In this document: positions 1 to 64,000 of the stretch, piece by piece
Position numbering within the stretch: the first letter of the stretch is position 1
Layout: the number at the start of each line of letters is the position of its first letter
Source of the DNA: Candidatus Gastranaerophilales bacterium
GTDB lineage: Bacteria; Cyanobacteriota; Vampirovibrionia; Gastranaerophilales; Gastranaerophilaceae
DNA length: 64,000 bases
Reading direction: 5' to 3'
NCBI GenBank assembly: GCA_944324905.1
Contig: CALUYB010000001.1
Coordinates: 186,001 to 250,000 of the forward strand
Notes under the pieces: model-generated
The model's database searches: none
Told to the model about the DNA's origin: nothing
Seen by the model: only the letters and a program-made list of their open reading frames with translations
Position numbers and translations under genes: made by a program

Positions 1-2856
1 GTCACTTAATTCTGTAATTATTTTTTCGCCTGCAAATACCGCAGCGTCAGCCAGTTCTCGCTTGTCTTTTATAATTTTGTCAATTTTTTCTTCAAAAGTT
101 GAAAGTGTTATAAACCTGTGTACCATAACGTTTTTGTCCTGTCCGATACGGTAAGTCCTGTCTGTAGCTTGATCTTCCACCGCAGGATTCCACCACAAGT
201 CGTAGTGAATAACATTTGATGCTGATGTTAAGTTAAGCCCTAAACCGCCTGCCTTTAGCGACAGTATCATTATTTTTTTACTTAAATCGTCGCTAAATTC
301 TTTAATCATCTGCTCTCTTTGTTTTACATTAAGTGAACCATGAAAAAACAAAGGGTCGCAGCTAAATTCATCGGCAATAATTTTTTCAAGAATTGAGCCC
401 ATTTCCTTGTATTGTGTGAATACAAGCGCTTTTTCGTCATTTGAAACAATATTGTGCAAAATAGAAATAAGTTTTTGAGTTTTTCCTGATGCACCCTGAC
501 TCATATCGCCATGTTTTAAATAGTGATAAGGGTGATTACACACTTGTTTTAGTGATGTTATGAGTTTAAAAATAGCTCCTCGTCTGTTTATTCCGCCACC
601 AGAGTTTGCAATATCAGTCATAGACTGGTTTAAAACTCTTTCATAAAGTGCAGCCTGCGCTTTTGTCAGATAGCAAAATTCATCCAAAACAACTTTGTCA
701 GGTAGGTCTGAAATGATTGACTTATCTGTTTTTAAGCGTCTTAACATAAATGGCGAAATTGCCTTTTTGAGCTTTTGCGCACGCGCTGCTTCTTTAAATC
801 TCTCGATTGGTAGAGAATAATTTTTGCTAAAGTCGCTAATTGAGCCTAAATAACCTTTATTGATAAAGTCAAATATGCTCCACAGTTCGCTCAAGCGGTT
901 TTCTACAGGTGTACCTGTCATTGCAATTTTCATTTGTGATTTTATTGCTTTAACTGCCTGAGTTTGGCTTGTAGATGGGTTTTTGATGTTTTGAGCTTCA
1001 TCAATTACAAATAAATCCCAATTGTGCTTTTTAAATTCTTCAAGGTCAATTCTAAGTATTGCATAAGTGGTTAAAATTACGTCGCAGTCTATGTTAAAGA
1101 CTCTATCAAAACCATGGTAAATAAATGTTTTTAAAGACGGTGCAAATGTTTCAAGTTCGCGCTCCCAGTTGCCCATAAGGGTTGTGGGACATACGACAAG
1201 GACGGGTTTTTTAAGTTTGTTTTCTTCTTTTAATTTTAAAATTAAACTTATTACCTGAATTGTTTTACCAAGACCCATATCATCTGCTATTGCACAGCCA
1301 AAACCTTTGGTAACATTGGTATATAGCCATCTGAACCCAATTTCTTGATAAGGGCGCAGTGTGCCTGTTAAGTTTTTAGGCAGGCTAATTTCTTCAACGC
1401 GTGTAAAGTCAGATATAATGCGCGCAAAAGCCTCATCATAGTCAAAATCGTACTCATCAATTTTGCCAGATAGGGCATGATGCAAAAGCTGCATTTTGTT
1501 TACTACAAAATCCGGTTTTTTCTTTAATCTTTCAAGGAGTTTTTGTGTTTCATCCCTATCAATTAAAATATATTTATCTTTGTATTTAATAAGTCCGTTT
1601 GTGTCTTTTGCAAGTTTTTGAAATTCTTCGGCGCTGATTTTTTCATTTTCACCAAGTGCAACTTCAATTGAAAAGTCCATAATCTCATCAAGTGAAATAG
1701 TTGAACTTGAACCGTTTTGCAAAAGCTCCCTAACATCATCAAGTCTTTTTTGTTTAATTTTTGCATTAATTGAGGCACGAGGGATAATAACGTTATCCAT
1801 GCCTTCAGGCAAGTTTACTTCCATGCCTGCTTGCGCAAGATAATATGTAATTTGTGTAATTAGTTTATAGACCCCTGATAAATCAAGCTCCAGAGTAACA
1901 TCTTCTAAGTCTTCAATGTATTTTGTTGCCCAGTTGATTTGCTTTTCGATGAGCGTTTTTTGCATTTCATCAAGATTTTCAAGGTCGATGATTTGATTTT
2001 TCAGCTTGTCTTTTGCTAAAATCCTCATCAGGAATTTTTCATCGTCTAGTTTTTCAATGTTAAAGACAGGGATTATATCGTAAGTGCCAAGCGACATTTC
2101 ATCAAGCCAGCTTTGAATATCAAGCCCTAAATCATTGCCTTTTAAAATTCTTTTGTGAGAGGTGTTTTTAGTAAAATAAATTGCTGCTTTTAAGTCTTTA
2201 AATTTGTAGTGTTTAACACCTAAGAATGTAAAAATAAGATAGTTTAAATACCTGTCGATTAGTTTTTTTGTTGTGTCTGAGTCTAAAAACTCGTTTTCTA
2301 AAACACTTTGGTAGGCTTTTAAATAGTCTTTGTTTTTAAAATAAGGCTCCCAAACTATTGAAAAAGTTTCCTTTTTAAACTTAACAGCAGGTATGAAATT
2401 TAACTTTTCAACAGTTTTTTTAACAAATTGAAATAAATTAAAGTAAAAACGATAATTTTCACTGACATCTTGAGGAAATTCATGGTTTTCATCAACCCCT
2501 GTAAAGTATTCAAAAAGCATATCTAAAGTGATGTCATAGCCGTATTTATCACCTTTGTATTTAGCTTTAAGCTTGTAGAGTGAGCCTTTTGACTTTAGAT
2601 AGTATTCAAAATTATATGGAGGAGTAATAAAAATCTCTGCCAAATTGTCTTTTGTTTCAAAAATAATGTCAGTTGCGCGCAAAATTTGATTTTTTGTATC
2701 AAAAGTATCGCAAAATTCTTCCTCAATTAATTCGTACACCAAAGAAAGCGTGTAGCGAAAGTCTTTATTCTTTTGAGAATATGGGTTTTGATCCAAATTC
2801 AAAAGAAGTTTTTCAACGTCATTTTTCTTAAAAGTAAGATTGTCCGTAACTATCAT
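1..2856 (-). CDS. SNF2-family DEAD-like helicase (HepA/RapA-like), 3' end outside window
   Basis: The reading frame starts at the ATG at 2856-2854 and runs off the left edge, giving at least 952 residues. Residues 525-532 read DDMGLGKT (Walker A of the SNF2 type), followed by a DEAQ box near 618, GTPVENR near 645 and the helicase C-terminal motif GGLGLNL near 870, with the usual RTYRIGQ stretch after it. The N-terminal 450 residues are a divergent SWI2/SNF2-associated region. Proteins of this family are ATP-driven DNA or nucleoprotein translocases, often implicated in RNA polymerase recycling or repair; the exact role is not deducible here. It is divergent from ricT, with 45 bp between the two start codons. 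Confidence 0.93.
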   Translation of the reverse strand, partial: MIVTDNLTFKKNDVEKLLLNLDQNPYSQKNKDFRYTLSLVYELIEEEFCDTFDTKNQILRATDIIFETKDNLAEIFITPPYNFEYYLKSKGSLYKLKAKYKGDKYGYDITLDMLFEYFTGVDENHEFPQDVSENYRFYFNLFQFVKKTVEKLNFIPAVKFKKETFSIVWEPYFKNKDYLKAYQSVLENEFLDSDTTKKLIDRYLNYLIFTFLGVKHYKFKDLKAAIYFTKNTSHKRILKGNDLGLDIQSWLDEMSLGTYDIIPVFNIEKLDDEKFLMRILAKDKLKNQIIDLENLDEMQKTLIEKQINWATKYIEDLEDVTLELDLSGVYKLITQITYYLAQAGMEVNLPEGMDNVIIPRASINAKIKQKRLDDVRELLQNGSSSTISLDEIMDFSIEVALGENEKISAEEFQKLAKDTNGLIKYKDKYILIDRDETQKLLERLKKKPDFVVNKMQLLHHALSGKIDEYDFDYDEAFARIISDFTRVEEISLPKNLTGTLRPYQEIGFRWLYTNVTKGFGCAIADDMGLGKTIQVISLILKLKEENKLKKPVLVVCPTTLMGNWERELETFAPSLKTFIYHGFDRVFNIDCDVILTTYAILRIDLEEFKKHNWDLFVIDEAQNIKNPSTSQTQAVKAIKSQMKIAMTGTPVENRLSELWSIFDFINKGYLGSISDFSKNYSLPIERFKEAARAQKLKKAISPFMLRRLKTDKSIISDLPDKVVLDEFCYLTKAQAALYERVLNQSMTDIANSGGGINRRGAIFKLITSLKQVCNHPYHYLKHGDMSQGASGKTQKLISILHNIVSNDEKALVFTQYKEMGSILEKIIADEFSCDPLFFHGSLNVKQREQMIKEFSDDLSKKIMILSLKAGGLGLNLTSASNVIHYDLWWNPAVEDQATDRTYRIGQDKNVMVHRFITLSTFEEKIDKIIKDKRELADAAVFAGEKIITELSD

Positions 2857-2888
2857 TTTATTTATTTTAATATAAAAAAAATTTGTTG

Positions 2889-2894
2889 TATAAT
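2889..2894 (+). promoter_or_regulatory. -10 box of ricT, predicted leaderless
   Basis: TATAAT lies 7 nt before the ricT ATG at 2902, so the expected transcription start coincides with the start codon. No Shine-Dalgarno sequence fits in between. Confidence 0.6.
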
Positions 2895-2901
2895 TATTTT
2901 T

Positions 2902-3822
2902 ATGAAATTTGCAGTAAGGATTATTAAAAATACTTTTCATCCTTTAAATGTGCCTGATGGGGCTAATTTGCACCATGGGCAAAAAGTCCTTGTAAGGACT
3001 GATAAGGGTGAAGAAGTTTTTAGTGTTTTCATTGTAAATTCTCAAGTTTTAAAACAGTGGCAAAAGTTTAAACCAGAGCCTCTGCCTTTGATTAGGACAA
3101 TTAATGAAAATGATAAACCTATTTTAGAGGAACAAAAACAACTGGAGGCGCAGGCGTTTTTTAAATGCAAGGCTTTAGTTGAAAAGCGTGGGCTTGTAAT
3201 GAATTTAGTCCAAACCCGCTATACTTACGATAGGAAAAAAATTACTTTTTACTACACAGCGCCTGAGAGGGTTGATTTTCGTGAACTTTTAAAGGATTTA
3301 ACTCAAGAATTTAAAAGGGTAAGAATAGATTTAAGACACATCGGTGTTAGAGATGAAACCTCAATTTTAGGCGGTCAGGGTGTTTGCGGACAGGATTATT
3401 GCTGTTGCAGATTTTTAAAGAAATTTGAATCAGTTAATACTAAACTCGCCAGAGATCAGGGAATACCAATGACTCCTGGGAAAATTACAGGTGCATGCGG
3501 CAGGCTTTTGTGCTGTTTAAATTATGAATACCCAAATTATCTTGAAGCGGCTAAAACCTTGCCTCCAATAGGTTCAGGCGTTATGACTCCAGACGGTGTT
3601 GCAAAAGTATTCTCGCTTAATTTCTTGAAAAAGTCTGTTTCGGTAAAACTGGAAGATGGCAAAATTAAAGAGTATTCAAAAGATGACATTGAAATGTTAG
3701 ATCAGGAAGTAAACATTGAAATTGACACAGCGCAAAATGCCCTAAATTACCATGAGGAGGGCGAAGTGCTGGATTTAAAATCTTTAGATAACGATAAAAA
3801 CAGTTCAACAGGAAATATATAA
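2902..3822 (+). CDS. ricT: PSP1-domain protein RicT/YaaT
   Basis: The protein has 306 residues and carries the PSP1 C-terminal domain with the cysteine cluster of the RicT family (C162, C167-C169, C199, C204, C205), which in Bacillus RicAFT coordinates Fe-S clusters. In Bacillus the complex helps RNase Y and phosphorelay function; here no RicA or RicF is seen nearby. The frame is open further upstream to 2773, but that would overlap the promoter and the SNF2 gene, so I take the ATG at 2902 next to the TATAAT box. Its TAA overlaps the ATG of rsfS by one base, so the two genes are translationally coupled. Confidence 0.88.
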   Translation: MKFAVRIIKNTFHPLNVPDGANLHHGQKVLVRTDKGEEVFSVFIVNSQVLKQWQKFKPEPLPLIRTINENDKPILEEQKQLEAQAFFKCKALVEKRGLVMNLVQTRYTYDRKKITFYYTAPERVDFRELLKDLTQEFKRVRIDLRHIGVRDETSILGGQGVCGQDYCCCRFLKKFESVNTKLARDQGIPMTPGKITGACGRLLCCLNYEYPNYLEAAKTLPPIGSGVMTPDGVAKVFSLNFLKKSVSVKLEDGKIKEYSKDDIEMLDQEVNIEIDTAQNALNYHEEGEVLDLKSLDNDKNSSTGNI

Positions 3823-4223
3823 TGATTGAAACAAAAGAAATTTCTTCAAAAAAGCTTGCAAGCGTAATTGCCCGAATTTTAGATGATTTTAAAGCAGATG
3901 ACATTGTAATTTTAAATGTGGCAAATGTTTGTGTGCTATCTGATTATTTTGTAATAGCTTCAGCGCAAAGTTCAACTCAGGTAAAGGGTTTAACGTCAAC
4001 TGTTCGAGAAAAAATTAAAGAATATTTTGGCAGAATTCCTGCAGGGGATGAAAACGATGTTAAAAATCGCTGGAATTTGCTTGATTACGGTGATGTGGTG
4101 GTTCATATTATGCATTTTGAACAAAGGGAAACCTACGCACTTGAAAAATTCTGGAATCATGCCTTTAAGCTTGAGCGTGATGAGTGGGAAGAAGAATCTA
4201 AAGAGTTTGCAAAATATGAGTAA
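3822..4223 (+). CDS. rsfS: Ribosomal silencing factor RsfS
   Basis: This 133-residue protein matches the RsfS/YbeB/DUF143 family over its full length, including the region around residues 38-58 (LSDYFVIASAQSSTQV) and the WNLLDYGDVVVHIM segment near 83-97. The family binds ribosomal protein L14 and blocks subunit joining, lowering translation in starvation. The start overlaps the ricT stop (TAATG). A bidirectional terminator follows directly. Confidence 0.93.
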   Translation: MIETKEISSKKLASVIARILDDFKADDIVILNVANVCVLSDYFVIASAQSSTQVKGLTSTVREKIKEYFGRIPAGDENDVKNRWNLLDYGDVVVHIMHFEQRETYALEKFWNHAFKLERDEWEEESKEFAKYE

Positions 4224-4228
4224 AATAT

Positions 4229-4252
4229 AACCCCTCTTAATTAAGAGGGGTT
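4229..4252. terminator. Bidirectional Rho-independent terminator between rsfS and rplI
   Basis: A perfect 20-bp inverted repeat (CCCCTCTTAA/TTAAGAGGGG, 4231-4250) is followed by TTTAAATTT. It lies between the ends of the convergent genes rsfS and rplI and can act on both strands. Confidence 0.85.
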
Positions 4253-4273
4253 TAAATTTATATTTGATTTATT

Positions 4274-4765
4274 TTAAGCTTGTTCTTCTTCAACTTCAAG
4301 AGTTTCTTTAATAGTTTCAGAAGCGCTTACTTCAACGTTTAATTTAGCTTTTACTTTAGATGACAATTTAACTGTCATAACAAAGCTGCCAACGTGGTTA
4401 ATCGGGTTGTCAAGAATAATTGATTTTCTATCAACTTCAATACCTGTTTTATTAAGCAATTCTTCAGCAAGTTTTTTAGTTGTGATTGTACCGAATAATT
4501 TGCCTGATTCACCTGCTTTTGCACTAAGTGAAATAAGTTCAACAGCTTCGATTTTTTCAGCTTTTTCAAGAGCTTCTTGATGCAATTTTTCAGATTTTGC
4601 TTTAATTCTTGCGATATTTCTTTCTCTTGCAGCAAGTGAACCTTCTGTTGCTAATTCTGCTACGTTATTTGGAAATAAGAAATTTCTTGCATAACCGTCT
4701 TTTACATTAACTAAATCCCCAGCTTCACCGAGGTTTTGAACATCTTTTTTTAATATAACCTGCAT
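4274..4765 (-). CDS. rplI: 50S ribosomal protein L9
   Basis: The protein has 163 residues; the N-terminal L9 signature is present (MQVILKKDVQNLGEAGDLVNV, then GYARNFLFP), followed by the long connecting helix and the C-terminal rRNA-binding domain. It is slightly longer than the usual 148-150 residues owing to an acidic tail. A good ribosome binding site (AAGGAG) precedes the ATG at 4765. A TATACT -10 box upstream lies inside an inverted repeat (4783-4792/4821-4830), which may matter for control. Confidence 0.96.
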   Translation of the reverse strand: MQVILKKDVQNLGEAGDLVNVKDGYARNFLFPNNVAELATEGSLAARERNIARIKAKSEKLHQEALEKAEKIEAVELISLSAKAGESGKLFGTITTKKLAEELLNKTGIEVDRKSIILDNPINHVGSFVMTVKLSSKVKAKLNVEVSASETIKETLEVEEEQA

Positions 4766-4782
4766 GGTTTTCTCCTTTTTTG

Positions 4783-4830
4783 ACTTGTGTTTAGTATAAA
4801 TCTTAATTAAAACATGCTAAAAACACAAGT
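4783..4830. promoter_or_regulatory. rplI promoter flanked by a 10-bp inverted repeat
   Basis: ACTTGTGTTT (4783-4792) and AAACACAAGT (4821-4830) are perfect complements around a minus-strand TATACT at about 4799-4794. The layout could be an operator straddling the promoter or a hairpin in read-through RNA from minE. There is no T-run, so it is not a simple terminator. Confidence 0.4.
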
Positions 4831-4837
4831 GTTGACT

Positions 4838-5374
4838 TTAATTTTCCTTAACTTTAGTTTTTTTAGTTTCTTCTTTATTTTCTTCTTGTACTTCTTCTTC
4901 TTCGCTTTCTTCTTCTTGAGGAGTTTCTTCCTGTTCTTCTTGAGCTAATTCTTCCTGAGTTTCTTCGCTAACTCCTGCAAGTACTGCAGCACGCTCTTTA
5001 ATTAATTCTTCAAGTTCTTCAACAATTTCTTGAGCTTTTGCTTGAGTTTTAATTGCCTGCTCTTTAATTGCCTCATCAATTTCTTCATCAGTTTTAGCTC
5101 TTGTTACGGGAATTGCAAGATTTAAAACAGTGCAATTGTCTTGTGCATTTATTTCTAGGTCAAACTTTTCTTCATCAATTTCCATATACTTTGAAATCGT
5201 TGAAACAAGTTCTTCTTTAAGCATTTGCATGGCGCGTTCTGAAAAACCGACTCTATCTTGCATAAGGACAGTTTTTAGCCTGTTCATAGCAACTGCTTTT
5301 GTCTCATCATGCGGTGTTTGGTTTACAAAAAAACTCAAAACCTTGTTGTATAAATCTGAAAAAATATCTCTCAT
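4838..5374 (-). CDS. minE: Cell division topological specificity factor MinE, with long acidic tail
   Basis: Residues 1-95 match MinE: an N-terminal amphipathic segment, the MinD-contact helix and the dimeric topological specificity domain (including DRVGFSERAMQMLKEEL and LEINAQDNCTVLNLAIPV). MinE sweeps MinD off the membrane to place the division site. The protein has 178 residues, about twice the family norm of roughly 90. The extra 80 residues form a predicted helix-rich, strongly Glu-rich tail. It starts one base after the minD stop, as in standard minCDE operons. Confidence 0.92.
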   Translation of the reverse strand: MRDIFSDLYNKVLSFFVNQTPHDETKAVAMNRLKTVLMQDRVGFSERAMQMLKEELVSTISKYMEIDEEKFDLEINAQDNCTVLNLAIPVTRAKTDEEIDEAIKEQAIKTQAKAQEIVEELEELIKERAAVLAGVSEETQEELAQEEQEETPQEEESEEEEVQEENKEETKKTKVKEN

Positions 5375-5375
5375 A

Positions 5376-6185
5376 TTATGCCTTCACTTTCTTTGAAAAG
5401 AATTTTTTAACTTTTTCAATAAAAGTTCTGGGTTGGTCAATGTCAAGGAAAGGCACTTCTTCACCTTGAATTCTTTTTGCAACATTCATATACGCTTGAC
5501 CCGCAAGAGAATTTTCATCGTTAACAATAGGCTCACCCTTGTTAGTTGAGGTTATAACCCCTGTATCTTCAGGGATTACGCCGATTAAATCACAAGAGAG
5601 AATTTCAACAACATCTTCAACACTCATCATATCATTTGTTTTAATGAGGTTTGGACGCACTCTGTTTACTAAAAGACGATATTTTTCAACTTCTTCTTTT
5701 GCTTCTAGAAGTCCTATGATTCTGTCTGCATCACGAATTGCGCTCATTTCAGGCGTTGTTACAACAATAGCTTCGTTTGCGCCTGCAACAGCGTTTTGGA
5801 AACCTTGTTCAATACCTGCAGGACAGTCAACTAAAATGTAATCAAAATCTTCTTTTAAAGTGTCGCAGATTTCTTTTAATTGTTCAGCTGTAACTGCTGA
5901 TTTATCACGTGTTTGAGCTGCCGCTAAAAGACAAAGATTTGGATTTTTCTTGTCTTTTACAAGTGCTTGTTTTAATTTGCAACGTTCTTCAACAACATCA
6001 ACTATTGTATAAACAATACGATTTTCAAGACCTAAGAGCAAATCAAGGTTTCTAAGACCTATATCTGTGTCTATTAGAACAACTTTATTGCCATCTTTAG
6101 CAAGCGCGGTACCAATGTTGGCAGATGTTGTAGTTTTTCCTACACCGCCTTTGCCTGAGGTAATTACTATTACAGAACCTGTCAT
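5376..6185 (-). CDS. minD: Septum site-determining ATPase MinD
   Basis: This 269-residue protein has the deviant Walker A GKGGVGKTT at residues 11-19, the DxDxGLRNLD switch region near 39-48 and a C-terminal amphipathic membrane-targeting helix (EKVKKFFSKKVKA). MinD binds membrane in the ATP form, recruits MinC and is cycled by MinE. It lies between minC (16 nt upstream) and minE (1 nt downstream). A ribosome binding site (AAGGAGC) precedes the ATG. Confidence 0.97.
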   Translation of the reverse strand: MTGSVIVITSGKGGVGKTTTSANIGTALAKDGNKVVLIDTDIGLRNLDLLLGLENRIVYTIVDVVEERCKLKQALVKDKKNPNLCLLAAAQTRDKSAVTAEQLKEICDTLKEDFDYILVDCPAGIEQGFQNAVAGANEAIVVTTPEMSAIRDADRIIGLLEAKEEVEKYRLLVNRVRPNLIKTNDMMSVEDVVEILSCDLIGVIPEDTGVITSTNKGEPIVNDENSLAGQAYMNVAKRIQGEEVPFLDIDQPRTFIEKVKKFFSKKVKA

Positions 6186-6201
6186 CTATTTTTGCTCCTT
6201 T

Positions 6202-7164
6202 TTAGTTAATTTTAAATAATACAATTGAATCATCTACAATTCTTGCTTCTTCGGGTGTAAATACGGATGATTTTATAATATATGGGATGTTTGTGCCATC
6301 AGGACGTCTTGAGTAGCAGTCTGCTATTCTTAACTGTACCGCGTTCATTTTAAGTGCGCGGATTTTAGCGTCACGATTGCCTTTTGCGCCGGCATGCGCT
6401 ATTGAACCTAATACACCCCATACGGTAATGTCGCCCGTAGCTTTTATTTCAGATCCGGGGTGACAATCGCCTATGATTACTACGTTTCCGTCAAATTCAA
6501 GAACTTGTCCCGAGCGCAATGTTTGATTTACATAAATTGTTTGTTTTGAATCCACAACAACAGGCTCATCGGTTGGAGGTGCGTAGTAGTCAACTTCTTC
6601 CCAGGTTTGTTTTTCTTCTTCATCCTCGTCATAGGCTTTTTTGTAGGTTTCCATTATTTGTTTGCCGTCTTCGTTAAATTCAATGGGTGTAAATTCTTCA
6701 AAACCGTTGCTTTGCATTTCACCATTTGCGCCCATGCCGATGTTTTCGCCGTTGCCTTGAAATTCTAAAGTGTTATTTCCTGCAAAATCTTGTATTCCAT
6801 TGCCTTGCATGCCTGTGTTTTCGGTTTCGCCATTACCTTGAAATGTTTTTGGGATTTCAAAGGCAATTTCTGTTTGTGTGCTTAGCTGTGGTTTTTCACA
6901 CAATTGAGCGTTTATACCCATATTTTCGCAAATATTTTTAGTTGCTTCGTTTGGTGTTTCAACGTAGCTTAATTCTGAAGCATAACTTGCAATAAGCGAT
7001 TGAATAGAGAGCATTTGCGCTTGATTTAGAGTAATATCATTTAACTTCAAGCCGATTTTGCGCTCTTTTGCCTCAGGTACTTCAAAAGCTGTGCTAACAC
7101 TGGTTATTATTTCACCTGTATTATTACAACCGCTTAAATCTATAACAAATAAATCATTATTCAT
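6202..7164 (-). CDS. minC: Septum site-determining protein MinC
   Basis: The protein has 320 residues. The C-terminal 110 residues form the MinC beta-helix domain (SGQVLEFDGNVVIIGDCHPGSEIKATGDITVWG), which binds MinD and FtsZ; the N-terminal 100 residues are compatible with the MinC_N FtsZ-inhibiting domain. Between them, at about residues 105-170, lies a low-complexity linker with repeated QGNG/GNGE units that other MinC proteins lack at this length. An AGGGA ribosome binding site precedes the ATG. It is the first gene of minCDE. Confidence 0.93.
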   Translation of the reverse strand: MNNDLFVIDLSGCNNTGEIITSVSTAFEVPEAKERKIGLKLNDITLNQAQMLSIQSLIASYASELSYVETPNEATKNICENMGINAQLCEKPQLSTQTEIAFEIPKTFQGNGETENTGMQGNGIQDFAGNNTLEFQGNGENIGMGANGEMQSNGFEEFTPIEFNEDGKQIMETYKKAYDEDEEEKQTWEEVDYYAPPTDEPVVVDSKQTIYVNQTLRSGQVLEFDGNVVIIGDCHPGSEIKATGDITVWGVLGSIAHAGAKGNRDAKIRALKMNAVQLRIADCYSRRPDGTNIPYIIKSSVFTPEEARIVDDSIVLFKIN

Positions 7165-7295
7165 AGTATATCCCTGCTAAACTTCTCAATATCAACAATA
7201 GCGTAAATTTGTAATAATTACAATTATTTATAAAGTCATGTAAAAAAATAGCAATAAATTTTTTTTTGCGTTTTATAATTATGGTGGTAAAAGTT

Positions 7296-7976
7296 ATGTC
7301 GATAGAAAATATTCAACAAACATACTTAATAAATAATAATATAAAGAAAAAAGAGGGGATAAAAGATAAAATAGCAAAGCAAGCACCCTTGATAGGTTCG
7401 CTTTTAGGTTCTATTGCCCCTGTTGCAATAATTAGCTTAGCTCGAAAAAATAAACTTAGTTTTGATGTTTTTGAAAGCGGTAATCTTGCAAAAGACTTAG
7501 CTGCGGTTGTGACTGTCGGTACAGGCGGTGTTTTGGGCGGTCTTGCAGGGGCTATGACGCAGGAAAATTCAAAAGAGGACAAAAAGGCAAAATATAAAGA
7601 ATCGTTTTTTCATATCTTAACAATTGCAATTCCGGCGAGCATTGCTACAGGAATTTTAGCAATGGCGAAAAAAACTAATTATAAAGGCATTTTAGATAAA
7701 GTTTTTGCACCGATTTTAGGTGTTGGAATTGGCATGCCTCTTGCTTCGCATTTTGCAAATTTATTTGATAAAAAAGTTTTAAATAAAAATAACCCGAATT
7801 ACAAGCCACAAGCTAAGTTACAGCTAAAAGACTACATTGTGCATATTGATGATATTTTATCGATTATGGTAATTTCAAAAGTTCCGCTTGCAAATAAAAT
7901 CCATGCCGATAAAATTTTGCCGTTAATTTATGCTTACAATGGTTATGAATCAGCTTCAGCAAAGGCAAAAGATTAG
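7296..7976 (+). CDS. Unknown glycine-rich membrane-associated protein
   Basis: I do not recognise this 226-residue protein. It has several hydrophobic, glycine-rich stretches that could be membrane hairpins: around residues 26-48 (PLIGSLLGSIAPVAIISLA), 68-90, 110-128 and 145-162. Start codons upstream (TTG 7266, ATG 7281) sit on or before the TATAAT box at 7274-7279, so I chose the ATG at 7296, which has a GGTGG upstream. Its stop overlaps that of the convergent metallophosphatase by 4 nt. Resemblance in style to the large protein at 29646-31772 suggests a lineage-restricted membrane family, but this is inference. Confidence 0.65.
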   Translation: MSIENIQQTYLINNNIKKKEGIKDKIAKQAPLIGSLLGSIAPVAIISLARKNKLSFDVFESGNLAKDLAAVVTVGTGGVLGGLAGAMTQENSKEDKKAKYKESFFHILTIAIPASIATGILAMAKKTNYKGILDKVFAPILGVGIGMPLASHFANLFDKKVLNKNNPNYKPQAKLQLKDYIVHIDDILSIMVISKVPLANKIHADKILPLIYAYNGYESASAKAKD

Positions 7977-9610
7977 TTTATTCTTATTTCTTCTTTTGCT
8001 TGAACTTCATCAAGATTTTCATAAAAATGCCTTATGAATTCTGATTTTGCATTTAAGTTTGTTTTAATTGTGTCTTTGTTTGTGTATAGTTCTTTTTCTA
8101 TTGGGTTTTTAGTTTTCAAAAAGGCCTTTTCAATGTTTGCAAGTTTGTATTCACCATCAAGTTCAAGAGGTTCGCCTGTATCTGTTCTTCTTAAAAATTG
8201 AATTAAAATTTCTTTTGGTAAATTGTGTTTTATTCCATCTAAGAGCAATGTTTTTTCTACCTTTAGTCCACTGTAGTGGTTAAGCGGGTTTTTATTTTTG
8301 TCTTTTTCGTTTGCAATGAGATTGTCCATGACAATATTAAGCAAATTTTTTCCGCTTATTTTGCTTATAAAAATTGTTGAGTCTTCATTTTTTGCACCGT
8401 TTAGGGTTAAAAGAAAATCTAAATTGTTAACGCATCCGCCATTTTTTGTTGACAGTCCTCCCCTTATAGAACTTGCATTCAGGCTGAAAAAGTCTGTATC
8501 AGGGTATTGTTTTTTAATTCTGTTTGAAATTACATCTGTAATGTAGTTTGCAAGGTAGCTGTTTTGGTATCTCACTCCTTTTAATTGAAGTTCGCTAATA
8601 TCGTCAGAAGTTGGAATTTCAAAGCTTTTTTCTATGTCTTTTCTAAAAATTCTATTATAAAATTTCTGCATTACACCTGTTTTTTGGGATTTTTGAGGAT
8701 ATAATGCGCAAGATTGGATTGAGCTTATTTCTCCAGAGTCGTCGAATTTTATTTTGACATTTTCAAATTTTTCAAAGTTTTGATAAAGTGAAATTATATA
8801 TGTATTACCTACAAGTTTATTAAAATCATTGTGCTCATGTGCGTTTAAAATAAGGTCTATGGGCAATTCTTTATCTAAAAGTTCTCTTTGGAAATTTCCA
8901 CCAAAGTGATCAAGTAAAATAACCGCACCTTTTTTGTTTTCGTCTTTGAATTTTTTAATTTCTTCTTCTACAGATTTTATTGTGTCTTTAAAGTCTTCAT
9001 ATTCAAGTTCGCTCTGTGGTTTAGCAGCACTGTCCAAAAATTTCATTTGAGTTAATTTTTTTTGATAATAAGGCATATTAGCAGGTGCTATGCCTAAAAA
9101 CAGTGCTTTGTGTGATAAATTTGGAATTTTGTCGTCTGGAATTTCAATAGTATAAGATTTTAAAATTTCATCCTTTAGGGATTCTTTTGAGTTTTCAAAG
9201 TCAAGGTTAGTTGAAACAATTGTGGCATTCATTTTTCGAATGCACTGTTCAAACTCGTCAAAACCTGCGTCAAGTTCGTGATTGCCTGGTGTAAAAACGG
9301 TTTGGTTATCCGGACACAATTTTTTTAGTTCATTTATTAATTTATTAAAAAACAAAAGTTGAAATCTTTGAGAATTATATTGAGGATTTGATAAATAACC
9401 TTTAACATTTCCTGCCATATACCAATCACCTACAACAGCAGTTACGTTTTTTGTGCCTTTTTCTTCTTTTACAAATAAATCTTCTTTGTTGTCTTCTATG
9501 GTGTCATAAAATTTGCCAATGTTTTTAAGGCACCCGTGCGTGTCTGAAAATGCATTTATATTAAGGGTTGCGCCCCTAAATGTTGTTGTTAAGTTCGGAT
9601 AAATTTTCAT
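7973..9610 (-). CDS. Metallophosphatase / 5'-nucleotidase-like protein
   Basis: This 545-residue protein has the calcineurin-like metal motifs in order: FSDTHG (residues 22-27), GDWYMAGN, PGNHE and, near 230-265, LLDHFGG and NAHEHND. A 5'-nucleotidase C-terminal domain follows (SYLANYITDVI, SIRGGL). UshA-type relatives hydrolyse nucleotides or nucleotide sugars in the periplasm, but here no signal peptide is visible: the N-terminus is MKIYPNLTTTFRG. The location and substrate are therefore open. It is convergent with the preceding gene (4-nt overlap) and divergent from the amidase. Confidence 0.82.
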   Translation of the reverse strand: MKIYPNLTTTFRGATLNINAFSDTHGCLKNIGKFYDTIEDNKEDLFVKEEKGTKNVTAVVGDWYMAGNVKGYLSNPQYNSQRFQLLFFNKLINELKKLCPDNQTVFTPGNHELDAGFDEFEQCIRKMNATIVSTNLDFENSKESLKDEILKSYTIEIPDDKIPNLSHKALFLGIAPANMPYYQKKLTQMKFLDSAAKPQSELEYEDFKDTIKSVEEEIKKFKDENKKGAVILLDHFGGNFQRELLDKELPIDLILNAHEHNDFNKLVGNTYIISLYQNFEKFENVKIKFDDSGEISSIQSCALYPQKSQKTGVMQKFYNRIFRKDIEKSFEIPTSDDISELQLKGVRYQNSYLANYITDVISNRIKKQYPDTDFFSLNASSIRGGLSTKNGGCVNNLDFLLTLNGAKNEDSTIFISKISGKNLLNIVMDNLIANEKDKNKNPLNHYSGLKVEKTLLLDGIKHNLPKEILIQFLRRTDTGEPLELDGEYKLANIEKAFLKTKNPIEKELYTNKDTIKTNLNAKSEFIRHFYENLDEVQAKEEIRIN

Positions 9611-9647
9611 AGGTATTAATATTAAAACGCGTAAATAAAAATTGTGC

Positions 9648-9653
9648 TACAAT
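9648..9653 (+). promoter_or_regulatory. Extended -10 box of the amidase gene, predicted leaderless
   Basis: TGCTACAAT (extended -10, hexamer TACAAT) ends 6 nt before the ATG at 9660, and no Shine-Dalgarno sequence is present. Confidence 0.6.
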
Positions 9654-9659
9654 TTTTGT

Positions 9660-10832
9660 ATGAAAAAAATATTTTTTATTGCGGGTTTATTTTTATTAAC
9701 ATTTTCAAATGCTTTTGCGCTTGAAGAATTGCAGGATGTCGGAATTGCAAAATATGCTGTGATTGAGGCAAAAAGAGATTACACACCTGTTCGAGTTTTG
9801 CCAAATGAGAATGCAGGGCGTTTTTTGCATGTCAGGAAGGGTTTTGTACTTTATGCTGATAAGCAAAACGAAGATTTTTATAGAGTTGATTTAGGTCTGG
9901 ATAAGCCTTTTTGGCTGGAGAAAAAATACGCTGATGTTCAAGCTGTAATTGATGAAAAAAGAATTCAAAAAATAGATAAAATAGAATTTGACGAGGATAG
10001 GGAAAAGTATAATATTTTTATACCCTTAAAAATTCAAAATGCTTACTCTTTTAAAGAAACACCTGACGGGCTTGAATTTAGCCTTTATGATGTGGATTAT
10101 AAAAATCTCGAAATAAAAAACAAACGTGGAAATTTTAATATTGTCCCAACGAAAAATTCTGTTTTGACTTTAAAATACACATCCCCAGCTCTTTTTGGTT
10201 ATGATGTAGTGCCTCATAAAAAAGGGCTTGTACTTCAGGTAAGAAAAATCCCTAAAATTAATCGTAAAAAACCCTTAAAAGGCATAAAAGTAGTGCTTGA
10301 TGCCGGTCATGGCGGTGAGGAAAAAGGAGTTTGCGCCTTTGGAGTTGAGGAAAAAGATGTAAATTTAAAAATTTCAAAACAAATAAGAAATGCCCTAAAA
10401 AAGCGTGGCGCAAAGGTTTATATGACAAGGACAAAAGATAAATATGTGCCACTGTACGATAGGTTAACTTTTGCGCAAGAAAAAGAAGCAGACATTTTAT
10501 TGAGTATTCACCAAAATTCCCTGCCCAATCCAAAAGATGTTGTAAACAGGCATGGGGTGGGTACGTATTATTATAATAAGCAAGCCTACGCGCTTGCAAG
10601 TCAGCTGCAACAGCGTTTATTGGAGCAGACGGGTTTTAGGGATGATGGCATTAACTTTGCCTCATTTGCGCTGACTCGCCCTACAAATCCCGTAAGTGTG
10701 CTTGTTGAGTGCGGATATTTAATTGACAAAAATGAAATGCAAAAATTAACGAATAAAAAATTTCAAAAAGAATTTGCAAAAGCTTTTGCCCTTGGGGTTG
10801 AAGACTATATGAGATATTTAGTTGTCTTTTAG
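9660..10832 (+). CDS. N-acetylmuramoyl-L-alanine amidase (Amidase_3)
   Basis: The protein has 390 residues. A signal peptide (residues 1-20, ending SNAFA) is followed by an SH3-like region (35-100), an AMIN-like beta region and the zinc amidase domain (208-385). Expected zinc ligands are H217 in DAGHGG, E231 in GVEEKD and H284 in SIHQN, with the catalytic glutamate E350 in VECGY. It would cleave the amide bond between muramic acid and the stem peptide in the periplasm. I chose the ATG at 9660 rather than an in-frame TTG at 9642, which precedes the -10 box. The 3' end overlaps the convergent ligase gene by 15 nt. Confidence 0.93.
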   Translation: MKKIFFIAGLFLLTFSNAFALEELQDVGIAKYAVIEAKRDYTPVRVLPNENAGRFLHVRKGFVLYADKQNEDFYRVDLGLDKPFWLEKKYADVQAVIDEKRIQKIDKIEFDEDREKYNIFIPLKIQNAYSFKETPDGLEFSLYDVDYKNLEIKNKRGNFNIVPTKNSVLTLKYTSPALFGYDVVPHKKGLVLQVRKIPKINRKKPLKGIKVVLDAGHGGEEKGVCAFGVEEKDVNLKISKQIRNALKKRGAKVYMTRTKDKYVPLYDRLTFAQEKEADILLSIHQNSLPNPKDVVNRHGVGTYYYNKQAYALASQLQQRLLEQTGFRDDGINFASFALTRPTNPVSVLVECGYLIDKNEMQKLTNKKFQKEFAKAFALGVEDYMRYLVVF

Positions 10833-12185
10833 AGCGCCTAAAAATGCAACATTCAGCCAGAAAAGAATTTGCAACTGCGGTCTAAACCAGACTGTGTCGA
10901 ATAATCCATGAATCATTGTCGGGAAAATGCTTAAAATTAGCGAAAAAATGACAATTTTTGTTCTTTTTGGTACTTTTTTTATGGCTTTTAGACAATCTTT
11001 GCACCATAAAATAAGGAAAGTAACAAAACTAATTAGTGCAAAAATGCCGCTTTCGACAGCTATTTCAAGAGGCACGCAGTATGAACCAAGCGCATCAAAG
11101 CCTGTTTTCATATATAAGCCATAGATTTCTCTAAAATTTTTATTGCCAACACCAATACCTAAGAAAGGATTGTCCAGAAACATTTTAAAAGATGAAGCGT
11201 AAACGTTCATTCTAAAGGCAATTGAGCTGTCTTCTCTGAATTCAAAAATTGATAAAATTCTATTTGTAATTGCAGGATTTGACATAATAAAAACTAAACC
11301 TGCGCAAATTACAGTCAGGGCAAGGTTTTTGTATCTTTTTCTAATTGATTTAAAACCGCCTAAATATTTCTCAATGTAATAAATTACACCAAGTGCAAAA
11401 ATGCCGTAAAACCCTGCTATTCCAAGGTATCCGCCTCGAGAGCCTGTGTATATTATTGCAATTGTTGCAAGCAACATTAAAATTAAAAACCCTAAAAACC
11501 TTTTGTAGTGCTTGTTTAAAAGGTTAATCATAGAAAGGCACCAAAGGCTTGAAATACCTGTTACCAAGTATCCTGCAAGCAAATTCGGGTTATAAGGTTT
11601 TAAAGTGCCATAGGCCCTTGATATAACTTGCGTTGGGTCAAGATTTGAGGTGTCTTGCCAGCCTGCAATCGCTAAAATTCCGGAGTTATTTTGAATAATT
11701 GCAATAATGCTTTCAAAACTTATAAGTCCAGACACAACAAGGATTGTAGGCAAAATTTTGTTTTTGTTATCAAGAAAATATGAAAGTGCACTAAAGTAAA
11801 AATAAGTATAAATTGCAGTTTTCATAAAGCCTTTTAAGCTGAGTGTAAAAAGTGTAGAGCCAAAAAGACTTAAAACAACAAAGGCAAAAAATATTAATAT
11901 TGCCTTGTCATAAAGCGATATTTTAATTCTTGCGCCTTTTTTTACGCACATTTTAAAACTTTGCAAAAGGCTGAAACAAAGTGCAAAAATGCCAATATAG
12001 CCAGATTCGCAAAAAATACACGAAACAAGTGTAAACATCAAAAAGATATATAAAAATGAGTCAATATTCTCGAAAAACAAACTTTCTCTAACGCATGCCG
12101 CAGCCTGAGTGTTTTGAATATTTCTCAAAACACCGTTTTTAAGGCTTATAAAAATGCTTTTTGTTCCGAATTTTCTATTGAACAT
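10818..12185 (-). CDS. O-antigen ligase family membrane protein
   Basis: The 455-residue protein has about ten to twelve hydrophobic segments and the Wzy_C-type core: YTGSRGGYLGI near residue 247, then a large loop, then NPFLGIGVGNKNF near 337 and a late acidic/His segment (HGLFDTVWFRPQ). Members ligate O-antigen to lipid A-core or polymerise surface glycans. It is the last gene of an operon with hldA and a DUF4330 protein, overlapping the latter by 11 nt. This supports an LPS-type outer membrane. Confidence 0.85.
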   Translation of the reverse strand: MFNRKFGTKSIFISLKNGVLRNIQNTQAAACVRESLFFENIDSFLYIFLMFTLVSCIFCESGYIGIFALCFSLLQSFKMCVKKGARIKISLYDKAILIFFAFVVLSLFGSTLFTLSLKGFMKTAIYTYFYFSALSYFLDNKNKILPTILVVSGLISFESIIAIIQNNSGILAIAGWQDTSNLDPTQVISRAYGTLKPYNPNLLAGYLVTGISSLWCLSMINLLNKHYKRFLGFLILMLLATIAIIYTGSRGGYLGIAGFYGIFALGVIYYIEKYLGGFKSIRKRYKNLALTVICAGLVFIMSNPAITNRILSIFEFREDSSIAFRMNVYASSFKMFLDNPFLGIGVGNKNFREIYGLYMKTGFDALGSYCVPLEIAVESGIFALISFVTFLILWCKDCLKAIKKVPKRTKIVIFSLILSIFPTMIHGLFDTVWFRPQLQILFWLNVAFLGALKDN

Positions 12186-12747
12186 CCTGATTTTGATTTA
12201 CCTGTTTTTCTAAATCATCATTATTTTTTTCATCCGGTTTTGCAACAACCGTAATGTTAGACACAATGCCGTTTAATTTGTAATCTGAACCCTCAAGGGT
12301 AATTGGTAAACCTATTTTAATTTTATTTCCGCCAACAACTGCGCCGTCGCGGTCTTTTGTAATTTTTGCTTTATCAAGAACAGTTACAAGAAAATCATAT
12401 TGGTAAGGTGCTGTAACATCATCCACTACATCAAAGGGTTTTTTTGCATTGAATGTAGGAATCATAGCTTTTTTTCTGTCAAATTTAACGTCTTTGATTT
12501 TTAATTTTGTGTAAGGTACGTTTCTGATTGTAATAAAAGTTTCGTCCCCTTCTTCAAAAATGTTGTTTGAAGCACTTATGGTGACGCTTCTTAAAAATAC
12601 TTCAATTTCAACATCTGCAGTAGTTTCAATTTGATTTGACGAGGTTGCTCTTTTGCCAAACATGGTAAGAATTCCAACCAAAAGTGCAACGATAATTACA
12701 CCTATAATTATTAAATCGAAAGTTCTAAGTTTTTTAAGAAATCTCAT
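12175..12747 (-). CDS. DUF4330-type membrane-anchored protein
   Basis: This 190-residue protein has an N-terminal transmembrane segment (residues 12-32) and then a periplasmic beta-rich domain resembling DUF4330, ending in a polar, Asn/Gln-rich tail. The function of the family is not known. It overlaps hldA upstream by 14 nt and the O-antigen ligase downstream by 11 nt, so it is probably co-translated with them and may take part in surface glycan assembly; that role is inference from context. Confidence 0.75.
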   Translation of the reverse strand: MRFLKKLRTFDLIIIGVIIVALLVGILTMFGKRATSSNQIETTADVEIEVFLRSVTISASNNIFEEGDETFITIRNVPYTKLKIKDVKFDRKKAMIPTFNAKKPFDVVDDVTAPYQYDFLVTVLDKAKITKDRDGAVVGGNKIKIGLPITLEGSDYKLNGIVSNITVVAKPDEKNNDDLEKQVNQNQDVQ

Positions 12748-13768
12748 ATATTTCTTCTCCTTTTAAATTTTTAAGTTCAGATTTTAAATCTTCAACAGTT
12801 ACGCTATGGCAACCAAAATATCTGATAACAATGCTTGCCGCAAGGTTTCCTATATACATTGCCTCGTACGCGCTAAACCCTGCGCAAAGTGCAAGGGTAA
12901 ATGCTGCAACAACAGTGTCGCCTGCACCTGTTACGTCAAAAACTTCTTTTCTGTTAAAGGCTTCTACTTCGTGGTGTTTAATTTTTCCGCAAACATTTTC
13001 AAAAAGTGCCATTCCACGCTCACCACGTGTGATAAGCACGTTTTCAAGTTCTAAATTTTTAATTAAATCTTCGCCTGCTTTTGTAAGTGCGTTTTCGTCT
13101 TTTAAAAAATAGCCAACAAATTTTTCACAATCCGGCTGATTGGGCGTAATTGCAGTTGCGCCTTTGTATTTATTTAAATCTTTTTGAGCGTCAGCGACAA
13201 TGATTTTATTATATTTTTTTGCAAGCTCAATTGCTTTTTTAACAACGTTTTCAGTCAAAAAGCCTAAATGATAGTCTGATAAAATAATTCCATCGTACAA
13301 TGGTATTGCTTTTTCAAGATTTTGAATAACTTTTTCTTCGCTTTGCGCGCTCAGCGGATCTGTTGTTTGCCTGTCAATGCGCACGATTTGCTGAGTTATA
13401 CTTTGAGAGCATGAACCTGAAATGCGCGTTTTAGTAGTTGTTTTGCGCATTTTATCTTCTATCATGTACTCTACATTTATATTTTTTTCATTTAGCGCAG
13501 CAAGAAGAACTTTTGCATAGTAGTCATCGCCATAAACGCCCATTGCTGCTGCTTTTCCGTTGTTTAGAGAAGCAATATTATTTGCAGCATTTGAGGCTGT
13601 ACCTAAAATAATTTTTGTTTTAGAGTGCTCCAAAATTAAAACAGGTGCCTCACGGGAAATTCTCTGGGTATTTCCAAAGACCATTTCATCTATGCCAAAA
13701 TCGCCGACAATAAGGATTTTCGGCTCTTTCAATCTGTCTAACTTTTTTAGTAATTCCTGCTTTTCCAT
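12734..13768 (-). CDS. hldA: D-glycero-beta-D-manno-heptose 7-phosphate kinase (PfkB family)
   Basis: This 344-residue protein is the kinase half of the HldE/RfaE family. Residues 24-48 contain the substrate-site pattern DEMVFGNTQRISREAPVL. The C-terminal part has the PfkB signature DVTGAGDTVVAAF near 277-289 with the catalytic Asp. No nucleotidyltransferase half is fused, so a separate HldC would be needed. It phosphorylates heptose 7-phosphate at C1 for LPS core synthesis. It heads a three-gene envelope operon; a TAAAAT -10 box lies 15 nt upstream of the ATG. Confidence 0.88.
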   Translation of the reverse strand: MEKQELLKKLDRLKEPKILIVGDFGIDEMVFGNTQRISREAPVLILEHSKTKIILGTASNAANNIASLNNGKAAAMGVYGDDYYAKVLLAALNEKNINVEYMIEDKMRKTTTKTRISGSCSQSITQQIVRIDRQTTDPLSAQSEEKVIQNLEKAIPLYDGIILSDYHLGFLTENVVKKAIELAKKYNKIIVADAQKDLNKYKGATAITPNQPDCEKFVGYFLKDENALTKAGEDLIKNLELENVLITRGERGMALFENVCGKIKHHEVEAFNRKEVFDVTGAGDTVVAAFTLALCAGFSAYEAMYIGNLAASIVIRYFGCHSVTVEDLKSELKNLKGEEIYEIS

Positions 13769-13861
13769 ATACTTGTGACTTATATTTTACCACAAAAATC
13801 AAATCAAGACTAAAAGTAAATTTTATGCTAAAATATAAATTGTAATTTTTGGGGTTTAAAC

Positions 13862-14530
13862 GTGGAAGAAAATTTTGATATAGATAAGCATATTGATAAA
13901 ATTAAAAGTCAAATAGAGCAAGAACCTGAGGTTTCGAATATTTCAGATGTTCCTGAGGATGTTCTGGCGGATATTCCAAATTTAGAACCTTCGCTTGATG
14001 GTTATGCGGGAGCAGAAGAAGAAACAGTTGTGCAAGAAGCAGTGCAAGAGCTTGAAAACCCTGAGCAAGTTTCACAAGGGGCGCAAAATGATTTTCAAAG
14101 TGAGCCTATAGCGCAAGAAGAACTTCCAAGCGCCCAAGAAAGCGAGTGGCATGACCCTTTTGGGACTAATGAAAATGACGCGGTTAAAAAATATGTTATA
14201 TACATTGCAAAAGACTTTGTACCTTTTGTTGACCACATGGATAAAGACGCCAGAAGTGCCTTTGTGAATGAATCTATTCAGCTAAAATTGCAAATGGAAG
14301 GTAAAGACAGGAAATGGCATGCTTTTGTCAGGGTCTTAAGACATATTATTGTTTCTGTTTTTACTCTTTTAATAGCAGTTCCTGCGCTTTTTTGGCTTGC
14401 AGATAAATCTATTACCGCAACTGTTCAAAATTATGAATATGTTCAGCAAAACTTTGAAAAGTTATATAAAGACAAGGCTGAAAGAGATAAAGCAGCCAGA
14501 GAAATTGAGCAAATGCGTTTGGGGCTTTAA
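13862..14530 (+). CDS. Unknown acidic protein with one transmembrane segment
   Basis: I do not recognise this 222-residue protein. The first 100 residues are acidic and low in complexity (many Glu, Gln, Pro). Residues 105-155 form a compact polar domain, then comes one transmembrane segment (about 158-180) and a charged coiled-coil-like tail. The start is GTG, chosen because GGGG lies 7 nt upstream. Its stop overlaps the mutS2 stop on the other strand by 4 nt. Confidence 0.7.
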   Translation: MEENFDIDKHIDKIKSQIEQEPEVSNISDVPEDVLADIPNLEPSLDGYAGAEEETVVQEAVQELENPEQVSQGAQNDFQSEPIAQEELPSAQESEWHDPFGTNENDAVKKYVIYIAKDFVPFVDHMDKDARSAFVNESIQLKLQMEGKDRKWHAFVRVLRHIIVSVFTLLIAVPALFWLADKSITATVQNYEYVQQNFEKLYKDKAERDKAAREIEQMRLGL

Positions 14531-16899
14531 TTAATATCTACAATGCTTACCCCGTCGCCACCCTCAGTTTCTTCGCCTGCGCGAAATTTTGCAACGTAGG
14601 GCGAGTTTGCAAGGTAGCTTCTAACGGCGTTTTTCAGCGCGCCTGTGCCATGTCCGTGAATTACTGTAATTTCCCTTAAATTTCTTAATGATGCCATATC
14701 AAATTGCTTATCAAGAAATTCAATAGCATCTTCTGCCCTCATGCCGCGAATATCAAGCCTGTTGGAGAGGCTTTGTGTAATATCATCAAAACTTACACTA
14801 ACTTTTTTTAGTGCTTTGCTGATTTTTTTATCGGTTTTTGCAAGTTTTTTAATATCCACTTTTGTTTTCATAAGCCCAATAGACACAAGGACTTTACCTT
14901 TTTTATCGGGCAGACTTTCAAGGCGGGCAACCTGTTCAAGCCCTTTTATAAGTACATTTTGACCGATTTTTAAATTTGCAACATCAAGCGCTTCGTATTT
15001 GTTTTGCAATTTTTCTTCATCAGACATAAATTCTTCTCTTGCGGCGCTTTCAAGTTTTGCCAGTCTGGAATATGAGCGCATAGCAATCTTTTCTGACTTT
15101 TCTTTTCTCATAATGTCGAGAGTGTCTTTAATTTCAGCACGTGCATTTTCAATTTGAGCCTGATATTTTTTCTTAAAACTTTCAAGAGATTTTTTCTTTT
15201 GGGCTTTTAATTCTTTTAATTTTTCCTGATACTCAGCCTCGATTTGAGCTGTTCTTTGGCGTATTTCTTCTGTTTCGCGTTCTTTTTGAGAAAGCTCGTT
15301 GTGTGTTTGTTGAATTTTGGCAAAAACCTCGCCCTCGGGGCTTTTTGCTTTATTTAAAATATCTTTTGCATTGTTAATAATTTCATCGTTTAAATTTAGG
15401 TTATGAGCTATACAGAGCGCATTTGAGCTGCCTGCAAGTCCTAAAATGAGCTTATATGTAGGTTTTAGCGTTTCGACATCAAACTCGACACTTGCGTTTT
15501 CAAATTTAGAGTTTTCGTATTTTAAAATTTTTAATTCTCCTAAATGCGTTGTGCAGACGCATAAAATATCTTTTACGGATAAATATTCAAGAATGGCGCG
15601 CGCAAGAGCTGAGCCTTCCTCAGGGTCTGTTCCTGCACCTAATTCGTCAAAAAGTACAAGAGAATTCTCGGTCGCGTTTTCAATAATTGTTGAAATGTTT
15701 TTAATGTGCGCGCTAAAGGTGGAAAGGTTTTGAGAAATGCTTTGTTCTTCCGATATGTCGGCTAAAACCTTGTCAAACGGGTAAATTTTAGCGCCAAGTG
15801 CGCAAATGTGCAGTCCTGCCTTTGTCATAAGCGTTAAAAGACCTGCAGTTTTCAGTGCTACAGTTTTTCCGCCTGTGTTAGAGCCTGTAATTAAAAGAGA
15901 ATTATATGTTTTACCCAGTTCAAAGTCGTTTTCGACAATATTTTCAACGTTTCCGATTAAAAGCGGGTGTCGCATGGCTTGTATTTCAAGGATTTTTTGC
16001 TCACAAATTTGTGCGGGGGTTGACTTTGTGCGGATGGAATATTTCGCTCTTGCAAAGATGAAATCAAGCTCGCTTACAATATTTTGCACATCAGTCAATT
16101 CTTTTTTTATGTTTAAAAATTCTTTTGTTAATTCCCACAAAATTCGCTCAATTTCGGCGTTTATTTCAACTTCAATCTGGCGTATTTTGTTGTTTATAGG
16201 CACAAGAGCCGAAGGCTCGATAAAATAAGTCTGGCTGCTTGCGCTTACATCATGCACAATTCCTGATACTTTGTTTTTGTCTGTTGCCTTTACTTGGAAA
16301 ACCGTTCTGCCCTCGCGCGTTGTCCAGACAATGTCTTGCAGATGTGATATAAAATCGGCATCTCCCAAAAGCTTGCCAATTGAGGCTTTTAAGTTATCTT
16401 TTGTGCTTTTATAAGCGTTCCTGAGTCTTTTTAATTCAGGACTTGCGCTGTCTAAAATGTTTAATTCGCTGTCAAAAGTTGAAAAAATTTTATCTTCAAA
16501 TTCTTTATTTGTGTATAAATTTTGCGCAATAGCTTTTAAATTCGGGCAATTTTCCTCTTTTGAAAGGAAATTTTTAATTAATCTTGATGTTCTTAAATTT
16601 TTTGTCAAATCAATAATATCGCTTGCGCCAAGCCTTTGCGTTTCAAGGATTTTAGCCCCGTCGCAAAGAAATTCCAAAGGAAAACAAGAAAAATTGCCAG
16701 CATTGTCATAAATTTTCTTTGCTTCGCTTGTAAGTTCAAGGTGGTATTCAATTTGTGCTTTTTGGTTGTAAATAGGAGCATTCAGGCACTTTTGCTTACC
16801 TAAATCAGACACCGCAAAATTGGCAAGAATTTCTAAAACCTTGTCAAATTCGAGTGATTGGGCATGTTTTTTAATTAAATCCGCTTGTGTGTCGGCCAT
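14527..16899 (-). CDS. mutS2: Endonuclease/recombination inhibitor MutS2
   Basis: The protein has 790 residues, the family's usual length. It has a MutS core and clamp, Walker A GSNTGGKT near residue 338, Walker B DELGAGTDPEEGSALA near 410, a long coiled coil at about 510-620 and a C-terminal Smr domain (LDIRGMRAEDAIEFLD ... HGHGTGAL), the predicted nuclease. MutS2 acts on branched DNA and, in Bacillus, on collided ribosomes; no mismatch recognition domain is present. It starts 4 nt after the helicase-nuclease gene, so the two are probably cotranscribed. Confidence 0.95.
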   Translation of the reverse strand: MADTQADLIKKHAQSLEFDKVLEILANFAVSDLGKQKCLNAPIYNQKAQIEYHLELTSEAKKIYDNAGNFSCFPLEFLCDGAKILETQRLGASDIIDLTKNLRTSRLIKNFLSKEENCPNLKAIAQNLYTNKEFEDKIFSTFDSELNILDSASPELKRLRNAYKSTKDNLKASIGKLLGDADFISHLQDIVWTTREGRTVFQVKATDKNKVSGIVHDVSASSQTYFIEPSALVPINNKIRQIEVEINAEIERILWELTKEFLNIKKELTDVQNIVSELDFIFARAKYSIRTKSTPAQICEQKILEIQAMRHPLLIGNVENIVENDFELGKTYNSLLITGSNTGGKTVALKTAGLLTLMTKAGLHICALGAKIYPFDKVLADISEEQSISQNLSTFSAHIKNISTIIENATENSLVLFDELGAGTDPEEGSALARAILEYLSVKDILCVCTTHLGELKILKYENSKFENASVEFDVETLKPTYKLILGLAGSSNALCIAHNLNLNDEIINNAKDILNKAKSPEGEVFAKIQQTHNELSQKERETEEIRQRTAQIEAEYQEKLKELKAQKKKSLESFKKKYQAQIENARAEIKDTLDIMRKEKSEKIAMRSYSRLAKLESAAREEFMSDEEKLQNKYEALDVANLKIGQNVLIKGLEQVARLESLPDKKGKVLVSIGLMKTKVDIKKLAKTDKKISKALKKVSVSFDDITQSLSNRLDIRGMRAEDAIEFLDKQFDMASLRNLREITVIHGHGTGALKNAVRSYLANSPYVAKFRAGEETEGGDGVSIVDIN

Positions 16900-16903
16900 T
16901 TTT

Positions 16904-19900
16904 CTAACTTTGTACCAGTGATGACCTTATTCTATCAAGAGCAGCGTCTTTACTCAAGCCCCATTCGCGTTTTGTTACATGCACGACTTCATAGCCTAAA
17001 CGCTCCATTATGGCTTGTTTTTTGGTTTCATTTATATTTGTTTGTAATTCATCTTCTGCGCCGTCAATTTCGACAACAAGTTTGTCGTCAATCATAATAT
17101 CGGCGTTAATGCCTGCAAAATCTATTCCTGCACGCAGTTGATGTGTTGCAAACTCGTCGTTTATAGCTTCAAAAACTTCTTTTTCAAACGTATTTTTAAA
17201 TACATTTTTTCTTGAGGCAATGACCTTATCCTGAGATTGTACAAACTCAAGGTAATCCCTTAAAAGTCCTTCGGGCAGCTCATTTACTGGTTTAGAGATA
17301 AAGTTTATAAGTTTTTTCCTTGCACGAGTAATCGCAACGTTAAAAAGATTGGGTTTTTGTAAAAACATAAGACTTTGCGAGTGTGAATTTGCAGCAATTG
17401 CCCATGACATAAGCATTACATCTCTTTCATCACCTTGAAAAGTATGTGCTGTGCCAATTTCGATTTGGTGTTGCTGTATTGTTTCCTGAGAAAAAACTTT
17501 TAAAACAGCTTTTTTAATCAACTCTACCTGACCCCTGAAGGGAGAAATTATACCTATCGAAACAGGCTCTAAATCAGGGTTTTTCTCGTTTTCATAAATT
17601 ATATCTTGAACTTTTTTAATAACAGCCTCGCACTCGGCTTGATTCCTTGTGATGTCGGTGTCTACTTTTGCCTCTTTAACTTCAACAAGTTCAATGGGTG
17701 AAACATCGTCAAAATAAGGCTTCATGACTTTTATTCTGCCGCCGTAAAATTCTCTGTTTGAAAATTCGATAATAGGCTTTGGCGAGCGAAAATGCTCGTC
17801 TAAAAGGGTTGGCGTTGTTGAATAATAATTTGCAACGTCAAACATTGAATTTGTTCTAAAGCGCCAAAGGAGCTGATAGCGGTCTTCTATGTTGTATTGG
17901 TTTAAAAATGATTGTTCTTTTGCCTTTTCTAAGAAAGATAAATGCGGTAATTGTTTGTCATCGCCCACAATTACAGCCTTTTTGGCTCTAAAAAGTATGG
18001 GAAAACAGCTTGCAATATCGCATTGCGATGCTTCATCTATTATTACAACGTCAAACAACGCAGGTTTTAGGGGTAGAGAGTTTGAAATTGCATAAGTTGT
18101 TACGCACCAGCAGGGGAAAGCGGCTAAAAGCGGCTTAAAGTCCTCTTTTTCAAGCAATCTGTTTTGTTGGTTTAATTTTCTTGAAACAAGCGACTTTGAA
18201 TGTATCATAAGCCTTTGACGTTTTTGCTGGTCGCATAAAATATTCTTTAATGCAGTTCTGCGCTTGTTTTTTAGAATATCTACCGCAAGTTTTTGCTGTT
18301 TTTTTCTTAAGCTTTTAATTTTCTTTAAAATTTGGTGCAAATTGCCGATTTTATAAATATTATTTTCAATTTTTCGCAGTTTTGCATTTAAAAGCTCTAA
18401 ATCAAGCTCCAGTGCCAGTCTTTGCGACAATTCGGAGGCTTTTATTTTTCCTTTTAAATTTAAAATCTTTTTAATTTTATTTAATTTTATGCTTTCAAAA
18501 ATTTTGTCAAAAATATTTTTTTTGTGCTTGTTTTCGTACTTTTCAAGCTCTTTGAGCAGCTTTTTGGTTTGATTAACTTCTTCAAGACTAAGTGCATTTT
18601 TAATTATTTCACACTCGCCGATTGCCTCTTTTGTTTCTTTTTGTTCTTCATTTACTTCGCTGTAGCGTTTTTCAAGCGAAAAAATCTTTTGTGCGCCTTC
18701 TTCAAGCCTTTCTATTTCATCGCACAAATTTTTCATATCCTCAGGCTCTGCCATAACTGCATCTTGATAGCCGCTGTCTAAATCGACCTTGTTAGAAAGT
18801 AAATCTTCCAATTTAAAGTTGAGCATTTTTTGATAATTCGCTCTGCCCGCTCTTAGCGCAAGATATGGCGCATTTAGCGAGTTTAGACGCTGGGCAACAA
18901 CATCAACGGCTTTATCCATACGAGAGGCAACAAGAACGCTTTTGCCGTTTGCAATCAAGTGAGATACAAGGTTTACAATAGTTTGCGACTTTCCTGTCCC
19001 CGGTGGGCCATATACTGCCAAGAAATTATTTTCTTCGATTTTTTTAATGACATCCTCTTGCGAATCGCTCAATGATAGAGGAGTTATTGGGAAAAAGTCT
19101 TTTATCTCTTTTTGATCTAGTTTTTCGTTTGCAACTTTACCCTTTTGTAGTAAATATTCGTGGTTTATGACTTCAAGCACAGTTTCACGATAGACCCCTT
19201 GCGGTTTTTCGGCAATTTGAGTTAATTCATGCAAAACTCCTGCAGTGATACTTGGTCGTTTTGTTAAAATTACAGCGTTTTTCCTTTGCAGAGTAAGCTT
19301 TTCCACTTTTACACGAGGGCGTTTTGCAATTTCATCAATCGCATCAAAGTCAAAATCACCTTCTTCAAGTGCTTTTTCAAGATTTTCTCTTGAATAAAAG
19401 TCTTCAAAATCTTGCTTTATATCCTCAATTGGAGCTGTTTCAATCTCTATTTCAGGAATTAGCGATTTTAAAGTGGTTAAAAATATTTCAAGATTTTCTT
19501 GCGTTAAAGGTAACTCGGGCACGACATCCAAAAGCCCTGAGAGCATAGCGTCCGCCTCTTGCTCGTCGTCGCGTTTCATAAGCTGAGCTAAAGCACCCGT
19601 ATTAAGCGATAAAATATCCTCTTGTGCGGTCAGGACAATATTTACCCCGCGTCTTTCAAGCTTACAGGGAACATACAAAAGCGGGGTCAAAAATTGGTTG
19701 TTTTTTCTTGCTTTTGAATTTTTGCCCACAAGAAAAAGATAACCGTAAATTAAATACTTTTCTTTTGCGTTCATGTCGCTTTGAATCATAAGCTCGGTCA
19801 AATAGCTGTTTGAACCGTCAAGCAAAAGTTCCTCATCAAAATTTGTAAAAAGCTTTTCTTCATCATCTAAAAAGACCCATTTGTTTTCTTTGTCTTCTTT

Positions 19901-20023
19901 TAGATTACGAAAAGTCGAACTTTTTACTTCTTCCCTTACGCAGTCGTGCAAGTACTGCGCAAGTTTTTTTATAAAACTTGTGTTAAAAGCGCTTGCTATA
20001 ACTTTTTGAGCTTCTTGTAGCAT
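16904..20023 (-). CDS. Superfamily 1 helicase fused to a C-terminal PD-(D/E)XK-like nuclease
   Basis: The 1039-residue protein has a DNA2/NAM7-type SF1 helicase: Walker A YGPPGTGKSQT near residue 335-345, DEASQCD near 660, GDDKQLPHL near 690, GTAHTFQGDERDV near 865 and NVAITRARKKL near 905. A long coiled-coil/Lys-rich insert lies at 430-590. The last 90 residues resemble the MTES_1575/DUF559 nuclease fold (NADIMID, then VVEIDGA). It probably unwinds and cuts nucleic acid; physiological role unknown. A TATAAT at 20035-20030 lies 6 nt before the ATG, with no Shine-Dalgarno. It is followed by mutS2. Confidence 0.87.
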   Translation of the reverse strand: MLQEAQKVIASAFNTSFIKKLAQYLHDCVREEVKSSTFRNLKEDKENKWVFLDDEEKLFTNFDEELLLDGSNSYLTELMIQSDMNAKEKYLIYGYLFLVGKNSKARKNNQFLTPLLYVPCKLERRGVNIVLTAQEDILSLNTGALAQLMKRDDEQEADAMLSGLLDVVPELPLTQENLEIFLTTLKSLIPEIEIETAPIEDIKQDFEDFYSRENLEKALEEGDFDFDAIDEIAKRPRVKVEKLTLQRKNAVILTKRPSITAGVLHELTQIAEKPQGVYRETVLEVINHEYLLQKGKVANEKLDQKEIKDFFPITPLSLSDSQEDVIKKIEENNFLAVYGPPGTGKSQTIVNLVSHLIANGKSVLVASRMDKAVDVVAQRLNSLNAPYLALRAGRANYQKMLNFKLEDLLSNKVDLDSGYQDAVMAEPEDMKNLCDEIERLEEGAQKIFSLEKRYSEVNEEQKETKEAIGECEIIKNALSLEEVNQTKKLLKELEKYENKHKKNIFDKIFESIKLNKIKKILNLKGKIKASELSQRLALELDLELLNAKLRKIENNIYKIGNLHQILKKIKSLRKKQQKLAVDILKNKRRTALKNILCDQQKRQRLMIHSKSLVSRKLNQQNRLLEKEDFKPLLAAFPCWCVTTYAISNSLPLKPALFDVVIIDEASQCDIASCFPILFRAKKAVIVGDDKQLPHLSFLEKAKEQSFLNQYNIEDRYQLLWRFRTNSMFDVANYYSTTPTLLDEHFRSPKPIIEFSNREFYGGRIKVMKPYFDDVSPIELVEVKEAKVDTDITRNQAECEAVIKKVQDIIYENEKNPDLEPVSIGIISPFRGQVELIKKAVLKVFSQETIQQHQIEIGTAHTFQGDERDVMLMSWAIAANSHSQSLMFLQKPNLFNVAITRARKKLINFISKPVNELPEGLLRDYLEFVQSQDKVIASRKNVFKNTFEKEVFEAINDEFATHQLRAGIDFAGINADIMIDDKLVVEIDGAEDELQTNINETKKQAIMERLGYEVVHVTKREWGLSKDAALDRIRSSLVQS

Positions 20024-20029
20024 AAATAT

Positions 20030-20035
20030 ATTATA
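20030..20035 (-). promoter_or_regulatory. -10 box of the helicase-nuclease / mutS2 operon, predicted leaderless
   Basis: TATAAT on the minus strand ends 6 nt before the ATG at 20023, and no Shine-Dalgarno sequence is present. Confidence 0.6.
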
Positions 20036-20078
20036 GCTTGCATTTAAAAAATCTTTTCATACAAAAAGAGGAGAGAAT

Positions 20079-21521
20079 TTAGTTATGATTTTGTTCAAAA
20101 TTTTCAATAATAGAGCGCACATAAGGGTCATCAATTGCTTCAATGCCTTGTGTTTTGTATATTTTAATATACTCATTTGCTTTTTGTTGTGCGTTACTGA
20201 ATTCTTCGCTGCCTATAATGTTCCAAAAACGCTTTCTGTATGAATTTAGAGCATATTCTTCTTTTGAAGTCAGTTCTTCGCCTTGCGCTTCTTTTACAAG
20301 TAATGAACTTGCAAGCCTGTCTTTTTCAGCTTCAGCTGAGGCTATATCACGAGTTTTTGGGCTAAAATGCCAAACAATTTCCATTCTTAAGGAATTATAG
20401 GGGTTGCCCTGTTTCCTTTTTTCTTTTGCTTCTTGAATTCTTTGGGCTTTTAGTTCTTCTAAAAATTTTTTTTGAAAAAGAATTTTATCAATGAAATTTT
20501 TTGTTTTTTCATCTTTTAAATTCAGAAAAACTTTATCATGATCATCGCTAAAAATGTATTCTTTAATTATCTCCAACTCGCCATTTAAAATAGCTTCATC
20601 GACATCCATTTTTTTGATTTGCATTTTTTTGGCAAAGTCGCTTGTTGTTAAAATATCTTCATTTTTATTTCTTAAATCAAGCAGTTTTTCTTCTGAATCA
20701 ACAAATGGTCTTATATTTACAAGAGCTCTTATTTTTGTGCCGGCTGGAGTTTGAACTTTTTCATAAATCCCCGGTAACTCGCCATTTTTGAGCATTTGCG
20801 CTAATTTTTTTGCACTTGAAAAACCTAACTTTTCAAGATAAGTCACAGGTACATATACATCTTCGTTTGACACAAGTTTTTTATAGTATTTTTTTGAGGG
20901 GACAGGTGTTGATTTTTTATGCTCGTTTAAAATTGCAATGTTTTGTTCGTTAGTTATGTCAAATAAATATGAATCGAGTATTTGACCCCTTGTGTAGCTT
21001 GTTTCAAGGGGAATTAAATCACCATTTTGCAAATAATGTCTTATTTTTTTGTCTGGAATATTGTATTCATAAGATAATTCATATATATCTTTGCAATTTT
21101 CAAGTTGCTCACTTATTTTATCTATAAAATCAATATTTTTTTGTGATTCCATATCAAAATATGGCCAAAAAAAGCGCGCATTTGGAACTGAGCAATATTC
21201 AAGTTTGTCATCTTTTGCCCATTTTAAAATAGGATAAGAAGTTTTCAACCCCAGTTTTTTAACAAAATTATCAGCATCACCTATTGTCGGGTCTTGCTCT
21301 GCTATTTGTGCTTTTTCGGCTTTAGTTAAATCAGGTTTGTACAAAAAAGCCATTTTGGGGTTTGTTTTTTGTTTTTCCAGATATCGTTCTACGTTTTTTT
21401 CATATGAATCTTTATTGCCACTAAAAGAAAAAGTATCCCTTTTAATTGCAAAAGGTGAGCTTGAGTATTTATTTACGGCGTTTGTGTAGTTTGCGAATCT
21501 TGGTGAGAAATTAATTTTCAT
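20079..21521 (-). CDS. Unknown protein with four HTH-like repeats
   Basis: I do not recognise this 480-residue protein. Residues about 82-136, 145-200, 223-287 and 290-347 look like four copies of one module: an excisionase/MerR-type helix-turn-helix ending in a (N/D)GxL-type turn (for example LKNGELPGI, ILNGELEII, LQNGDLIPL, KDDKLEYC), then a strand and a short helix with a KNxxFIDKI-like segment in copies 1 and 4. The C-terminal 130 residues are charged and helical. The N-terminus (MKINFSPRF ... FSFSG) resembles that of other unknown proteins here. A DNA-binding or scaffold role is inference. Confidence 0.7.
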   Translation of the reverse strand: MKINFSPRFANYTNAVNKYSSSPFAIKRDTFSFSGNKDSYEKNVERYLEKQKTNPKMAFLYKPDLTKAEKAQIAEQDPTIGDADNFVKKLGLKTSYPILKWAKDDKLEYCSVPNARFFWPYFDMESQKNIDFIDKISEQLENCKDIYELSYEYNIPDKKIRHYLQNGDLIPLETSYTRGQILDSYLFDITNEQNIAILNEHKKSTPVPSKKYYKKLVSNEDVYVPVTYLEKLGFSSAKKLAQMLKNGELPGIYEKVQTPAGTKIRALVNIRPFVDSEEKLLDLRNKNEDILTTSDFAKKMQIKKMDVDEAILNGELEIIKEYIFSDDHDKVFLNLKDEKTKNFIDKILFQKKFLEELKAQRIQEAKEKRKQGNPYNSLRMEIVWHFSPKTRDIASAEAEKDRLASSLLVKEAQGEELTSKEEYALNSYRKRFWNIIGSEEFSNAQQKANEYIKIYKTQGIEAIDDPYVRSIIENFEQNHN

Positions 21522-21614
21522 GGCATTTTATACAAGTATGCTGAAAATAAAAATTGTTAAAATATTAAAGAATGTGAAGTTTGCGCTTTGTATATTCTTT
21601 CGTTGTGTTATTTT

Positions 21615-22200
21615 ACTGTGTCACTCTTGCGACCCAACCGTCACCCTGAACGCCCAAACCCGTCACCCCTTGCGCCCAACCGTCACCCTGAACACCCAAA
21701 CCCGTCACCCTGAACGCTCCGCCTTGTCACCCTGAACTTGTTTGACTGCTTTTGCCAAAATCTTTGATTTTGTGCAAAATGTCCCTACCGGGCAGGGTCT
21801 AATCCTTTTGCGCGTTAATTTTTTAGATGCTGAAATAAATTCAGCATGACGGAGGGGATTGTCACCCTGAACGCCCAAACCCGTCACCCTGAACTTGTTT
21901 CAGGGTCTAATCCTTTTGCGCGTTAATTTTTTAGATGCTGCCCGAATAGGGACATTTTTTGTTGCTCATTTTTCAGATGCTGAAACAAGTTCAGCATGAC
22001 ATTTGTTTTGTCACCCCTGAACACAAAAACCTCGTCACCCTGAACTTGTTTCAGGGTCTAATCCTTTTGCGCGTTAATTTTTTAGATGCTGAAATAAATT
22101 CAGCATGACGCAGGGGATTGTCACCCTGAACTTGTTTGACTGCTTTTGCCAAAATCTTTGATTTTGTGCAAAATGTCCCTACTGGGCAGGGCCTTATAAC
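21615..22200. repeat. Mosaic array of palindromic dispersed repeats
   Basis: This gene-free stretch consists of overlapping copies of two hairpin units: CCCTGAA-loop-TTCAGGG and ATGCTGAA-loop-TTCAGCAT, joined by a conserved linker (CTAATCCTTTTGCGCG and T-rich sequence). A 72-nt segment that includes CAAAATGTCCCTAC occurs twice (about 21726-21797 and 22120-22191). Short reading frames across it are artefacts of the repeats. The same units recur at 27.6, 44.3-44.7 and 47.5 kb. Confidence 0.85.
22034..22109 (+). repeat. Full 76-nt two-hairpin repeat unit, left side of the DGR island
   Basis: This copy runs from GTCACCCTGAAC to CAGCATGAC and contains both hairpins and the linker. The same 76-nt unit, with about two differences, is found at 27622-27697 on the other side of the island. 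Confidence 0.8.
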
Positions 22201-22269
22201 ATTATTTTACTTGAATTCATTCTGCAAATCTTCATATTTTACTTGAAATAAAGTTAATTTTGTTGTATA

Positions 22270-22323
22270 AATTGAGTTACAATAACAAAATTGACAAGTA
22301 AATATTATATGCGGAAGTAACTC
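22270..22323 (+). repeat. Partial duplication of the tRNA-Gly promoter and 5' end
   Basis: This 54-bp segment is repeated with a single mismatch at 22359-22412. It includes the tRNA upstream region and the first 13 nt of the tRNA (GCGGAAGTAACTC at 22311-22323), after which the match ends. It is a truncated tRNA remnant that cannot fold into a tRNA. Confidence 0.85.
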
Positions 22324-22399
22324 CTTTGCGAAGCAAATGTGGCTTGTCCACAATGACCAATTGAGTTACAATAATAAAATTGACAAGTAAATATTATAT

Positions 22400-22472
22400 G
22401 CGGAAGTAACTCAATTGGTAGAGTCCCTGCCTTCCAAGCAGGTTGTTGCGAGTTCGAGCCTCGTCTTCCGCT
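22400..22472 (+). tRNA. tRNA-Gly(UCC)
   Basis: The 73 nt fold into a full cloverleaf: acceptor GCGGAAG/CTTCCGC, D-arm ACTC/GAGT, anticodon stem CCTGC/GCAGG with loop CTTCCAA (anticodon TCC), and T-arm GCGAG/CTCGT with loop TTCGAGC. The discriminator base is T and CCA is not encoded. A hairpin terminator follows. The upstream 41 bp and the first 13 nt are duplicated at 22270-22323. It sits at the edge of the accessory island. Confidence 0.95.
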
Positions 22473-22480
22473 AATTAAAA

Positions 22481-22508
22481 GGCTCCTTACTTGGGAGCCA
22501 TTTAATTT
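22481..22508 (+). terminator. Terminator of tRNA-Gly
   Basis: The stem GGCTCC/GGAGCC (22481-22486/22494-22499) is followed by ATTTAATTTT, 8 nt after the tRNA end. Confidence 0.7.
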
Positions 22509-22519
22509 TGCAATATTTA

Positions 22520-22745
22520 AAGACCCCCAAAATTTTTAGGGGTCTTATTACTTTTAAACTCCAGGACACAGCGACCGAAACGGCGTAACACCTGCAGTGA
22601 GGGTTAAATATTTTGCAAATTAATGCAAAATTCCTGTTTTGATAAACCAAAGATCATTATGAGCCTAATTATTGAGGCTACCTCACACGAGTTTAAACAT
22701 CCTGCTCTATGCCCATCCGTAAACAGTACATACTCTGAGGATATT
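22520..22745 (-). ncRNA. DGR-associated structured RNA, copy A (template deleted)
   Basis: A minus-strand promoter (TTGAAT 22780-22775, 17-bp spacer, TACAAT 22757-22752) predicts a start near 22745. The RNA would begin with a helix ATCCT/AGGAT (22699-22703/22738-22742), an inner helix TATG/CATA (22708-22711/22729-22732) with TTTACGGATG in the loop, then hairpins CTC/GAG (22682-22684/22689-22691) and AGCCT/AGGCT (22662-22666/22675-22679). All have counterparts in copy B at the same spacing. Only about 28 nt of template 3' end remain (22561-22588, with a 1-nt deletion). A hairpin AGACCCC/GGGGTCT with U-rich tail (22545-22521) would end it. Confidence 0.6.
22521..22547. terminator. Hairpin terminator, both orientations
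   Basis: AGACCCC (22521-22527) pairs with GGGGTCT (22539-22545). T-rich sequence lies on both sides. It would end copy A of the structured RNA on the minus strand and back up the tRNA terminator on the plus strand. Confidence 0.65.
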
Positions 22746-22751
22746 TCCTGT

Positions 22752-22780
22752 ATTGTAAATTTTTTTTAATTAAAATTCAA
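22752..22780 (-). promoter_or_regulatory. Sigma70-type promoter of structured RNA copy A
   Basis: TTGAAT (22780-22775), a spacer of exactly 17 bp and TACAAT (22757-22752) are placed so that transcription would begin at the first helix of the RNA. Confidence 0.6.
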
Positions 22781-22802
22781 GATGAAAATATATTTTATAT
22801 AT

Positions 22803-23197
22803 AAAAACACGTCTATACTAAACACCAGGACACAGCGAACCGAATCGGCGTAGCGCGGATTCTGATTGTTCGGACCGTTAAATGTACCACTATTCAGGTT
22901 AAAATAGTAGTAATTGCTACCATTAGGCGTAGATGACCACACCTCGTTCGGGTAGCAGTTACCATTGTTCGACCCGTCGCAAACACCGTAGTTGTTGCAT
23001 CTGGCTGCGCCGTAACCGCTGTTCCAGTCACAAAGCCTTCTTGAGAGTTTAATATGATATATCGTTATAAACCCCGACATATGGTATTTGTATGTAAAAG
23101 TACAAAAAATAAGCTTAATTATTAAAGCTATCTCAAACGAGTTTAGTTCCCACTCTGCAAACATCCGTAAATAATTTGCACTCCGGGGAGACGTGTT
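22803..23197 (-). ncRNA. DGR-associated structured RNA, copy B, carrying the template-like repeat
   Basis: A minus-strand promoter (about 23233-23204) predicts a start near 23197. The 5' end AAAACACGTCT (23199-23189) is the exact complement of AGACGTGTTTT (22814-22804) at the 3' end, which runs into five Us: an 11-bp helix that closes the RNA and doubles as a terminator. Inside lie the helices CCC/GGG (23149-23151/23186-23188), GCAAA/TTTGC (23157-23161/23175-23179) with the TTTACGGATG loop, CTC/GAG (23132-23134/23139-23141) and AGCTT/AAGCT (23112-23116/23125-23129), a spacer, and the 214-nt template-like repeat. Transcription is inferred. Confidence 0.6.
22825..23038 (-). repeat. Template repeat-like sequence (TR) of the DGR
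   Basis: These 214 nt align without gaps to 24254-24467 on the plus strand. Read on the minus strand, the segment has 15 Asn codons in 71; ten are changed in the target. By my count, 21 of 54 mismatches fall on adenines of this copy, against 5 on adenines of the target, as expected if this is the template side. The 33 mismatches at non-adenine positions are too many for a cognate pair, so it may serve another target, be decaying, or be an old variable repeat. The frame stays open across it, giving a spurious 132-residue reading frame. Confidence 0.65.
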
Positions 23198-23203
23198 TTA
23201 AAT

Positions 23204-23233
23204 AAAATACCATATTAACAATATAATTGTCAT
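23204..23233 (-). promoter_or_regulatory. Probable promoter of structured RNA copy B
   Basis: ATGACA (23233-23228), an 18-bp spacer and TGG-TATTTT (hexamer 23209-23204, extended -10) precede the predicted RNA start by 6-7 nt. Confidence 0.45.
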
Positions 23234-23347
23234 ATTTGTTACAATAATTTTTATAATTTGAATATAATCTTGAAATTATGAACAAATATGATATATTAAA
23301 AATATCCGTAGAGTTTTTTTGAATAGCTTAACAAAAAGGTCAGGTTT

Positions 23348-25747
23348 ATGGCAAATTTGTTGTGTCGTTGTAACGGCGACGTTAAAAAAGCTTTTACGCT
23401 TGCGGAATTATTAGTTTCAGTGCTTATTATCTCAATTATTATGGTAGTTTTAGCCCCTGTCATCACCAAAAGGGTGACAAGTAACATTAATGTTTCAGGC
23501 GGAGGAGGAAGTACTAAAAAAGAAAGTAAACTTTTTTTGTATAATCCAACCGATCCAAACTGCTCTGCTGTTGCAGGGCAAAATGCTCTTGATTGCAACT
23601 TTACAACAGGAGTTGGTGTTAAAAGCATGAATGTTGTCATGGTCTCAGGCGGTGGTGGTGGAGCAGGGGCTACCACTCCAAATTATGACTATGGAAAAAA
23701 ATTAACTGTAACAAATTCAACTGTTGGCAGTGCTAAAACTCAAGAGTTTACAATTACAAAAGGCATGAAAAACTTTACTGTTACATATCTCTCTGGCTCC
23801 GGCGGCGGTGGAGGCGGCGGAGCATGGATTGAAGAACAAGGTGGCGCACCGACCTCTCAAGCGGATTGTGACAGATACGACGCTAAGTTTTTAACAGCTG
23901 CTCAAAATGGCGGAACACCTGTATGTGTTACAAAATATAATATTGGTGATATACCATCAGCAACAAACGGTGGGATTGCAACATCTGTTACAACCGTATC
24001 AACAAATACATATTGCTCAGCTAACGCATGCTGTTGGCAAGGGCAAACTGCAAGCCCATGTGATAGTTCAGGCACAACTTACAGCGGTTGCAACAGAACA
24101 GTATGCACATGGTATGCTGGAAATGCCTCTTGTCAAGCATTAGCATATAATGGCACAAAAGCAGGTGATTGGAGATTGCCAACAAAAAATGAGATGTCTA
24201 AATGGGCATCAAATATTAACACTATTAACAAAAACAAAGGTGATAACGGCTTGAGGCTTTGTGACTACCACAGCGGTTACGGCGCAGCCAGGTGCAGCAA
24301 TTACTACGTTTGCGGCGGGTCGACCTATGGTAGCTGTTTTCCACAGTATGTCTGGTCGGCTACTACCAGCGGTAGCAATGTTTACGACTTCGGCCTGAAT
24401 AGCGGTTCTTTCAACGGTCCGAATTCTACCTCCGCTCGTTACGCCGAGTCGGTTCGCTGTGTCCTGGAGGGCGGAGCTCAGACCTTTAACTCTTTCGCCG
24501 GCGGCGGAGGCGGCGGCGCTTCTTTCTTCAAAAACTATCAAATTCCCGATGACTTAATAGTTAATAACATCGGAGGAAAGATTGTATTTTACGCGGCAGG
24601 CGGAGCTAAAGGTGGAAACGCTGCAAGTTCCTCTGGATCTAACGCGAGCAATGGTAACAATGGTTCAGAATCATACATTGCTTTGTATGACGCGGATGGA
24701 AATTTAAAATGGGGATTAAAAGCCGCAGGCGGATATGGCGGCAAGGGTGCAACAAGCACTGCAGCAGGCAGTGGTGGTGCTCAAGTTGCCATTTCGAGTT
24801 GCAAAATTTTTCAAAATAATGTGTGGACAAATACAAACTGTACCTCATCAGGCCCAAAAGGCAATGATGGTGGTACTTCAACAGATTCTACGGCCGCTGC
24901 AAACGGAGGAGCAGGAGGGGGCTCAATGTACAGCTCCACTGCTCTTTCGGGCGGAGGCGTAGGCGGCACAAATTCATTAGAAACAGGCGGAAATGGAGCG
25001 TATTATGGTGCAGGAGGTGGAGGTGCTACCACAAGATTTATAACTTCAAGCGGCACTACAACAGCCTCGGCAGGTAAAGGTGGTTATGGGGCAAATGGAG
25101 TAGCTGAGATAACCTATGATTTAACATATGAATCCGCAGGAGGCGGAGGTGGCGGCGGTGGTGCCATGTTAAAGGTTGAAAATATAACTGTTACTCCTTC
25201 TACTACATACACTGTTCGTGTCGGTGGCGGCGGTAATGGCGGAGCTATTATGAACAATGGCGTAGACGGTGGTGAAAGTAAGGTTACTTTCTCAGGTGGT
25301 ACATATGTTTTAAGCGGAGGTAAAGGAGGTAAAGTAGGAACAAGTGGAACAGCAACTACTTCAGCTGTTCATGGTGTAGGCGGTGCAGGTGCTGCTAAAT
25401 CTGGCGCTGGGGTGTCTGTAGCTGGAAGTAACGGAAGTGCTGGAACAATAAGTAATATTGGCTCCATTGGCGGTAGTGGAGGTAAAAGTGGAATAGAGAG
25501 TGAAGGAGGTTGTGGAGCATTATACAGTAACGGTGTAAATTGTTCAGCTACAACAACATATGGCTTAAGTACTATGTTTGTATCTCCATCTAATATATTT
25601 GACGCTGCTGAGTTTGGAAGTGCAGGAGCAGGCGGAGGCGGTGGAGGATATGCGTATAATACAACGATTTATCCAGATAATAACCCAGGGTACGGGGGTA
25701 ACGGGCAAAACGGATATGTGTATTTGTATTGGACAGAGTATAACTAG
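23348..25747 (+). CDS. Glycine-rich prepilin-like protein carrying the DGR variable repeat
   Basis: The 799-residue protein starts with a class III (type IV pilin-like) signal: KKA|FTLAE with Glu at +5 of the mature protein, then a hydrophobic helix (residues 16-38). Glycine-rich stretches follow. Residues about 225-375 form a Cys-containing domain with GDWRLPTKNE, typical of DUF1566/formylglycine-enzyme-like C-type lectin folds. The DGR variable repeat encodes residues 303-374, ending SVRCVL. A further 425 glycine-rich residues follow. It is probably an exported or pilus-associated surface protein; the ligand is unknown. Base composition of the variable segment is clearly more GC-rich than its surroundings. 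Confidence 0.85.
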   Translation: MANLLCRCNGDVKKAFTLAELLVSVLIISIIMVVLAPVITKRVTSNINVSGGGGSTKKESKLFLYNPTDPNCSAVAGQNALDCNFTTGVGVKSMNVVMVSGGGGGAGATTPNYDYGKKLTVTNSTVGSAKTQEFTITKGMKNFTVTYLSGSGGGGGGGAWIEEQGGAPTSQADCDRYDAKFLTAAQNGGTPVCVTKYNIGDIPSATNGGIATSVTTVSTNTYCSANACCWQGQTASPCDSSGTTYSGCNRTVCTWYAGNASCQALAYNGTKAGDWRLPTKNEMSKWASNINTINKNKGDNGLRLCDYHSGYGAARCSNYYVCGGSTYGSCFPQYVWSATTSGSNVYDFGLNSGSFNGPNSTSARYAESVRCVLEGGAQTFNSFAGGGGGGASFFKNYQIPDDLIVNNIGGKIVFYAAGGAKGGNAASSSGSNASNGNNGSESYIALYDADGNLKWGLKAAGGYGGKGATSTAAGSGGAQVAISSCKIFQNNVWTNTNCTSSGPKGNDGGTSTDSTAAANGGAGGGSMYSSTALSGGGVGGTNSLETGGNGAYYGAGGGGATTRFITSSGTTTASAGKGGYGANGVAEITYDLTYESAGGGGGGGGAMLKVENITVTPSTTYTVRVGGGGNGGAIMNNGVDGGESKVTFSGGTYVLSGGKGGKVGTSGTATTSAVHGVGGAGAAKSGAGVSVAGSNGSAGTISNIGSIGGSGGKSGIESEGGCGALYSNGVNCSATTTYGLSTMFVSPSNIFDAAEFGSAGAGGGGGGYAYNTTIYPDNNPGYGGNGQNGYVYLYWTEYN
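24254..24467 (+). repeat. Variable repeat (VR) of the DGR target
   Basis: This 214-nt segment of the prepilin-like gene aligns end to end with the minus-strand template-like repeat at 22825-23038. Its last 21 nt (TCGGTTCGCTGTGTCCTGG and flank) are identical to the template side and GC-rich, as expected for an initiation-of-mutagenic-homing region. Changed codons cluster where the template has AAC or AAT. Confidence 0.8.
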
Positions 25748-25778
25748 AAAACAGGTTTTCGTATCTTAATTCTAAATT

Positions 25779-25820
25779 GGGGTGTACTCCAGGTAGACAA
25801 AAATACACCCCCCTTTTTTT
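25779..25820 (+). terminator. Terminator of the DGR target gene
   Basis: GGGGTGTA (25779-25786) pairs with TACACCCC (25804-25811), followed by a run of seven T. It ends within the stop codon of the convergent reverse transcriptase gene. Confidence 0.85.
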
Positions 25821-26994
25821 ATTCTGTTTCATAGTTTGTTATAATTATTTTCGAAAAGTTTTCATCAGGATGAGTAAAAAGTGTTGTAGATTTTAAGCAC
25901 AATTTTTTTCTTAAGTTGTAACCGTTGACATGCTTGTACATTCCAAGGTAGCTGTTTATTTGGTTTCTAAATTTATTTAGTACTTTTGGGTCAAATCTGT
26001 TTTTATCTTTTTCCCATTTTTTTACCGTATTAAAGGATTTTTTTATAATTCTTGTTCTTAAATGCAGACTGTTTGGCTTTATTACATGGCCTACAAAGTC
26101 AAAGCCCTTGCAAAGTGTGTTCATATTTTTCTTTTTATGGTTAAGTGAGAGCGCTAAGTTATTTTGCAAAAATTTATTTATTTCAGCATAAGCATAGTTA
26201 AGATAGCCTGCGTCTTTGTCCATAAGCAACATGTCATCAACGTATCTGCAGTAATATTTGCACTTTAGCTTGTGTTTAACAAATTGATCAAGCGGATTTA
26301 AGTAAACATTTGAGAAAAACTGACTTGTGAGATTTCCTATAGGCAAACCTTTTTGTGGGTCAGTGTTAAAAAGACTTTTGTACTTGGGCAATAAATCGTA
26401 AAGCCATGGGGGGGATTTCATGTAAACATTATTTTTAGGGTCATGAAAGAGCACTTTTTTAATTAAATTTAAAAGCCAAGGCTCAAAAACATATTTGCAA
26501 ATTTCATTGTATAAAATTTCTTTGTCTATGCTGTTAAAGAAATTTCCTATGTCAGCTTTTAGAAAATATGCTCTTTGACTGTAGTTTCTTGTAATTTTTT
26601 TTGCATATTTTTTAGCTTGAATTGCGCCTTTTAGAGTTCCCCTCTTTGGAATACAGCTGTATGTGTCTAAAATAAATCTATTTGTAAAACGTTCTTTTAT
26701 TGCATTGTAAATGAGGTGGTGAACAATTCTGTCTCTGAAGGCTCCTGCCCAGACCTCGCGCGGTTTTGGTTCGGTTACAATAAAGCAAATACTTTTGCCG
26801 ATTTCATATGTATCGTTTACTATTTCTTCGTAAAGTTCAAAAATATTTTTTTCAAGTTCAAATTCAAAATCTATTGCCTGCATAGTGTTTCGTTTGTGTT
26901 TTCTGCAGTCGTAGTAAGCCTCAAAGAGTTTTGAAATTGAAAATTCTTGAAGTTTTATAAATTCTATTTTATTATTTTGTTTTTTCAAGTTCAT
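25819..26994 (-). CDS. DGR reverse transcriptase
   Basis: The 391-residue protein is a group II intron-like RT without maturase or endonuclease domains. It has the first catalytic Asp in ADIGNFFNSID (about residue 148), the DGR hallmark LPIGNLTSQ at about 217-225 (in place of QGxxxSP of other RTs) and the YVDD box at about 251-254. It copies template RNA with errors at adenines and feeds the cDNA into the variable repeat. The start is the ATG at 26994; an in-frame GTG at 27006 is possible. It overlaps the avd gene, so the two are translationally coupled. Confidence 0.93.
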   Translation of the reverse strand: MNLKKQNNKIEFIKLQEFSISKLFEAYYDCRKHKRNTMQAIDFEFELEKNIFELYEEIVNDTYEIGKSICFIVTEPKPREVWAGAFRDRIVHHLIYNAIKERFTNRFILDTYSCIPKRGTLKGAIQAKKYAKKITRNYSQRAYFLKADIGNFFNSIDKEILYNEICKYVFEPWLLNLIKKVLFHDPKNNVYMKSPPWLYDLLPKYKSLFNTDPQKGLPIGNLTSQFFSNVYLNPLDQFVKHKLKCKYYCRYVDDMLLMDKDAGYLNYAYAEINKFLQNNLALSLNHKKKNMNTLCKGFDFVGHVIKPNSLHLRTRIIKKSFNTVKKWEKDKNRFDPKVLNKFRNQINSYLGMYKHVNGYNLRKKLCLKSTTLFTHPDENFSKIIITNYETE

Positions 26995-27364
26995 TGTCAG
27001 AATCACAAATATTTTTAGAACTGTGCGAAAGCCAGCCGTTAAGCTGTTTTTCTATGTCTTGAGTCATTAGCGTGAGTTCAATGTATTTGTCTTTTGAAAT
27101 ATTCTTTAGTTCATGTGAGAGTCTTAAAATTACGTTTAAATATTGTAATTTTTCAAGTAATTCCTTGATGATTTGCGCCCTGTCTTTAAGGTTTTGAGCT
27201 GAATTTGCCTTGTAAATCCATACGATAAAATCAATCCCGCCGTTGTTGAGCTTTTCGCCTAGAGTGTAGCGAAAATCGCGCTGAAAGTGGATTGTCTGCT
27301 TTGTTATTTCAGCTAAAAAATCAAAAGATTTCTTATATACGTTTAAATGGTGGTACTGTGCCAA
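26972..27364 (-). CDS. avd: DGR accessory variability determinant (Avd), four-helix bundle
   Basis: The 130-residue, mostly helical, basic protein matches the Avd/S23-type four-helix bundle (MAQYHHLNVYKKSFDFLAEI at the start and the GIDFIVWIYKANSA segment). Avd forms a pentameric barrel that binds the RT and template RNA and is needed for mutagenic homing. The start is TTG at 27364 with AGG upstream. Its 3' end overlaps the RT frame by 23-35 nt. Confidence 0.87.
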   Translation of the reverse strand: MAQYHHLNVYKKSFDFLAEITKQTIHFQRDFRYTLGEKLNNGGIDFIVWIYKANSAQNLKDRAQIIKELLEKLQYLNVILRLSHELKNISKDKYIELTLMTQDIEKQLNGWLSHSSKNICDSDNELEKTK

Positions 27365-27569
27365 TTTGCCTATCCGTTGTTATATACAAAGTCAATTATA
27401 CATAAGCGCAGCAATTCTTTCAAGCGTTATTATTTGCTTTATAATTTGAATAAATATTTGAAAAACCTTGTGTGGTAAGGGTTTTAATATATAAAATATG
27501 TTTATATATTGTATCGATATGTAAATATAATTTATAATATTGTTAACCTTTGCGTAATTTGTTATTATG

Positions 27570-27735
27570 CGCCCAACCGTCACACTGCGCGCCCAACCTG
27601 TCACCCTGAACACTAAAACCTGTCACCCTGAACTCGTTTCAGGGTCTAATCCTTTTGCGCGTTAATTTTTCAGATGCTGAAATAAATTCAGCATGACAGG
27701 GGGGTTGAGTTCAGCATGACAGGGGGTTATTTGGC
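27570..27735. repeat. Palindromic dispersed repeats, right side of the DGR island
   Basis: A full 76-nt two-hairpin unit (27622-27697) is flanked by partial units. It has the same orientation as the unit at 22034-22109. The short frame across 27392-27613 on the minus strand has no support. Confidence 0.8.
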
Positions 27736-27776
27736 ATAATTAGGGATTATTTGTGCGGGAGTTTAGTGTTATGCAT

Positions 27777-27876
27777 AAAAAAAAGCCGTCCTAAAAGGCG
27801 GCTACTAGACTTGGGGAGGAGGTTTTGAGTTAGGACTTATGTCCTTATGTTTTTCTTAACGGTTCAAGTTTTCAAA
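27777..27876 (-). ncRNA. Candidate small RNA with exposed CCUCC motif
   Basis: On the minus strand an extended -10 TGATATATT (hexamer 27888-27883) predicts a start near 27876. The RNA has a 5' hairpin AGGAC-AUAA-GUCCU (27845-27832), an unpaired CCUCCUCCCC (27822-27813) and a 3' hairpin AGCCGCC/GG-CGGCT followed by eight U: a strong terminator. The layout (hairpin, single-stranded anti-SD-like motif, terminator) resembles cyanobacterial Yfr1 in architecture, not in exact sequence. No gene lies upstream on this strand for the terminator to serve. Confidence 0.5.
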
Positions 27877-27941
27877 CCTTTAAATATATCATCCATATGC
27901 ATTAATTTTTAAAAAAAGTTCAATATTTATAACCGTTTTGA

Positions 27942-27947
27942 TAAAAT
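27942..27947 (+). promoter_or_regulatory. Extended -10 box of the alpha/beta hydrolase gene, predicted leaderless
   Basis: TGATAAAAT (hexamer TAAAAT) ends 6 nt before the ATG at 27954, and no Shine-Dalgarno sequence is present. Confidence 0.6.
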
Positions 27948-27953
27948 ATAAGT

Positions 27954-28730
27954 ATGAAAAAATTTTTAGCATTATTATTGATAATATTTTTTGCTTTTAC
28001 CTTATTAGGTGCAGATGCTGCGCAAAAAAAGAAAAGGGTCAAAAAGCCTAGAATTAAAACAAAGGTCGAACTTGAGGCAAAAGACGGGTTTTTGCTTGTT
28101 GGCGATTTATATTTTGCGCCTCAAAGAAAACCTGCTCGTCCTCTTATAATCTTGCTGCACTCCTTTGGCTCAAGAGCAAGTGATTGGGGTAATTTGAGTG
28201 AAAATTTGCGACTTAAAAACTTTAATGTTTTGGCTCTTGATTTAAGAGGTCATGGGCGCAGTGTTTACATGAAAAACTTGAAATTTAAATCCAGAATGAA
28301 TTTTACAAAAGATGACTGGGCAAAAATGCCTATTGATGTTGTAAGTTCGATTGATTATATTAGAAAAAATTATCCGCAAATTAACACTGATGAAATATAC
28401 ATTGTAGGTGCTGATTTAGGCGCAAATATGGCTGTTTTGGCGGCTGCAGTTATGAAAATTAAGCCTTTGAAAATGGTTTTAATTTCACCTTATGTTTCAT
28501 TTAAAAACCTTGATATTGCGCTTGTTGTGCCAAGATTAAATACTGTACCTATGATGGTTATGGCGTCAAAAGCTGATAAATATTCTTATTCTCAATCGGA
28601 TATCATCTACAGGCTTATTCACTCGCCAAAGGTTTTAAAGTTATATGACCAGGGTGGTTCGGGGAATCTGCTTTTAAAACGCAATCCAAGTTCTTATGAT
28701 GAAATTATAAAATACATTTCAGATAAATAG
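27954..28730 (+). CDS. Exported alpha/beta hydrolase
   Basis: The 258-residue protein has a signal peptide (about 1-23, ending GADAA) and a Lys/Arg-rich linker, then an alpha/beta hydrolase fold. ILLHSFGSRASDWG carries the oxyanion-hole region near residues 63-76 and ALDLRGHGRS is near 95-104. The nucleophile elbow at about 143-150 reads VGADLGANM, so Asp or none replaces the usual Ser of GxSxG. The substrate is unknown. The changed elbow could mean a dehalogenase-like mechanism or loss of activity. Confidence 0.8.
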   Translation: MKKFLALLLIIFFAFTLLGADAAQKKKRVKKPRIKTKVELEAKDGFLLVGDLYFAPQRKPARPLIILLHSFGSRASDWGNLSENLRLKNFNVLALDLRGHGRSVYMKNLKFKSRMNFTKDDWAKMPIDVVSSIDYIRKNYPQINTDEIYIVGADLGANMAVLAAAVMKIKPLKMVLISPYVSFKNLDIALVVPRLNTVPMMVMASKADKYSYSQSDIIYRLIHSPKVLKLYDQGGSGNLLLKRNPSSYDEIIKYISDK

Positions 28731-28787
28731 ATGATTTAAAATACTCTACAAACATATATAGTATTCATATATCACAGGGAGTAGGGT

Positions 28788-29651
28788 ATGGCAGGAAATT
28801 TAAAAAGAAAACTTGAAATAAGTGAAGGTTTAAGGGTTGTAAAAGCCCCTAAAACAAAGCCATACAGCGATATTGATTTAAACAATTGGAAAATGTATTC
28901 GCATATTAAAACAGGCTCGCTGTGGGAATTTTCTTCGCGTGATAAGTCAAATGGTCACAGTTATGACTACCATGGCAACTATATTCCACAAATTGCAACG
29001 CAGCTTTTTGAGCGTTTTACAAAGAAAAATGACATTGTTTTAGACTTGTTCTTTGGCTCGGGTACATCAGGCATTGAGGCTCTTAATATGGGCAGAAGGT
29101 GCATCGGGGTTGAGCTGAAGCAAGATATGGTGGATTATGTTTCAAATAAGTTTTCAAAGCGCGAGCTTGTTTCAAAAATGAACATAATTTGCGCAGACAG
29201 CACATCGAGCGTCGCAAAAGAAAAAATCGAAGCACGTCTTGATGTTATGGGTTCAAAAGCTGCTCAGTTCCTTGTTTTGCACCCACCATACGATGATATT
29301 ATAAAATTTAGCGATAAAAAAGAAGATTTGTCTAATTGCGCGACAACTGAGGAGTTTTATGAGCTTTTCAAAAAAGTTGCAAAAAATGGTTATGATTTGC
29401 TTGAAAAAGGTAGATTTGCAGCGCTTATAATAGGCGATAAGTATGCTAATTCGCGCCTTGTGAATTTGAGTTTTGAGTGCCAAAGACGTATGGAAGAATT
29501 AGGTTTTATTACAAAAGCTGTCATTGTAAAAAATATCACAGGTAACGAAAAGGCAAAAGGCAAGCAGGCAAATTTATGGCGCTATCGCGCTCTTGCAGGC
29601 GGTTTTTATACTTTTGACCATGAATATATTATGGTTTTTCAAAAATTATAA
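28788..29651 (+). CDS. Orphan DNA methyltransferase-like protein
   Basis: The 287-residue protein has the SAM-binding motif LDLFFGSGTSGIEA at about residues 85-98 and, near 165, HPPYDD where N4/N6-amino methyltransferases have (D/S/N)PPY. The order catalytic-after-SAM fits the alpha/gamma or Trm11-like arrangement. No restriction gene is next to it, so a regulatory or housekeeping role is possible, or RNA as substrate. A strong ribosome binding site (GGGAGTAGGG) precedes the ATG. Its end overlaps the convergent gene by 6 nt. Confidence 0.78.
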   Translation: MAGNLKRKLEISEGLRVVKAPKTKPYSDIDLNNWKMYSHIKTGSLWEFSSRDKSNGHSYDYHGNYIPQIATQLFERFTKKNDIVLDLFFGSGTSGIEALNMGRRCIGVELKQDMVDYVSNKFSKRELVSKMNIICADSTSSVAKEKIEARLDVMGSKAAQFLVLHPPYDDIIKFSDKKEDLSNCATTEEFYELFKKVAKNGYDLLEKGRFAALIIGDKYANSRLVNLSFECQRRMEELGFITKAVIVKNITGNEKAKGKQANLWRYRALAGGFYTFDHEYIMVFQKL

Positions 29652-31772
29652 ATTATTCAACTGTTCAAGAATTCTTTTTTCAACTTTGTCAGCTTTTAAA
29701 ATGGCATTGTTGACATTAGGATCAAGAGCTTGTTCTTGTGAGTCTGATTTTATTGTACATTCTGATGATGGAATGTATGTCCTGACAGGTTCAAGAGGGT
29801 CTTGTTTTTCTTGTTTGGCATCTTCTTGAGTTGCTGCTTGTTCTTCTTCTTTTTTCTTTCCTAAGCCGAATAAGTCCATTTGGCTTTTAGAATTGTTATC
29901 AATTGCATTTAAACTTTGTGTGCCATTAGCTTGCGCAGGTGTGTTTTGTATTTTAGGCTGAATTTGCTGAGGGTTTTGCGCTTGCGTTGGCTGTGCCGGT
30001 TGTTCTTGTTTAATGTATTTTGGGTTTATTAAAGAGTTATTTTGAGGGGTGTTTTGAACTTTTAGCTCACCGTTTAAATATTTAACTAGTAAATCAGGAT
30101 TTTGTAAAAGTTCATTTGCAAATTGCGGGTCGCTTTGCATTTTTTGCATAAGTTCAGGGTTAGCTGCAAGTTTTTGCATCATTTCTTCCTGAGTCATATT
30201 TAATGGATTATTTTTATCAGCTTTTTTATCTTCTTTATCTTCATCAAGTATAGAGTTTGACGGTTTGCCAAATATTAAATGAGAGATTTTTGTCACACCT
30301 TTTGAAATAAAAGGACCTACGACCATCAAGCCTACAGCAAGCCTTAGAACTGTACCAAAGCCCTTGCCTCTTGCTTTATTTGCAAAGCCTTTAATTTTAT
30401 TAAAGAATGCGCCGCCAAGTGACTTATCTGCAGTATCAACAAATGGCATAATTGTTTCTGCATCTAAACCTGTTGAGAATACTTTACCCAAGAATTTAAA
30501 AGGTTTTTGCCAGAATTTTGCATCTCCTTTTAAGAATTCTTTTATTTTTTTAGATTCTTTTAAGTAATCAATATGAGAAATTGTGCCTGATGCTACTTTT
30601 TCATTTAATTCTTTAACCATAGTGCGGTATGTATTAACTGCAGCTTTTTGGTCTTTAAGATTATTTGCGCCGTTAATGCCTATGTATTTTAAACCGCCAA
30701 GGGTATGTGATGCCTGTACTTGAAATGGAATTGACAAGAAATAACCAAAGTCATTTGCAACGTTTTCAGTAAATGTAGAGAATTTTTCACCTTCTGGCGC
30801 GTCCATGGCTTTTCTGATTGCTTGAGCAAACATTACCGCTTGAATGATAATCATTATTTTGCCGCCGGCACCGCCGTTTGTAGTGCCTTCAAGGGTTTTT
30901 AAAGCTGTTTTTGGTAAGCTTTTACCTAAGTTTGTAGCTTCCTTGCCAAGGGCAGCGTCGTTTTTGTAAATGGCATTTAGTTTATTTGCCATTTCTTTAA
31001 AAGAACCTTTTCTTTTTAAGAAAGGAATATTTGGAATTCTTAAATTAAAACCAATGTTTGTAAATGGAATGCCTATGCGCGTGTTTATAATATTATCAAC
31101 TGTTACTTTAACATTTGAATTGCTCAACCTTTTGGTTAAATCCATAATTTGAGCTTTGTTATTTTCGCAATTTTCAAATAAATCTCCAATGTAACTTAGG
31201 GCTTCTTGACCTGTTTTTCCTTTGAAATCCGTACCTTCAAGCAATTTTAGCAGGTCTTTGCCATTTTTCTCAGGGTTATTTTTCAAGTGATATTCAAGCA
31301 TAGACTTGATATCTGACATAATAAAACTGTTAATGCCTCTTGCCTGACTTTTAGCCATAGAGTTTTGCGGTTTTGTTGGTGTTTTTAAACTCCTTAATAT
31401 GTCAAATTTGTCAATAAAATTATTTATACCTGTTCTGATTTTTTTCTCGTTGCTGTTTTTAAAATGTTTTTTTGCAAAATTATCAGCCCTTGTGCCGATT
31501 TTACCAAGCCAGCTTTTGTCCCAATCACAGTCTAATTTATTATTTAAAAATTGGCAAAATTGAGCAAGACCAAGCCATATAACACCTGTTAAACCAACTG
31601 TAATGGGGTCTGTTTTTGCGCTGTTTGCTGCTTTAACAGCAGGGTTTTCACCAACGCGTTCTTTAACGTCGTAGTTTTGTACACTCTGAGGCAATTTTTG
31701 GTTAAGTTGTTGCGGTACAACATCTTTCACTGCGCCATAGTTCATATTATTTGAATAATTGTTTGTGATCAT
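29646..31772 (-). CDS. Unknown large protein with hydrophobic segments and STI1-like tail
   Basis: I do not recognise this 708-residue protein. Hydrophobic segments are seen near residues 58-78 (PITVGLTGVIWLGLAQFCQF), 315-335 and 465-485. Residues about 525-565 contain repeated NP/DP motifs (AANPELMQKM, SDPQFANELL, QNPDLLVKYL), like the DP/STI1 helices of Hsp70 co-chaperones and ubiquilins. A Gln/Pro/Asn-rich linker and a charged C-terminus follow. The start at 31772 is chosen over an in-frame codon at 31811 because AAGG precedes it. Possibly lineage-specific; no function assigned. Confidence 0.72.
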   Translation of the reverse strand: MITNNYSNNMNYGAVKDVVPQQLNQKLPQSVQNYDVKERVGENPAVKAANSAKTDPITVGLTGVIWLGLAQFCQFLNNKLDCDWDKSWLGKIGTRADNFAKKHFKNSNEKKIRTGINNFIDKFDILRSLKTPTKPQNSMAKSQARGINSFIMSDIKSMLEYHLKNNPEKNGKDLLKLLEGTDFKGKTGQEALSYIGDLFENCENNKAQIMDLTKRLSNSNVKVTVDNIINTRIGIPFTNIGFNLRIPNIPFLKRKGSFKEMANKLNAIYKNDAALGKEATNLGKSLPKTALKTLEGTTNGGAGGKIMIIIQAVMFAQAIRKAMDAPEGEKFSTFTENVANDFGYFLSIPFQVQASHTLGGLKYIGINGANNLKDQKAAVNTYRTMVKELNEKVASGTISHIDYLKESKKIKEFLKGDAKFWQKPFKFLGKVFSTGLDAETIMPFVDTADKSLGGAFFNKIKGFANKARGKGFGTVLRLAVGLMVVGPFISKGVTKISHLIFGKPSNSILDEDKEDKKADKNNPLNMTQEEMMQKLAANPELMQKMQSDPQFANELLQNPDLLVKYLNGELKVQNTPQNNSLINPKYIKQEQPAQPTQAQNPQQIQPKIQNTPAQANGTQSLNAIDNNSKSQMDLFGLGKKKEEEQAATQEDAKQEKQDPLEPVRTYIPSSECTIKSDSQEQALDPNVNNAILKADKVEKRILEQLNNL

Positions 31773-31911
31773 AATTTTGCCTTGATATGAGTATATATAA
31801 AATAAAAACAAATTAATCTCAAAATTTGCCTAAAAATAAAAATTTAATATTTTAGTTAATGTTTATGATTTTAATGTATGCTATAATTTTTAGATAAAAC
31901 GGAGTAGAAAT

Positions 31912-32694
31912 TTGCACATAGTTGTTTGTATAAAACAGGTCGCAGATACCAACAATATTAGGTGGAGCAAGGAAAATAACCTTTTAAGAGAGGGTATGCT
32001 CTCAATTTTAAATCCTTGCGACAATTGGGCAATTGAGCGCGCACTTGAGATTAAGAAAAAGTTTAAAAATGCTACAGTGAGCGTGTTTTCTATGGGTCCA
32101 ATGCAGGCAAAAAATGTTGTAGAATATGCCATTGCACGTGGTTGCGATAGGGGAATTTTATTGTGTGACAAGGCTTTTGCAGGGTCTGATACGTTGTCTA
32201 CGGGAAGAATTTTATCAAGCGCAATTAAAAAAATCGTTCCTGATTTTAATTTAATTATTTGCGGTCAATACGCACAAGATGGCGATACAGCCCAAACTGG
32301 GCCTACTCTGGCAGGTTTTTTAAATATTCCTGTTGTAACTTGTGTTGATGAAATAGTTAATTCTGATATGAAAATGTCGATTTTGAAACAAAATTTAGCA
32401 GAAGGAATTAATATAGTAGAAGTTCAAAATCCTTGTGTGGTATGTGTTTTAAAGGGTAAAGGAGCTATAAAACCGCTTTGTGTTGCGGATTATGTTCGTG
32501 CGCAAGATATTGGAGTTGAGGTTTTTGACATCAAAAAATTAGGCTTAAATCCTTCTCAAACAGGCATTTTAGGCTCACCGACTTTTGTTTCAAAGGCTTT
32601 TAAATTAAAACACAACAGGCGTCAAATTGCAATTGAAAATCCGAAAGATTTTTTGTGCAGAATAATAACGAGTGGGGGCAAAATTGGCGAATAA
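31912..32694 (+). CDS. etfB: Electron transfer flavoprotein beta subunit
   Basis: The 260-residue protein shows the ETF-beta AMP-binding fold: IVVCIKQVADT at the start, then the signature region DGDTAQTGPTLAGFL near residues 120-134. With EtfA it forms an FAD/AMP heterodimer passing electrons from flavin dehydrogenases. The start is TTG with GGAG 9 nt upstream and an extended -10 TGCTATAAT further up. It overlaps etfA. No dehydrogenase or quinone oxidoreductase partner is adjacent, so the electron donor is unknown. Confidence 0.93.
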   Translation: MHIVVCIKQVADTNNIRWSKENNLLREGMLSILNPCDNWAIERALEIKKKFKNATVSVFSMGPMQAKNVVEYAIARGCDRGILLCDKAFAGSDTLSTGRILSSAIKKIVPDFNLIICGQYAQDGDTAQTGPTLAGFLNIPVVTCVDEIVNSDMKMSILKQNLAEGINIVEVQNPCVVCVLKGKGAIKPLCVADYVRAQDIGVEVFDIKKLGLNPSQTGILGSPTFVSKAFKLKHNRRQIAIENPKDFLCRIITSGGKIGE

Positions 32695-33694
32695 GAAAAT
32701 TTTTGTACTCTGTGAATATAAAAAAAATCAAAATGTTTTTCGTGATGTTTCTTTTGAGCTTTTAAGCGCGGCAAATTCCCTCTCAAAACAGGCGAAAGAG
32801 GAATTTAATCTTGATTATAAAGTTTATGCAATAGTCCTAGACAGAGGAATTGATGCGGATTTTTGCCAATTGTCAAAATACGGCGCGCAAGAAATTATTT
32901 ATTTAAAAAATGAAAAATTTTCGCACTATGACTGCTCTTACTACGCAAGCGCGCTTGTTGAACTTTTTAGGGAGCAAAAACCTGATATTGTGCTTTTTGG
33001 GGCTACAAATATCGGTCGAGAGCTTGCACCGCTTGTAACTTCTAAACTTCAAACAGGCTTGACCGCAGACTGCACAGCGCTTTCGCTTGTTGAGAATAAG
33101 GGTGAAATAAAACTCGCGGCTACTCGTCCGACTTTTGGCGGTGTGCTTATGGCAACAATTTTATGCAAAAATTCTCCTCAGTGCGCTACTGTTCGCGAGG
33201 GTGTGTTTAAAAAAGTTGAGTTTAACTATGACACAATAACAATCGAAGTTGTATTCAAGGAAGATATTTTTAAAACAAGCCCTTTGAAGCTTTTAGAGTT
33301 TATACCTTCTTATGCCCCTGCAGGTGATTTTGAAAACGCTAAAATTATTTTGTGTGGCGGAAAAGGTTTAAAATCAAGAGAAAATTTTGAAAAACTTGAA
33401 AGGCTTGCAAAGCTTACAGGCTGCGCGGTTGCGGCTTCAAGAGGTGCAGTAGATAAAGGTTTTGCACCTCAAGAAATTCAAGTCGGACAAACAGGCAAAA
33501 CAGTTGCGCCACAAGTTTATGTGGCATTTGGTGTTTCAGGCGCAATTCATCATATTTCAGGCATGAGTGCTTCAAACGTTGTTGTTGCGGTGAATAATGA
33601 CCCTAATGCGCCGATTTTTGACAACTGTGATTATAAAATTGTGGCTGATGCAGTTGAATTGATTGATGAATTATTAAAGCAATTTGGCGCTTAG
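32684..33694 (+). CDS. etfA: Electron transfer flavoprotein alpha subunit
   Basis: The 336-residue protein has the ETF N-terminal fold and the C-terminal FAD domain with [20 protein letters not shown] and HISGMSAS, then [10 protein letters not shown] take TTG 32684 (GGGGG 6 nt upstream) as start; GTG 32672 is an alternative. Both overlap the end of etfB, so the pair is coupled. Its TAG overlaps the stop of the convergent dnaJ-like gene by 4 nt (TTAG). Confidence 0.93.
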
Positions 33695-34764
33695 CTGCCT
33701 TGCTCTTGCAATTTTTCATACAATTCAATCATTTTCGGGCTTAATTCTTTTGGCAAGACAATTTTTACCCTAACGTTTAAGTTGCCCAAAGTACCGTCTT
33801 TTTTGGGTAGTCCAAGACCTTTAAGCCTTAAAACCTTGCCGCTGTCAGTGTTTTTTGGAATTGTAATATTAATTTTGCCATCAATTGTAGTGATTTCTTT
33901 TTTTGTACCAAGTGCTGCTTGAGAGGGCAAAATTTCAATTTCTTTTTCTAAATCATCTCCAATTACTTTGTAATTAGGGTCTTTTATTCTGACAGTCAAA
34001 TACAAGTCGCCCTTTTGCCCGTATTCATCAGCCTTTCCTTCGTTTTTAAGACGAATTTTTTGGCCTTCTTTTACGTATTTTGGAATTTTAACCGATAAAT
34101 TTTTTGTGATTTTTTCTATGCCAGTGCCTGAGCAATGGGAGCAAAATGCACCTTTTGAGCGACCATTGCAGTATCTACAGGGTTCATAATCAACAATTGT
34201 AACGGTTTTAGTGGGAGTTTTTATTAAATCGTTAACATTTAAAATAATATCTTTTGTAATGTCAAGATTTTTTGTACTTGCTTTGCTGCGAGTAGTATTT
34301 GCCCCTTGATTAGCACTGTAAAATTGCGAAAAATCACCGCCCATACCACTATTGCCGCCAAAGTTAAATTCTCTAAAGCCGCCACGAGAGTTGCCCGTAC
34401 TTGCGCCACCCATTAAGTCGCCGAAAATTGCGCTGAAAAAGTCTGAAAAGCCTCCGGCATTACCGCTAAAGTGTGCTCCGCCACCTGAGAAATTTGAAAA
34501 ATCAAAGCCTTCAAACCCCGGTGGTGGTGTAAAATCTGCACCTTGTTGCCAGCTTGAACCTAATTGGTCATACCTTGCACGTTTTTGCGGGTCGCCCAAA
34601 ACTTCATAAGCTTCGTTGATATCTTTAAATTTTTCAGCCGCACCTTTTTCTTTGTTTACATCAGGGTGGTATTTGCGTGCAAGTTTCCTGTAGGCAGATT
34701 TTATATTTGCCTGCGTCTCATCACGTTTTACGCCTAAAATTTCATAATAATCTTTGTACTTCAT
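33691..34764 (-). CDS. DnaJ-family co-chaperone with reduced zinc finger
   Basis: The 357-residue protein has a J-domain (residues 1-68, HPD at about 33-35), a long Gly/Phe-rich region (70-165) and DnaJ-type C-terminal substrate domains. The cysteine region at about 194-214 has only two CxxC units (CRYC and CSHC), enough for one zinc site, where canonical DnaJ has four CxxCxGxG repeats. It lies between DnaJ and CbpA in layout. It would stimulate DnaK ATPase and hand over clients; no dnaK or grpE is nearby. Confidence 0.9.
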
Positions 34765-34815
34765 ATTAATATATTAATATTCTTTTTTTAAAAACTTTTT
34801 AAAATTAATTTTAAT

Positions 34816-35649
34816 TTAATATTTTTTAATTCTTTTTCCATCCACCTCATGCACATTTTCTATGGCAATAAAAGCCTCAGGGTCAATAGAATTAACTATA
34901 TCTTTTAATTTTGTGAGTTCAATTCTTGGTACAACGCAATATAGCATTTTCTTTTCTTGTTGTGAGTATCCGCCCTGTGCGTCAATGTATGTAACACTTT
35001 TGTCGAGTTGCGAAATGATATTTGCGCCTATTTCAAGATTTTTATCACTAACTACAAAAATAGATTTTGCTTCATTTAAACCCTGTAGAACTACATCTAT
35101 TGTTCTTGAGGCTGTAAAGTAAGTCAGCGCACTGTACATTGCCTTGTCCCAGCCGTAAATAAAGCCTGCGCAAGTGTATATGAAAATATTAACAAACATA
35201 ATAATTTCGCCGACTGAAACAGGGAATTTTTTAGTCAGCGTAATTGCTAAAATTTCTGTACCGTCTAAAGAGCCGTTATTTCTAAGTACCAGCCCGACAC
35301 CTGCACCAAGTATCATTCCGCCAAAAACCGCTACAAGTAACCCGTCATGTGTTACAATGCCTATTTTTCCGCCTACAAGTTCAACAAATATTGAAAAGAC
35401 TGTTACAGCGTAAAATGTTTGAAAAATAAACATTTTACCGTAAATTTTCAGTGCTAAAAGTATAAAAGGAACGTTTAAAACAAAAAGCAAAATACCAAGG
35501 TTTATTTTGGTTAGATAGCTTACCATCATTGAAATACCGACTATTCCGCCGTCAATCATCTGGTTTGGAATTAAAAAACCTTCAATTGCAAATGCTGCAA
35601 GAAACGCCCCTAATGTTATAAATAACATTTTTAAAATAAACTTCTTCAT
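34816..35649 (-). CDS. YitT family membrane protein (DUF161/DUF2179)
   Basis: The 277-residue protein has about five transmembrane segments (residues 8-180) with the YitT-like FLIPNQMIDGGIVGISMM and LRNNGSLDGTEILA motifs, and a cytosolic C-terminal DUF2179 domain (TYIDAQGGYSQQEKKMLYCVV). Function of the family is not settled. I chose the ATG at 35649 over an in-frame codon at 35664, because its -10 (TATCAT, 35661-35656) lies 6 nt upstream. The promoter overlaps that of the divergent solute-binding protein. Confidence 0.87.
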   Translation of the reverse strand: MKKFILKMLFITLGAFLAAFAIEGFLIPNQMIDGGIVGISMMVSYLTKINLGILLFVLNVPFILLALKIYGKMFIFQTFYAVTVFSIFVELVGGKIGIVTHDGLLVAVFGGMILGAGVGLVLRNNGSLDGTEILAITLTKKFPVSVGEIIMFVNIFIYTCAGFIYGWDKAMYSALTYFTASRTIDVVLQGLNEAKSIFVVSDKNLEIGANIISQLDKSVTYIDAQGGYSQQEKKMLYCVVPRIELTKLKDIVNSIDPEAFIAIENVHEVDGKRIKKY

Positions 35650-35655
35650 AAAATT

Positions 35656-35665
35656 ATGATACAAT
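35656..35665. promoter_or_regulatory. Overlapping divergent -10 boxes
   Basis: Plus-strand TACAAT (35660-35665, extended by TGA) lies 7 nt before the ATG at 35673. Minus-strand TATCAT (35661-35656) lies 6 nt before the ATG at 35649. The two boxes overlap by 2 bp, so only one polymerase can open the site at a time. Confidence 0.5.
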
Positions 35666-35672
35666 ATTTACG

Positions 35673-36455
35673 ATGAAAAATCTAATTTTAATTATTTTTT
35701 GCGCTGTTATTTCATTTTCTTTATTTTGCGCTTGTTCACTAAACCAAAAAAAAGAAAATTCGCTCTCTCATGCTATTTTAATGAATAAATTTACCATAGG
35801 TGTAAAATGTGATTCAAAACCCTTTGGTTTTGTTGATAAGGATGGTAATATTCAGGGGTTTGATGTTGATGTTGCAAAAGGTATTGCAAGGCAGATTTTA
35901 GGGGATGAAAATGCGCTGGAGCTTGTTTGCGTTACTCCTCAAAGCAGAATTACCGATTTGAATTCCAAAAAAGTTGACATGATAATTGCTGCAATGAGTA
36001 TAACTGACACCCGCGCAAGTGTTGTGAGATTTTCAAATCCATATTATGTTGCAGGGCAAGCAATAATGGTAAAAAATAATTCTAAAATTGCAGCACTTAA
36101 TGATTTAAACGGTAAAAACGTAGGTTTTATTTTAGGAACAACAGGAGAAAAAACCATCAGAAACCTTGCTCCTGCTGCAAATTTAAGAGCCGCAAAAACT
36201 TACCCTGATATATACGAGCTTTTAAAAAAAGACGAAATAGACGCTATTTTAGCAGATGATAGTATGCTATATGGTATTTTAAGTGACAATAAAGGTTTAA
36301 AAATTCTTCAAAAAAGATACACAAGAGAATACTACGCAATTGCAATGAGGCAGTGGAGCGAGAGTGACGAGCTTTTTGAATCTGTAAATAATGCAATAAA
36401 TATCATGCAGCAAAGGGGGGTTTTAAATAAAATAAAAGCAAAATGGATACCCTGA
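35673..36455 (+). CDS. Amino-acid ABC transporter substrate-binding lipoprotein
   Basis: The 260-residue protein has a lipoprotein signal peptide (lipobox FCAC near residues 18-21) and a family 3 solute-binding fold: FTIGVKCDSKPFGFVDKDG, GFDVDVAK and DMIIAAMSITDTR. It would deliver polar or basic amino acids to an ABC permease, which is not encoded nearby. Transcription looks leaderless. Confidence 0.9.
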   Translation: MKNLILIIFCAVISFSLFCACSLNQKKENSLSHAILMNKFTIGVKCDSKPFGFVDKDGNIQGFDVDVAKGIARQILGDENALELVCVTPQSRITDLNSKKVDMIIAAMSITDTRASVVRFSNPYYVAGQAIMVKNNSKIAALNDLNGKNVGFILGTTGEKTIRNLAPAANLRAAKTYPDIYELLKKDEIDAILADDSMLYGILSDNKGLKILQKRYTREYYAIAMRQWSESDELFESVNNAINIMQQRGVLNKIKAKWIP

Positions 36456-36523
36456 TTTACATTATTTGGGTAAAATGTTATAATTGCGCTGTTCGGGTAG
36501 AAAAATGGATAGGAAGAATTAAA

Positions 36524-38641
36524 ATGACTAAAACTGCTCTAAAGAGTTGTGTCTGGAAAACTCTTTTTTGGATTATTTTTGCAGTAGCAATTTACTTTTG
36601 CTTTGCAATCTTATTTCCTTTGGAATTAAAAACCGGAGCAATGCTCTGGATTGGTGTTATTGCCGGAACATTATCTCTATTTTTTGCAACTTTAAAAATT
36701 TATACAATTTCTGTTGAAAGCTCTGGCGATGACAATATGAGAAGGATTGCAGGGCATATTTTTAAAGGCGCTATGGCCTTTTTAAAAAGGGAATATAAAA
36801 TTTTATTTTGGTTTGTGCTTTTAGTTTTTGCACTTTTATATCATTATATAGATTTGCAAACAGCAATTTGTTTTGTATGTGGCGCATTCTGTTCCGCAAC
36901 AGCAGGCTTTGTTGGGATGTATGTTTCGACAAAATCTAATTCTAGAACAACCGAGGCGGCTAAAAAATCGTTGAATAAAGCTTTTAAAATTGCTTTTTCA
37001 GGCGGCGCAGTTATGGGTCTAACCGTTGTGGGGCTTGGTCTTTTAGGTTTAAGTGTTCTGTATATAATTTTTAGAGATCCTGAAATAATTAATGGTTTTG
37101 GTCTTGGAGCAAGCTCAATTGCTCTTTTTGCTCGTGTTGGCGGCGGTATTTATACAAAAGCGGCTGACGTTGGTGCAGACCTTGTAGGTAAAGTTGAGGC
37201 TGGAATTCCTGAAGATGATTATAGGAATCCTGCAGTTATTGCTGATAATGTAGGTGATAACGTAGGGGACGTAGCAGGCATGGGAGCGGATTTATTTGAA
37301 TCTTATGTTGGTTCAATAATTGCTGCAATTACTCTTGGTGCAATATGTTTAAATCTTCAAGGTGCTTTTTTACCTGTACTTGTTGCTGCAGCAGGTATTT
37401 TTGCTTCAATTTTTGCAATTAACTTTGTAAGGACAGGCGAAAATTCTGATCCTATGGCAGCATTACAAAGAGGAACAGTTGTTGCTATGGCAATTTTAAT
37501 TGCAGCATCTTACTTTATGATTAAATTTTTCCTCCCCGACTTTATGGGAATTTTCTGGTCTATTTTAACAGGTATAATAACAGGCTCTCTAATCGGCTTT
37601 TTAACCGAATATTATACTTCTTATGACTATAACCCGACAAAATCAATAGCCAATGCTACAAAAACAGGCCCTGCAACAACAATAATTGCAGGTTTGGGCG
37701 TCGGTATGGTCTCAACATTTTTGCCTCTTATATTAATTTGTGCGGCAATTATAATTTCTTTTATTCTTGCAGGCGGTTTAAATGCTTATACATTGGGCAT
37801 TTACGGTGTTTCAATGGCGGCAGTGGGTATGCTCTCTGTTGTCGGCATGATTGTTGCAGTTGATGCTTACGGCCCAATTTCAGACAATGCAGGCGGAATT
37901 GCGCAAATGGCAAATTTAGAAGGTGAAGTTCGTGAAAGAACAGACAAGCTTGATTCTGTAGGCAACACAACAGCGGCAATAGGCAAAGGTTTTGCAATAG
38001 GCTCTGCAGCACTTACTGCTATTGCTCTTTTAAGTGCGTTTGCAACGGTTGTTGAGCTTGATAAGGTCGATATTTTAAATCCTTTTGTAAATTCAGGTCT
38101 GCTCTTTGGCGCTGTCTTACCGTTTTTATTCTGTGCACTTACAATGGGTGCGGTTGGTCGTGCTGCTCAAAAAATGGTTGATGAAGTCAGACGTCAATTC
38201 AGAGAGCTTAAGGGTATTATGGAAGGTAAATGTGAGCCACAATACGCTAAATGCGTCGATATTTCAGCACGCAGCGCAATTTATGAAATGTTTTTACCCG
38301 GTTTAATTGCAATTGCTGCTCCGCTTGTTGTAGGCTTAGGAGTTGCCGCATTTACCGATAAAGCAACAGGTGCGCAAGCATTAGCAGGCATGCTTATGGG
38401 CGCTACAGCTTCAGGTGTATGTCTTGCAATTATGATGGCAAACTCAGGCGGTGCTTGGGATAACGCTAAAAAATATATTGAAAGCGGTTATTTGGGCGGA
38501 AAAGGCACAAAAGAACATGCCGCAGCGGTTGTTGGCGACACTGTAGGCGATCCTTTCAAGGATACTTCAGGGCCTTCGCTTAATATTTTAATTAAACTAA
38601 TGTCTATAGTTGCCTTAGTCTGTGCGACATTGTTTATTTAA
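36524..38641 (+). CDS. hppA: Membrane-bound ion-pumping pyrophosphatase, K+-dependent type
   Basis: The 705-residue protein has about 16 transmembrane segments and the pyrophosphate-site motif [11 protein letters not shown] (near residue 222) with [25 protein letters not shown] (near 485) has Ala at the position that marks K+-dependent enzymes. It couples PPi hydrolysis to H+ or Na+ export; the ion cannot be read with confidence. The ATG at 36524 has AGGAAG upstream, with a TATAAT box about 40 nt before it; earlier in-frame codons precede that box. Confidence 0.95.
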
Positions 38642-38652
38642 AAAAATAACGC

Positions 38653-38718
38653 TATAATGGTTAAAACTTCAAACACGCTTCAGGCTTTGGGGCGTGTTTG
38701 ATATTAAAAGGAGAAATT
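38653..38718 (+). promoter_or_regulatory. Promoter and hairpin leader of the YjbQ gene
   Basis: TATAAT (38653-38658) is followed by a leader with a 10-bp stem TCAAACACGC/GCGTGTTTGA (38669-38678/38692-38701) and then AGGAG before the ATG. The stem lacks a T-run, so it is not a terminator for hppA. It matches no riboswitch I know. Confidence 0.45.
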
Positions 38719-39135
38719 ATGCCTGTTAGAAATGAAAAATTTTTACTTTCAACAAAAGGTTTTAATGACATTATCGATATAACTTCAAAAGTTGCAGATT
38801 TTGTGCGTCTTGGAGGCGAAAAAAACGCAATTGTGCATATATATACCCCTGGTTCTACTGTTTCAATTACAACTCTTGAATATGAACCGGGGCTTGTAAA
38901 GGATTTACCTGAGGCATTAGAAAAAATTGCTCCTATAAATAAAACCTATGAACATGATAAACAGTGGCATGACGGCAACGGACATGCGCATATTAGGGCT
39001 TCGATGATTGGAAACTCTGTAACTGTACCTTTGGCTGCAGGTCAGTTGGAGCTTGGCAGCTGGCAACAAATAGTTTTGATTGATTTTGATAATAAACCAC
39101 GCACAAGAAGTGTAATTGTGCAGATTTTATCATAA
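38719..39135 (+). CDS. YjbQ/UPF0047 family protein
   Basis: This 138-residue protein covers the whole UPF0047 family, with the conserved WHDGNGHAHIRASMIG segment near residues 82-97 and GTWQ-like GSWQQIVLIDFD near 113-124. Some relatives show thiamine-phosphate synthase activity, but the physiological role is uncertain. Start is the ATG after AGGAG. A hairpin lies in the leader. Confidence 0.9.
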   Translation: MPVRNEKFLLSTKGFNDIIDITSKVADFVRLGGEKNAIVHIYTPGSTVSITTLEYEPGLVKDLPEALEKIAPINKTYEHDKQWHDGNGHAHIRASMIGNSVTVPLAAGQLELGSWQQIVLIDFDNKPRTRSVIVQILS

Positions 39136-39148
39136 TAAGGGGTTTAAA

Positions 39149-40762
39149 ATGAAAGAAGTGAGAGGATTTTACAGAGAAATACTTAAAAATTCAAAAGACG
39201 GTTTTGTGCTTTTAAAAAGTTCGGATGAGTATTTTAACTGCCATTATAAAGGGTCTGCGCTAAACGTTTTGACCGGTTTTTCAGGTACTGCAGGAGAGGC
39301 TTTAATTGATTATGAGGGGAATATTACTCTTTTTGTTGACCCAAGATACCACGAACAGGCTGATTTTGAAACAAAAGGCAAAAATGTTGAAGTCGTAAAA
39401 CTTAAGCAGGGAGAGGGTTTTGTAAAATCAATTGCAAAAAAAGTTAATAAGAACGAGCTTTTTGTTAGTAATTCCATTTCGCTTTTATTTTATAAAAAAT
39501 TGCAGCAAGAAGGTCTGAAACTCTCTGTATATGATGATTTTAAGGGAGTTTTCGAGAATAAAAATGTAAATTTAAAAAAAGAGATTTTCAGCGTTCAAGG
39601 CAAAAATAATAAATCTGAATTAATTAAAAAGCACGTAAATACTCGCTATTATCTTGTAAATTCGCTTGAGCAAATTGCTTGGCTTTGCAATTTGAGGAGT
39701 TTTCAAATGGTTGAAAATTCAACTTTTAAGGCAAAATTACTGCTTGATTTTAAGGGGAAAAATATTCTTTTTTGTGATGAAGAAATTAAAAATATTCCTG
39801 ATGGGTATAAAGTCTTACCGTTGGCGGATTTTGAGAAAAAAATTCGCTCAATAAAAGATGAAATTGCGCTTTTAGAAAATTCTATCACCTATGGCGATTT
39901 TAATTTGATTAAAAAACCTGTGGTGCTAAAAAAGGATTATGTGGCAAAATACGCATCAATAAAGGAAAAGCTCGAGCTTGAACATTATAAAAGTGCATTT
40001 TTTAGGCTTGATTGCGCTTTGAAATCTTTTAAAAGCAAGATTAAAGCGGGTTTGAGCGAGTACGAGTTGAAAGAAATTTTTGAAAAAGAACTTTTAAAAT
40101 TCGGCGCAAAAACTACAAGTTTTAAGACTATACTTGCAATTGCAGATAATTCATCTTCAATTCACTATTCAAACTATGATAAAAATAAAATTTTAAAAGA
40201 GGGTGATTTGATTTTGTTGGATTGCGGCGGATATTATGAAATGGGGCTTGCAACAGATATTACAAGGGTGTTTTTGTGCGGCAATAAGGCAACAAAAAAA
40301 CAAAAAGAAATTTATACTGCAGTTTTAAAGGCATTTTTGCGCTCTTACCATAGCGAGGCAAAAGACGGCTCTGAGCTTGATAAAATCGCAAGAAAAGCAT
40401 TAAAACCTTATGAAAAAGAGGGTTTTTATTTCCCCCATGCGTTGGGCCATGGCATAGGTGTGCCTGTACATCAAGCTCCGCCTGTTATTTCGAGCTTTGG
40501 AGATGAAAAATTTCCGCTTTATAAAAATATGACACACACAATTGAGCCTGGGTTATACTGTTCAAAAAAACCTTATAAATTTGGCGTAAGGCTTGAAAAC
40601 AGTGTTTATGCAACAGGCAGAGGCAAAAGAAAAAGTTTCTCGCATTTTGAATTTGAGGAAAAATTAATTGAGCGTGATTTGCTTACAAAAAAAGAGCAAA
40701 AGTGGCTTGATGACTGGAATAGAGCGTGGATGGTATTAAGTGAAAAATGTATTGAAAAATAA
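39149..40762 (+). CDS. pepP: Xaa-Pro aminopeptidase (M24B)
   Basis: The 537-residue protein has two creatinase-type N-terminal domains (1-280) and a C-terminal M24 pita-bread metallopeptidase. Expected metal ligands are an Asp in LLDCGG (about 356), the Asp in ATDITRVF (about 367), His in HALGHGIG (about 433), and Glu in EPGLY and in RLENSVY. It removes N-terminal residues before proline. AAGGGG precedes the ATG. It overlaps the next gene by 23 nt. Confidence 0.92.
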   Translation: MKEVRGFYREILKNSKDGFVLLKSSDEYFNCHYKGSALNVLTGFSGTAGEALIDYEGNITLFVDPRYHEQADFETKGKNVEVVKLKQGEGFVKSIAKKVNKNELFVSNSISLLFYKKLQQEGLKLSVYDDFKGVFENKNVNLKKEIFSVQGKNNKSELIKKHVNTRYYLVNSLEQIAWLCNLRSFQMVENSTFKAKLLLDFKGKNILFCDEEIKNIPDGYKVLPLADFEKKIRSIKDEIALLENSITYGDFNLIKKPVVLKKDYVAKYASIKEKLELEHYKSAFFRLDCALKSFKSKIKAGLSEYELKEIFEKELLKFGAKTTSFKTILAIADNSSSIHYSNYDKNKILKEGDLILLDCGGYYEMGLATDITRVFLCGNKATKKQKEIYTAVLKAFLRSYHSEAKDGSELDKIARKALKPYEKEGFYFPHALGHGIGVPVHQAPPVISSFGDEKFPLYKNMTHTIEPGLYCSKKPYKFGVRLENSVYATGRGKRKSFSHFEFEEKLIERDLLTKKEQKWLDDWNRAWMVLSEKCIEK

Positions 40763-42185
40763 TAAAATTTATTTTTGGGCTTTAGGGTTAATTTTTATGC
40801 TTGCAATACTTTTGCGGCTGGATTTGTATATTTTCAATCGTTCTTTTTGGTTTGACGAGGCTGCCCTTGCAATTAACGTGCTTGATAAAGGCTTTTTTGA
40901 TTTATTTAAAGAGCTTTCTTACTACCAGAGTGCGCCGCCAATGTTTTTGTTTGAAACAAAAATGCTTGTCGAGATTTTTCCTCTCAGCGAGTTTACTTTT
41001 CGCGCAATTCCTTTTTTAGTGTCTATTTTAACCTTGCCTATATTTTATATTTTTTCAAAATATTTTCTTTATTCCCGTCCTGCAAGGCTTTTGGCTGCAT
41101 TTTTGTTTGCAATAAATACAAATTTAATTTTTTATTCAACAGAATTTAAGCCTTATGCACTTGATGTTTTTGCTGCAATTGCTTTGCCCCTTTTGATTTT
41201 GAGATTTAAATTGAAATCCCCTGTTTTTCTCGGGTTTATTTTTGCGCTTTTTACTTGGTATTCTTATGCCTCGGGAATTATGGCTTTTGCCTACAGCATC
41301 TTGCTTTTGGCGTTTGTTTTAAAAAATAAAAAAGAGTTAAAAAACTTTTTGCTTTTTATTTTGCCGCAGTTTATAAATGTTTTTTTATTTGCGCTGCACT
41401 TGGGCGCAATTGAAAATACGCGCTTTTTTATGACAAAAATCTGGGCGCATGGTTATATTTTAAAGGATTTTTCAAACTTTTTAGATTTATTTTTTGAAAA
41501 TATTTATTATATTTTTCAACCTTTTAAAATGCCCTTTGGTGCGCAAGTGTTTATTTTCGGGTTAATTTGCCTATTTGGTGCAATTTTTATTTTCAAGGCA
41601 AACAAAATTAAATTCTGGCTGCTTAGTATGCCTTATTTTATCTTGCTTTTACTTGCCTACATTGGCTCTTATCCTTATCAGGACAGGCTTGCACTCTTTT
41701 TAACACCAATGTTTTTAATATTTTTCTCTAAATTTTTTGAATATTTTTCAAAAAAATCAATTTCACTTGTCGTGCTTGGTTTGATTTTTATTTTTTCACT
41801 TTATCCTGTTTTTAGTTCGCAAAAAGTAATGAAAAATCTGCCATCTCAAGACAGGGCAATGTTTTTAGAGCTAAAAGAAAATTATAAAAAGGGTGATGTG
41901 ATTATTTTAAATGAAACATCATTGCCCCAATACCTTTACTATTCAAGGGTTTATGGCTTTTTAGCACAGGATGTAAAGGTTGAGAAAATGTATAAAAATT
42001 CTTATGATTATTTAATTTTCTTGAATTCTTTGGATAAAAATAAAAATTATTGGTTTGTGCAAAGTTCGGTAAAATTCCCAAATACTGAGGATGTGCGCCC
42101 TGTGATTGAATTTTTTGGGCAAGACAAGGAAAAATTTATTCGCTATAATAAAGGAAAAACGGATTTATTTTATGTCGGAAAATAA
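40740..42185 (+). CDS. Integral membrane glycosyltransferase (GT39/ArnT-like)
   Basis: The 481-residue protein has about eleven hydrophobic segments and, in the first extracytoplasmic loop, FWFDEAALA near residues 36-44, the acidic motif of PMT/ArnT-type GT-C enzymes. It would transfer sugar from a polyprenyl-phosphate donor to a lipid or protein. The donor and acceptor are unknown. The start is GTG within the end of pepP. The C-terminus overlaps the next gene by 14 nt. Confidence 0.83.
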   Translation: MKNVLKNNKIYFWALGLIFMLAILLRLDLYIFNRSFWFDEAALAINVLDKGFFDLFKELSYYQSAPPMFLFETKMLVEIFPLSEFTFRAIPFLVSILTLPIFYIFSKYFLYSRPARLLAAFLFAINTNLIFYSTEFKPYALDVFAAIALPLLILRFKLKSPVFLGFIFALFTWYSYASGIMAFAYSILLLAFVLKNKKELKNFLLFILPQFINVFLFALHLGAIENTRFFMTKIWAHGYILKDFSNFLDLFFENIYYIFQPFKMPFGAQVFIFGLICLFGAIFIFKANKIKFWLLSMPYFILLLLAYIGSYPYQDRLALFLTPMFLIFFSKFFEYFSKKSISLVVLGLIFIFSLYPVFSSQKVMKNLPSQDRAMFLELKENYKKGDVIILNETSLPQYLYYSRVYGFLAQDVKVEKMYKNSYDYLIFLNSLDKNKNYWFVQSSVKFPNTEDVRPVIEFFGQDKEKFIRYNKGKTDLFYVGK

Positions 42186-42969
42186 TTTTTTTGAAATTAC
42201 ATCACTAAACAATGAAACAGTTAAAAATGTTGTAAAATTACAACAAAAAAAATATAGAAAAGAGTGCGGTTTAATTTTTCTAGAAGGCGAAAAATCGCTC
42301 ACAGGCGCGCTTGAGGCAAAAGTTAAACTAAAGAGCATTTTTTATCTTGATGAGAAAAATATTTCAGCTTTTAAAAATTTAGATGGTGTTGATTTTTATA
42401 AAGTCAATGAAAAAGTCATGGATAAAATTGCAACTGTAAAATCTGCCTCAAGCATTGCAGCAGTTGCGCTTGAGCCAAAGTATTCTTTAGATGATACCCT
42501 AAAATGCGACAAGCTGGTATTGCTTGATAATATAAAAGATGCAGGTAACTTGGGGACTATAATTCGCAGTGCATGCGCTTTTGGGGTGGATGGGATTTTA
42601 TTGCACGGTCAGTGTGTAGATGAATTTTCCTCAAAAGTTATACGCTCAAGCGCAGGGAATATTTTTAAAATTCCTATTGTCCACCTTGGTGAAGACATTT
42701 CGGCAATGCAAAAAATCAAAAAAACGCATAAAATAATATCAACAGTTGCACCTTTTGGCGAATTTGGCAAAAAGGCGCATGATTGCCAAAAAATTGACTA
42801 TCCTAAAAAGCATGTCCTCGCGCTTGGTTCTGAAGCAAACGGATTGTGTAAAGAAATTTTACAAATATCTGATTTATTTGTAACCTTAAAAATTGAAAAT
42901 AACGTCGAATCCCTTAATCTTGCTGTGTTTGCAGGAATTATTTTCTACATAATAAATTCTAAAAAATGA
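42172..42969 (+). CDS. TrmH/SpoU-family RNA 2'-O-methyltransferase
   Basis: The 265-residue protein has an N-terminal substrate-binding domain and a SPOUT catalytic domain. Motif 1 is NIKDAGNLGTIIRSA (about 121-135), motif 2 LALGSEANGL (about 215-224) and motif 3 ESLNLAVFAGI. RlmB- and TrmH-like enzymes methylate rRNA or tRNA riboses; which target applies cannot be told. The ATG at 42172 begins within the glycosyltransferase end. Confidence 0.92.
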   Translation: MSENNFFEITSLNNETVKNVVKLQQKKYRKECGLIFLEGEKSLTGALEAKVKLKSIFYLDEKNISAFKNLDGVDFYKVNEKVMDKIATVKSASSIAAVALEPKYSLDDTLKCDKLVLLDNIKDAGNLGTIIRSACAFGVDGILLHGQCVDEFSSKVIRSSAGNIFKIPIVHLGEDISAMQKIKKTHKIISTVAPFGEFGKKAHDCQKIDYPKKHVLALGSEANGLCKEILQISDLFVTLKIENNVESLNLAVFAGIIFYIINSKK

Positions 42970-43048
42970 ACAAAATTTTTATTGTCATGCTAAAAATTTT
43001 GTGATAGAATTGATACGTTGAGCACATTTGAAAAGGAGCTTTAGATAA

Positions 43049-43237
43049 ATGAAAATAGCACCCATAATCTTAAGTTACGGTAAGAATAATGCTATTTCTA
43101 CAAAAGGTCAGGGTGTTATACAAAATAAAGCTCGCCAGATTCATCACTATACTGGTAATCCTTGCCAAGATTTGGCTTATGCGAGCATGTTCGATAAAAA
43201 AATTGCTCGTGATTTAAAATTAATGGGATTGATTTAG
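43049..43237 (+). CDS. Small unknown protein upstream of gpsA
   Basis: This 62-residue basic protein has no family I recognise. It is supported by AAAGGAG 11 nt before the ATG, a TAGAAT -10 box upstream, and a stop 3 nt before gpsA with which it is surely cotranscribed. The N-terminus MKIAPIILSYGKN resembles the openings of other unknown proteins in the window. Confidence 0.65.
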   Translation: MKIAPIILSYGKNNAISTKGQGVIQNKARQIHHYTGNPCQDLAYASMFDKKIARDLKLMGLI

Positions 43238-43240
43238 TAA

Positions 43241-44248
43241 ATGAAACTCGCTGTTTTAGGTTTAGGATGTTGGGGTTTGGTTCTTACTAAGCTCTTGACG
43301 CCAAAGTTTGACGATGTTTGGGGTTGGTCAAGAAAACAAGACTTAACTGATGATTTGCTTTTGAATAAAAAATCAAAAGTACCTTTTGAAGTTGATTTAG
43401 ACAAAAGAGTTAACATTACTCACAATATGCAAGAGGCGATAGATGGCGCAGATATTATACTTTTGGTTGTTTCAACAAGTGCTATTCGCCCTGTTTGCGA
43501 ACAGTTGAAAGAGGCTGGCATTAAACCATCTCAAATACTTGTAAATACTTCAAAAGGGCTTGAGTTGCCTTCTTTAAAGCGTATGAGTGAAGTTATAAAA
43601 GAGGTTTTGCCCCTGCAAAAATTTGCAGTATTATCAGGTCCAACTCTTGCGCGTGAGGTTTTAGAGGGCAAGCCTACTGCGGCAAGCGTTGCCTCATATG
43701 AGCCTGAGGTGGCTTGTTTTGCGCAAGAGCATTTAAATGTCGATGGTAAATTCAGACTATACACAAATGACGATGTTATAGGTGTTGAGCTTGGCGGTAG
43801 TTTGAAAAACGTCATTGCTATTGCTGCAGGCTTTTTGTCTGAACTTGATATGGGTGATAACGCAACAGGCGCTATTTTAACGCGCGGTATGGCTGAAATT
43901 GTGCGTGTCGGTACTTCTCTTGGCGCTAAACCTTCTACTTTTTGGGGATTGTCCGGCATGGGCGATTTAATTGCAACTTGTTCTAGCCCATTGAGCAGAA
44001 ACCACACCGTTGGTCGCATGTTGGCTCAAGGTAAAAAAATTGACGATATTTTAGCACAATTAGGTTCAGTTGCAGAAGGTGTTAAAACTTCAAGGGCAAT
44101 TTGTGAACTTTCAGATAAGCTAAAAATAGAAACGCCTATTTCTCATGCAATTTATGAGGCTGTTTATTCAAAAGAAAATTCTAAAGAAATTTTTATGAAT
44201 CTTATGTCGCGCCAGCTTAAAGCGGAAGAAAATTTTATAAAACAGTAG
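43241..44248 (+). CDS. gpsA: Glycerol-3-phosphate dehydrogenase [NAD(P)+]
   Basis: The 335-residue protein has the N-terminal Rossmann motif LGLGCWG (residues 5-11; GxGxWG), the NTSKGLE segment near 106-112 and the catalytic region LGGSLKNVIAIAAG with Lys near 188, followed by ILTRGMAEIVR and LSGMGDLIATC. It reduces dihydroxyacetone phosphate to sn-glycerol 3-phosphate for phospholipids. It is the second gene after the small 62-residue protein. Confidence 0.96.
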   Translation: MKLAVLGLGCWGLVLTKLLTPKFDDVWGWSRKQDLTDDLLLNKKSKVPFEVDLDKRVNITHNMQEAIDGADIILLVVSTSAIRPVCEQLKEAGIKPSQILVNTSKGLELPSLKRMSEVIKEVLPLQKFAVLSGPTLAREVLEGKPTAASVASYEPEVACFAQEHLNVDGKFRLYTNDDVIGVELGGSLKNVIAIAAGFLSELDMGDNATGAILTRGMAEIVRVGTSLGAKPSTFWGLSGMGDLIATCSSPLSRNHTVGRMLAQGKKIDDILAQLGSVAEGVKTSRAICELSDKLKIETPISHAIYEAVYSKENSKEIFMNLMSRQLKAEENFIKQ

Positions 44249-44750
44249 TTCTGCTTTGTGCGTAAGCGTATTAGACCCTGAAATAAATTCAGGGTGACGG
44301 CTTGGTCGTTCAGGGTGACACTTAACCGTCATGCTGAATACAAAAATCGTCATGCTGAACTTGTTTCAGCATCTGAAAAGTAGCAACAGAAAATGTCCCT
44401 ATTTGGGCAGCATCTGAAAAGCCGACGCTCAAAAGTTTTATTAACGTGTATGTTTATAAGACCCTGAAACAAGTTCAAGGTGACGGCTTGGGCCGTTCAA
44501 GGTGACGGCTTGGGTCGTTCAGGGTGACGGGAGGAATAGACCCTGAAATAAATTCAGGGTGACACCCCATGTCATGCTGAACTCAAAAACTGTCATGCTG
44601 AATACAAAAATCGTCATGCTGAATTTATTTCAGCATCTATGCAATGGATATTAAAAATATAGGCTGTGTAAATTATTGAGACCCTGAAATAAATTCAGGG
44701 TGACGGGTTGGGTCGTTCAGGGTGACAGTTGGGCGCGCAGGCACAAACTT
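44249..44750. repeat. Dispersed palindromic repeat array between gpsA and dnaB
   Basis: About 500 nt without a gene consist of hairpin units, mostly inverted relative to those at 22 kb, with ACCCTGAAATAAATTCAGGGT and CATGCTGAA/TTCAGCAT palindromes and the AATGTCCCTA...GGGCAG segment. A 76-nt stretch (44631-44706) recurs identically at 47528-47603. No gene is supported. Confidence 0.85.
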
Positions 44751-46106
44751 TTACTCAATTAAATTCGGATTAACTTTATTTTTAAATTTAGTTGTTGCGC
44801 CTTGGAATATAAGCTCAAAATCCCCTGTTGGGCCGTTTCTTTGTTTTGCAACAATAATTTGAGCTTTATTTTTTAATTCAGGATTTTCCTTGTCGTAATA
44901 TTCTGCACGATAAATAAACATTACAACATCAGCGTCCTGCTCTATCGCGCCTGATTCACGAAGGTCAGAGAGCATTGGACGCTTGTCTGTTCTGTCTTCT
45001 ACTTTACGCGATAGCTGTGAAAGGGCAATAATTGGCACATCAAGCTCTCTTGCAATGGCTTTTAATCCCCTTGATATGGTTGAAATTTGTTGGTTACGAT
45101 CGTTTGAGCTTCTCTCCTCAATTAATTGCAAATAATCTATTAAAATAAGCCCTAATTCAGGATATTTCATTTTAAATCTTCTGCATTTAGCGCGAATGTT
45201 AGATATTGTAACACCTGCGGAATCGTCAATAAAAAGCGGCGCTTGGTGGAGTTCATTCATAACATTTGTTATTTTTTCCCACTCATTTGCCTGCAGCTCT
45301 CCTGTTCTTACTCTTTGCGCGTTTACCTCAGCCTCAGCACATACAACCCTGTGCGCCAACTGTAATTTAGACATTTCAAGGGAGAATATAAGCACAGGTA
45401 CATTTTGCCTAATTGCGACATTTTGTGCGATATTCAGCGCAAAAGCAGTTTTTCCCATAGACGGACGTGCTGCAAGAATAATAAAATCTGACTTTTGAAA
45501 GCCTGAGGTTAAATTATCCAAATCAACATAACCGCTTGCAACACCTGTATATGTACCTTTATTTGCACAACGATACTCGATTTTTTCAACAGTTTCCATT
45601 AAAAGATTTGTCAATTGCTCGATGTCTTGAGTGGTTTTTTGTTGAGCAATATCAAAAATCATTTTTTCCGCAACCTCAAGAGAATCCTGTGCTTGCGCGT
45701 TTTTGTATGTTTGCTCGATTATATTTGAACCTGCGTTTATGAGCTTTCTTTTTATTGAGTTTTCTTTAATAATATTTGCGTAATATTCAATGTTAGAGCT
45801 AAGTACAGTATCTGACATTAAATCGCTTAAATACTCTGCTCCACCAACGCTTTCAAGTTGGTTTTTCGCTTGAAAATAATCACTCACGCTAAGTGCATCA
45901 ACGGGCTTATTTTGATTGTATAAGCTTAACATAGCGTCAAAAATCAACCTGTTTGAGGGTGAGTAAAAATAATCAGCCTCAAGAATTTCAACAACTCTGT
46001 TCATGCTAATAGGATTTATAAGAATAGACCCTAAGACAGCTTTTTCTGCGTCTAAGTTATGCGGTGGAAGCCTTTTTGAACTTTGCTCTTTAACTTGTAA
46101 TGCCAT
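44751..46106 (-). CDS. dnaB: Replicative DNA helicase DnaB
   Basis: The 451-residue protein has the DnaB N-terminal collar domain (LPPHNLDAEKAVLGSIL) and a RecA-type motor with Walker A ARPSMGKT near residue 212-220, the IDYLQLI Walker B and the ISQLSRKVE(D)R segment. It is the hexameric fork helicase. No intein is present. The repeat array reaches its stop codon, leaving no clear terminator. Confidence 0.97.
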   Translation of the reverse strand: MALQVKEQSSKRLPPHNLDAEKAVLGSILINPISMNRVVEILEADYFYSPSNRLIFDAMLSLYNQNKPVDALSVSDYFQAKNQLESVGGAEYLSDLMSDTVLSSNIEYYANIIKENSIKRKLINAGSNIIEQTYKNAQAQDSLEVAEKMIFDIAQQKTTQDIEQLTNLLMETVEKIEYRCANKGTYTGVASGYVDLDNLTSGFQKSDFIILAARPSMGKTAFALNIAQNVAIRQNVPVLIFSLEMSKLQLAHRVVCAEAEVNAQRVRTGELQANEWEKITNVMNELHQAPLFIDDSAGVTISNIRAKCRRFKMKYPELGLILIDYLQLIEERSSNDRNQQISTISRGLKAIARELDVPIIALSQLSRKVEDRTDKRPMLSDLRESGAIEQDADVVMFIYRAEYYDKENPELKNKAQIIVAKQRNGPTGDFELIFQGATTKFKNKVNPNLIE

Positions 46107-46318
46107 TTATTCCATTCCTAAACTCTCTAGTTAATTTTATTACGCTAAAGCAATTTATTCAATATTTTTATACTTCAGTATAACAAAATTCTAACTTTAC
46201 TATAATTCAAACGACTCCTAAAACCTTGTATATTAACAATGTAGTCAATCACCAATTACTTTTTAGATTGAATTGCCAAACTAAAAAACCATCACATTCC
46301 CCAGTATTAGTTAGATTT

Positions 46319-46356
46319 AACGGCGAAAAAGGAATTAAGCCGTCAATTTGAAAGGA
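46319..46356 (+). promoter_or_regulatory. Hairpin and ribosome binding site in the flagellin leader
   Basis: ACGGC (46320-46324) and GCCGT (46339-46343) form a stem just before AAAGGAG (46351-46357). A TATAAT at 46201-46206 would give a leader of about 155 nt. I see no clear sigma28 box. Confidence 0.4.
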
Positions 46357-46366
46357 GTCCATCACT

Positions 46367-47230
46367 ATGGCTATTGTTGTAAACACAAACATTGACTCGC
46401 TAAGAGTCCAAAGGAACTTGAACTCTGCAAGTACAAACATGTCAAAAGCGGTTGAGCGCTTAACAACAGGTAGTAAGGTAAACCAAGCAGCGGATGATGC
46501 CGCAGGGTTTGTTATTGCAAAAGGTTTAGAAGCTCAGCAAAGAGGTTCTGTTGTTGCTCAAGACAACGCACAAACAGGTATCAACCTACTGCAAACTGCA
46601 GAAGGTAACTTTGATGTAATTCAAGAGCACTTATTGAGAATACGTGATCTTACATTGCAAGCTATGAACGGTGGTTACAGCTATGACGAAGTAAAAGCAA
46701 TGGAAGATGAGGTTTTGGAAAGAACAGCTGAGATTGACAGAATTTCAAACGGTGCTAAGTTTAACGAGTTTCAATTGTTCCCAACGGGCGGTGCAGATGA
46801 TTTAGTACTTCAGGTTGGTGCAAACTCAGATGAAGCTACAAATACAATCACTGTAACAGGAGTATTTACAGAAGCTACTGTATCTGTATTGACAGGCAGA
46901 GCCGGCAATCCGATAAGATTCACAGATGGTGTCAGTGACATTGTTGACCTAACTGAATTTAGAGATATTTTGGATGCAATTGATGTTGGTATCAAAGAAA
47001 TTTCAACAAGACGCGGAACAATTGGTGCTATAACAAACAGGCTTGAGTCAGCTGTTGAAGCACTTGATATCCAAAATGAAAACTTGCTTGCTGCAAAATC
47101 AAGAATCATGGACGCTGATATAGGTGAAGAATCATCAAACTTTACAAAGTATCAAATCTTACAACAAGCTTCAGCATCACTATTGGTGCAAGCTAACCAA
47201 TCACCATCGATTGCTTTATCTCTAATCTAG
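46367..47230 (+). CDS. Flagellin
   Basis: The 287-residue protein has both flagellin terminal domains: N-terminal VVNTNIDSLRVQRNLN, LTTGSKVNQAADDAAG and the C-terminal coiled coil with the ending SLLVQANQSPSIALSLI. Only about 70 residues form the central variable part, so it is a short, core-only flagellin. A strong AAAGGAG site precedes the ATG and a strong terminator follows, so it is a single-gene unit. No other flagellar genes are in the window. Confidence 0.95.
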   Translation: MAIVVNTNIDSLRVQRNLNSASTNMSKAVERLTTGSKVNQAADDAAGFVIAKGLEAQQRGSVVAQDNAQTGINLLQTAEGNFDVIQEHLLRIRDLTLQAMNGGYSYDEVKAMEDEVLERTAEIDRISNGAKFNEFQLFPTGGADDLVLQVGANSDEATNTITVTGVFTEATVSVLTGRAGNPIRFTDGVSDIVDLTEFRDILDAIDVGIKEISTRRGTIGAITNRLESAVEALDIQNENLLAAKSRIMDADIGEESSNFTKYQILQQASASLLVQANQSPSIALSLI

Positions 47231-47286
47231 GTTTACAACAAAAAAGCTAAGTAGATAAACAATCTAACTGGTGATGGCAATACAGT

Positions 47287-47312
47287 GGATCGGGAAACCG
47301 ATCCTTTTTTTT
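47287..47312 (+). terminator. Flagellin terminator
   Basis: A perfect 7-bp stem GGATCGG/CCGATCC with a GAAA loop is followed by eight T. Confidence 0.95.
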
Positions 47313-47460
47313 GCGAGCGCAGCTCGAAAGCTAGTGCGACTGCACTGCTTGAGAGCAAGCGAGCCTTGAGAATGTGAAGCCCGTGACGGCTGCGATGAGC
47401 AGGCGGACAGGGCGAACTGGACTACAGCGCAGCTCGTGGCGGTGTTTACACCAGCCGAGT
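47313..47460. other. GC-rich islet of unknown origin
   Basis: About 150 bp between the flagellin terminator and a repeat block are far more GC-rich than the window. GCGCAGCTCG occurs twice (near 47318 and 47430). No frame is supported on either strand. Confidence 0.5.
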
Positions 47461-47645
47461 TTTTTGTCATACCCAACATAAAAAACCGCCATACCCAACA
47501 TAAAAAACCGTCATGCTGAACTTGTTTCAGCATCTATGCAATGGATATTAAAAATATAGGCTGTGTAAATTATTGAGACCCTGAAATAAATTCAGGGTGA
47601 CGGATTGGGTCGTTCAGGGTGACGGATTGGGTCGTTCAGGGTGAC
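47461..47645. repeat. Dispersed palindromic repeat block upstream of radA
   Basis: It contains CATACCCAACATAAAAAACCG twice in tandem form, then the 76-nt segment (47528-47603) identical to 44631-44706, then two copies of a GGGTCGTTCAGGGTGAC-type unit. Confidence 0.8.
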
Positions 47646-47713
47646 AAAATGAACGATAATTTAAATTTGCAAAAGTCGTAAACAAATCTATTGAAGAATT
47701 AATTTCAGAAGAT

Positions 47714-47719
47714 TAAAAT
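47714..47719 (+). promoter_or_regulatory. -10 box of radA, predicted leaderless
   Basis: TAAAAT lies 6 nt before the ATG at 47726, and no Shine-Dalgarno sequence is present. Confidence 0.55.
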
Positions 47720-47725
47720 AGTTTT

Positions 47726-49129
47726 ATGGCAAAAGTAAAAACAAAATGGGTGTGTCAATCTTGCGGGTATGAGAGCTTTTCCTATCTTGGCAGATGTCCT
47801 GATTGCGGCAATTTTGCAACATTTTGCGAGGAGAGCGTACAAGATACCCCGCAATTAAAGTCAAATAGTGCGCCAAGCCTTGTTTTAAACTCTGAGCTTA
47901 AAGCACAAAAAATTAATGACATCAAAAATGACGAGAAAATCCGCCTTAAAACAAATATGCAAGAGCTGGATAGAGTTTTGGGCGGCGGTTTTGTGGCAGG
48001 TTCGCTTGTGCTTTTAGCGGGCGACCCCGGTATTGGTAAATCAACCCTTATTTTGCAGACTTGTAAAAATTTATGTTCAAAAAACCTGAATAAAAATCCT
48101 GTTTGCGCCCTGTACATTTGTGCGGAAGAATCGCCCGAGCAGGTTAAGCTGCGTGCATTGAGGCTTGGTGTGAACAGTGATTGCCTTTATGTTACAAATC
48201 AAAATTGCCTTGAGGAAGTTATTAAGCAAATTGATGAAATTAAGCCCGAGTTTTTGGTGGTTGACTCTATTCAGGCTGTTTTTTCCTCTCAAATTACATC
48301 TTCATCGGGTTCTGTTTCTCAAATCCGCGAATGTACAAATATTTTAATGCACATTGCAAAACAAAAAAATATAACAACGGTCATAATCGGTCATGTTACA
48401 AAAGAGGGAAACATAGCAGGCCCAAAGGTTTTGGAGCATATGGTTGATTGCGTTATAAATTTTGAAGGGGACAGATACAAAAGTTATCGAATTTTGCGCT
48501 CAATTAAAAATCGTTTCGGCACAACTTCTGAGGTTGGAGTTTTTAATATGGAAGATGACGGCTTGAGTGAGGTTTTAAATCCTTCAGAGTTATTTTTAAA
48601 TCCATCAGAGAGTGCAAACTGCGGCTGCAGCGTTATTGCAACGCTTGAAGGTACAAGAGTTTTATTACTTGAAATTCAATCGTTAACTGGTTCTACTCCA
48701 TACCCAAACCCGAGGCGCGTTGCAAGAGGGATTGAATACAACAGGTTGTTGCAAATTCTTGCGGTTCTTGAAAAAAGGGTTGGTCTTAACCTTTCAAAAC
48801 AGGATGTTTATATAAATGTAATCGGAGGCATTGATATTATTGAGCCTGCGGCTGATTTAGGCGTGGCACTTGCGGTTTTAAGTTGTGCGCGTGATATTGC
48901 GTTGAGGGAAAAAACGGTAATTATTGGCGAACTTGGCTTGTCGGGCGAAATTCGTGCGGTTGATAACCTTGAAAAACGTTTAAAAGAAGCACAGAAGCTT
49001 GGTTTTGAGTGTGCAATAGTTCCTTGTGTCAACAAAAATATTTCTCAAAAAATTGATAAACTTGATATCAAGGTAATTCAGGTGTCAAAGCTTACAGACG
49101 CTATAATTCAAGCTTTTAAGCAAAATTAA
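47726..49129 (+). CDS. radA: DNA repair protein RadA
   Basis: The 467-residue protein has an N-terminal four-Cys zinc finger (CQSCGYES ... CPDCGNF), Walker A GDPGIGKST near residue 97-105, the RadA motif KNRFG near 255 and a C-terminal Lon-protease-like domain. It is a RecA-related helicase that extends recombination intermediates. Its TAA overlaps the stop of the convergent lyase gene by 4 nt. Confidence 0.97.
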   Translation: MAKVKTKWVCQSCGYESFSYLGRCPDCGNFATFCEESVQDTPQLKSNSAPSLVLNSELKAQKINDIKNDEKIRLKTNMQELDRVLGGGFVAGSLVLLAGDPGIGKSTLILQTCKNLCSKNLNKNPVCALYICAEESPEQVKLRALRLGVNSDCLYVTNQNCLEEVIKQIDEIKPEFLVVDSIQAVFSSQITSSSGSVSQIRECTNILMHIAKQKNITTVIIGHVTKEGNIAGPKVLEHMVDCVINFEGDRYKSYRILRSIKNRFGTTSEVGVFNMEDDGLSEVLNPSELFLNPSESANCGCSVIATLEGTRVLLLEIQSLTGSTPYPNPRRVARGIEYNRLLQILAVLEKRVGLNLSKQDVYINVIGGIDIIEPAADLGVALAVLSCARDIALREKTVIIGELGLSGEIRAVDNLEKRLKEAQKLGFECAIVPCVNKNISQKIDKLDIKVIQVSKLTDAIIQAFKQN

Positions 49130-50379
49130 ATTTCGTTTAATTCTTCAAGAATACCTTTTAGTGCAATTTTAACGTGCGCATAGTTTAAGCCGCCCTGCAT
49201 ATAAACAGCATAAGGCGGACGCACAGGGCCGTCTGCCGACAATTCAAGAGTTGAACCTTCTATAAAACTTCCGCCTGCCATAATGAGCTTGTCCTCGTAC
49301 CCCGGAACTCCGTCAGGAATAGGAGTCAGGTAGCTTTCAACCGGAGAATATTTTTGTAATGCTCTGCAAAATGCCGCTTGAGCTTCGGGGTTTTCAAATT
49401 TTATTGTTTGAATTAAATCTGTTCTATCTTCTCTTGAGCGTGGATGTGTTTTAAAACCTATTGTTTCAAAGACTTTTGCAGCAAGCCTTGCGCCTTTGTG
49501 TGCCTCAGATACTACTGATGGCGCCATAAAAAAGCCTTGCAGCATAACACGTGTCTGATTGAACATTGCGCCGCCCTGTGTACCTATCCCCGGTGCAGTT
49601 AAGCGATTTGCACACATTTCAACTAAATCTGCTCTGCCTGCAATATAGCCGCCCGCTTCAACTATTCCACCGCCGGGGTTTTTAATTAAACTGCCTGCAA
49701 TGATGTCTGCGCCTGCTTCAAGCGGTTCTCTATCTTCTACAAATTCACCGTAGCAATTATCTACAAAGCAGATTGTATTAGGGTTTTTTTCTTTAATTGT
49801 TAATACAATTTGTTCTATTTCATTTATTGAAATAGAGTGTCTTAGGCTGTAGCCACGTGAGCGTTGAATTAGTGCCATTTTTGTATTGGGCGTTATTCTT
49901 CTTGAAATTGCGCCAAAGTCGACAAGAGTATCATCAATCAGGGGTACTTCAATGTAGTCAACCCCATGACCCTTGAGCGAACATTGCGGATATTCACCTT
50001 CTCTTGAGTGTCCGATTATCTCATCCAGTGTATCGTAGGGCTTTCCTGCAACAGACATAAGGGTATCTTGATATCTTAAAATACCAAAAAGCACGCAAGC
50101 TAAAGTGTGTGTTCCTGATACAAAGTGCGGTCTTACAATCGCCTTTTCAGCCTTGAAAACATCCGCAAAGACGTTATCAAGGGCTTCTCTACCCATATCA
50201 TCGTGTCCGTAGCCCGTAACGGTGTAGAAATGTTCTTCGCCGATTTTATTTTTTTGAAAAGCACGCAAAACTTTTTCCTGATTAAAATCGCGAATTTTAT
50301 CTATTTTCTCAAAATATTTTGTTACTTCCTTTTGCGCTTCTTCTATAATTTGTTCAGGTGGCAGTTTGAGTTTTTTCAT
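49126..50379 (-). CDS. PLP-dependent lyase of the methionine gamma-lyase/aluminium-resistance family
   Basis: The 417-residue protein has a fold-type I PLP enzyme layout with the Lys in SLIKNPGGGI near residue 237 and GTQGG near 270. The start VTGYGHDDMGREALD is typical of the family (PF06838, YnbB-like). Substrates are not established for most members; C-S lyase activity is possible. It follows the flavodiiron gene by 1 nt, as third gene after rubredoxin. Confidence 0.88.
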   Translation of the reverse strand: MKKLKLPPEQIIEEAQKEVTKYFEKIDKIRDFNQEKVLRAFQKNKIGEEHFYTVTGYGHDDMGREALDNVFADVFKAEKAIVRPHFVSGTHTLACVLFGILRYQDTLMSVAGKPYDTLDEIIGHSREGEYPQCSLKGHGVDYIEVPLIDDTLVDFGAISRRITPNTKMALIQRSRGYSLRHSISINEIEQIVLTIKEKNPNTICFVDNCYGEFVEDREPLEAGADIIAGSLIKNPGGGIVEAGGYIAGRADLVEMCANRLTAPGIGTQGGAMFNQTRVMLQGFFMAPSVVSEAHKGARLAAKVFETIGFKTHPRSREDRTDLIQTIKFENPEAQAAFCRALQKYSPVESYLTPIPDGVPGYEDKLIMAGGSFIEGSTLELSADGPVRPPYAVYMQGGLNYAHVKIALKGILEELNEI

Positions 50380-50380
50380 C

Positions 50381-51562
50381 TTATTTTGCGCCTATTTCTT
50401 TGTGTTTTTGTGCTATAGTGTGCGCTAAAGCGTCAATGCGCTCCATATCTTCCTGTTTTGCCCTGCCTTTAACAGTTATATAGTCAAGTTTTTCAGCTTG
50501 CAGAAGATTTGTGTTTTCTTCAATTTTGCCCACTAAATTGCCGCCCCAGCCGTAAGAGCCAAGAATCGACATAAATTTTACATTTGGTCTTAGCGCATTT
50601 GTTAAATAAACTCCAAAAAATGCGTAGGGATGAGGCATTGCAAGAACCATAGACGCCCCAAAGACAACTGTTGCAGCGTCAACCAATTCAACCGCTAAGT
50701 CGCCGATATCATCGGATATTAAATCAAACTTGTGTGCTTCAACACCTTCTTCTTTGAGTTTTTCAGCAAGTCTATCCACCATACGTTCAGTGTTTTGATA
50801 CATTGAAACATAAGGTATAACAACTTTGTTTTTTGGCGTGTCTGCTGTCCACTCATAATATGCATTTAGTATAAAATCAGGGTTTTTGTATACTCCGCCA
50901 TGAGAAGGGCAAATCATTGATGGGTTAATTTGTTTTATTTTATCAAGGTATTTTTTGCAATGAGGTCTAAAAGGCATCATAATTTCAGCGTAGTATCTTT
51001 TTGCGCTTAGCAAATACTCTTGAGTTTCCTGTGCGTAAAATTGCCCTTGATTATACGTAATGTGTGCGCCTAAAAAGTCGCAAGTAAACAAAATGTTATC
51101 TTCAACAAGGTGTGTAAACATAGTATCGGGCCAATGCACCCAAGGGGCAAGATGAAATCTTAGAGTTTTATTACCAAGGGAAATTTCATCACCGTCATTA
51201 ATAACTTGAAACTTATTTTCAGGAATGGCGTACTGGTCAATTAACAAGTCCATACATTTTTTATTTGTAACAACTTTAGCGTTAGGGTTCATTTGAAGAA
51301 CTTTAACAAGAGCTTCCGAGTGGTCGCCTTCGGCGTGATTTGCGATTATATAATCTATAAATTCGCCTTTACCGTTTAAGTTTTCAATAAATTCTTTTAT
51401 TGTTTTAGAGTAAGATGTATCAATTAAAGCGCGTTTTTCGTCACCTTCTATGTAGTATGAATTGTAAGTTGTTCCATGTGGCAAGGGGATTAATTGGTCA
51501 AAAATTTTTCTTCCAAAATCTTCCACACCACAGTAATATACGCCATCCTTAATAAGTTTCAT
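50381..51562 (-). CDS. A-type flavodiiron protein (FprA family)
   Basis: The 393-residue protein has a metallo-beta-lactamase-like domain with the diiron motif HAEGDH (about residues 75-80) and further His/Asp ligands, then a flavodoxin domain (VSMYQNTERMVDRLAE near 247). These enzymes reduce O2 to water or NO to N2O using electrons from rubredoxin, whose gene is directly upstream. This fits an anaerobe with oxygen defence. Confidence 0.94.
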   Translation of the reverse strand: MKLIKDGVYYCGVEDFGRKIFDQLIPLPHGTTYNSYYIEGDEKRALIDTSYSKTIKEFIENLNGKGEFIDYIIANHAEGDHSEALVKVLQMNPNAKVVTNKKCMDLLIDQYAIPENKFQVINDGDEISLGNKTLRFHLAPWVHWPDTMFTHLVEDNILFTCDFLGAHITYNQGQFYAQETQEYLLSAKRYYAEIMMPFRPHCKKYLDKIKQINPSMICPSHGGVYKNPDFILNAYYEWTADTPKNKVVIPYVSMYQNTERMVDRLAEKLKEEGVEAHKFDLISDDIGDLAVELVDAATVVFGASMVLAMPHPYAFFGVYLTNALRPNVKFMSILGSYGWGGNLVGKIEENTNLLQAEKLDYITVKGRAKQEDMERIDALAHTIAQKHKEIGAK

Positions 51563-51582
51563 AATGTTTTTGTCCTTTTAAA

Positions 51583-51744
51583 TTATAGTTCTTTTGCAAA
51601 TTGGTCTTTGCCTACACCGCAAATAGGGCATAGAAAATCATCAGGTAAATTTTCAAAAGATGTACCTGCTGCTATATCATTTGATGGGTCGCCTTCTTGC
51701 GGGTCGTAAATCCAGCCGCAAACTGTGCATACGTATTTATCCAT
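51583..51744 (-). CDS. Rubredoxin
   Basis: This 53-residue protein has two CxxC(G) knuckles, [12 protein letters not shown] at residues 4-15 and [12 protein letters not shown] at 38-49, that bind a single iron. It has the usual rubredoxin length and the conserved GDP motif between. A strong AAAGGAGG site precedes the ATG. It probably donates electrons to the flavodiiron protein 20 nt downstream. Confidence 0.96.
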
Positions 51745-51815
51745 AGCTTTTTCCTCCTTTTATTGACAAGATAATTATACAATAAAAAGCTTATATTACA
51801 ATTGCCATATAGGTA

Positions 51816-52541
51816 TTATATAAGAGGAAGTTTTAAAAAATCTTCTACAAAAAAGCTTGCAAAACATTCACACAGGTCACCGTTGTAGTTTATTGAGCGG
51901 AATTTGTTTAAGCCTATTACACCTGCTAATAATTTTTGGTCATTGGGGTAGTATATGTTTAGCATTTGTTTTTTGGTTGATGCGATATTTGAAATATCGG
52001 CGTAGTAGTCAATGTATGAAAGTGCATAATCGCTTTCATACATTAAAATTTGCAGAGTTTTTTTATGTTCTTTTGTTTTTATGATTTTTTTAAGATGACT
52101 AATAAGCGCTAAAGTATCAGGGTCTGCGCTAAAAGGGTTTGGAATAAAAATAAAATCTACTTCGCTTATATCAATTCTGGATACTTTTTTATATTCATCC
52201 TGCAAGGTGCCGGAATTTATATCAAATACCTTATAACCTTTAACCCGCGCATGTTTCATTACATTAAAAAACTGTTCTTTTTTAATGTTTATCGCCTCAA
52301 TTTGGCTTACATTTTTTATCATTGAGGAGCCGTTTGTTAAGGCTAAGACTTCAAAGTTTTTGGGGTACTGTGCAATAAGACCGCCTAAGCCTTTTGTTTC
52401 TGCGCCAATGTAGGGGGCAAGAACAAGACATTTTGTTTCAATTTTTACCTTAAAATTTGCAGGCGGAACTCTTTTTTCATTTAAAAATTGAAAAATAAAT
52501 TTGTTGTATTTACTTTTTAAAAAATTAAAAAATTCTTTCAT
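51816..52541 (-). CDS. PIG-L/LmbE-fold protein lacking the catalytic residues
   Basis: The 241-residue protein follows the LmbE deacetylase pattern: beta strand and LAPYIGAETKGLGGLIA where active members have APHPDDE(x)xGxGG, then LALTNG, PNPFSADPDT where PHPDH occurs, and ADISNIASTKKQMLNIYYPND like the vDIS..KK..L..Y.SQ stretch. The His and Asp zinc ligands are replaced, so it is likely a pseudoenzyme or has changed chemistry. A TAAAAT box lies 7 nt before the ATG. Confidence 0.7.
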   Translation of the reverse strand: MKEFFNFLKSKYNKFIFQFLNEKRVPPANFKVKIETKCLVLAPYIGAETKGLGGLIAQYPKNFEVLALTNGSSMIKNVSQIEAINIKKEQFFNVMKHARVKGYKVFDINSGTLQDEYKKVSRIDISEVDFIFIPNPFSADPDTLALISHLKKIIKTKEHKKTLQILMYESDYALSYIDYYADISNIASTKKQMLNIYYPNDQKLLAGVIGLNKFRSINYNGDLCECFASFFVEDFLKLPLI

Positions 52542-52548
52542 TTCTTTT

Positions 52549-52554
52549 ATTTTA
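52549..52554 (-). promoter_or_regulatory. -10 box of the PIG-L-like gene, predicted leaderless
   Basis: TAAAAT on the minus strand ends 7 nt before the ATG at 52541, and no Shine-Dalgarno sequence is present. Confidence 0.5.
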
Positions 52555-52597
52555 CATAAAAAATCTAAGCCGGCAAATTTGCCGGCTTAAAAGGTTT

Positions 52598-54757
52598 CTA
52601 GCTGCAACCCGAGTAACCGCAGTTAAGGCATATAAAACATCCTTCTGCCATTTCTATTGAGTTGCCGCATTCAGGACATACAACGGTTTTAAGTGTGACA
52701 CCGTTGTCATCCACTCTCTCCCCTATGGTTTCCACTTGTTTATGTTCCTCGTTAAATGTAGGAATATTAATTTGCGCCGGTGAAATGCTTGGCGCGCCTA
52801 TTGCAGATGGTGATTGACTCCAATCTGTTTGGGTTTGCGCACCGGCTGCCGCTTGCGTAGTGCTCGGGTCAAGCTCACCGCTTGCCCCTATCGCACCGGC
52901 TTGCGCGTCTTCTTTGGTTTTGATTTTATCCACAACCATTGGTTGCGACCATCTTGAGTTGTTACGATATACGGTTAAACCTTTAAGACCGGATTTAAAG
53001 CCTAACATATAAGCTTTTGCAACATCTTCAACCGTTGCGCTTTCAACAAAGTTAATAGTTTTTGAAACAGCGTTATCAGTGTGCAATTGAAATGCTGCTT
53101 GCATCATAATATGCGCTTCAGGTGAAACATCATGCGCTGTTGCAAAAATTCTTTTTGTTTGCTCGTCAATTCCTTCTATATGCGCAATTGAGCCTGTTTT
53201 TGCAATTTCTTCCATTAATTCTTCACTGTAGAAACCATGTTCTTTTGCATAATTTTCAAAAATCGGATTAACTTCAAGAAGAATTGTGCCATCCATGATA
53301 TTACGTTTAAATACCAAACCAAACAGGGGTTCAATACCGCCTGATGCGCCTGCTATCATTGAAATTGTGCCTGTGGGGGCAATGCAAGTTGTAGTTGCGT
53401 TTCTAATGCCTGATTTTGCAATTCTGTTGTCTAAATCAGCCCACATCTCATCAATTATGACGCCTGCACTTTTGCCTTTGTATTTGTTGTAAAGGTAATT
53501 AGGGCGAGTGTAAACGCTTTCTTCAAACCCTTTAAAACTTCCCCTTAATTCGCTTAGATTAATACTTTGTGCTTTTGAATGGTAGTCAATAAATTCCATA
53601 ACTTTAGCACCAAGAGCACAGCCTTCTTCAGAGTTGTAAGGAATTCCAAGCTGCATAAGCATATCAGCAAGACCCATAACACCAAGGCCGATTTTTCTTA
53701 TATTGCTTACCATTTGCGCAATTTGAGGCAATGGGTAATTATTTACTACAATTACGTTATCAAGAAAATGTATTGCAAGACGAGTAACATTAGCTAATTT
53801 ACTCCAATCAACATCTAAACCGCCTGCAGGGTTTTGTTTAATCATTTTAGATAAGTTAATTGAACCTAAGTTACAAGCTTCATAAGGTAAAAGCGGAACT
53901 TCGCCACATGGGTTTGTAGATTCAATTTCGCCTAAAGCAGGTGTCGGGTTATCTTCGTTAATTCTATCAATAAAAATAATACCCGGTTCGCCTGAAGCCC
54001 AAGCGCCTTTTGTAATTATGTCAAAAATTTCTCTTGCGTTTACTTTTTTAACGCACTGTTTTGTGTTTGGGTGAATAAGTTCAAAATCTCTGTCTTCTTC
54101 AACTGCTCTCATAAATTCATCTGTTACGGCAATTGAAATATTAAAGTTGTTTAATTTTGATAAGTCATCTTTGCAGTGGATAAATTCTAAAATATCGGGG
54201 TGGTCAATTCTTAAGATACCCATATTAGCACCACGTCTTGTGCCACCTTGTTTAACGGCTTCTGTTGCAGCGTTAAATACTTCCATAAATGAAACAGGGC
54301 CTGATGATACACCCATTGTAGAATGCACTACATCGTTTTTGGGTCTTAATCTTGAGAAAGAAAAACCTGTGCCGCCGCCTGATTTGTGAATTAAGGCTGT
54401 ATTTTTAATTGTTTCAAAAATGCCTTCAAGAGAGTCTTCAACAGGAAGAACAAAACAAGCGCTTAATTGTCCTAAATCCCTTCCTGCATTCATAAGTGTG
54501 GGTGAATTTGGCATAAAATAGCATTGTGTAATCATTTCATAGAATTCTTGTGCTGTTTTTTTAACTTCTTCATCACTTGCACCAAATTCCTTATCAGCAC
54601 TTGCTATGGTGTCTGCAACTCTGTGAAATAAATCTTCCGGTGTTTCAATAACTTCTCCGTTTAAATCTCTTTTTAGATACCTTTTTTCAAGTACCTTAAC
54701 TGCATTTTTTGATAATGGCAATCCCGTATACATTGTACTCTCGCTAAGCGAATTCAC
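52598..54757 (-). CDS. nrdJ: Class II (adenosylcobalamin-dependent) ribonucleotide reductase
   Basis: The 719-residue protein has LSENAxxVLExRY-like N-terminal sequence, NSPTLMNAG, the active-site region ESTNPCGEVPLLPYEACNLGS near residue 280 and a C-terminal CPECGN ... CLNCGYSGC zinc/redox tail. It makes dNTPs with B12 as radical source, independent of oxygen. The frame is open to 54838, but TATAAT (54808-54803) and GGAGG 7 nt before the GTG at 54757 place the start there. No cobalamin riboswitch is seen in the 40-nt leader. Confidence 0.94.
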   Translation of the reverse strand: MNSLSESTMYTGLPLSKNAVKVLEKRYLKRDLNGEVIETPEDLFHRVADTIASADKEFGASDEEVKKTAQEFYEMITQCYFMPNSPTLMNAGRDLGQLSACFVLPVEDSLEGIFETIKNTALIHKSGGGTGFSFSRLRPKNDVVHSTMGVSSGPVSFMEVFNAATEAVKQGGTRRGANMGILRIDHPDILEFIHCKDDLSKLNNFNISIAVTDEFMRAVEEDRDFELIHPNTKQCVKKVNAREIFDIITKGAWASGEPGIIFIDRINEDNPTPALGEIESTNPCGEVPLLPYEACNLGSINLSKMIKQNPAGGLDVDWSKLANVTRLAIHFLDNVIVVNNYPLPQIAQMVSNIRKIGLGVMGLADMLMQLGIPYNSEEGCALGAKVMEFIDYHSKAQSINLSELRGSFKGFEESVYTRPNYLYNKYKGKSAGVIIDEMWADLDNRIAKSGIRNATTTCIAPTGTISMIAGASGGIEPLFGLVFKRNIMDGTILLEVNPIFENYAKEHGFYSEELMEEIAKTGSIAHIEGIDEQTKRIFATAHDVSPEAHIMMQAAFQLHTDNAVSKTINFVESATVEDVAKAYMLGFKSGLKGLTVYRNNSRWSQPMVVDKIKTKEDAQAGAIGASGELDPSTTQAAAGAQTQTDWSQSPSAIGAPSISPAQINIPTFNEEHKQVETIGERVDDNGVTLKTVVCPECGNSIEMAEGCFICLNCGYSGCS

Positions 54758-54970
54758 TTTTTTTCCTCCAACCAAGTATTTTTTTAAAAAACGATTTCTA
54801 TAATTATATCTTAAATCTTTTTTAAAATTCATGCCCAAATGTAACGATTTGTAATTTCATGTCTAACATGCACCCCATCATGCTTTTAACCTTTTTAAAA
54901 AAATATACTAGCCTTGGTGTTTAACTGTCTATACAATGAAAATAATGACATTTAAAAAATAAAATTAATC

Positions 54971-55507
54971 ATGCGAGTTGTAAATTTTTTAGCGGAAAAG
55001 TACTATAAAATAGCCTATGACACTTTTTTTTATATAGAGGATAATCAAAAGGCTCAAAAATATATTTCACGTGCGCTTGAGCTTGACCCTTGGCATAAAA
55101 AAGCCCTGAGGTTAAGAGGTAATATGCTTATTTTGCAAGATAAAATCACTCTTGCGCTTGAGGTGTGGCAAAAGTTGTATAAATTAGGTGAAGATGATTT
55201 TGAAGTAACGTCAAAAATTGCATACTGCTGCGCTCAAAAGGGCGATTATAAAAAAGCTTTTGATTTTTGTGAAAAAAGTGCTATGCAGGTGGGGTTAGTC
55301 GAGAGTGAGAAAATGTATTCACTTTATCGCTTAAAAATTGATTTACTTTTAGATACAAAAAAGCCAAAAAGTGCTTATAAACTTTTTAAAAATGCTCTTA
55401 AAATGCTCGGCTCAAATGAGGCCTACGAGCTTAAAAACAGCTATTCCTTTATTGATTTTTACACAGGTAATGTTACAAAATTAAAAAATGTAAAAAGTGC
55501 TTTTTAA
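54971..55507 (+). CDS. TPR-repeat protein
   Basis: The 178-residue helical protein has at least three tetratricopeptide units (for example residues 24-57, ALELDPWHKKALRLRGNML, and KIAYCCAQKGDYKKAFDFCEKSA near 83-105). It has no signal peptide. The partner is unknown. It is followed 29 nt later by nrnA. Confidence 0.75.
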   Translation: MRVVNFLAEKYYKIAYDTFFYIEDNQKAQKYISRALELDPWHKKALRLRGNMLILQDKITLALEVWQKLYKLGEDDFEVTSKIAYCCAQKGDYKKAFDFCEKSAMQVGLVESEKMYSLYRLKIDLLLDTKKPKSAYKLFKNALKMLGSNEAYELKNSYSFIDFYTGNVTKLKNVKSAF

Positions 55508-55536
55508 AAAATATTTTTTTGTGCTAACCTTTGAAC

Positions 55537-56493
55537 ATGATTAAAAAAATCTTTGAGTTGATCGAGAGTGCAAAAAAGGTTTTAATAGTTACACATGTAA
55601 ATCCTGATGGGGATACTTTAGGTAGTGCTTGCGCTCTGAAATCATATATTGGAGATAAGGCAGATATTTTAGTTCAGGTTTCAAAAGGTAAAAGTTATCC
55701 TGAAATATATTCTTTTATGCCATATTTAAACGAAGCAAAAACGCTTGAAAATGTTGAAAATATTTATGATACAGTTATTTGTGTTGATGTGGCGTCAGTT
55801 GATAGAGTTGTAGAAAATGCAAGAGAAATTTTTAATAATGCCAAAGTTACAATAAACATTGACCATCACAAAACAAATAGAGGTTTTGCAAACTATAATC
55901 ATATTTTAGGCGGAATTTCAAGTACAGGTGAAGTCCTGTTTGAAATGTTTAAAAGTCAAAATAAAAATTTAACGCTTGAGATGGCAAATTGCGTTTACGT
56001 TGCAATTTTAACAGATACAGGGTGTTTTAAATATGAAACAGTCACCCCAAGAACACTTGAAATAGCAGCTCAACTGGCAAAAATCGGAGTTGATACTGCA
56101 AGTATTGCAAGAAAGTGTTATGATTTGAAATCAAAAGCTATGGTTATGTTTCAGGCATTTTGCGTGACAAATGCGAAATTTATTTGTAATGATAAAATTG
56201 CCTATACCCTTGTCAAAAAAGTTGATATGGAAAAATTTGGCGCAAAAGATGAACATACTGAGGGAATTTGCGAGGTTTTGCGCTCCATGAAGCCTGTTGA
56301 ATTTGCCTTTGTTTTAAAGGAATCAGGAAATAATTCCACAAAAGTTTCTATGCGCTCTAAAGAAAAAGATGTGACTGAAATTGCTAAAAAATTTAACGGC
56401 GGCGGGCATACAAGGGCTGCAGGGTGTACTATTAAAAAACCTGTAGATGAAGCACTAAATTGCCTTTTAGAGGAAGCAAAAAAACATATTTAG
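55537..56493 (+). CDS. nrnA: DHH-family oligoribonuclease / pAp phosphatase NrnA
   Basis: The 318-residue protein has the DHH motifs THVNPDGDTLGSA (metal site, residues 21-33), VDVAS, IDHHKTN near 107-113 and the DHHA1 motif GGGHTRAAG near 289-297. It degrades nanoRNAs and dephosphorylates pAp. TAACCT lies 6 nt before the ATG. The next gene begins 8 nt after its stop. Confidence 0.94.
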   Translation: MIKKIFELIESAKKVLIVTHVNPDGDTLGSACALKSYIGDKADILVQVSKGKSYPEIYSFMPYLNEAKTLENVENIYDTVICVDVASVDRVVENAREIFNNAKVTINIDHHKTNRGFANYNHILGGISSTGEVLFEMFKSQNKNLTLEMANCVYVAILTDTGCFKYETVTPRTLEIAAQLAKIGVDTASIARKCYDLKSKAMVMFQAFCVTNAKFICNDKIAYTLVKKVDMEKFGAKDEHTEGICEVLRSMKPVEFAFVLKESGNNSTKVSMRSKEKDVTEIAKKFNGGGHTRAAGCTIKKPVDEALNCLLEEAKKHI

Positions 56494-56501
56494 GAAAATT
56501 T

Positions 56502-57353
56502 ATGATTAAACTTGTAAAAGAATATGTGATAAATTTAAAAAATTCAATTATACAGGAGGATTTCCCCGGCATGGCATCTGAGATGGCATTTATGCTTGTT
56601 TTGGGGATTTTTCCTTTTATGCTTTTTTTGATGGCTGTTTTTGGTTGGCTGGGCAAAAAATTTTTTGTAGACAAGGTAATTTATTTCATTTCGGTTTTTA
56701 CACCAAATGCAGTTTCTGAGCTTTTGCACAGTGTTTTAAAAGAGGTTATACTTTTTCAAAACGGCGGCACAATGGCTGTTGTGGGTTTTATTGTGACGTT
56801 AATTTTAACATCGAACGCCATTGCAGTCATTATCAAAGGATTAAATCGTGCAAATAAAATTCAAGAGAACAGGAGCTTTATAAAAACAAGGCTCTTGTCT
56901 GTTTTAATGGTTTTTGTAAATACGTTTTTCTTTTTTATTTCAGTTAACTTAATTATCTTTGGTAAGGTGATTCTAAATTTTGTGGCAAGTTATGTTCATA
57001 TGCCACAGAACCTTGTCAATACCTTGCTTATAGGTCGTTGGCCCGTTGCGTTTTTAATGTTATTTATTTTAGCTATGATAAATTATTACGTTTTACCTGC
57101 ACGAGATTTTTCGGTTAAAAGAAAAAGCGTTATTCCGGGGACAATGTTTTTCTGTATATTTTGGTTGCTGGGTTCGTGGCTTTTTTCGCTCTATGTGAAC
57201 GAACTTGGTACATATAACAGGGTTTATGGGACAATCGGTACTTTTGCAATTTTGATGGTCTGGTTGTATTACACCTCAATTATTATGCTGATTGGCGGCG
57301 AAATTAATAATCAAACGCTTGAAAAATTGACCTGTAACGTGCAGAAAAATTAA
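56502..57353 (+). CDS. YihY/UPF0761 family membrane protein
   Basis: The 283-residue protein has six hydrophobic segments and the family's signatures: N-terminal amphipathic DFPGMASEMAFMLVLGIFP, YxxLPxR-like NYYVLPARDF near 200 and the end YGTIGTFAILMVWLYYTSIIML. Once named ribonuclease BN in error, the family is of unknown function, possibly transport. The ATG at 56502 with AGGA upstream is preferred to one inside nrnA. Confidence 0.88.
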   Translation: MIKLVKEYVINLKNSIIQEDFPGMASEMAFMLVLGIFPFMLFLMAVFGWLGKKFFVDKVIYFISVFTPNAVSELLHSVLKEVILFQNGGTMAVVGFIVTLILTSNAIAVIIKGLNRANKIQENRSFIKTRLLSVLMVFVNTFFFFISVNLIIFGKVILNFVASYVHMPQNLVNTLLIGRWPVAFLMLFILAMINYYVLPARDFSVKRKSVIPGTMFFCIFWLLGSWLFSLYVNELGTYNRVYGTIGTFAILMVWLYYTSIIMLIGGEINNQTLEKLTCNVQKN

Positions 57354-57387
57354 ATTAATAAAACTTTACAAAAATTAAAATTTATAA

Positions 57388-57393
57388 TAAAAT
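57388..57393 (+). promoter_or_regulatory. -10 box of yhaM, predicted leaderless
   Basis: TAAAAT (with an overlapping TATAAT at 57383-57388) ends 6 nt before the ATG at 57400, and no Shine-Dalgarno sequence is present. Confidence 0.55.
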
Positions 57394-57399
57394 CATAGC

Positions 57400-58245
57400 A
57401 TGCTAGACTTAAATGCTGATTACGAAGTTTTAAATTTTATCGTTGGGGACACAAAAGCCGGCACAAAAATGGGCAAAATGCAGCTTAAAAACCTCGATGA
57501 TTCGTCTGTTTTGAACTGTATTTTGTGGGAAGAAACCCTTAACCGATTGGACGAAAAGCTTTTTAAAACAGGAAATACGGTTAGAATTTTAACTGCAAGT
57601 TACAATGAAAAGTACAACAATTGCCTTGTAAACAACCTTGAGTTAATCGAAGAAGCTCTTTGCGGGCTTGAGGTGGGGCAATGTGAAGAAAAATACAATG
57701 AATTAATTGCATTTGTTGAAACTTTTGAAAACGAAAAACTTAAAAATTTTGTTTTAGACACGCTAAAAAATAATCAAGAGGCTCTAAAATACGCTCCTGC
57801 GGCAAAATCTATGCATCATAATTACATTGGCGGACTTTTGGTGCATATTTTAGAATGTGTTGATTTTGCAAAAATAATTTATCCTAAATTAAACAATAAG
57901 GTTGATAAGGAAGAACTGTACGCTGCTTGCATTTTGCACGATATAGGTAAGATTTTTGAATATAAAATAAATCTTGAAACAGGGTTTATTGAGTATAACG
58001 AAGAATTTAAAAAAGACTGGTTAACCCACTCGCAGTATGGTTATACGCTTTGCATGAAAGAGGGCTTTAAAAATATTGCAAAAATGATAGCAGCTCACCA
58101 CGGCAGAAGTGATTGGGGAGCGATGATTGACCTATCTGAAAGGGATTTAGAGCCTTTCTATTACATTGTTCATCATATTGATGACCTTAGTGCCAAGTTT
58201 GGGAAAATTTCCGTTAAAGATTTGAAAAACAAGGAGAACATTTGA
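57400..58245 (+). CDS. 3'-5' exoribonuclease YhaM-like (OB + HD domains)
   Basis: The 281-residue protein has an N-terminal OB-fold (TKAGTKMGKMQLKNLDDSS) and an HD domain with HHNYIGGLLVHILE near residue 143, LHDIGK near 183 and AHHGR near 228, as in YhaM/CBF1. These enzymes shorten RNA and ssDNA. It begins a plus-strand run leading to the Tad operon; its stop overlaps the next start (TGATG). Confidence 0.9.
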   Translation: MLDLNADYEVLNFIVGDTKAGTKMGKMQLKNLDDSSVLNCILWEETLNRLDEKLFKTGNTVRILTASYNEKYNNCLVNNLELIEEALCGLEVGQCEEKYNELIAFVETFENEKLKNFVLDTLKNNQEALKYAPAAKSMHHNYIGGLLVHILECVDFAKIIYPKLNNKVDKEELYAACILHDIGKIFEYKINLETGFIEYNEEFKKDWLTHSQYGYTLCMKEGFKNIAKMIAAHHGRSDWGAMIDLSERDLEPFYYIVHHIDDLSAKFGKISVKDLKNKENI

Positions 58246-58931
58246 TGAAAAAAATAATCGCTTTATTTGCTCTTTTTGCTTTTGTTGCTTTAATGCCAAA
58301 GGTTTTTGCTTATCAATTGTCGGCTGATGCCTATACACAAAGAATTCCAAAGGGTACAAAGTTAAATCTTGTTATGGCAGAACCGCTTTCAACGTCTGAA
58401 ATGCAAGCAGGGGATATGTTTAGCGCAAGATTGACAAAGGATATTAAAATGAACGGAAAAACAATTTTGCCAACAGGTTCGCTTGTGCGCGGAACTGTTG
58501 AAAAATATAAGCCAACGGCAAGGTTGTCGCGTAGTGCGCTTTTATATTTAACTTTTGATCATGTGGTGACTCCACAGGGCAGACAGTTGCCAATAAGCGC
58601 TGCAATATGTTCAAATTTTGATATTCTTGAGGATGGCGCAATATCAGGCGGTGGAAATTACTGGAATGAACTTAAAAGAAATGCGCAAAAAAGCGGTAAA
58701 ATAATTTCAAATACTACTAAATGGGGTATAACATCAGGCGAAGAACTATTCACAGGCGGAAGATTTTTAGTTACTCCATTTGCGGCAATAGGCGGTACAA
58801 TTGGCGGCGGTGCTTATTTAATAGGAGATAGTGTAATTGACTTATTTAGAAAAGGGCATGATGTAGTTATAGACCAAGGAATTGTATTTGATGTAATTCT
58901 GCTTGAGCCGCTGGATGTGCCTATTTCATAG
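58245..58931 (+). CDS. Unknown exported protein
   Basis: The 228-residue protein has a signal peptide (1-22, ending KVFA) and a beta-rich domain whose pattern IPKGTKLNLVMAEPLST ... LPTGSLVRGTVEK resembles segments of periplasmic TrbI/VirB10-like and other SH3-like domains. Near residues 165-190 is a glycine-rich hydrophobic stretch. Start is the ATG overlapping the yhaM stop, served by AAGGAG. Its place before pncC and the pilus genes does not reveal a role. Confidence 0.75.
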   Translation: MKKIIALFALFAFVALMPKVFAYQLSADAYTQRIPKGTKLNLVMAEPLSTSEMQAGDMFSARLTKDIKMNGKTILPTGSLVRGTVEKYKPTARLSRSALLYLTFDHVVTPQGRQLPISAAICSNFDILEDGAISGGGNYWNELKRNAQKSGKIISNTTKWGITSGEELFTGGRFLVTPFAAIGGTIGGGAYLIGDSVIDLFRKGHDVVIDQGIVFDVILLEPLDVPIS

Positions 58932-58939
58932 GGGTGTAG

Positions 58940-59443
58940 ATGCAAATACTTGAAGAAATCAAAGAAATTCTTATAAAAAACGGTTTAAAAATCGCCTGTG
59001 CCGAGTCTTGCACAGGCGGTTTAGTGAGTTCTTATTTGACTGATATTTCAGGCTCCAGTGCTTATATTGAGCAAAATTTTGTAACTTATTCAAATGAAGC
59101 AAAAACAAGATTTTTAAATGTAAAAAAAGAAACATTGGACGAGTTTGGTGCGGTAAGTTCCGATGTTGCTTACCAAATGGCTTTGGGGCTTTTAAATTAT
59201 GCGCAAGTTTCTCTTGCAACAACGGGCATTTTAGGGCCAACAGGCGGTTCAAAAGAAAAACCTGTGGGGCTTTGCTATATTGGTTTTGGAATTTTAAAAG
59301 GAAAAGGGCCTGTAATTAAGGTTGTAAAATTTCAATCAGAAATAAAAAATTCTGATGTTAATAAGATGAGGGTGGAAATTAAGGAGGACATTGCTAAAAA
59401 CGCGCTTAAAAATCTTATTGGATTTTTAAAAGAAAATGTATGA
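58940..59443 (+). CDS. pncC: Nicotinamide-nucleotide amidohydrolase (CinA C-terminal domain)
   Basis: The 167-residue protein matches the CinA C-terminal/PncC family: AESCTGGLVSSYLTDISGSS near residues 21-40, NxxK-like SNEAKTRFL, and TGILGPTGGSKEKPVGLCYIG. It deamidates NMN for NAD recycling. The N-terminal CinA (COG1058) domain is absent. It starts 8 nt after the preceding gene. Confidence 0.93.
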   Translation: MQILEEIKEILIKNGLKIACAESCTGGLVSSYLTDISGSSAYIEQNFVTYSNEAKTRFLNVKKETLDEFGAVSSDVAYQMALGLLNYAQVSLATTGILGPTGGSKEKPVGLCYIGFGILKGKGPVIKVVKFQSEIKNSDVNKMRVEIKEDIAKNALKNLIGFLKENV

Positions 59444-59518
59444 ACATGTAAAGAAACTTAATGATTTTTTAAAACGCGCAAAATAATGTAAAATGTTAAG
59501 CGGAAGCTTTGTGAGTTT

Positions 59519-60388
59519 ATGAGTATAAAAAAGAATAAAAATCAGCTTATAATTTCCATAATAGTGGGGGTTGCAATTGCAGTCGCCTCTTATCAGGTTA
59601 TTGTGAAATTAAAAATTGAAAATGAAAACTTAAAAAAACTCACTCAAACAAGCGCAAATTTGCCCATCAGAAAGATAATTTACGTTGTTGCAAAAACAGA
59701 TATTAAAAAAGGTGAAAAAATTCAAGCTGATAACCTTACAACAAAGCAGTTTCCAATAGAGATAGAGGGTGCTATAACAGATAGTGCAAAGATTTCAGGG
59801 CTTATTGCAACAAAAGATATTAAAGCTGATTCGCCAATTGTAGAAAATTTCTTTAAAACTTCTGATATGGACATTGCCCAAAGTGAACCACAGCGCGGTT
59901 TTCGCTCTGTTGCTATAAGGCTTGATGTTCTGCCCCCATTTGTAAAAGCTCAAACTCACGCTGATATTTATTTCCCTAAAAATGCAATCCTTGCGCAGGA
60001 TGTCAGGATTTTAAATATTTTAGATATTCCAAACAGTTCCCAAAAGTACGTTATGCTTGAAATAAGGGATAAAGATGTGCCTATTTTTATAACAGCTTTA
60101 AACAATGACAAGGCTGTAATTATTCAAAGAAACAGGCATGAAAGAACTGGTTACAAGTTTAACTCAGGCATTGCACAGCTTCCAAAAATGCCTTCAGATG
60201 CTCCTGATAACCTTGTTGAAGTTAGTGACATTCCTCAATATGACATTGCACCAAGCGAAATACCTGTAAATGAGGTTAAAACAAAGCCAAAACAAGAAGT
60301 CCCTGTTGTAAAATCAACAATTAAAAATGAGGAGGAAATAGAATTTATTTCAGGCGACAAAAAAATGATTGTGGGGGCGCCCTTATGA
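59519..60388 (+). CDS. cpaB: Tad pilus assembly protein CpaB/RcpC
   Basis: The 289-residue protein has an N-terminal membrane anchor (10-30) and a SAF/CpaB domain (about 53-200: VVAKTDIKKGEKIQADNLTT, then RGFRSVAIRLDV). It is a periplasmic part of the Tad secretion channel. It overlaps cpaC by 4 nt. A Pro/Glu-rich tail of 90 residues follows the domain. Confidence 0.9.
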   Translation: MSIKKNKNQLIISIIVGVAIAVASYQVIVKLKIENENLKKLTQTSANLPIRKIIYVVAKTDIKKGEKIQADNLTTKQFPIEIEGAITDSAKISGLIATKDIKADSPIVENFFKTSDMDIAQSEPQRGFRSVAIRLDVLPPFVKAQTHADIYFPKNAILAQDVRILNILDIPNSSQKYVMLEIRDKDVPIFITALNNDKAVIIQRNRHERTGYKFNSGIAQLPKMPSDAPDNLVEVSDIPQYDIAPSEIPVNEVKTKPKQEVPVVKSTIKNEEEIEFISGDKKMIVGAPL

Positions 60389-61731
60389 TGTTTAAAAGGT
60401 TTAAAAACTTAATATTTGCCCTTGTTCTAGCGCTTTTGTGCACCTGCTCATTTGCGCAAAGTAATTTTAGAGGGGTAGAAAACCAGCCTGTTAACATAAA
60501 TGCGCCATGGGAAAATGAAGACAGTTACAATTTTAATGATTCAATGGTCGTGAAAAATGCCCTTAGGGATAACAACCAAAAGCTTTACGCGGTTGTTGGA
60601 AAATCTCAAATTTTAAATTTTGATACTCCTGTGAAAAGAATTTCAATAGCTGATCCAAGTGTAGCAGATATTGTGATTTTAACTTCAAAACAACTAATGG
60701 TTAATGGCAAAAAAGCAGGAAATACAAGCCTTATATTTTGGGGTAAAAATTCAGAACCTGTATTTTACAACCTTGTAATTCAGCAGGATGTTGATGAATT
60801 TTTAAAAGCAGTAGACTATATTGCGCCAAATGAAAATGTGTCGATTATTTTTAATAATAATGGCGCAGTTTTGTCAGGAAAAGTCAGCACAACAGCTACA
60901 AGGCAAAAAATTCTTGACCTTGCAAAAGCTTACAATATAAATCTTGTTGATATGACAGAAAGTGCCTCAAAACAAGTACTTTTAGAGGTAAAAGTTGCAG
61001 AGGTTACAAAAAACTTCTCAAGGAACTTAGGCACAGGTTTTAGCATTGGCAACAACTCTAAATTTGAACAGGCAGGCGGCTCTATGACAGGTGATGGCGG
61101 TTTTGCTACTGACGCCTTGCCATTGGGCAAATTTTCTCGTGTACTTGTCAGCAACGGGGTTAAATATTTCTTTTCAAATAAAGCCGGCGACATAGCTTTT
61201 GAACTTCAAGCAGCCGAAACAAAAGGCGATGCACAGATTTTAGCTGAACCAAAACTTTTAGCGGTGGACGGTGAGGAAGCAAGCTTTAATGTGGGTAATG
61301 AAGTCCCTGTACCTTCTGATGTCGGGCAGTACGGGCAAATTGCCTATGACTTTAAAAAAACGGGTGTTATTTTAAACTTTACGCCAACTATTATGGAAAA
61401 AACAGGCAGGATTAAGCTTAAACTTGCGCCTGAGGTTAGTGAAATTGACCGCTCATCAGGGGTTATGGATGCTCAAAATGCTGTTGTAATTCCAGGGTTT
61501 AAAACAAGAAAAGTTGAAACAACTGTTGAGCTTATGGACGGTGAAACCCTTGTTATAGCAGGGCTTTTAAATAATTCAAGTTCAAAATCAAACAATCAAG
61601 TGCCTTTGTTGGGCGACATTCCAATTATTGGAATACTGTTCAAGAAAATAGAAGACACAAAAAACGATACCGAACTTATGATTTTTATTACACCAAGAAT
61701 AGTTGATGCGCCAGTTCTAGAGGACATTTAA
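60385..61731 (+). CDS. cpaC: Tad pilus secretin CpaC/RcpA
   Basis: The 448-residue protein has a signal peptide (1-25), a pilus/BON N-terminal domain with KSQILNFDTPVKRISIADPSVADI and KAGNTSLIFW, and the secretin domain with AEPKLLAVDGEEASFNVGNEVPVP and a C-terminal VPLLGDIPIIGILFKK. It forms the outer-membrane pore. Two nt separate it from cpaE. Confidence 0.95.
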   Translation: MMFKRFKNLIFALVLALLCTCSFAQSNFRGVENQPVNINAPWENEDSYNFNDSMVVKNALRDNNQKLYAVVGKSQILNFDTPVKRISIADPSVADIVILTSKQLMVNGKKAGNTSLIFWGKNSEPVFYNLVIQQDVDEFLKAVDYIAPNENVSIIFNNNGAVLSGKVSTTATRQKILDLAKAYNINLVDMTESASKQVLLEVKVAEVTKNFSRNLGTGFSIGNNSKFEQAGGSMTGDGGFATDALPLGKFSRVLVSNGVKYFFSNKAGDIAFELQAAETKGDAQILAEPKLLAVDGEEASFNVGNEVPVPSDVGQYGQIAYDFKKTGVILNFTPTIMEKTGRIKLKLAPEVSEIDRSSGVMDAQNAVVIPGFKTRKVETTVELMDGETLVIAGLLNNSSSKSNNQVPLLGDIPIIGILFKKIEDTKNDTELMIFITPRIVDAPVLEDI

Positions 61732-61733
61732 AA

Positions 61734-62942
61734 ATGAGTATAAAAATAGACACAGTTATAATTGAACCTGATAGCACAAGCAGAGAGCTTATAAGGACTT
61801 ATTTAGAAAAAGTCGAAGATATAAATTTAATTGGCGAATTTGATGATGCCATAAATTCTTATGCTCAAATTAATGAAATGCATCCTAACCTTATTATTGT
61901 TGACATTTCAGAGCGTACTCAGCTGACTTTAGATACTATTGTTAAGTTTTCAAAAAACCTCAGAAACTCTAAAATCATTGTTCTTTCTTACAATGCAGAT
62001 TCTGAATTAGTCATAAAATCGCTTCGGGCAGGGGCAAGGGAATACCTTATAAAGCCTCTCATTGAGGATGATTTTATTCAATCGGTTGAAAAAATTAAAG
62101 ATTTAATTTTAGGCAACATTAATGACACTACAAAATGTAAGGTTATAACTACTTTTTCAAACAAAGGCGGTATTGGTAAAACCTCTATTGCAACAAATCT
62201 TGCGCTTGAAATTGCAAATCTTACAAATGAAAAAGTTGCTCTTGTTGATTTAAACTTTCAAATGGGTGATGTTACAACGTTTTTGGATTTAAATCCTTCT
62301 TTTGACACCTCTTATGTTGTAAATAATTTAGAGAGAATTGATGAAACATTTTTGCTCTCAACCCTTGAAAAATATAAAGACACTTCCTTGTATGTTCTTG
62401 CTGATCCGCCTGATTTAGAACAGGCTGAAATTATAACAAGTGAAAATATTACAACGCTTATAAATGTCCTAAGGAGCGTGTTTTCCTACGTTATTATTGA
62501 TACGACAAGTTCTTTTGACGGCAAAACAATTACAGCACTTGATAATTCAGATTTAATACTGCTTGTTGCGATTTTAAATTTACCCTCTGTGCGCAACTGT
62601 CAAAGGTGTTTTGACCTGTTTAAGCGTTTAGGATACCAAAAAGATAAGATTAAACTTATAATAAACAGGTACATGGAAAACGATGAAATAAAAATCGAAG
62701 ATGTTGAAGACGTTTTAGGACACAGTGTTTACTATAAAATACCAAATAACTATTTTACAATTATAAATGCAATAAATAAAGGTATGCCCGTTAGCGATAT
62801 TAATCACCAGTCAAATTTAGCAAAGGCTTTTAAAGAGCTTGCGGCACTTTTGTCAGATAATTATACCTACAGTGCGCAAAAGCAGGTTAAGGCGGAGCAT
62901 GCGGGCTTTATGGGATTATTTAAAAAGAAGGAGAAAAAGTAA
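61734..62942 (+). CDS. cpaE: Tad pilus protein CpaE/TadZ (receiver-like + ParA-type ATPase)
   Basis: The 402-residue protein has an N-terminal response-regulator-like domain (1-120, with SYNADSELVIKSLRAGAREYLIKPL) and an atypical ParA/MinD ATPase domain with the Walker A SNKGGIGKTS near residue 141-150. It localises the Tad apparatus at the pole. It follows cpaC and precedes cpaF directly. Confidence 0.93.
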   Translation: MSIKIDTVIIEPDSTSRELIRTYLEKVEDINLIGEFDDAINSYAQINEMHPNLIIVDISERTQLTLDTIVKFSKNLRNSKIIVLSYNADSELVIKSLRAGAREYLIKPLIEDDFIQSVEKIKDLILGNINDTTKCKVITTFSNKGGIGKTSIATNLALEIANLTNEKVALVDLNFQMGDVTTFLDLNPSFDTSYVVNNLERIDETFLLSTLEKYKDTSLYVLADPPDLEQAEIITSENITTLINVLRSVFSYVIIDTTSSFDGKTITALDNSDLILLVAILNLPSVRNCQRCFDLFKRLGYQKDKIKLIINRYMENDEIKIEDVEDVLGHSVYYKIPNNYFTIINAINKGMPVSDINHQSNLAKAFKELAALLSDNYTYSAQKQVKAEHAGFMGLFKKKEKK

Positions 62943-64000
62943 TTGTCACTTAAAGATAGATTAAATAATGGTGTAAAAAATCAGCAAAATCAGTTAGGGG
63001 AAAACCAGCTCGGTGCTTTTATGGGCGATGTGCCATTGAGTGCGGAGTTTGCAGATTTAAAAGAAAAACTCCACGCGCTTTTGATAGATAAAGTTAACAC
63101 CACTCCTGACTGGAGCAATTATAATGACAATGAGCAAAAAAACCTTATAAGGCAGTTTATAGAACATCAAATTTCTACAAATTTTCGCTCAACTCCTTTA
63201 AATAAAATTGAACGCGACAGACTGATAAGGGAGATAATCCAAGAGGCAAAAGGCTATGGCCCGCTGGATCCGCTTTTAGCTGATCCTTCAATTAGTGATA
63301 TTTTGGTTAATGGTGCTAAAAATGTATATGTAGAGCGTAACGGTAAGCTTTTCAAAACTACAATTACTTTTAAAGATAATAACCACCTGAAAAATATTAT
63401 AGAGAGAATTGTTTCAAAGGTGGGAAGAAGAATTGATGAAAAATCGCCGATGGTGGACGCTCGTTTGCCTGACGGTTCAAGGGTTAACGCTATTATACCT
63501 CCGCTTGCAATAGATGGCCCGTCTTTGTCAATTAGACGTTTTAGAGCAGACAGTGGTACTATGGAAAGTCTTTTGAAATGGGGTTCAATTTCAACGGAAA
63601 TTGCTCAAGTTTTGTCTGCTGCAGTTGCTGCAAGGCTGAATATAATAATTAGCGGCGGAACAGGTGCAGGTAAAACAACGCTTTTAAACAGTTTGTCGGC
63701 AAAAATTCCAAATGGCGAGCGCATTATTACAATAGAGGATTCTGCTGAGCTTTGTTTGCAGCAGGAACATATTGTAAGGCTTGAAACAAGACCGCCAAAC
63801 ATCGAAGGACAAGGTCAAGTAAGTGCAAGAGATTTAGTTATAAACAGTTTGCGTATGCGTCCTGACAGGATAATAATAGGGGAGTGTCGTGGAGCTGAAA
63901 CACTTGATATGTTACAGGCTATGAACACAGGGCATGACGGTTCTTTAACTACTTTGCACGCAAATTCACCGCGTGATGCACTTTCAAGGCTTGAAACAAT
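62943..64000 (+). CDS. cpaF: Tad pilus secretion ATPase CpaF/TadA, 3' end outside window
   Basis: The visible 352 residues have the CpaF N-terminal domain (EAKGYGPLDPLLADPSISDILVNG), Walker A GGTGAGKTT at about 238-246, the Asp box ITIEDSAEL and the Walker B region IIIGECRGAETLDMLQAMNTGHDG with TTLHANSPRDAL. It powers pilus assembly. The start is TTG, with AAGGAG about 9 nt upstream, directly after the cpaE stop. The gene runs off the right edge. Confidence 0.95.
   Translation, partial: MSLKDRLNNGVKNQQNQLGENQLGAFMGDVPLSAEFADLKEKLHALLIDKVNTTPDWSNYNDNEQKNLIRQFIEHQISTNFRSTPLNKIERDRLIREIIQEAKGYGPLDPLLADPSISDILVNGAKNVYVERNGKLFKTTITFKDNNHLKNIIERIVSKVGRRIDEKSPMVDARLPDGSRVNAIIPPLAIDGPSLSIRRFRADSGTMESLLKWGSISTEIAQVLSAAVAARLNIIISGGTGAGKTTLLNSLSAKIPNGERIITIEDSAELCLQQEHIVRLETRPPNIEGQGQVSARDLVINSLRMRPDRIIIGECRGAETLDMLQAMNTGHDGSLTTLHANSPRDALSRLET

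Follow-up and report, generated by a model that had tools for sequence, protein, structure and literature searches.

The window, a stretch of 64,000 nucleotides from a Candidatus Gastranaerophilales genome (G000), holds a diversity-generating retroelement (DGR), a bacterial system for gene hypermutation. Its reverse transcriptase (RT; YVDD; 25819–27006, minus strand) matched Pfam RVT_1 at 57.3 bits, with 8ub7, ‘Reverse transcriptase’, as the best PDB sequence match (E 4e-33). An Avd-like protein is encoded at 26972–27364 (minus strand); its top NCBIfam match was DivGenRetAVD (NF033474) at 36.6 bits, under the cut-off of 80, and Pfam bAvd scored 34.8, under the cut-off of 40. The variable repeat (VR; 24254–24467, plus strand) lies in the target gene at 23348–25747 and was recognized by its mismatch pattern against two template repeats (TRs), TR1 in the window and TR2 elsewhere in the genome. 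TR1 (22825–23046, minus strand), identified from its inverted repeats with the VR (I1 and I2) and from alignment with TR2 and locus L011, finishes in an IMH* end (CTGTGTCCTGGTG); IMH* is the start of cDNA synthesis in BPP-1.

Two copies of a further element lie on the minus strand, where a sequence-only reading of this DNA had placed them (copy B at 23188–23112 and copy A at 22742–22662). Set in register at a spacing of 448–450 nt, they are 84% identical over 37 nt and 71% identical over 28 nt. From covariance models and covariation, leader B spans 23105–23195 (minus strand), 5′ of TR1, and comprises helix P2, helix P3 with a UUACGG hexaloop, a UCGU block and helix P4; it scored 107.4, 101.1 and 91.4 bits against covariance models R1, R2 and R3. 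A promoter scan placed a promoter-like site (ATGACA-N18-TATTTT; 23204–23233, minus strand) 8 nt before it. Leader A (22655–22747, minus strand), delimited by the covariance models (95.2, 87.5 and 78.6 bits, respectively), is of a type that we call A-type, with the outer helix lengthened to ATCCT/AGGAT. It begins about 4 nt after a promoter-like site (TTGAAT-N17-TACAAT; 22752–22780, minus strand) that is conserved in the A-type copies of genomes G003 and G013, and is followed by a truncated TR 3′ end (AACCCTCA...CGCTGTGTCCTGGAGTTT; 22559–22602, minus strand), identified from repeats D19 and I14 and from alignments. A terminator-like stem (AGACCCC/GGGGGTCT plus TTTAAAT; 22521–22546, minus strand), seen in the sequence and with a loop that exceeds the terminator-scan length, ends the unit. 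The two copies had been described as standing next to one template; the link to the DGR template holds, but A and B do not flank a single template, each starting its own unit. They are better read as the leader of TR1 (B) plus the leader of a separate mini-RNA (A).

Fold and covariation of the leader

The folding energy of single copies is unexceptional (z −1.13 and −1.05) and, since folding of A and B alone is unremarkable, the case for structure rests on comparison. The consensus comprises P2 (3–5 bp), an AGAG/GAG internal loop, P3 (9 bp, or 6 bp, a bulge and 3 bp) capped by a U-Y-A-M-R-R hexaloop, the UCGU block and P4 (about 5 bp). The loop earlier given as TTTACGGATG is corrected to this hexaloop, which caps a P3 some 9 bp long. 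Four helices had been proposed, and P2, P3 and P4 are conserved; the fourth, a CTC/GAG hairpin, is not conserved as a stem and was rejected as part of the element, a UCGU-containing block being kept instead. The stem swaps between A and B are present as described (P4, AGCCT/AGGCT versus AGCTT/AAGCT; P3, TATG/CATA versus TGCAAA/TTTGCA; P2, ATCCT/AGGAT versus CCC/GGG); they are compensatory, and covariation across relatives supports the selected RNA structure that had been claimed from them.

We judged the significance of covariation by shuffle and slide controls. When 26 copies were aligned with MAFFT, blind to structure, 97.4% of the P2 and P3 cells were paired, compared with 71.9% when shuffled, and 85 cells carried double changes against 25 in the shuffles and 20 or fewer in every slid-alignment control. 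Double changes occurred at all 12 of the 12 P2 and P3 pairs in this alignment, and RNAalifold, unaided, returned the same two helices with compensatory change at 12 of 13 pairs. Model-fitted alignments gave covariation at 17 of 17 pairs (29 distinct copies) and 183 double-change cells versus 51 (38 distinct copies). P4 was counted on model-fitted alignments only, where its variants were AGCTT/AAGCT, AGCCT/AGGCT, AGCGG/CCGCT, TCATT/AATGA, GCCAT/ATGGC and ACCAT/ATGGT. Because fitted alignments lean towards the model, it is the structure-blind result that carries the argument. G–U pairs are plentiful, commonest at one P3 pair, and their abundance favours a putative RNA on the leader strand over a DNA cruciform.

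Distribution, position and the template in use

As the sequence-only reading had proposed, related genomes were searched with covariance models, and homologues with covariation were found in related gut bacteria. The first model was built from eight copies and was followed by two broader ones, and the search covered 383 family genomes. The element occurs in 9 of these, which represent three genera, and a single genome holds as many as eight copies (G079, seven); divergent copies were found by searches of the genus. In total, covariance models gave 38 distinct copies from Gastranaerophilales-type genomes and one other cyanobacterial-phylum MAG, the best-supported being from one bacterial family of metagenome-assembled genomes whose contigs break at these repeats. 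An RT is present in 8 of the 9 leader-positive family genomes and in 42 of the 374 others (Fisher p 4e-7), the ninth (G005) having only an RT fragment. A leader copy (G005:C26:3568–3659; L060) adjoins this broken fragment, which has in-frame stops, and its P4 pairing is lost, as expected because the RT is gone. Four RT-bearing genomes (G006, G008, G012 and G014) gave no leader match; their RTs lie about 0.4–1.7 kb from a contig end, and the TR region may be missing.

Applied to RT loci, the last covariance model found weaker copies adjoining more distant RTs, including those of Lapin-023 and RA.bin105 (a cyanobacterial-phylum MAG), with weak scores (E 0.0003 to 2.7) and identification partly by position. 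Two further copies (L152 and L153) were recognized by pattern at the avd 3′ end. An order-wide search gave no further genera with the element, and no relative of the RT was found in viral contigs. No Rfam 15 family matched copies A and B or the leaders in 13 further loci (none above the gathering threshold), in line with the earlier statement that no described element has this layout, and the part of the open-access literature covered yielded no paper that treats DGRs together with Gastranaerophilales, Melainabacteria or covariance models. Judged against these two sources, the leader RNA is previously uncatalogued.

Wherever the context could be read, a TR or TR-like (VR-like) unit lies about 50–200 nt downstream of the leader, A-type copies excepted; in RA.bin105 the leader precedes a TR whose differences to one VR fall at TR adenines in 12 of 12 cases. 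Stand-alone copies have a sigma-70-like promoter ending 2–13 nt upstream (for example, TTGCCA-N17/18-TATTAT in genus g37), and copies directly behind avd or RT mostly have no promoter-like site. The promoter position at leaders had a mean score of 10.97 versus 8.66 (sd 0.19), and at the position equivalent to that for leader B there is a promoter-like site in G003 (ATGACA-N17-TATTTT) and at TR2 (TTGACC-N18-TAATAT). Because such a site lies a few nucleotides before the leader in stand-alone cassettes, the template transcript very probably has the element as its 5′ end.

In several lineages, the start of this RNA is complementary to the sequence just 3′ of the TR, a long-range helix (P1) closing the template into a loop. 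The P1 strands are AAAACACGTCT (23189–23199, minus strand; inverted repeat I6) and AGACGTGTTTT (22804–22814, minus strand) in the window, CTAAAATCATTTGAA/TTCAAATGATTTTAG in Lapin-023, CACGGGGC/GCCTCGTG in G260 and CGGGAAG/CTTCCCG in RA.bin105. Testing matched against swapped duplexes gave z values of −6.3, −4.2 (the window), −3.7, −3.6, −3.2, −2.7 and −2.6 for seven cassettes; the same test gave no support for P1 in most G079 cassettes or in G183, G278, G329 and G253. A 5′/3′ pairing in BPP-1 (E −25.5) was matched by 52 of 500 shuffles and is not claimed.

A DNA search located TR2 in a second cassette of the window’s genome (C1:16930–17357), with a leader near-identical to B, then the template repeat, and no copy A. 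Between the window VR and TR2 there are 15 differences, of which 14 are at TR2 adenines; between the VR and TR1 there are 54, of which 21 are at adenines, so that the adenine-specific pattern fails for TR1. Since its differences from TR2, and not those from TR1, are almost all at template adenines, the VR is, by its mismatch pattern, templated in trans by TR2 (C1:17.1 kb), 193 kb away, rather than by its neighbour TR1. Among the VRs found in G000, none matches TR1 with changes at adenines only. Other TR–VR pairs had their differences at adenines in 95% of 21 (L011) and 12 of 12 (L016) cases. The leader is what the TR1 and TR2 cassettes have in common upstream of the TR.

Proposed role of the leader

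In our reading, the template RNA of this DGR clade opens with the element, a structured 5′ leader domain on which RT–Avd would dock; we give this reading a probability of roughly two in three. Recruitment and positioning of RT–Avd is plausibly the most likely role, recruitment having also been suggested by the sequence-only reading, and the leader is probably what directs the RT to the RNA that it copies. As a docking site, it would let the RT–Avd complex recognize the template RNA in cis or in trans; P1 would bring the 3′ end of the TR (IMH*) next to the bound enzyme, and cDNA synthesis would also find its upstream limit at the leader. With a leader that is portable, one RT could serve several dispersed templates, which would explain TR1 and TR2 here, the seven copies in G079 and the arrays in G004 and G050 (described below). 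Copy A counts against a template leader, as its fold persists without a full template.

Template-RNA choice by a DGR RT has been worked out for one phage system, in which the key structure is 3′ of the TR. The DGRs studied here resemble BPP-1 (avd-TR-Sp-brt) in their RT and putative Avd homologues, adenine-specific TR-to-VR change and a structured non-coding RNA adjoining the TR, and the order avd-leader-TR-RT in RA.bin105, Lapin-023, G087 and G023 matches avd-TR-RT. They differ in that the RT-recruiting structured part of BPP-1 is 3′ of the TR, whereas the leader is 5′ of it and often starts the transcript, and in that one RT goes with several dispersed leader–TR cassettes and arrays. In BPP-1, the 3′ spacer folds and recruits bRT–Avd, while a motif at the avd 3′ end, upstream of the TR, terminates reverse transcription (PMC12875486). 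By analogy, the leader, on the upstream side of the TR, could recruit, stop cDNA synthesis, or both. No long structured 3′ spacer of the BPP-1 type was seen: the sequence of the TR2 cassette diverges some 30 nt past the TR and continues into a gene, and L124 and L133 have terminator-like stems soon after the TR. Covariance model R3 found no match in BPP-1 or clostridial DGRs. As a 5′ leader whose consensus is defined, the element would be a second, testable architecture for DGR template choice. Its model helps to find unannotated templates far from the RT (TR2 being 193 kb from the VR that it would feed), and the leader might serve as a portable tag for steering mutagenic reverse transcription to sequences of choice.

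Alternatively, the fold might act chiefly as a roadblock: placed upstream of the TR, it would stop cDNA synthesis at the 5′ edge of the template, with RT–Avd bound elsewhere. The leader does lie on the side that cDNA synthesis reaches last, and in avd-TR-RT loci it either overlaps the avd 3′ end or comes immediately after it, at the place of the BPP-1 termination motif (PMC12875486); we nevertheless consider this unlikely, as the conserved sequences of the loop, internal loop and UCGU block suggest specific recognition over a mere block, and the A-type unit keeps the fold with almost no template to stop on. A fold acting in DNA, as a cruciform or recombination site spreading leader–TR cassettes and arrays, would fit their duplication around the genome and their formation of arrays, and a 5′ hairpin would be able to protect the end of the template RNA. 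Both versions seem improbable to us: G–U pairs are abundant, the strand is consistent, the position is always upstream of the TR and at promoter spacing, and array units repeat without the leader repeating. Protection alone, which had been suggested before and found no specific support here, also leaves the conserved unpaired blocks unexplained. A riboswitch- or attenuator-like regulator of an adjacent gene would share the 5′ position in the transcript, but what follows is a TR and no gene, and Rfam had no match at any useful score; we hold this to be very improbable.

The A-type mini-RNA and leader-headed arrays

The A-type unit consists, in order, of a promoter-like site, a leader with the longer outer helix, a hairpin-bearing stretch, the last part of the TR and a terminator-like stem. 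It recurs in G003, G013, G004 and G005 with the fold and IMH end kept and with compensatory change in the outer helix (ATCCT/AGGAT versus GTTCT/AGAAT), which weakens the idea that copy A is a random relic. We also rejected copy A as a general 3′ spacer of TR1, because TR2, the demonstrated template, lacks it and because A has its own promoter-like site. Copy A is a conserved paralogue with its template cut down to the IMH end; instead of a variable body, it may supply or sequester 3′-end sequence. The A-type IMH end is 1 nt shorter than in TR1 and TR2; in G003 and G004 the expressed VR ends in the same sequence over about 26 nt and is thereby put out of frame. A 3′-end donor and an off-switch are both possibilities for it. 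An IMH that is 1 nt shorter, as in the A-type unit, was seen in the RT-proximal target genes of G003, G004, G012 and probably G006 (L050, ~2902; L082, minus strand, ~5682; L090, ~287; L091, ~22), where it puts the glycine-rich downstream half out of frame.

A leader stands at the head of 32 tandem units in G004, each about 260 bp long (L082, 7283–15770; G004:C1:341.3–349.8 kb), with a second leader mid-array and an A-type copy after the array end. All 32 units are gene-less, none lying within a target gene; 31 are stop-free in the VR frame, and the median pairwise identity is 56%. Across the 31 alignable spacers, the P1 3′ strand (GTGTTT) never varies, while the flanks drift. The single expressed VR of G004 equals unit 14475 except for a 1-nt deletion and two A-to-T substitutions, each at an adenine of the unit; so small a number of substitutions does not prove copying by the RT, and ordinary gene conversion could have acted. 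Comparable leader-headed runs of coding-competent VR-like cassettes occur in G050, of another genus (L084 and L085).

The G004 layout is like that of the silent cassettes in Borrelia vls antigenic variation (PMC11499132), with one expression site, contiguous, coding-competent, gene-less cassettes and an expressed VR corresponding to one cassette. It differs in that the array comes with a DGR RT, Avd and a structured leader RNA, and in that the VR–cassette substitutions (2/2) are at cassette adenines. Tentatively, and at well under even odds, the leader would mark any following RNA as template, and some bacteria would have built behind one leader an RT-driven archive, a long array of pre-diversified, coding-competent silent VRs in which every unit ends with the same P1 3′ strand. 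The RT would copy whole cassettes into the expressed gene; the 3′ end of the copy, also in the 1-nt shorter, frame-shifting version found in expressed genes, would come from the A-type mini-RNA. If true, DGR hypermutation and silent-cassette switching would be linked through leader-headed arrays.

The A-type unit adjoins tRNA-Gly in G000, G013 and G005. In the window, a 59-nt stretch including the tRNA-Gly start is duplicated at 95% identity just before the tRNA (22270–22417), and the same duplication is present in L011 and L064; direct and inverted repeats of the GTCACCCTGAAC type (D1, D3, D6 and D7) cluster at 21638–22190.
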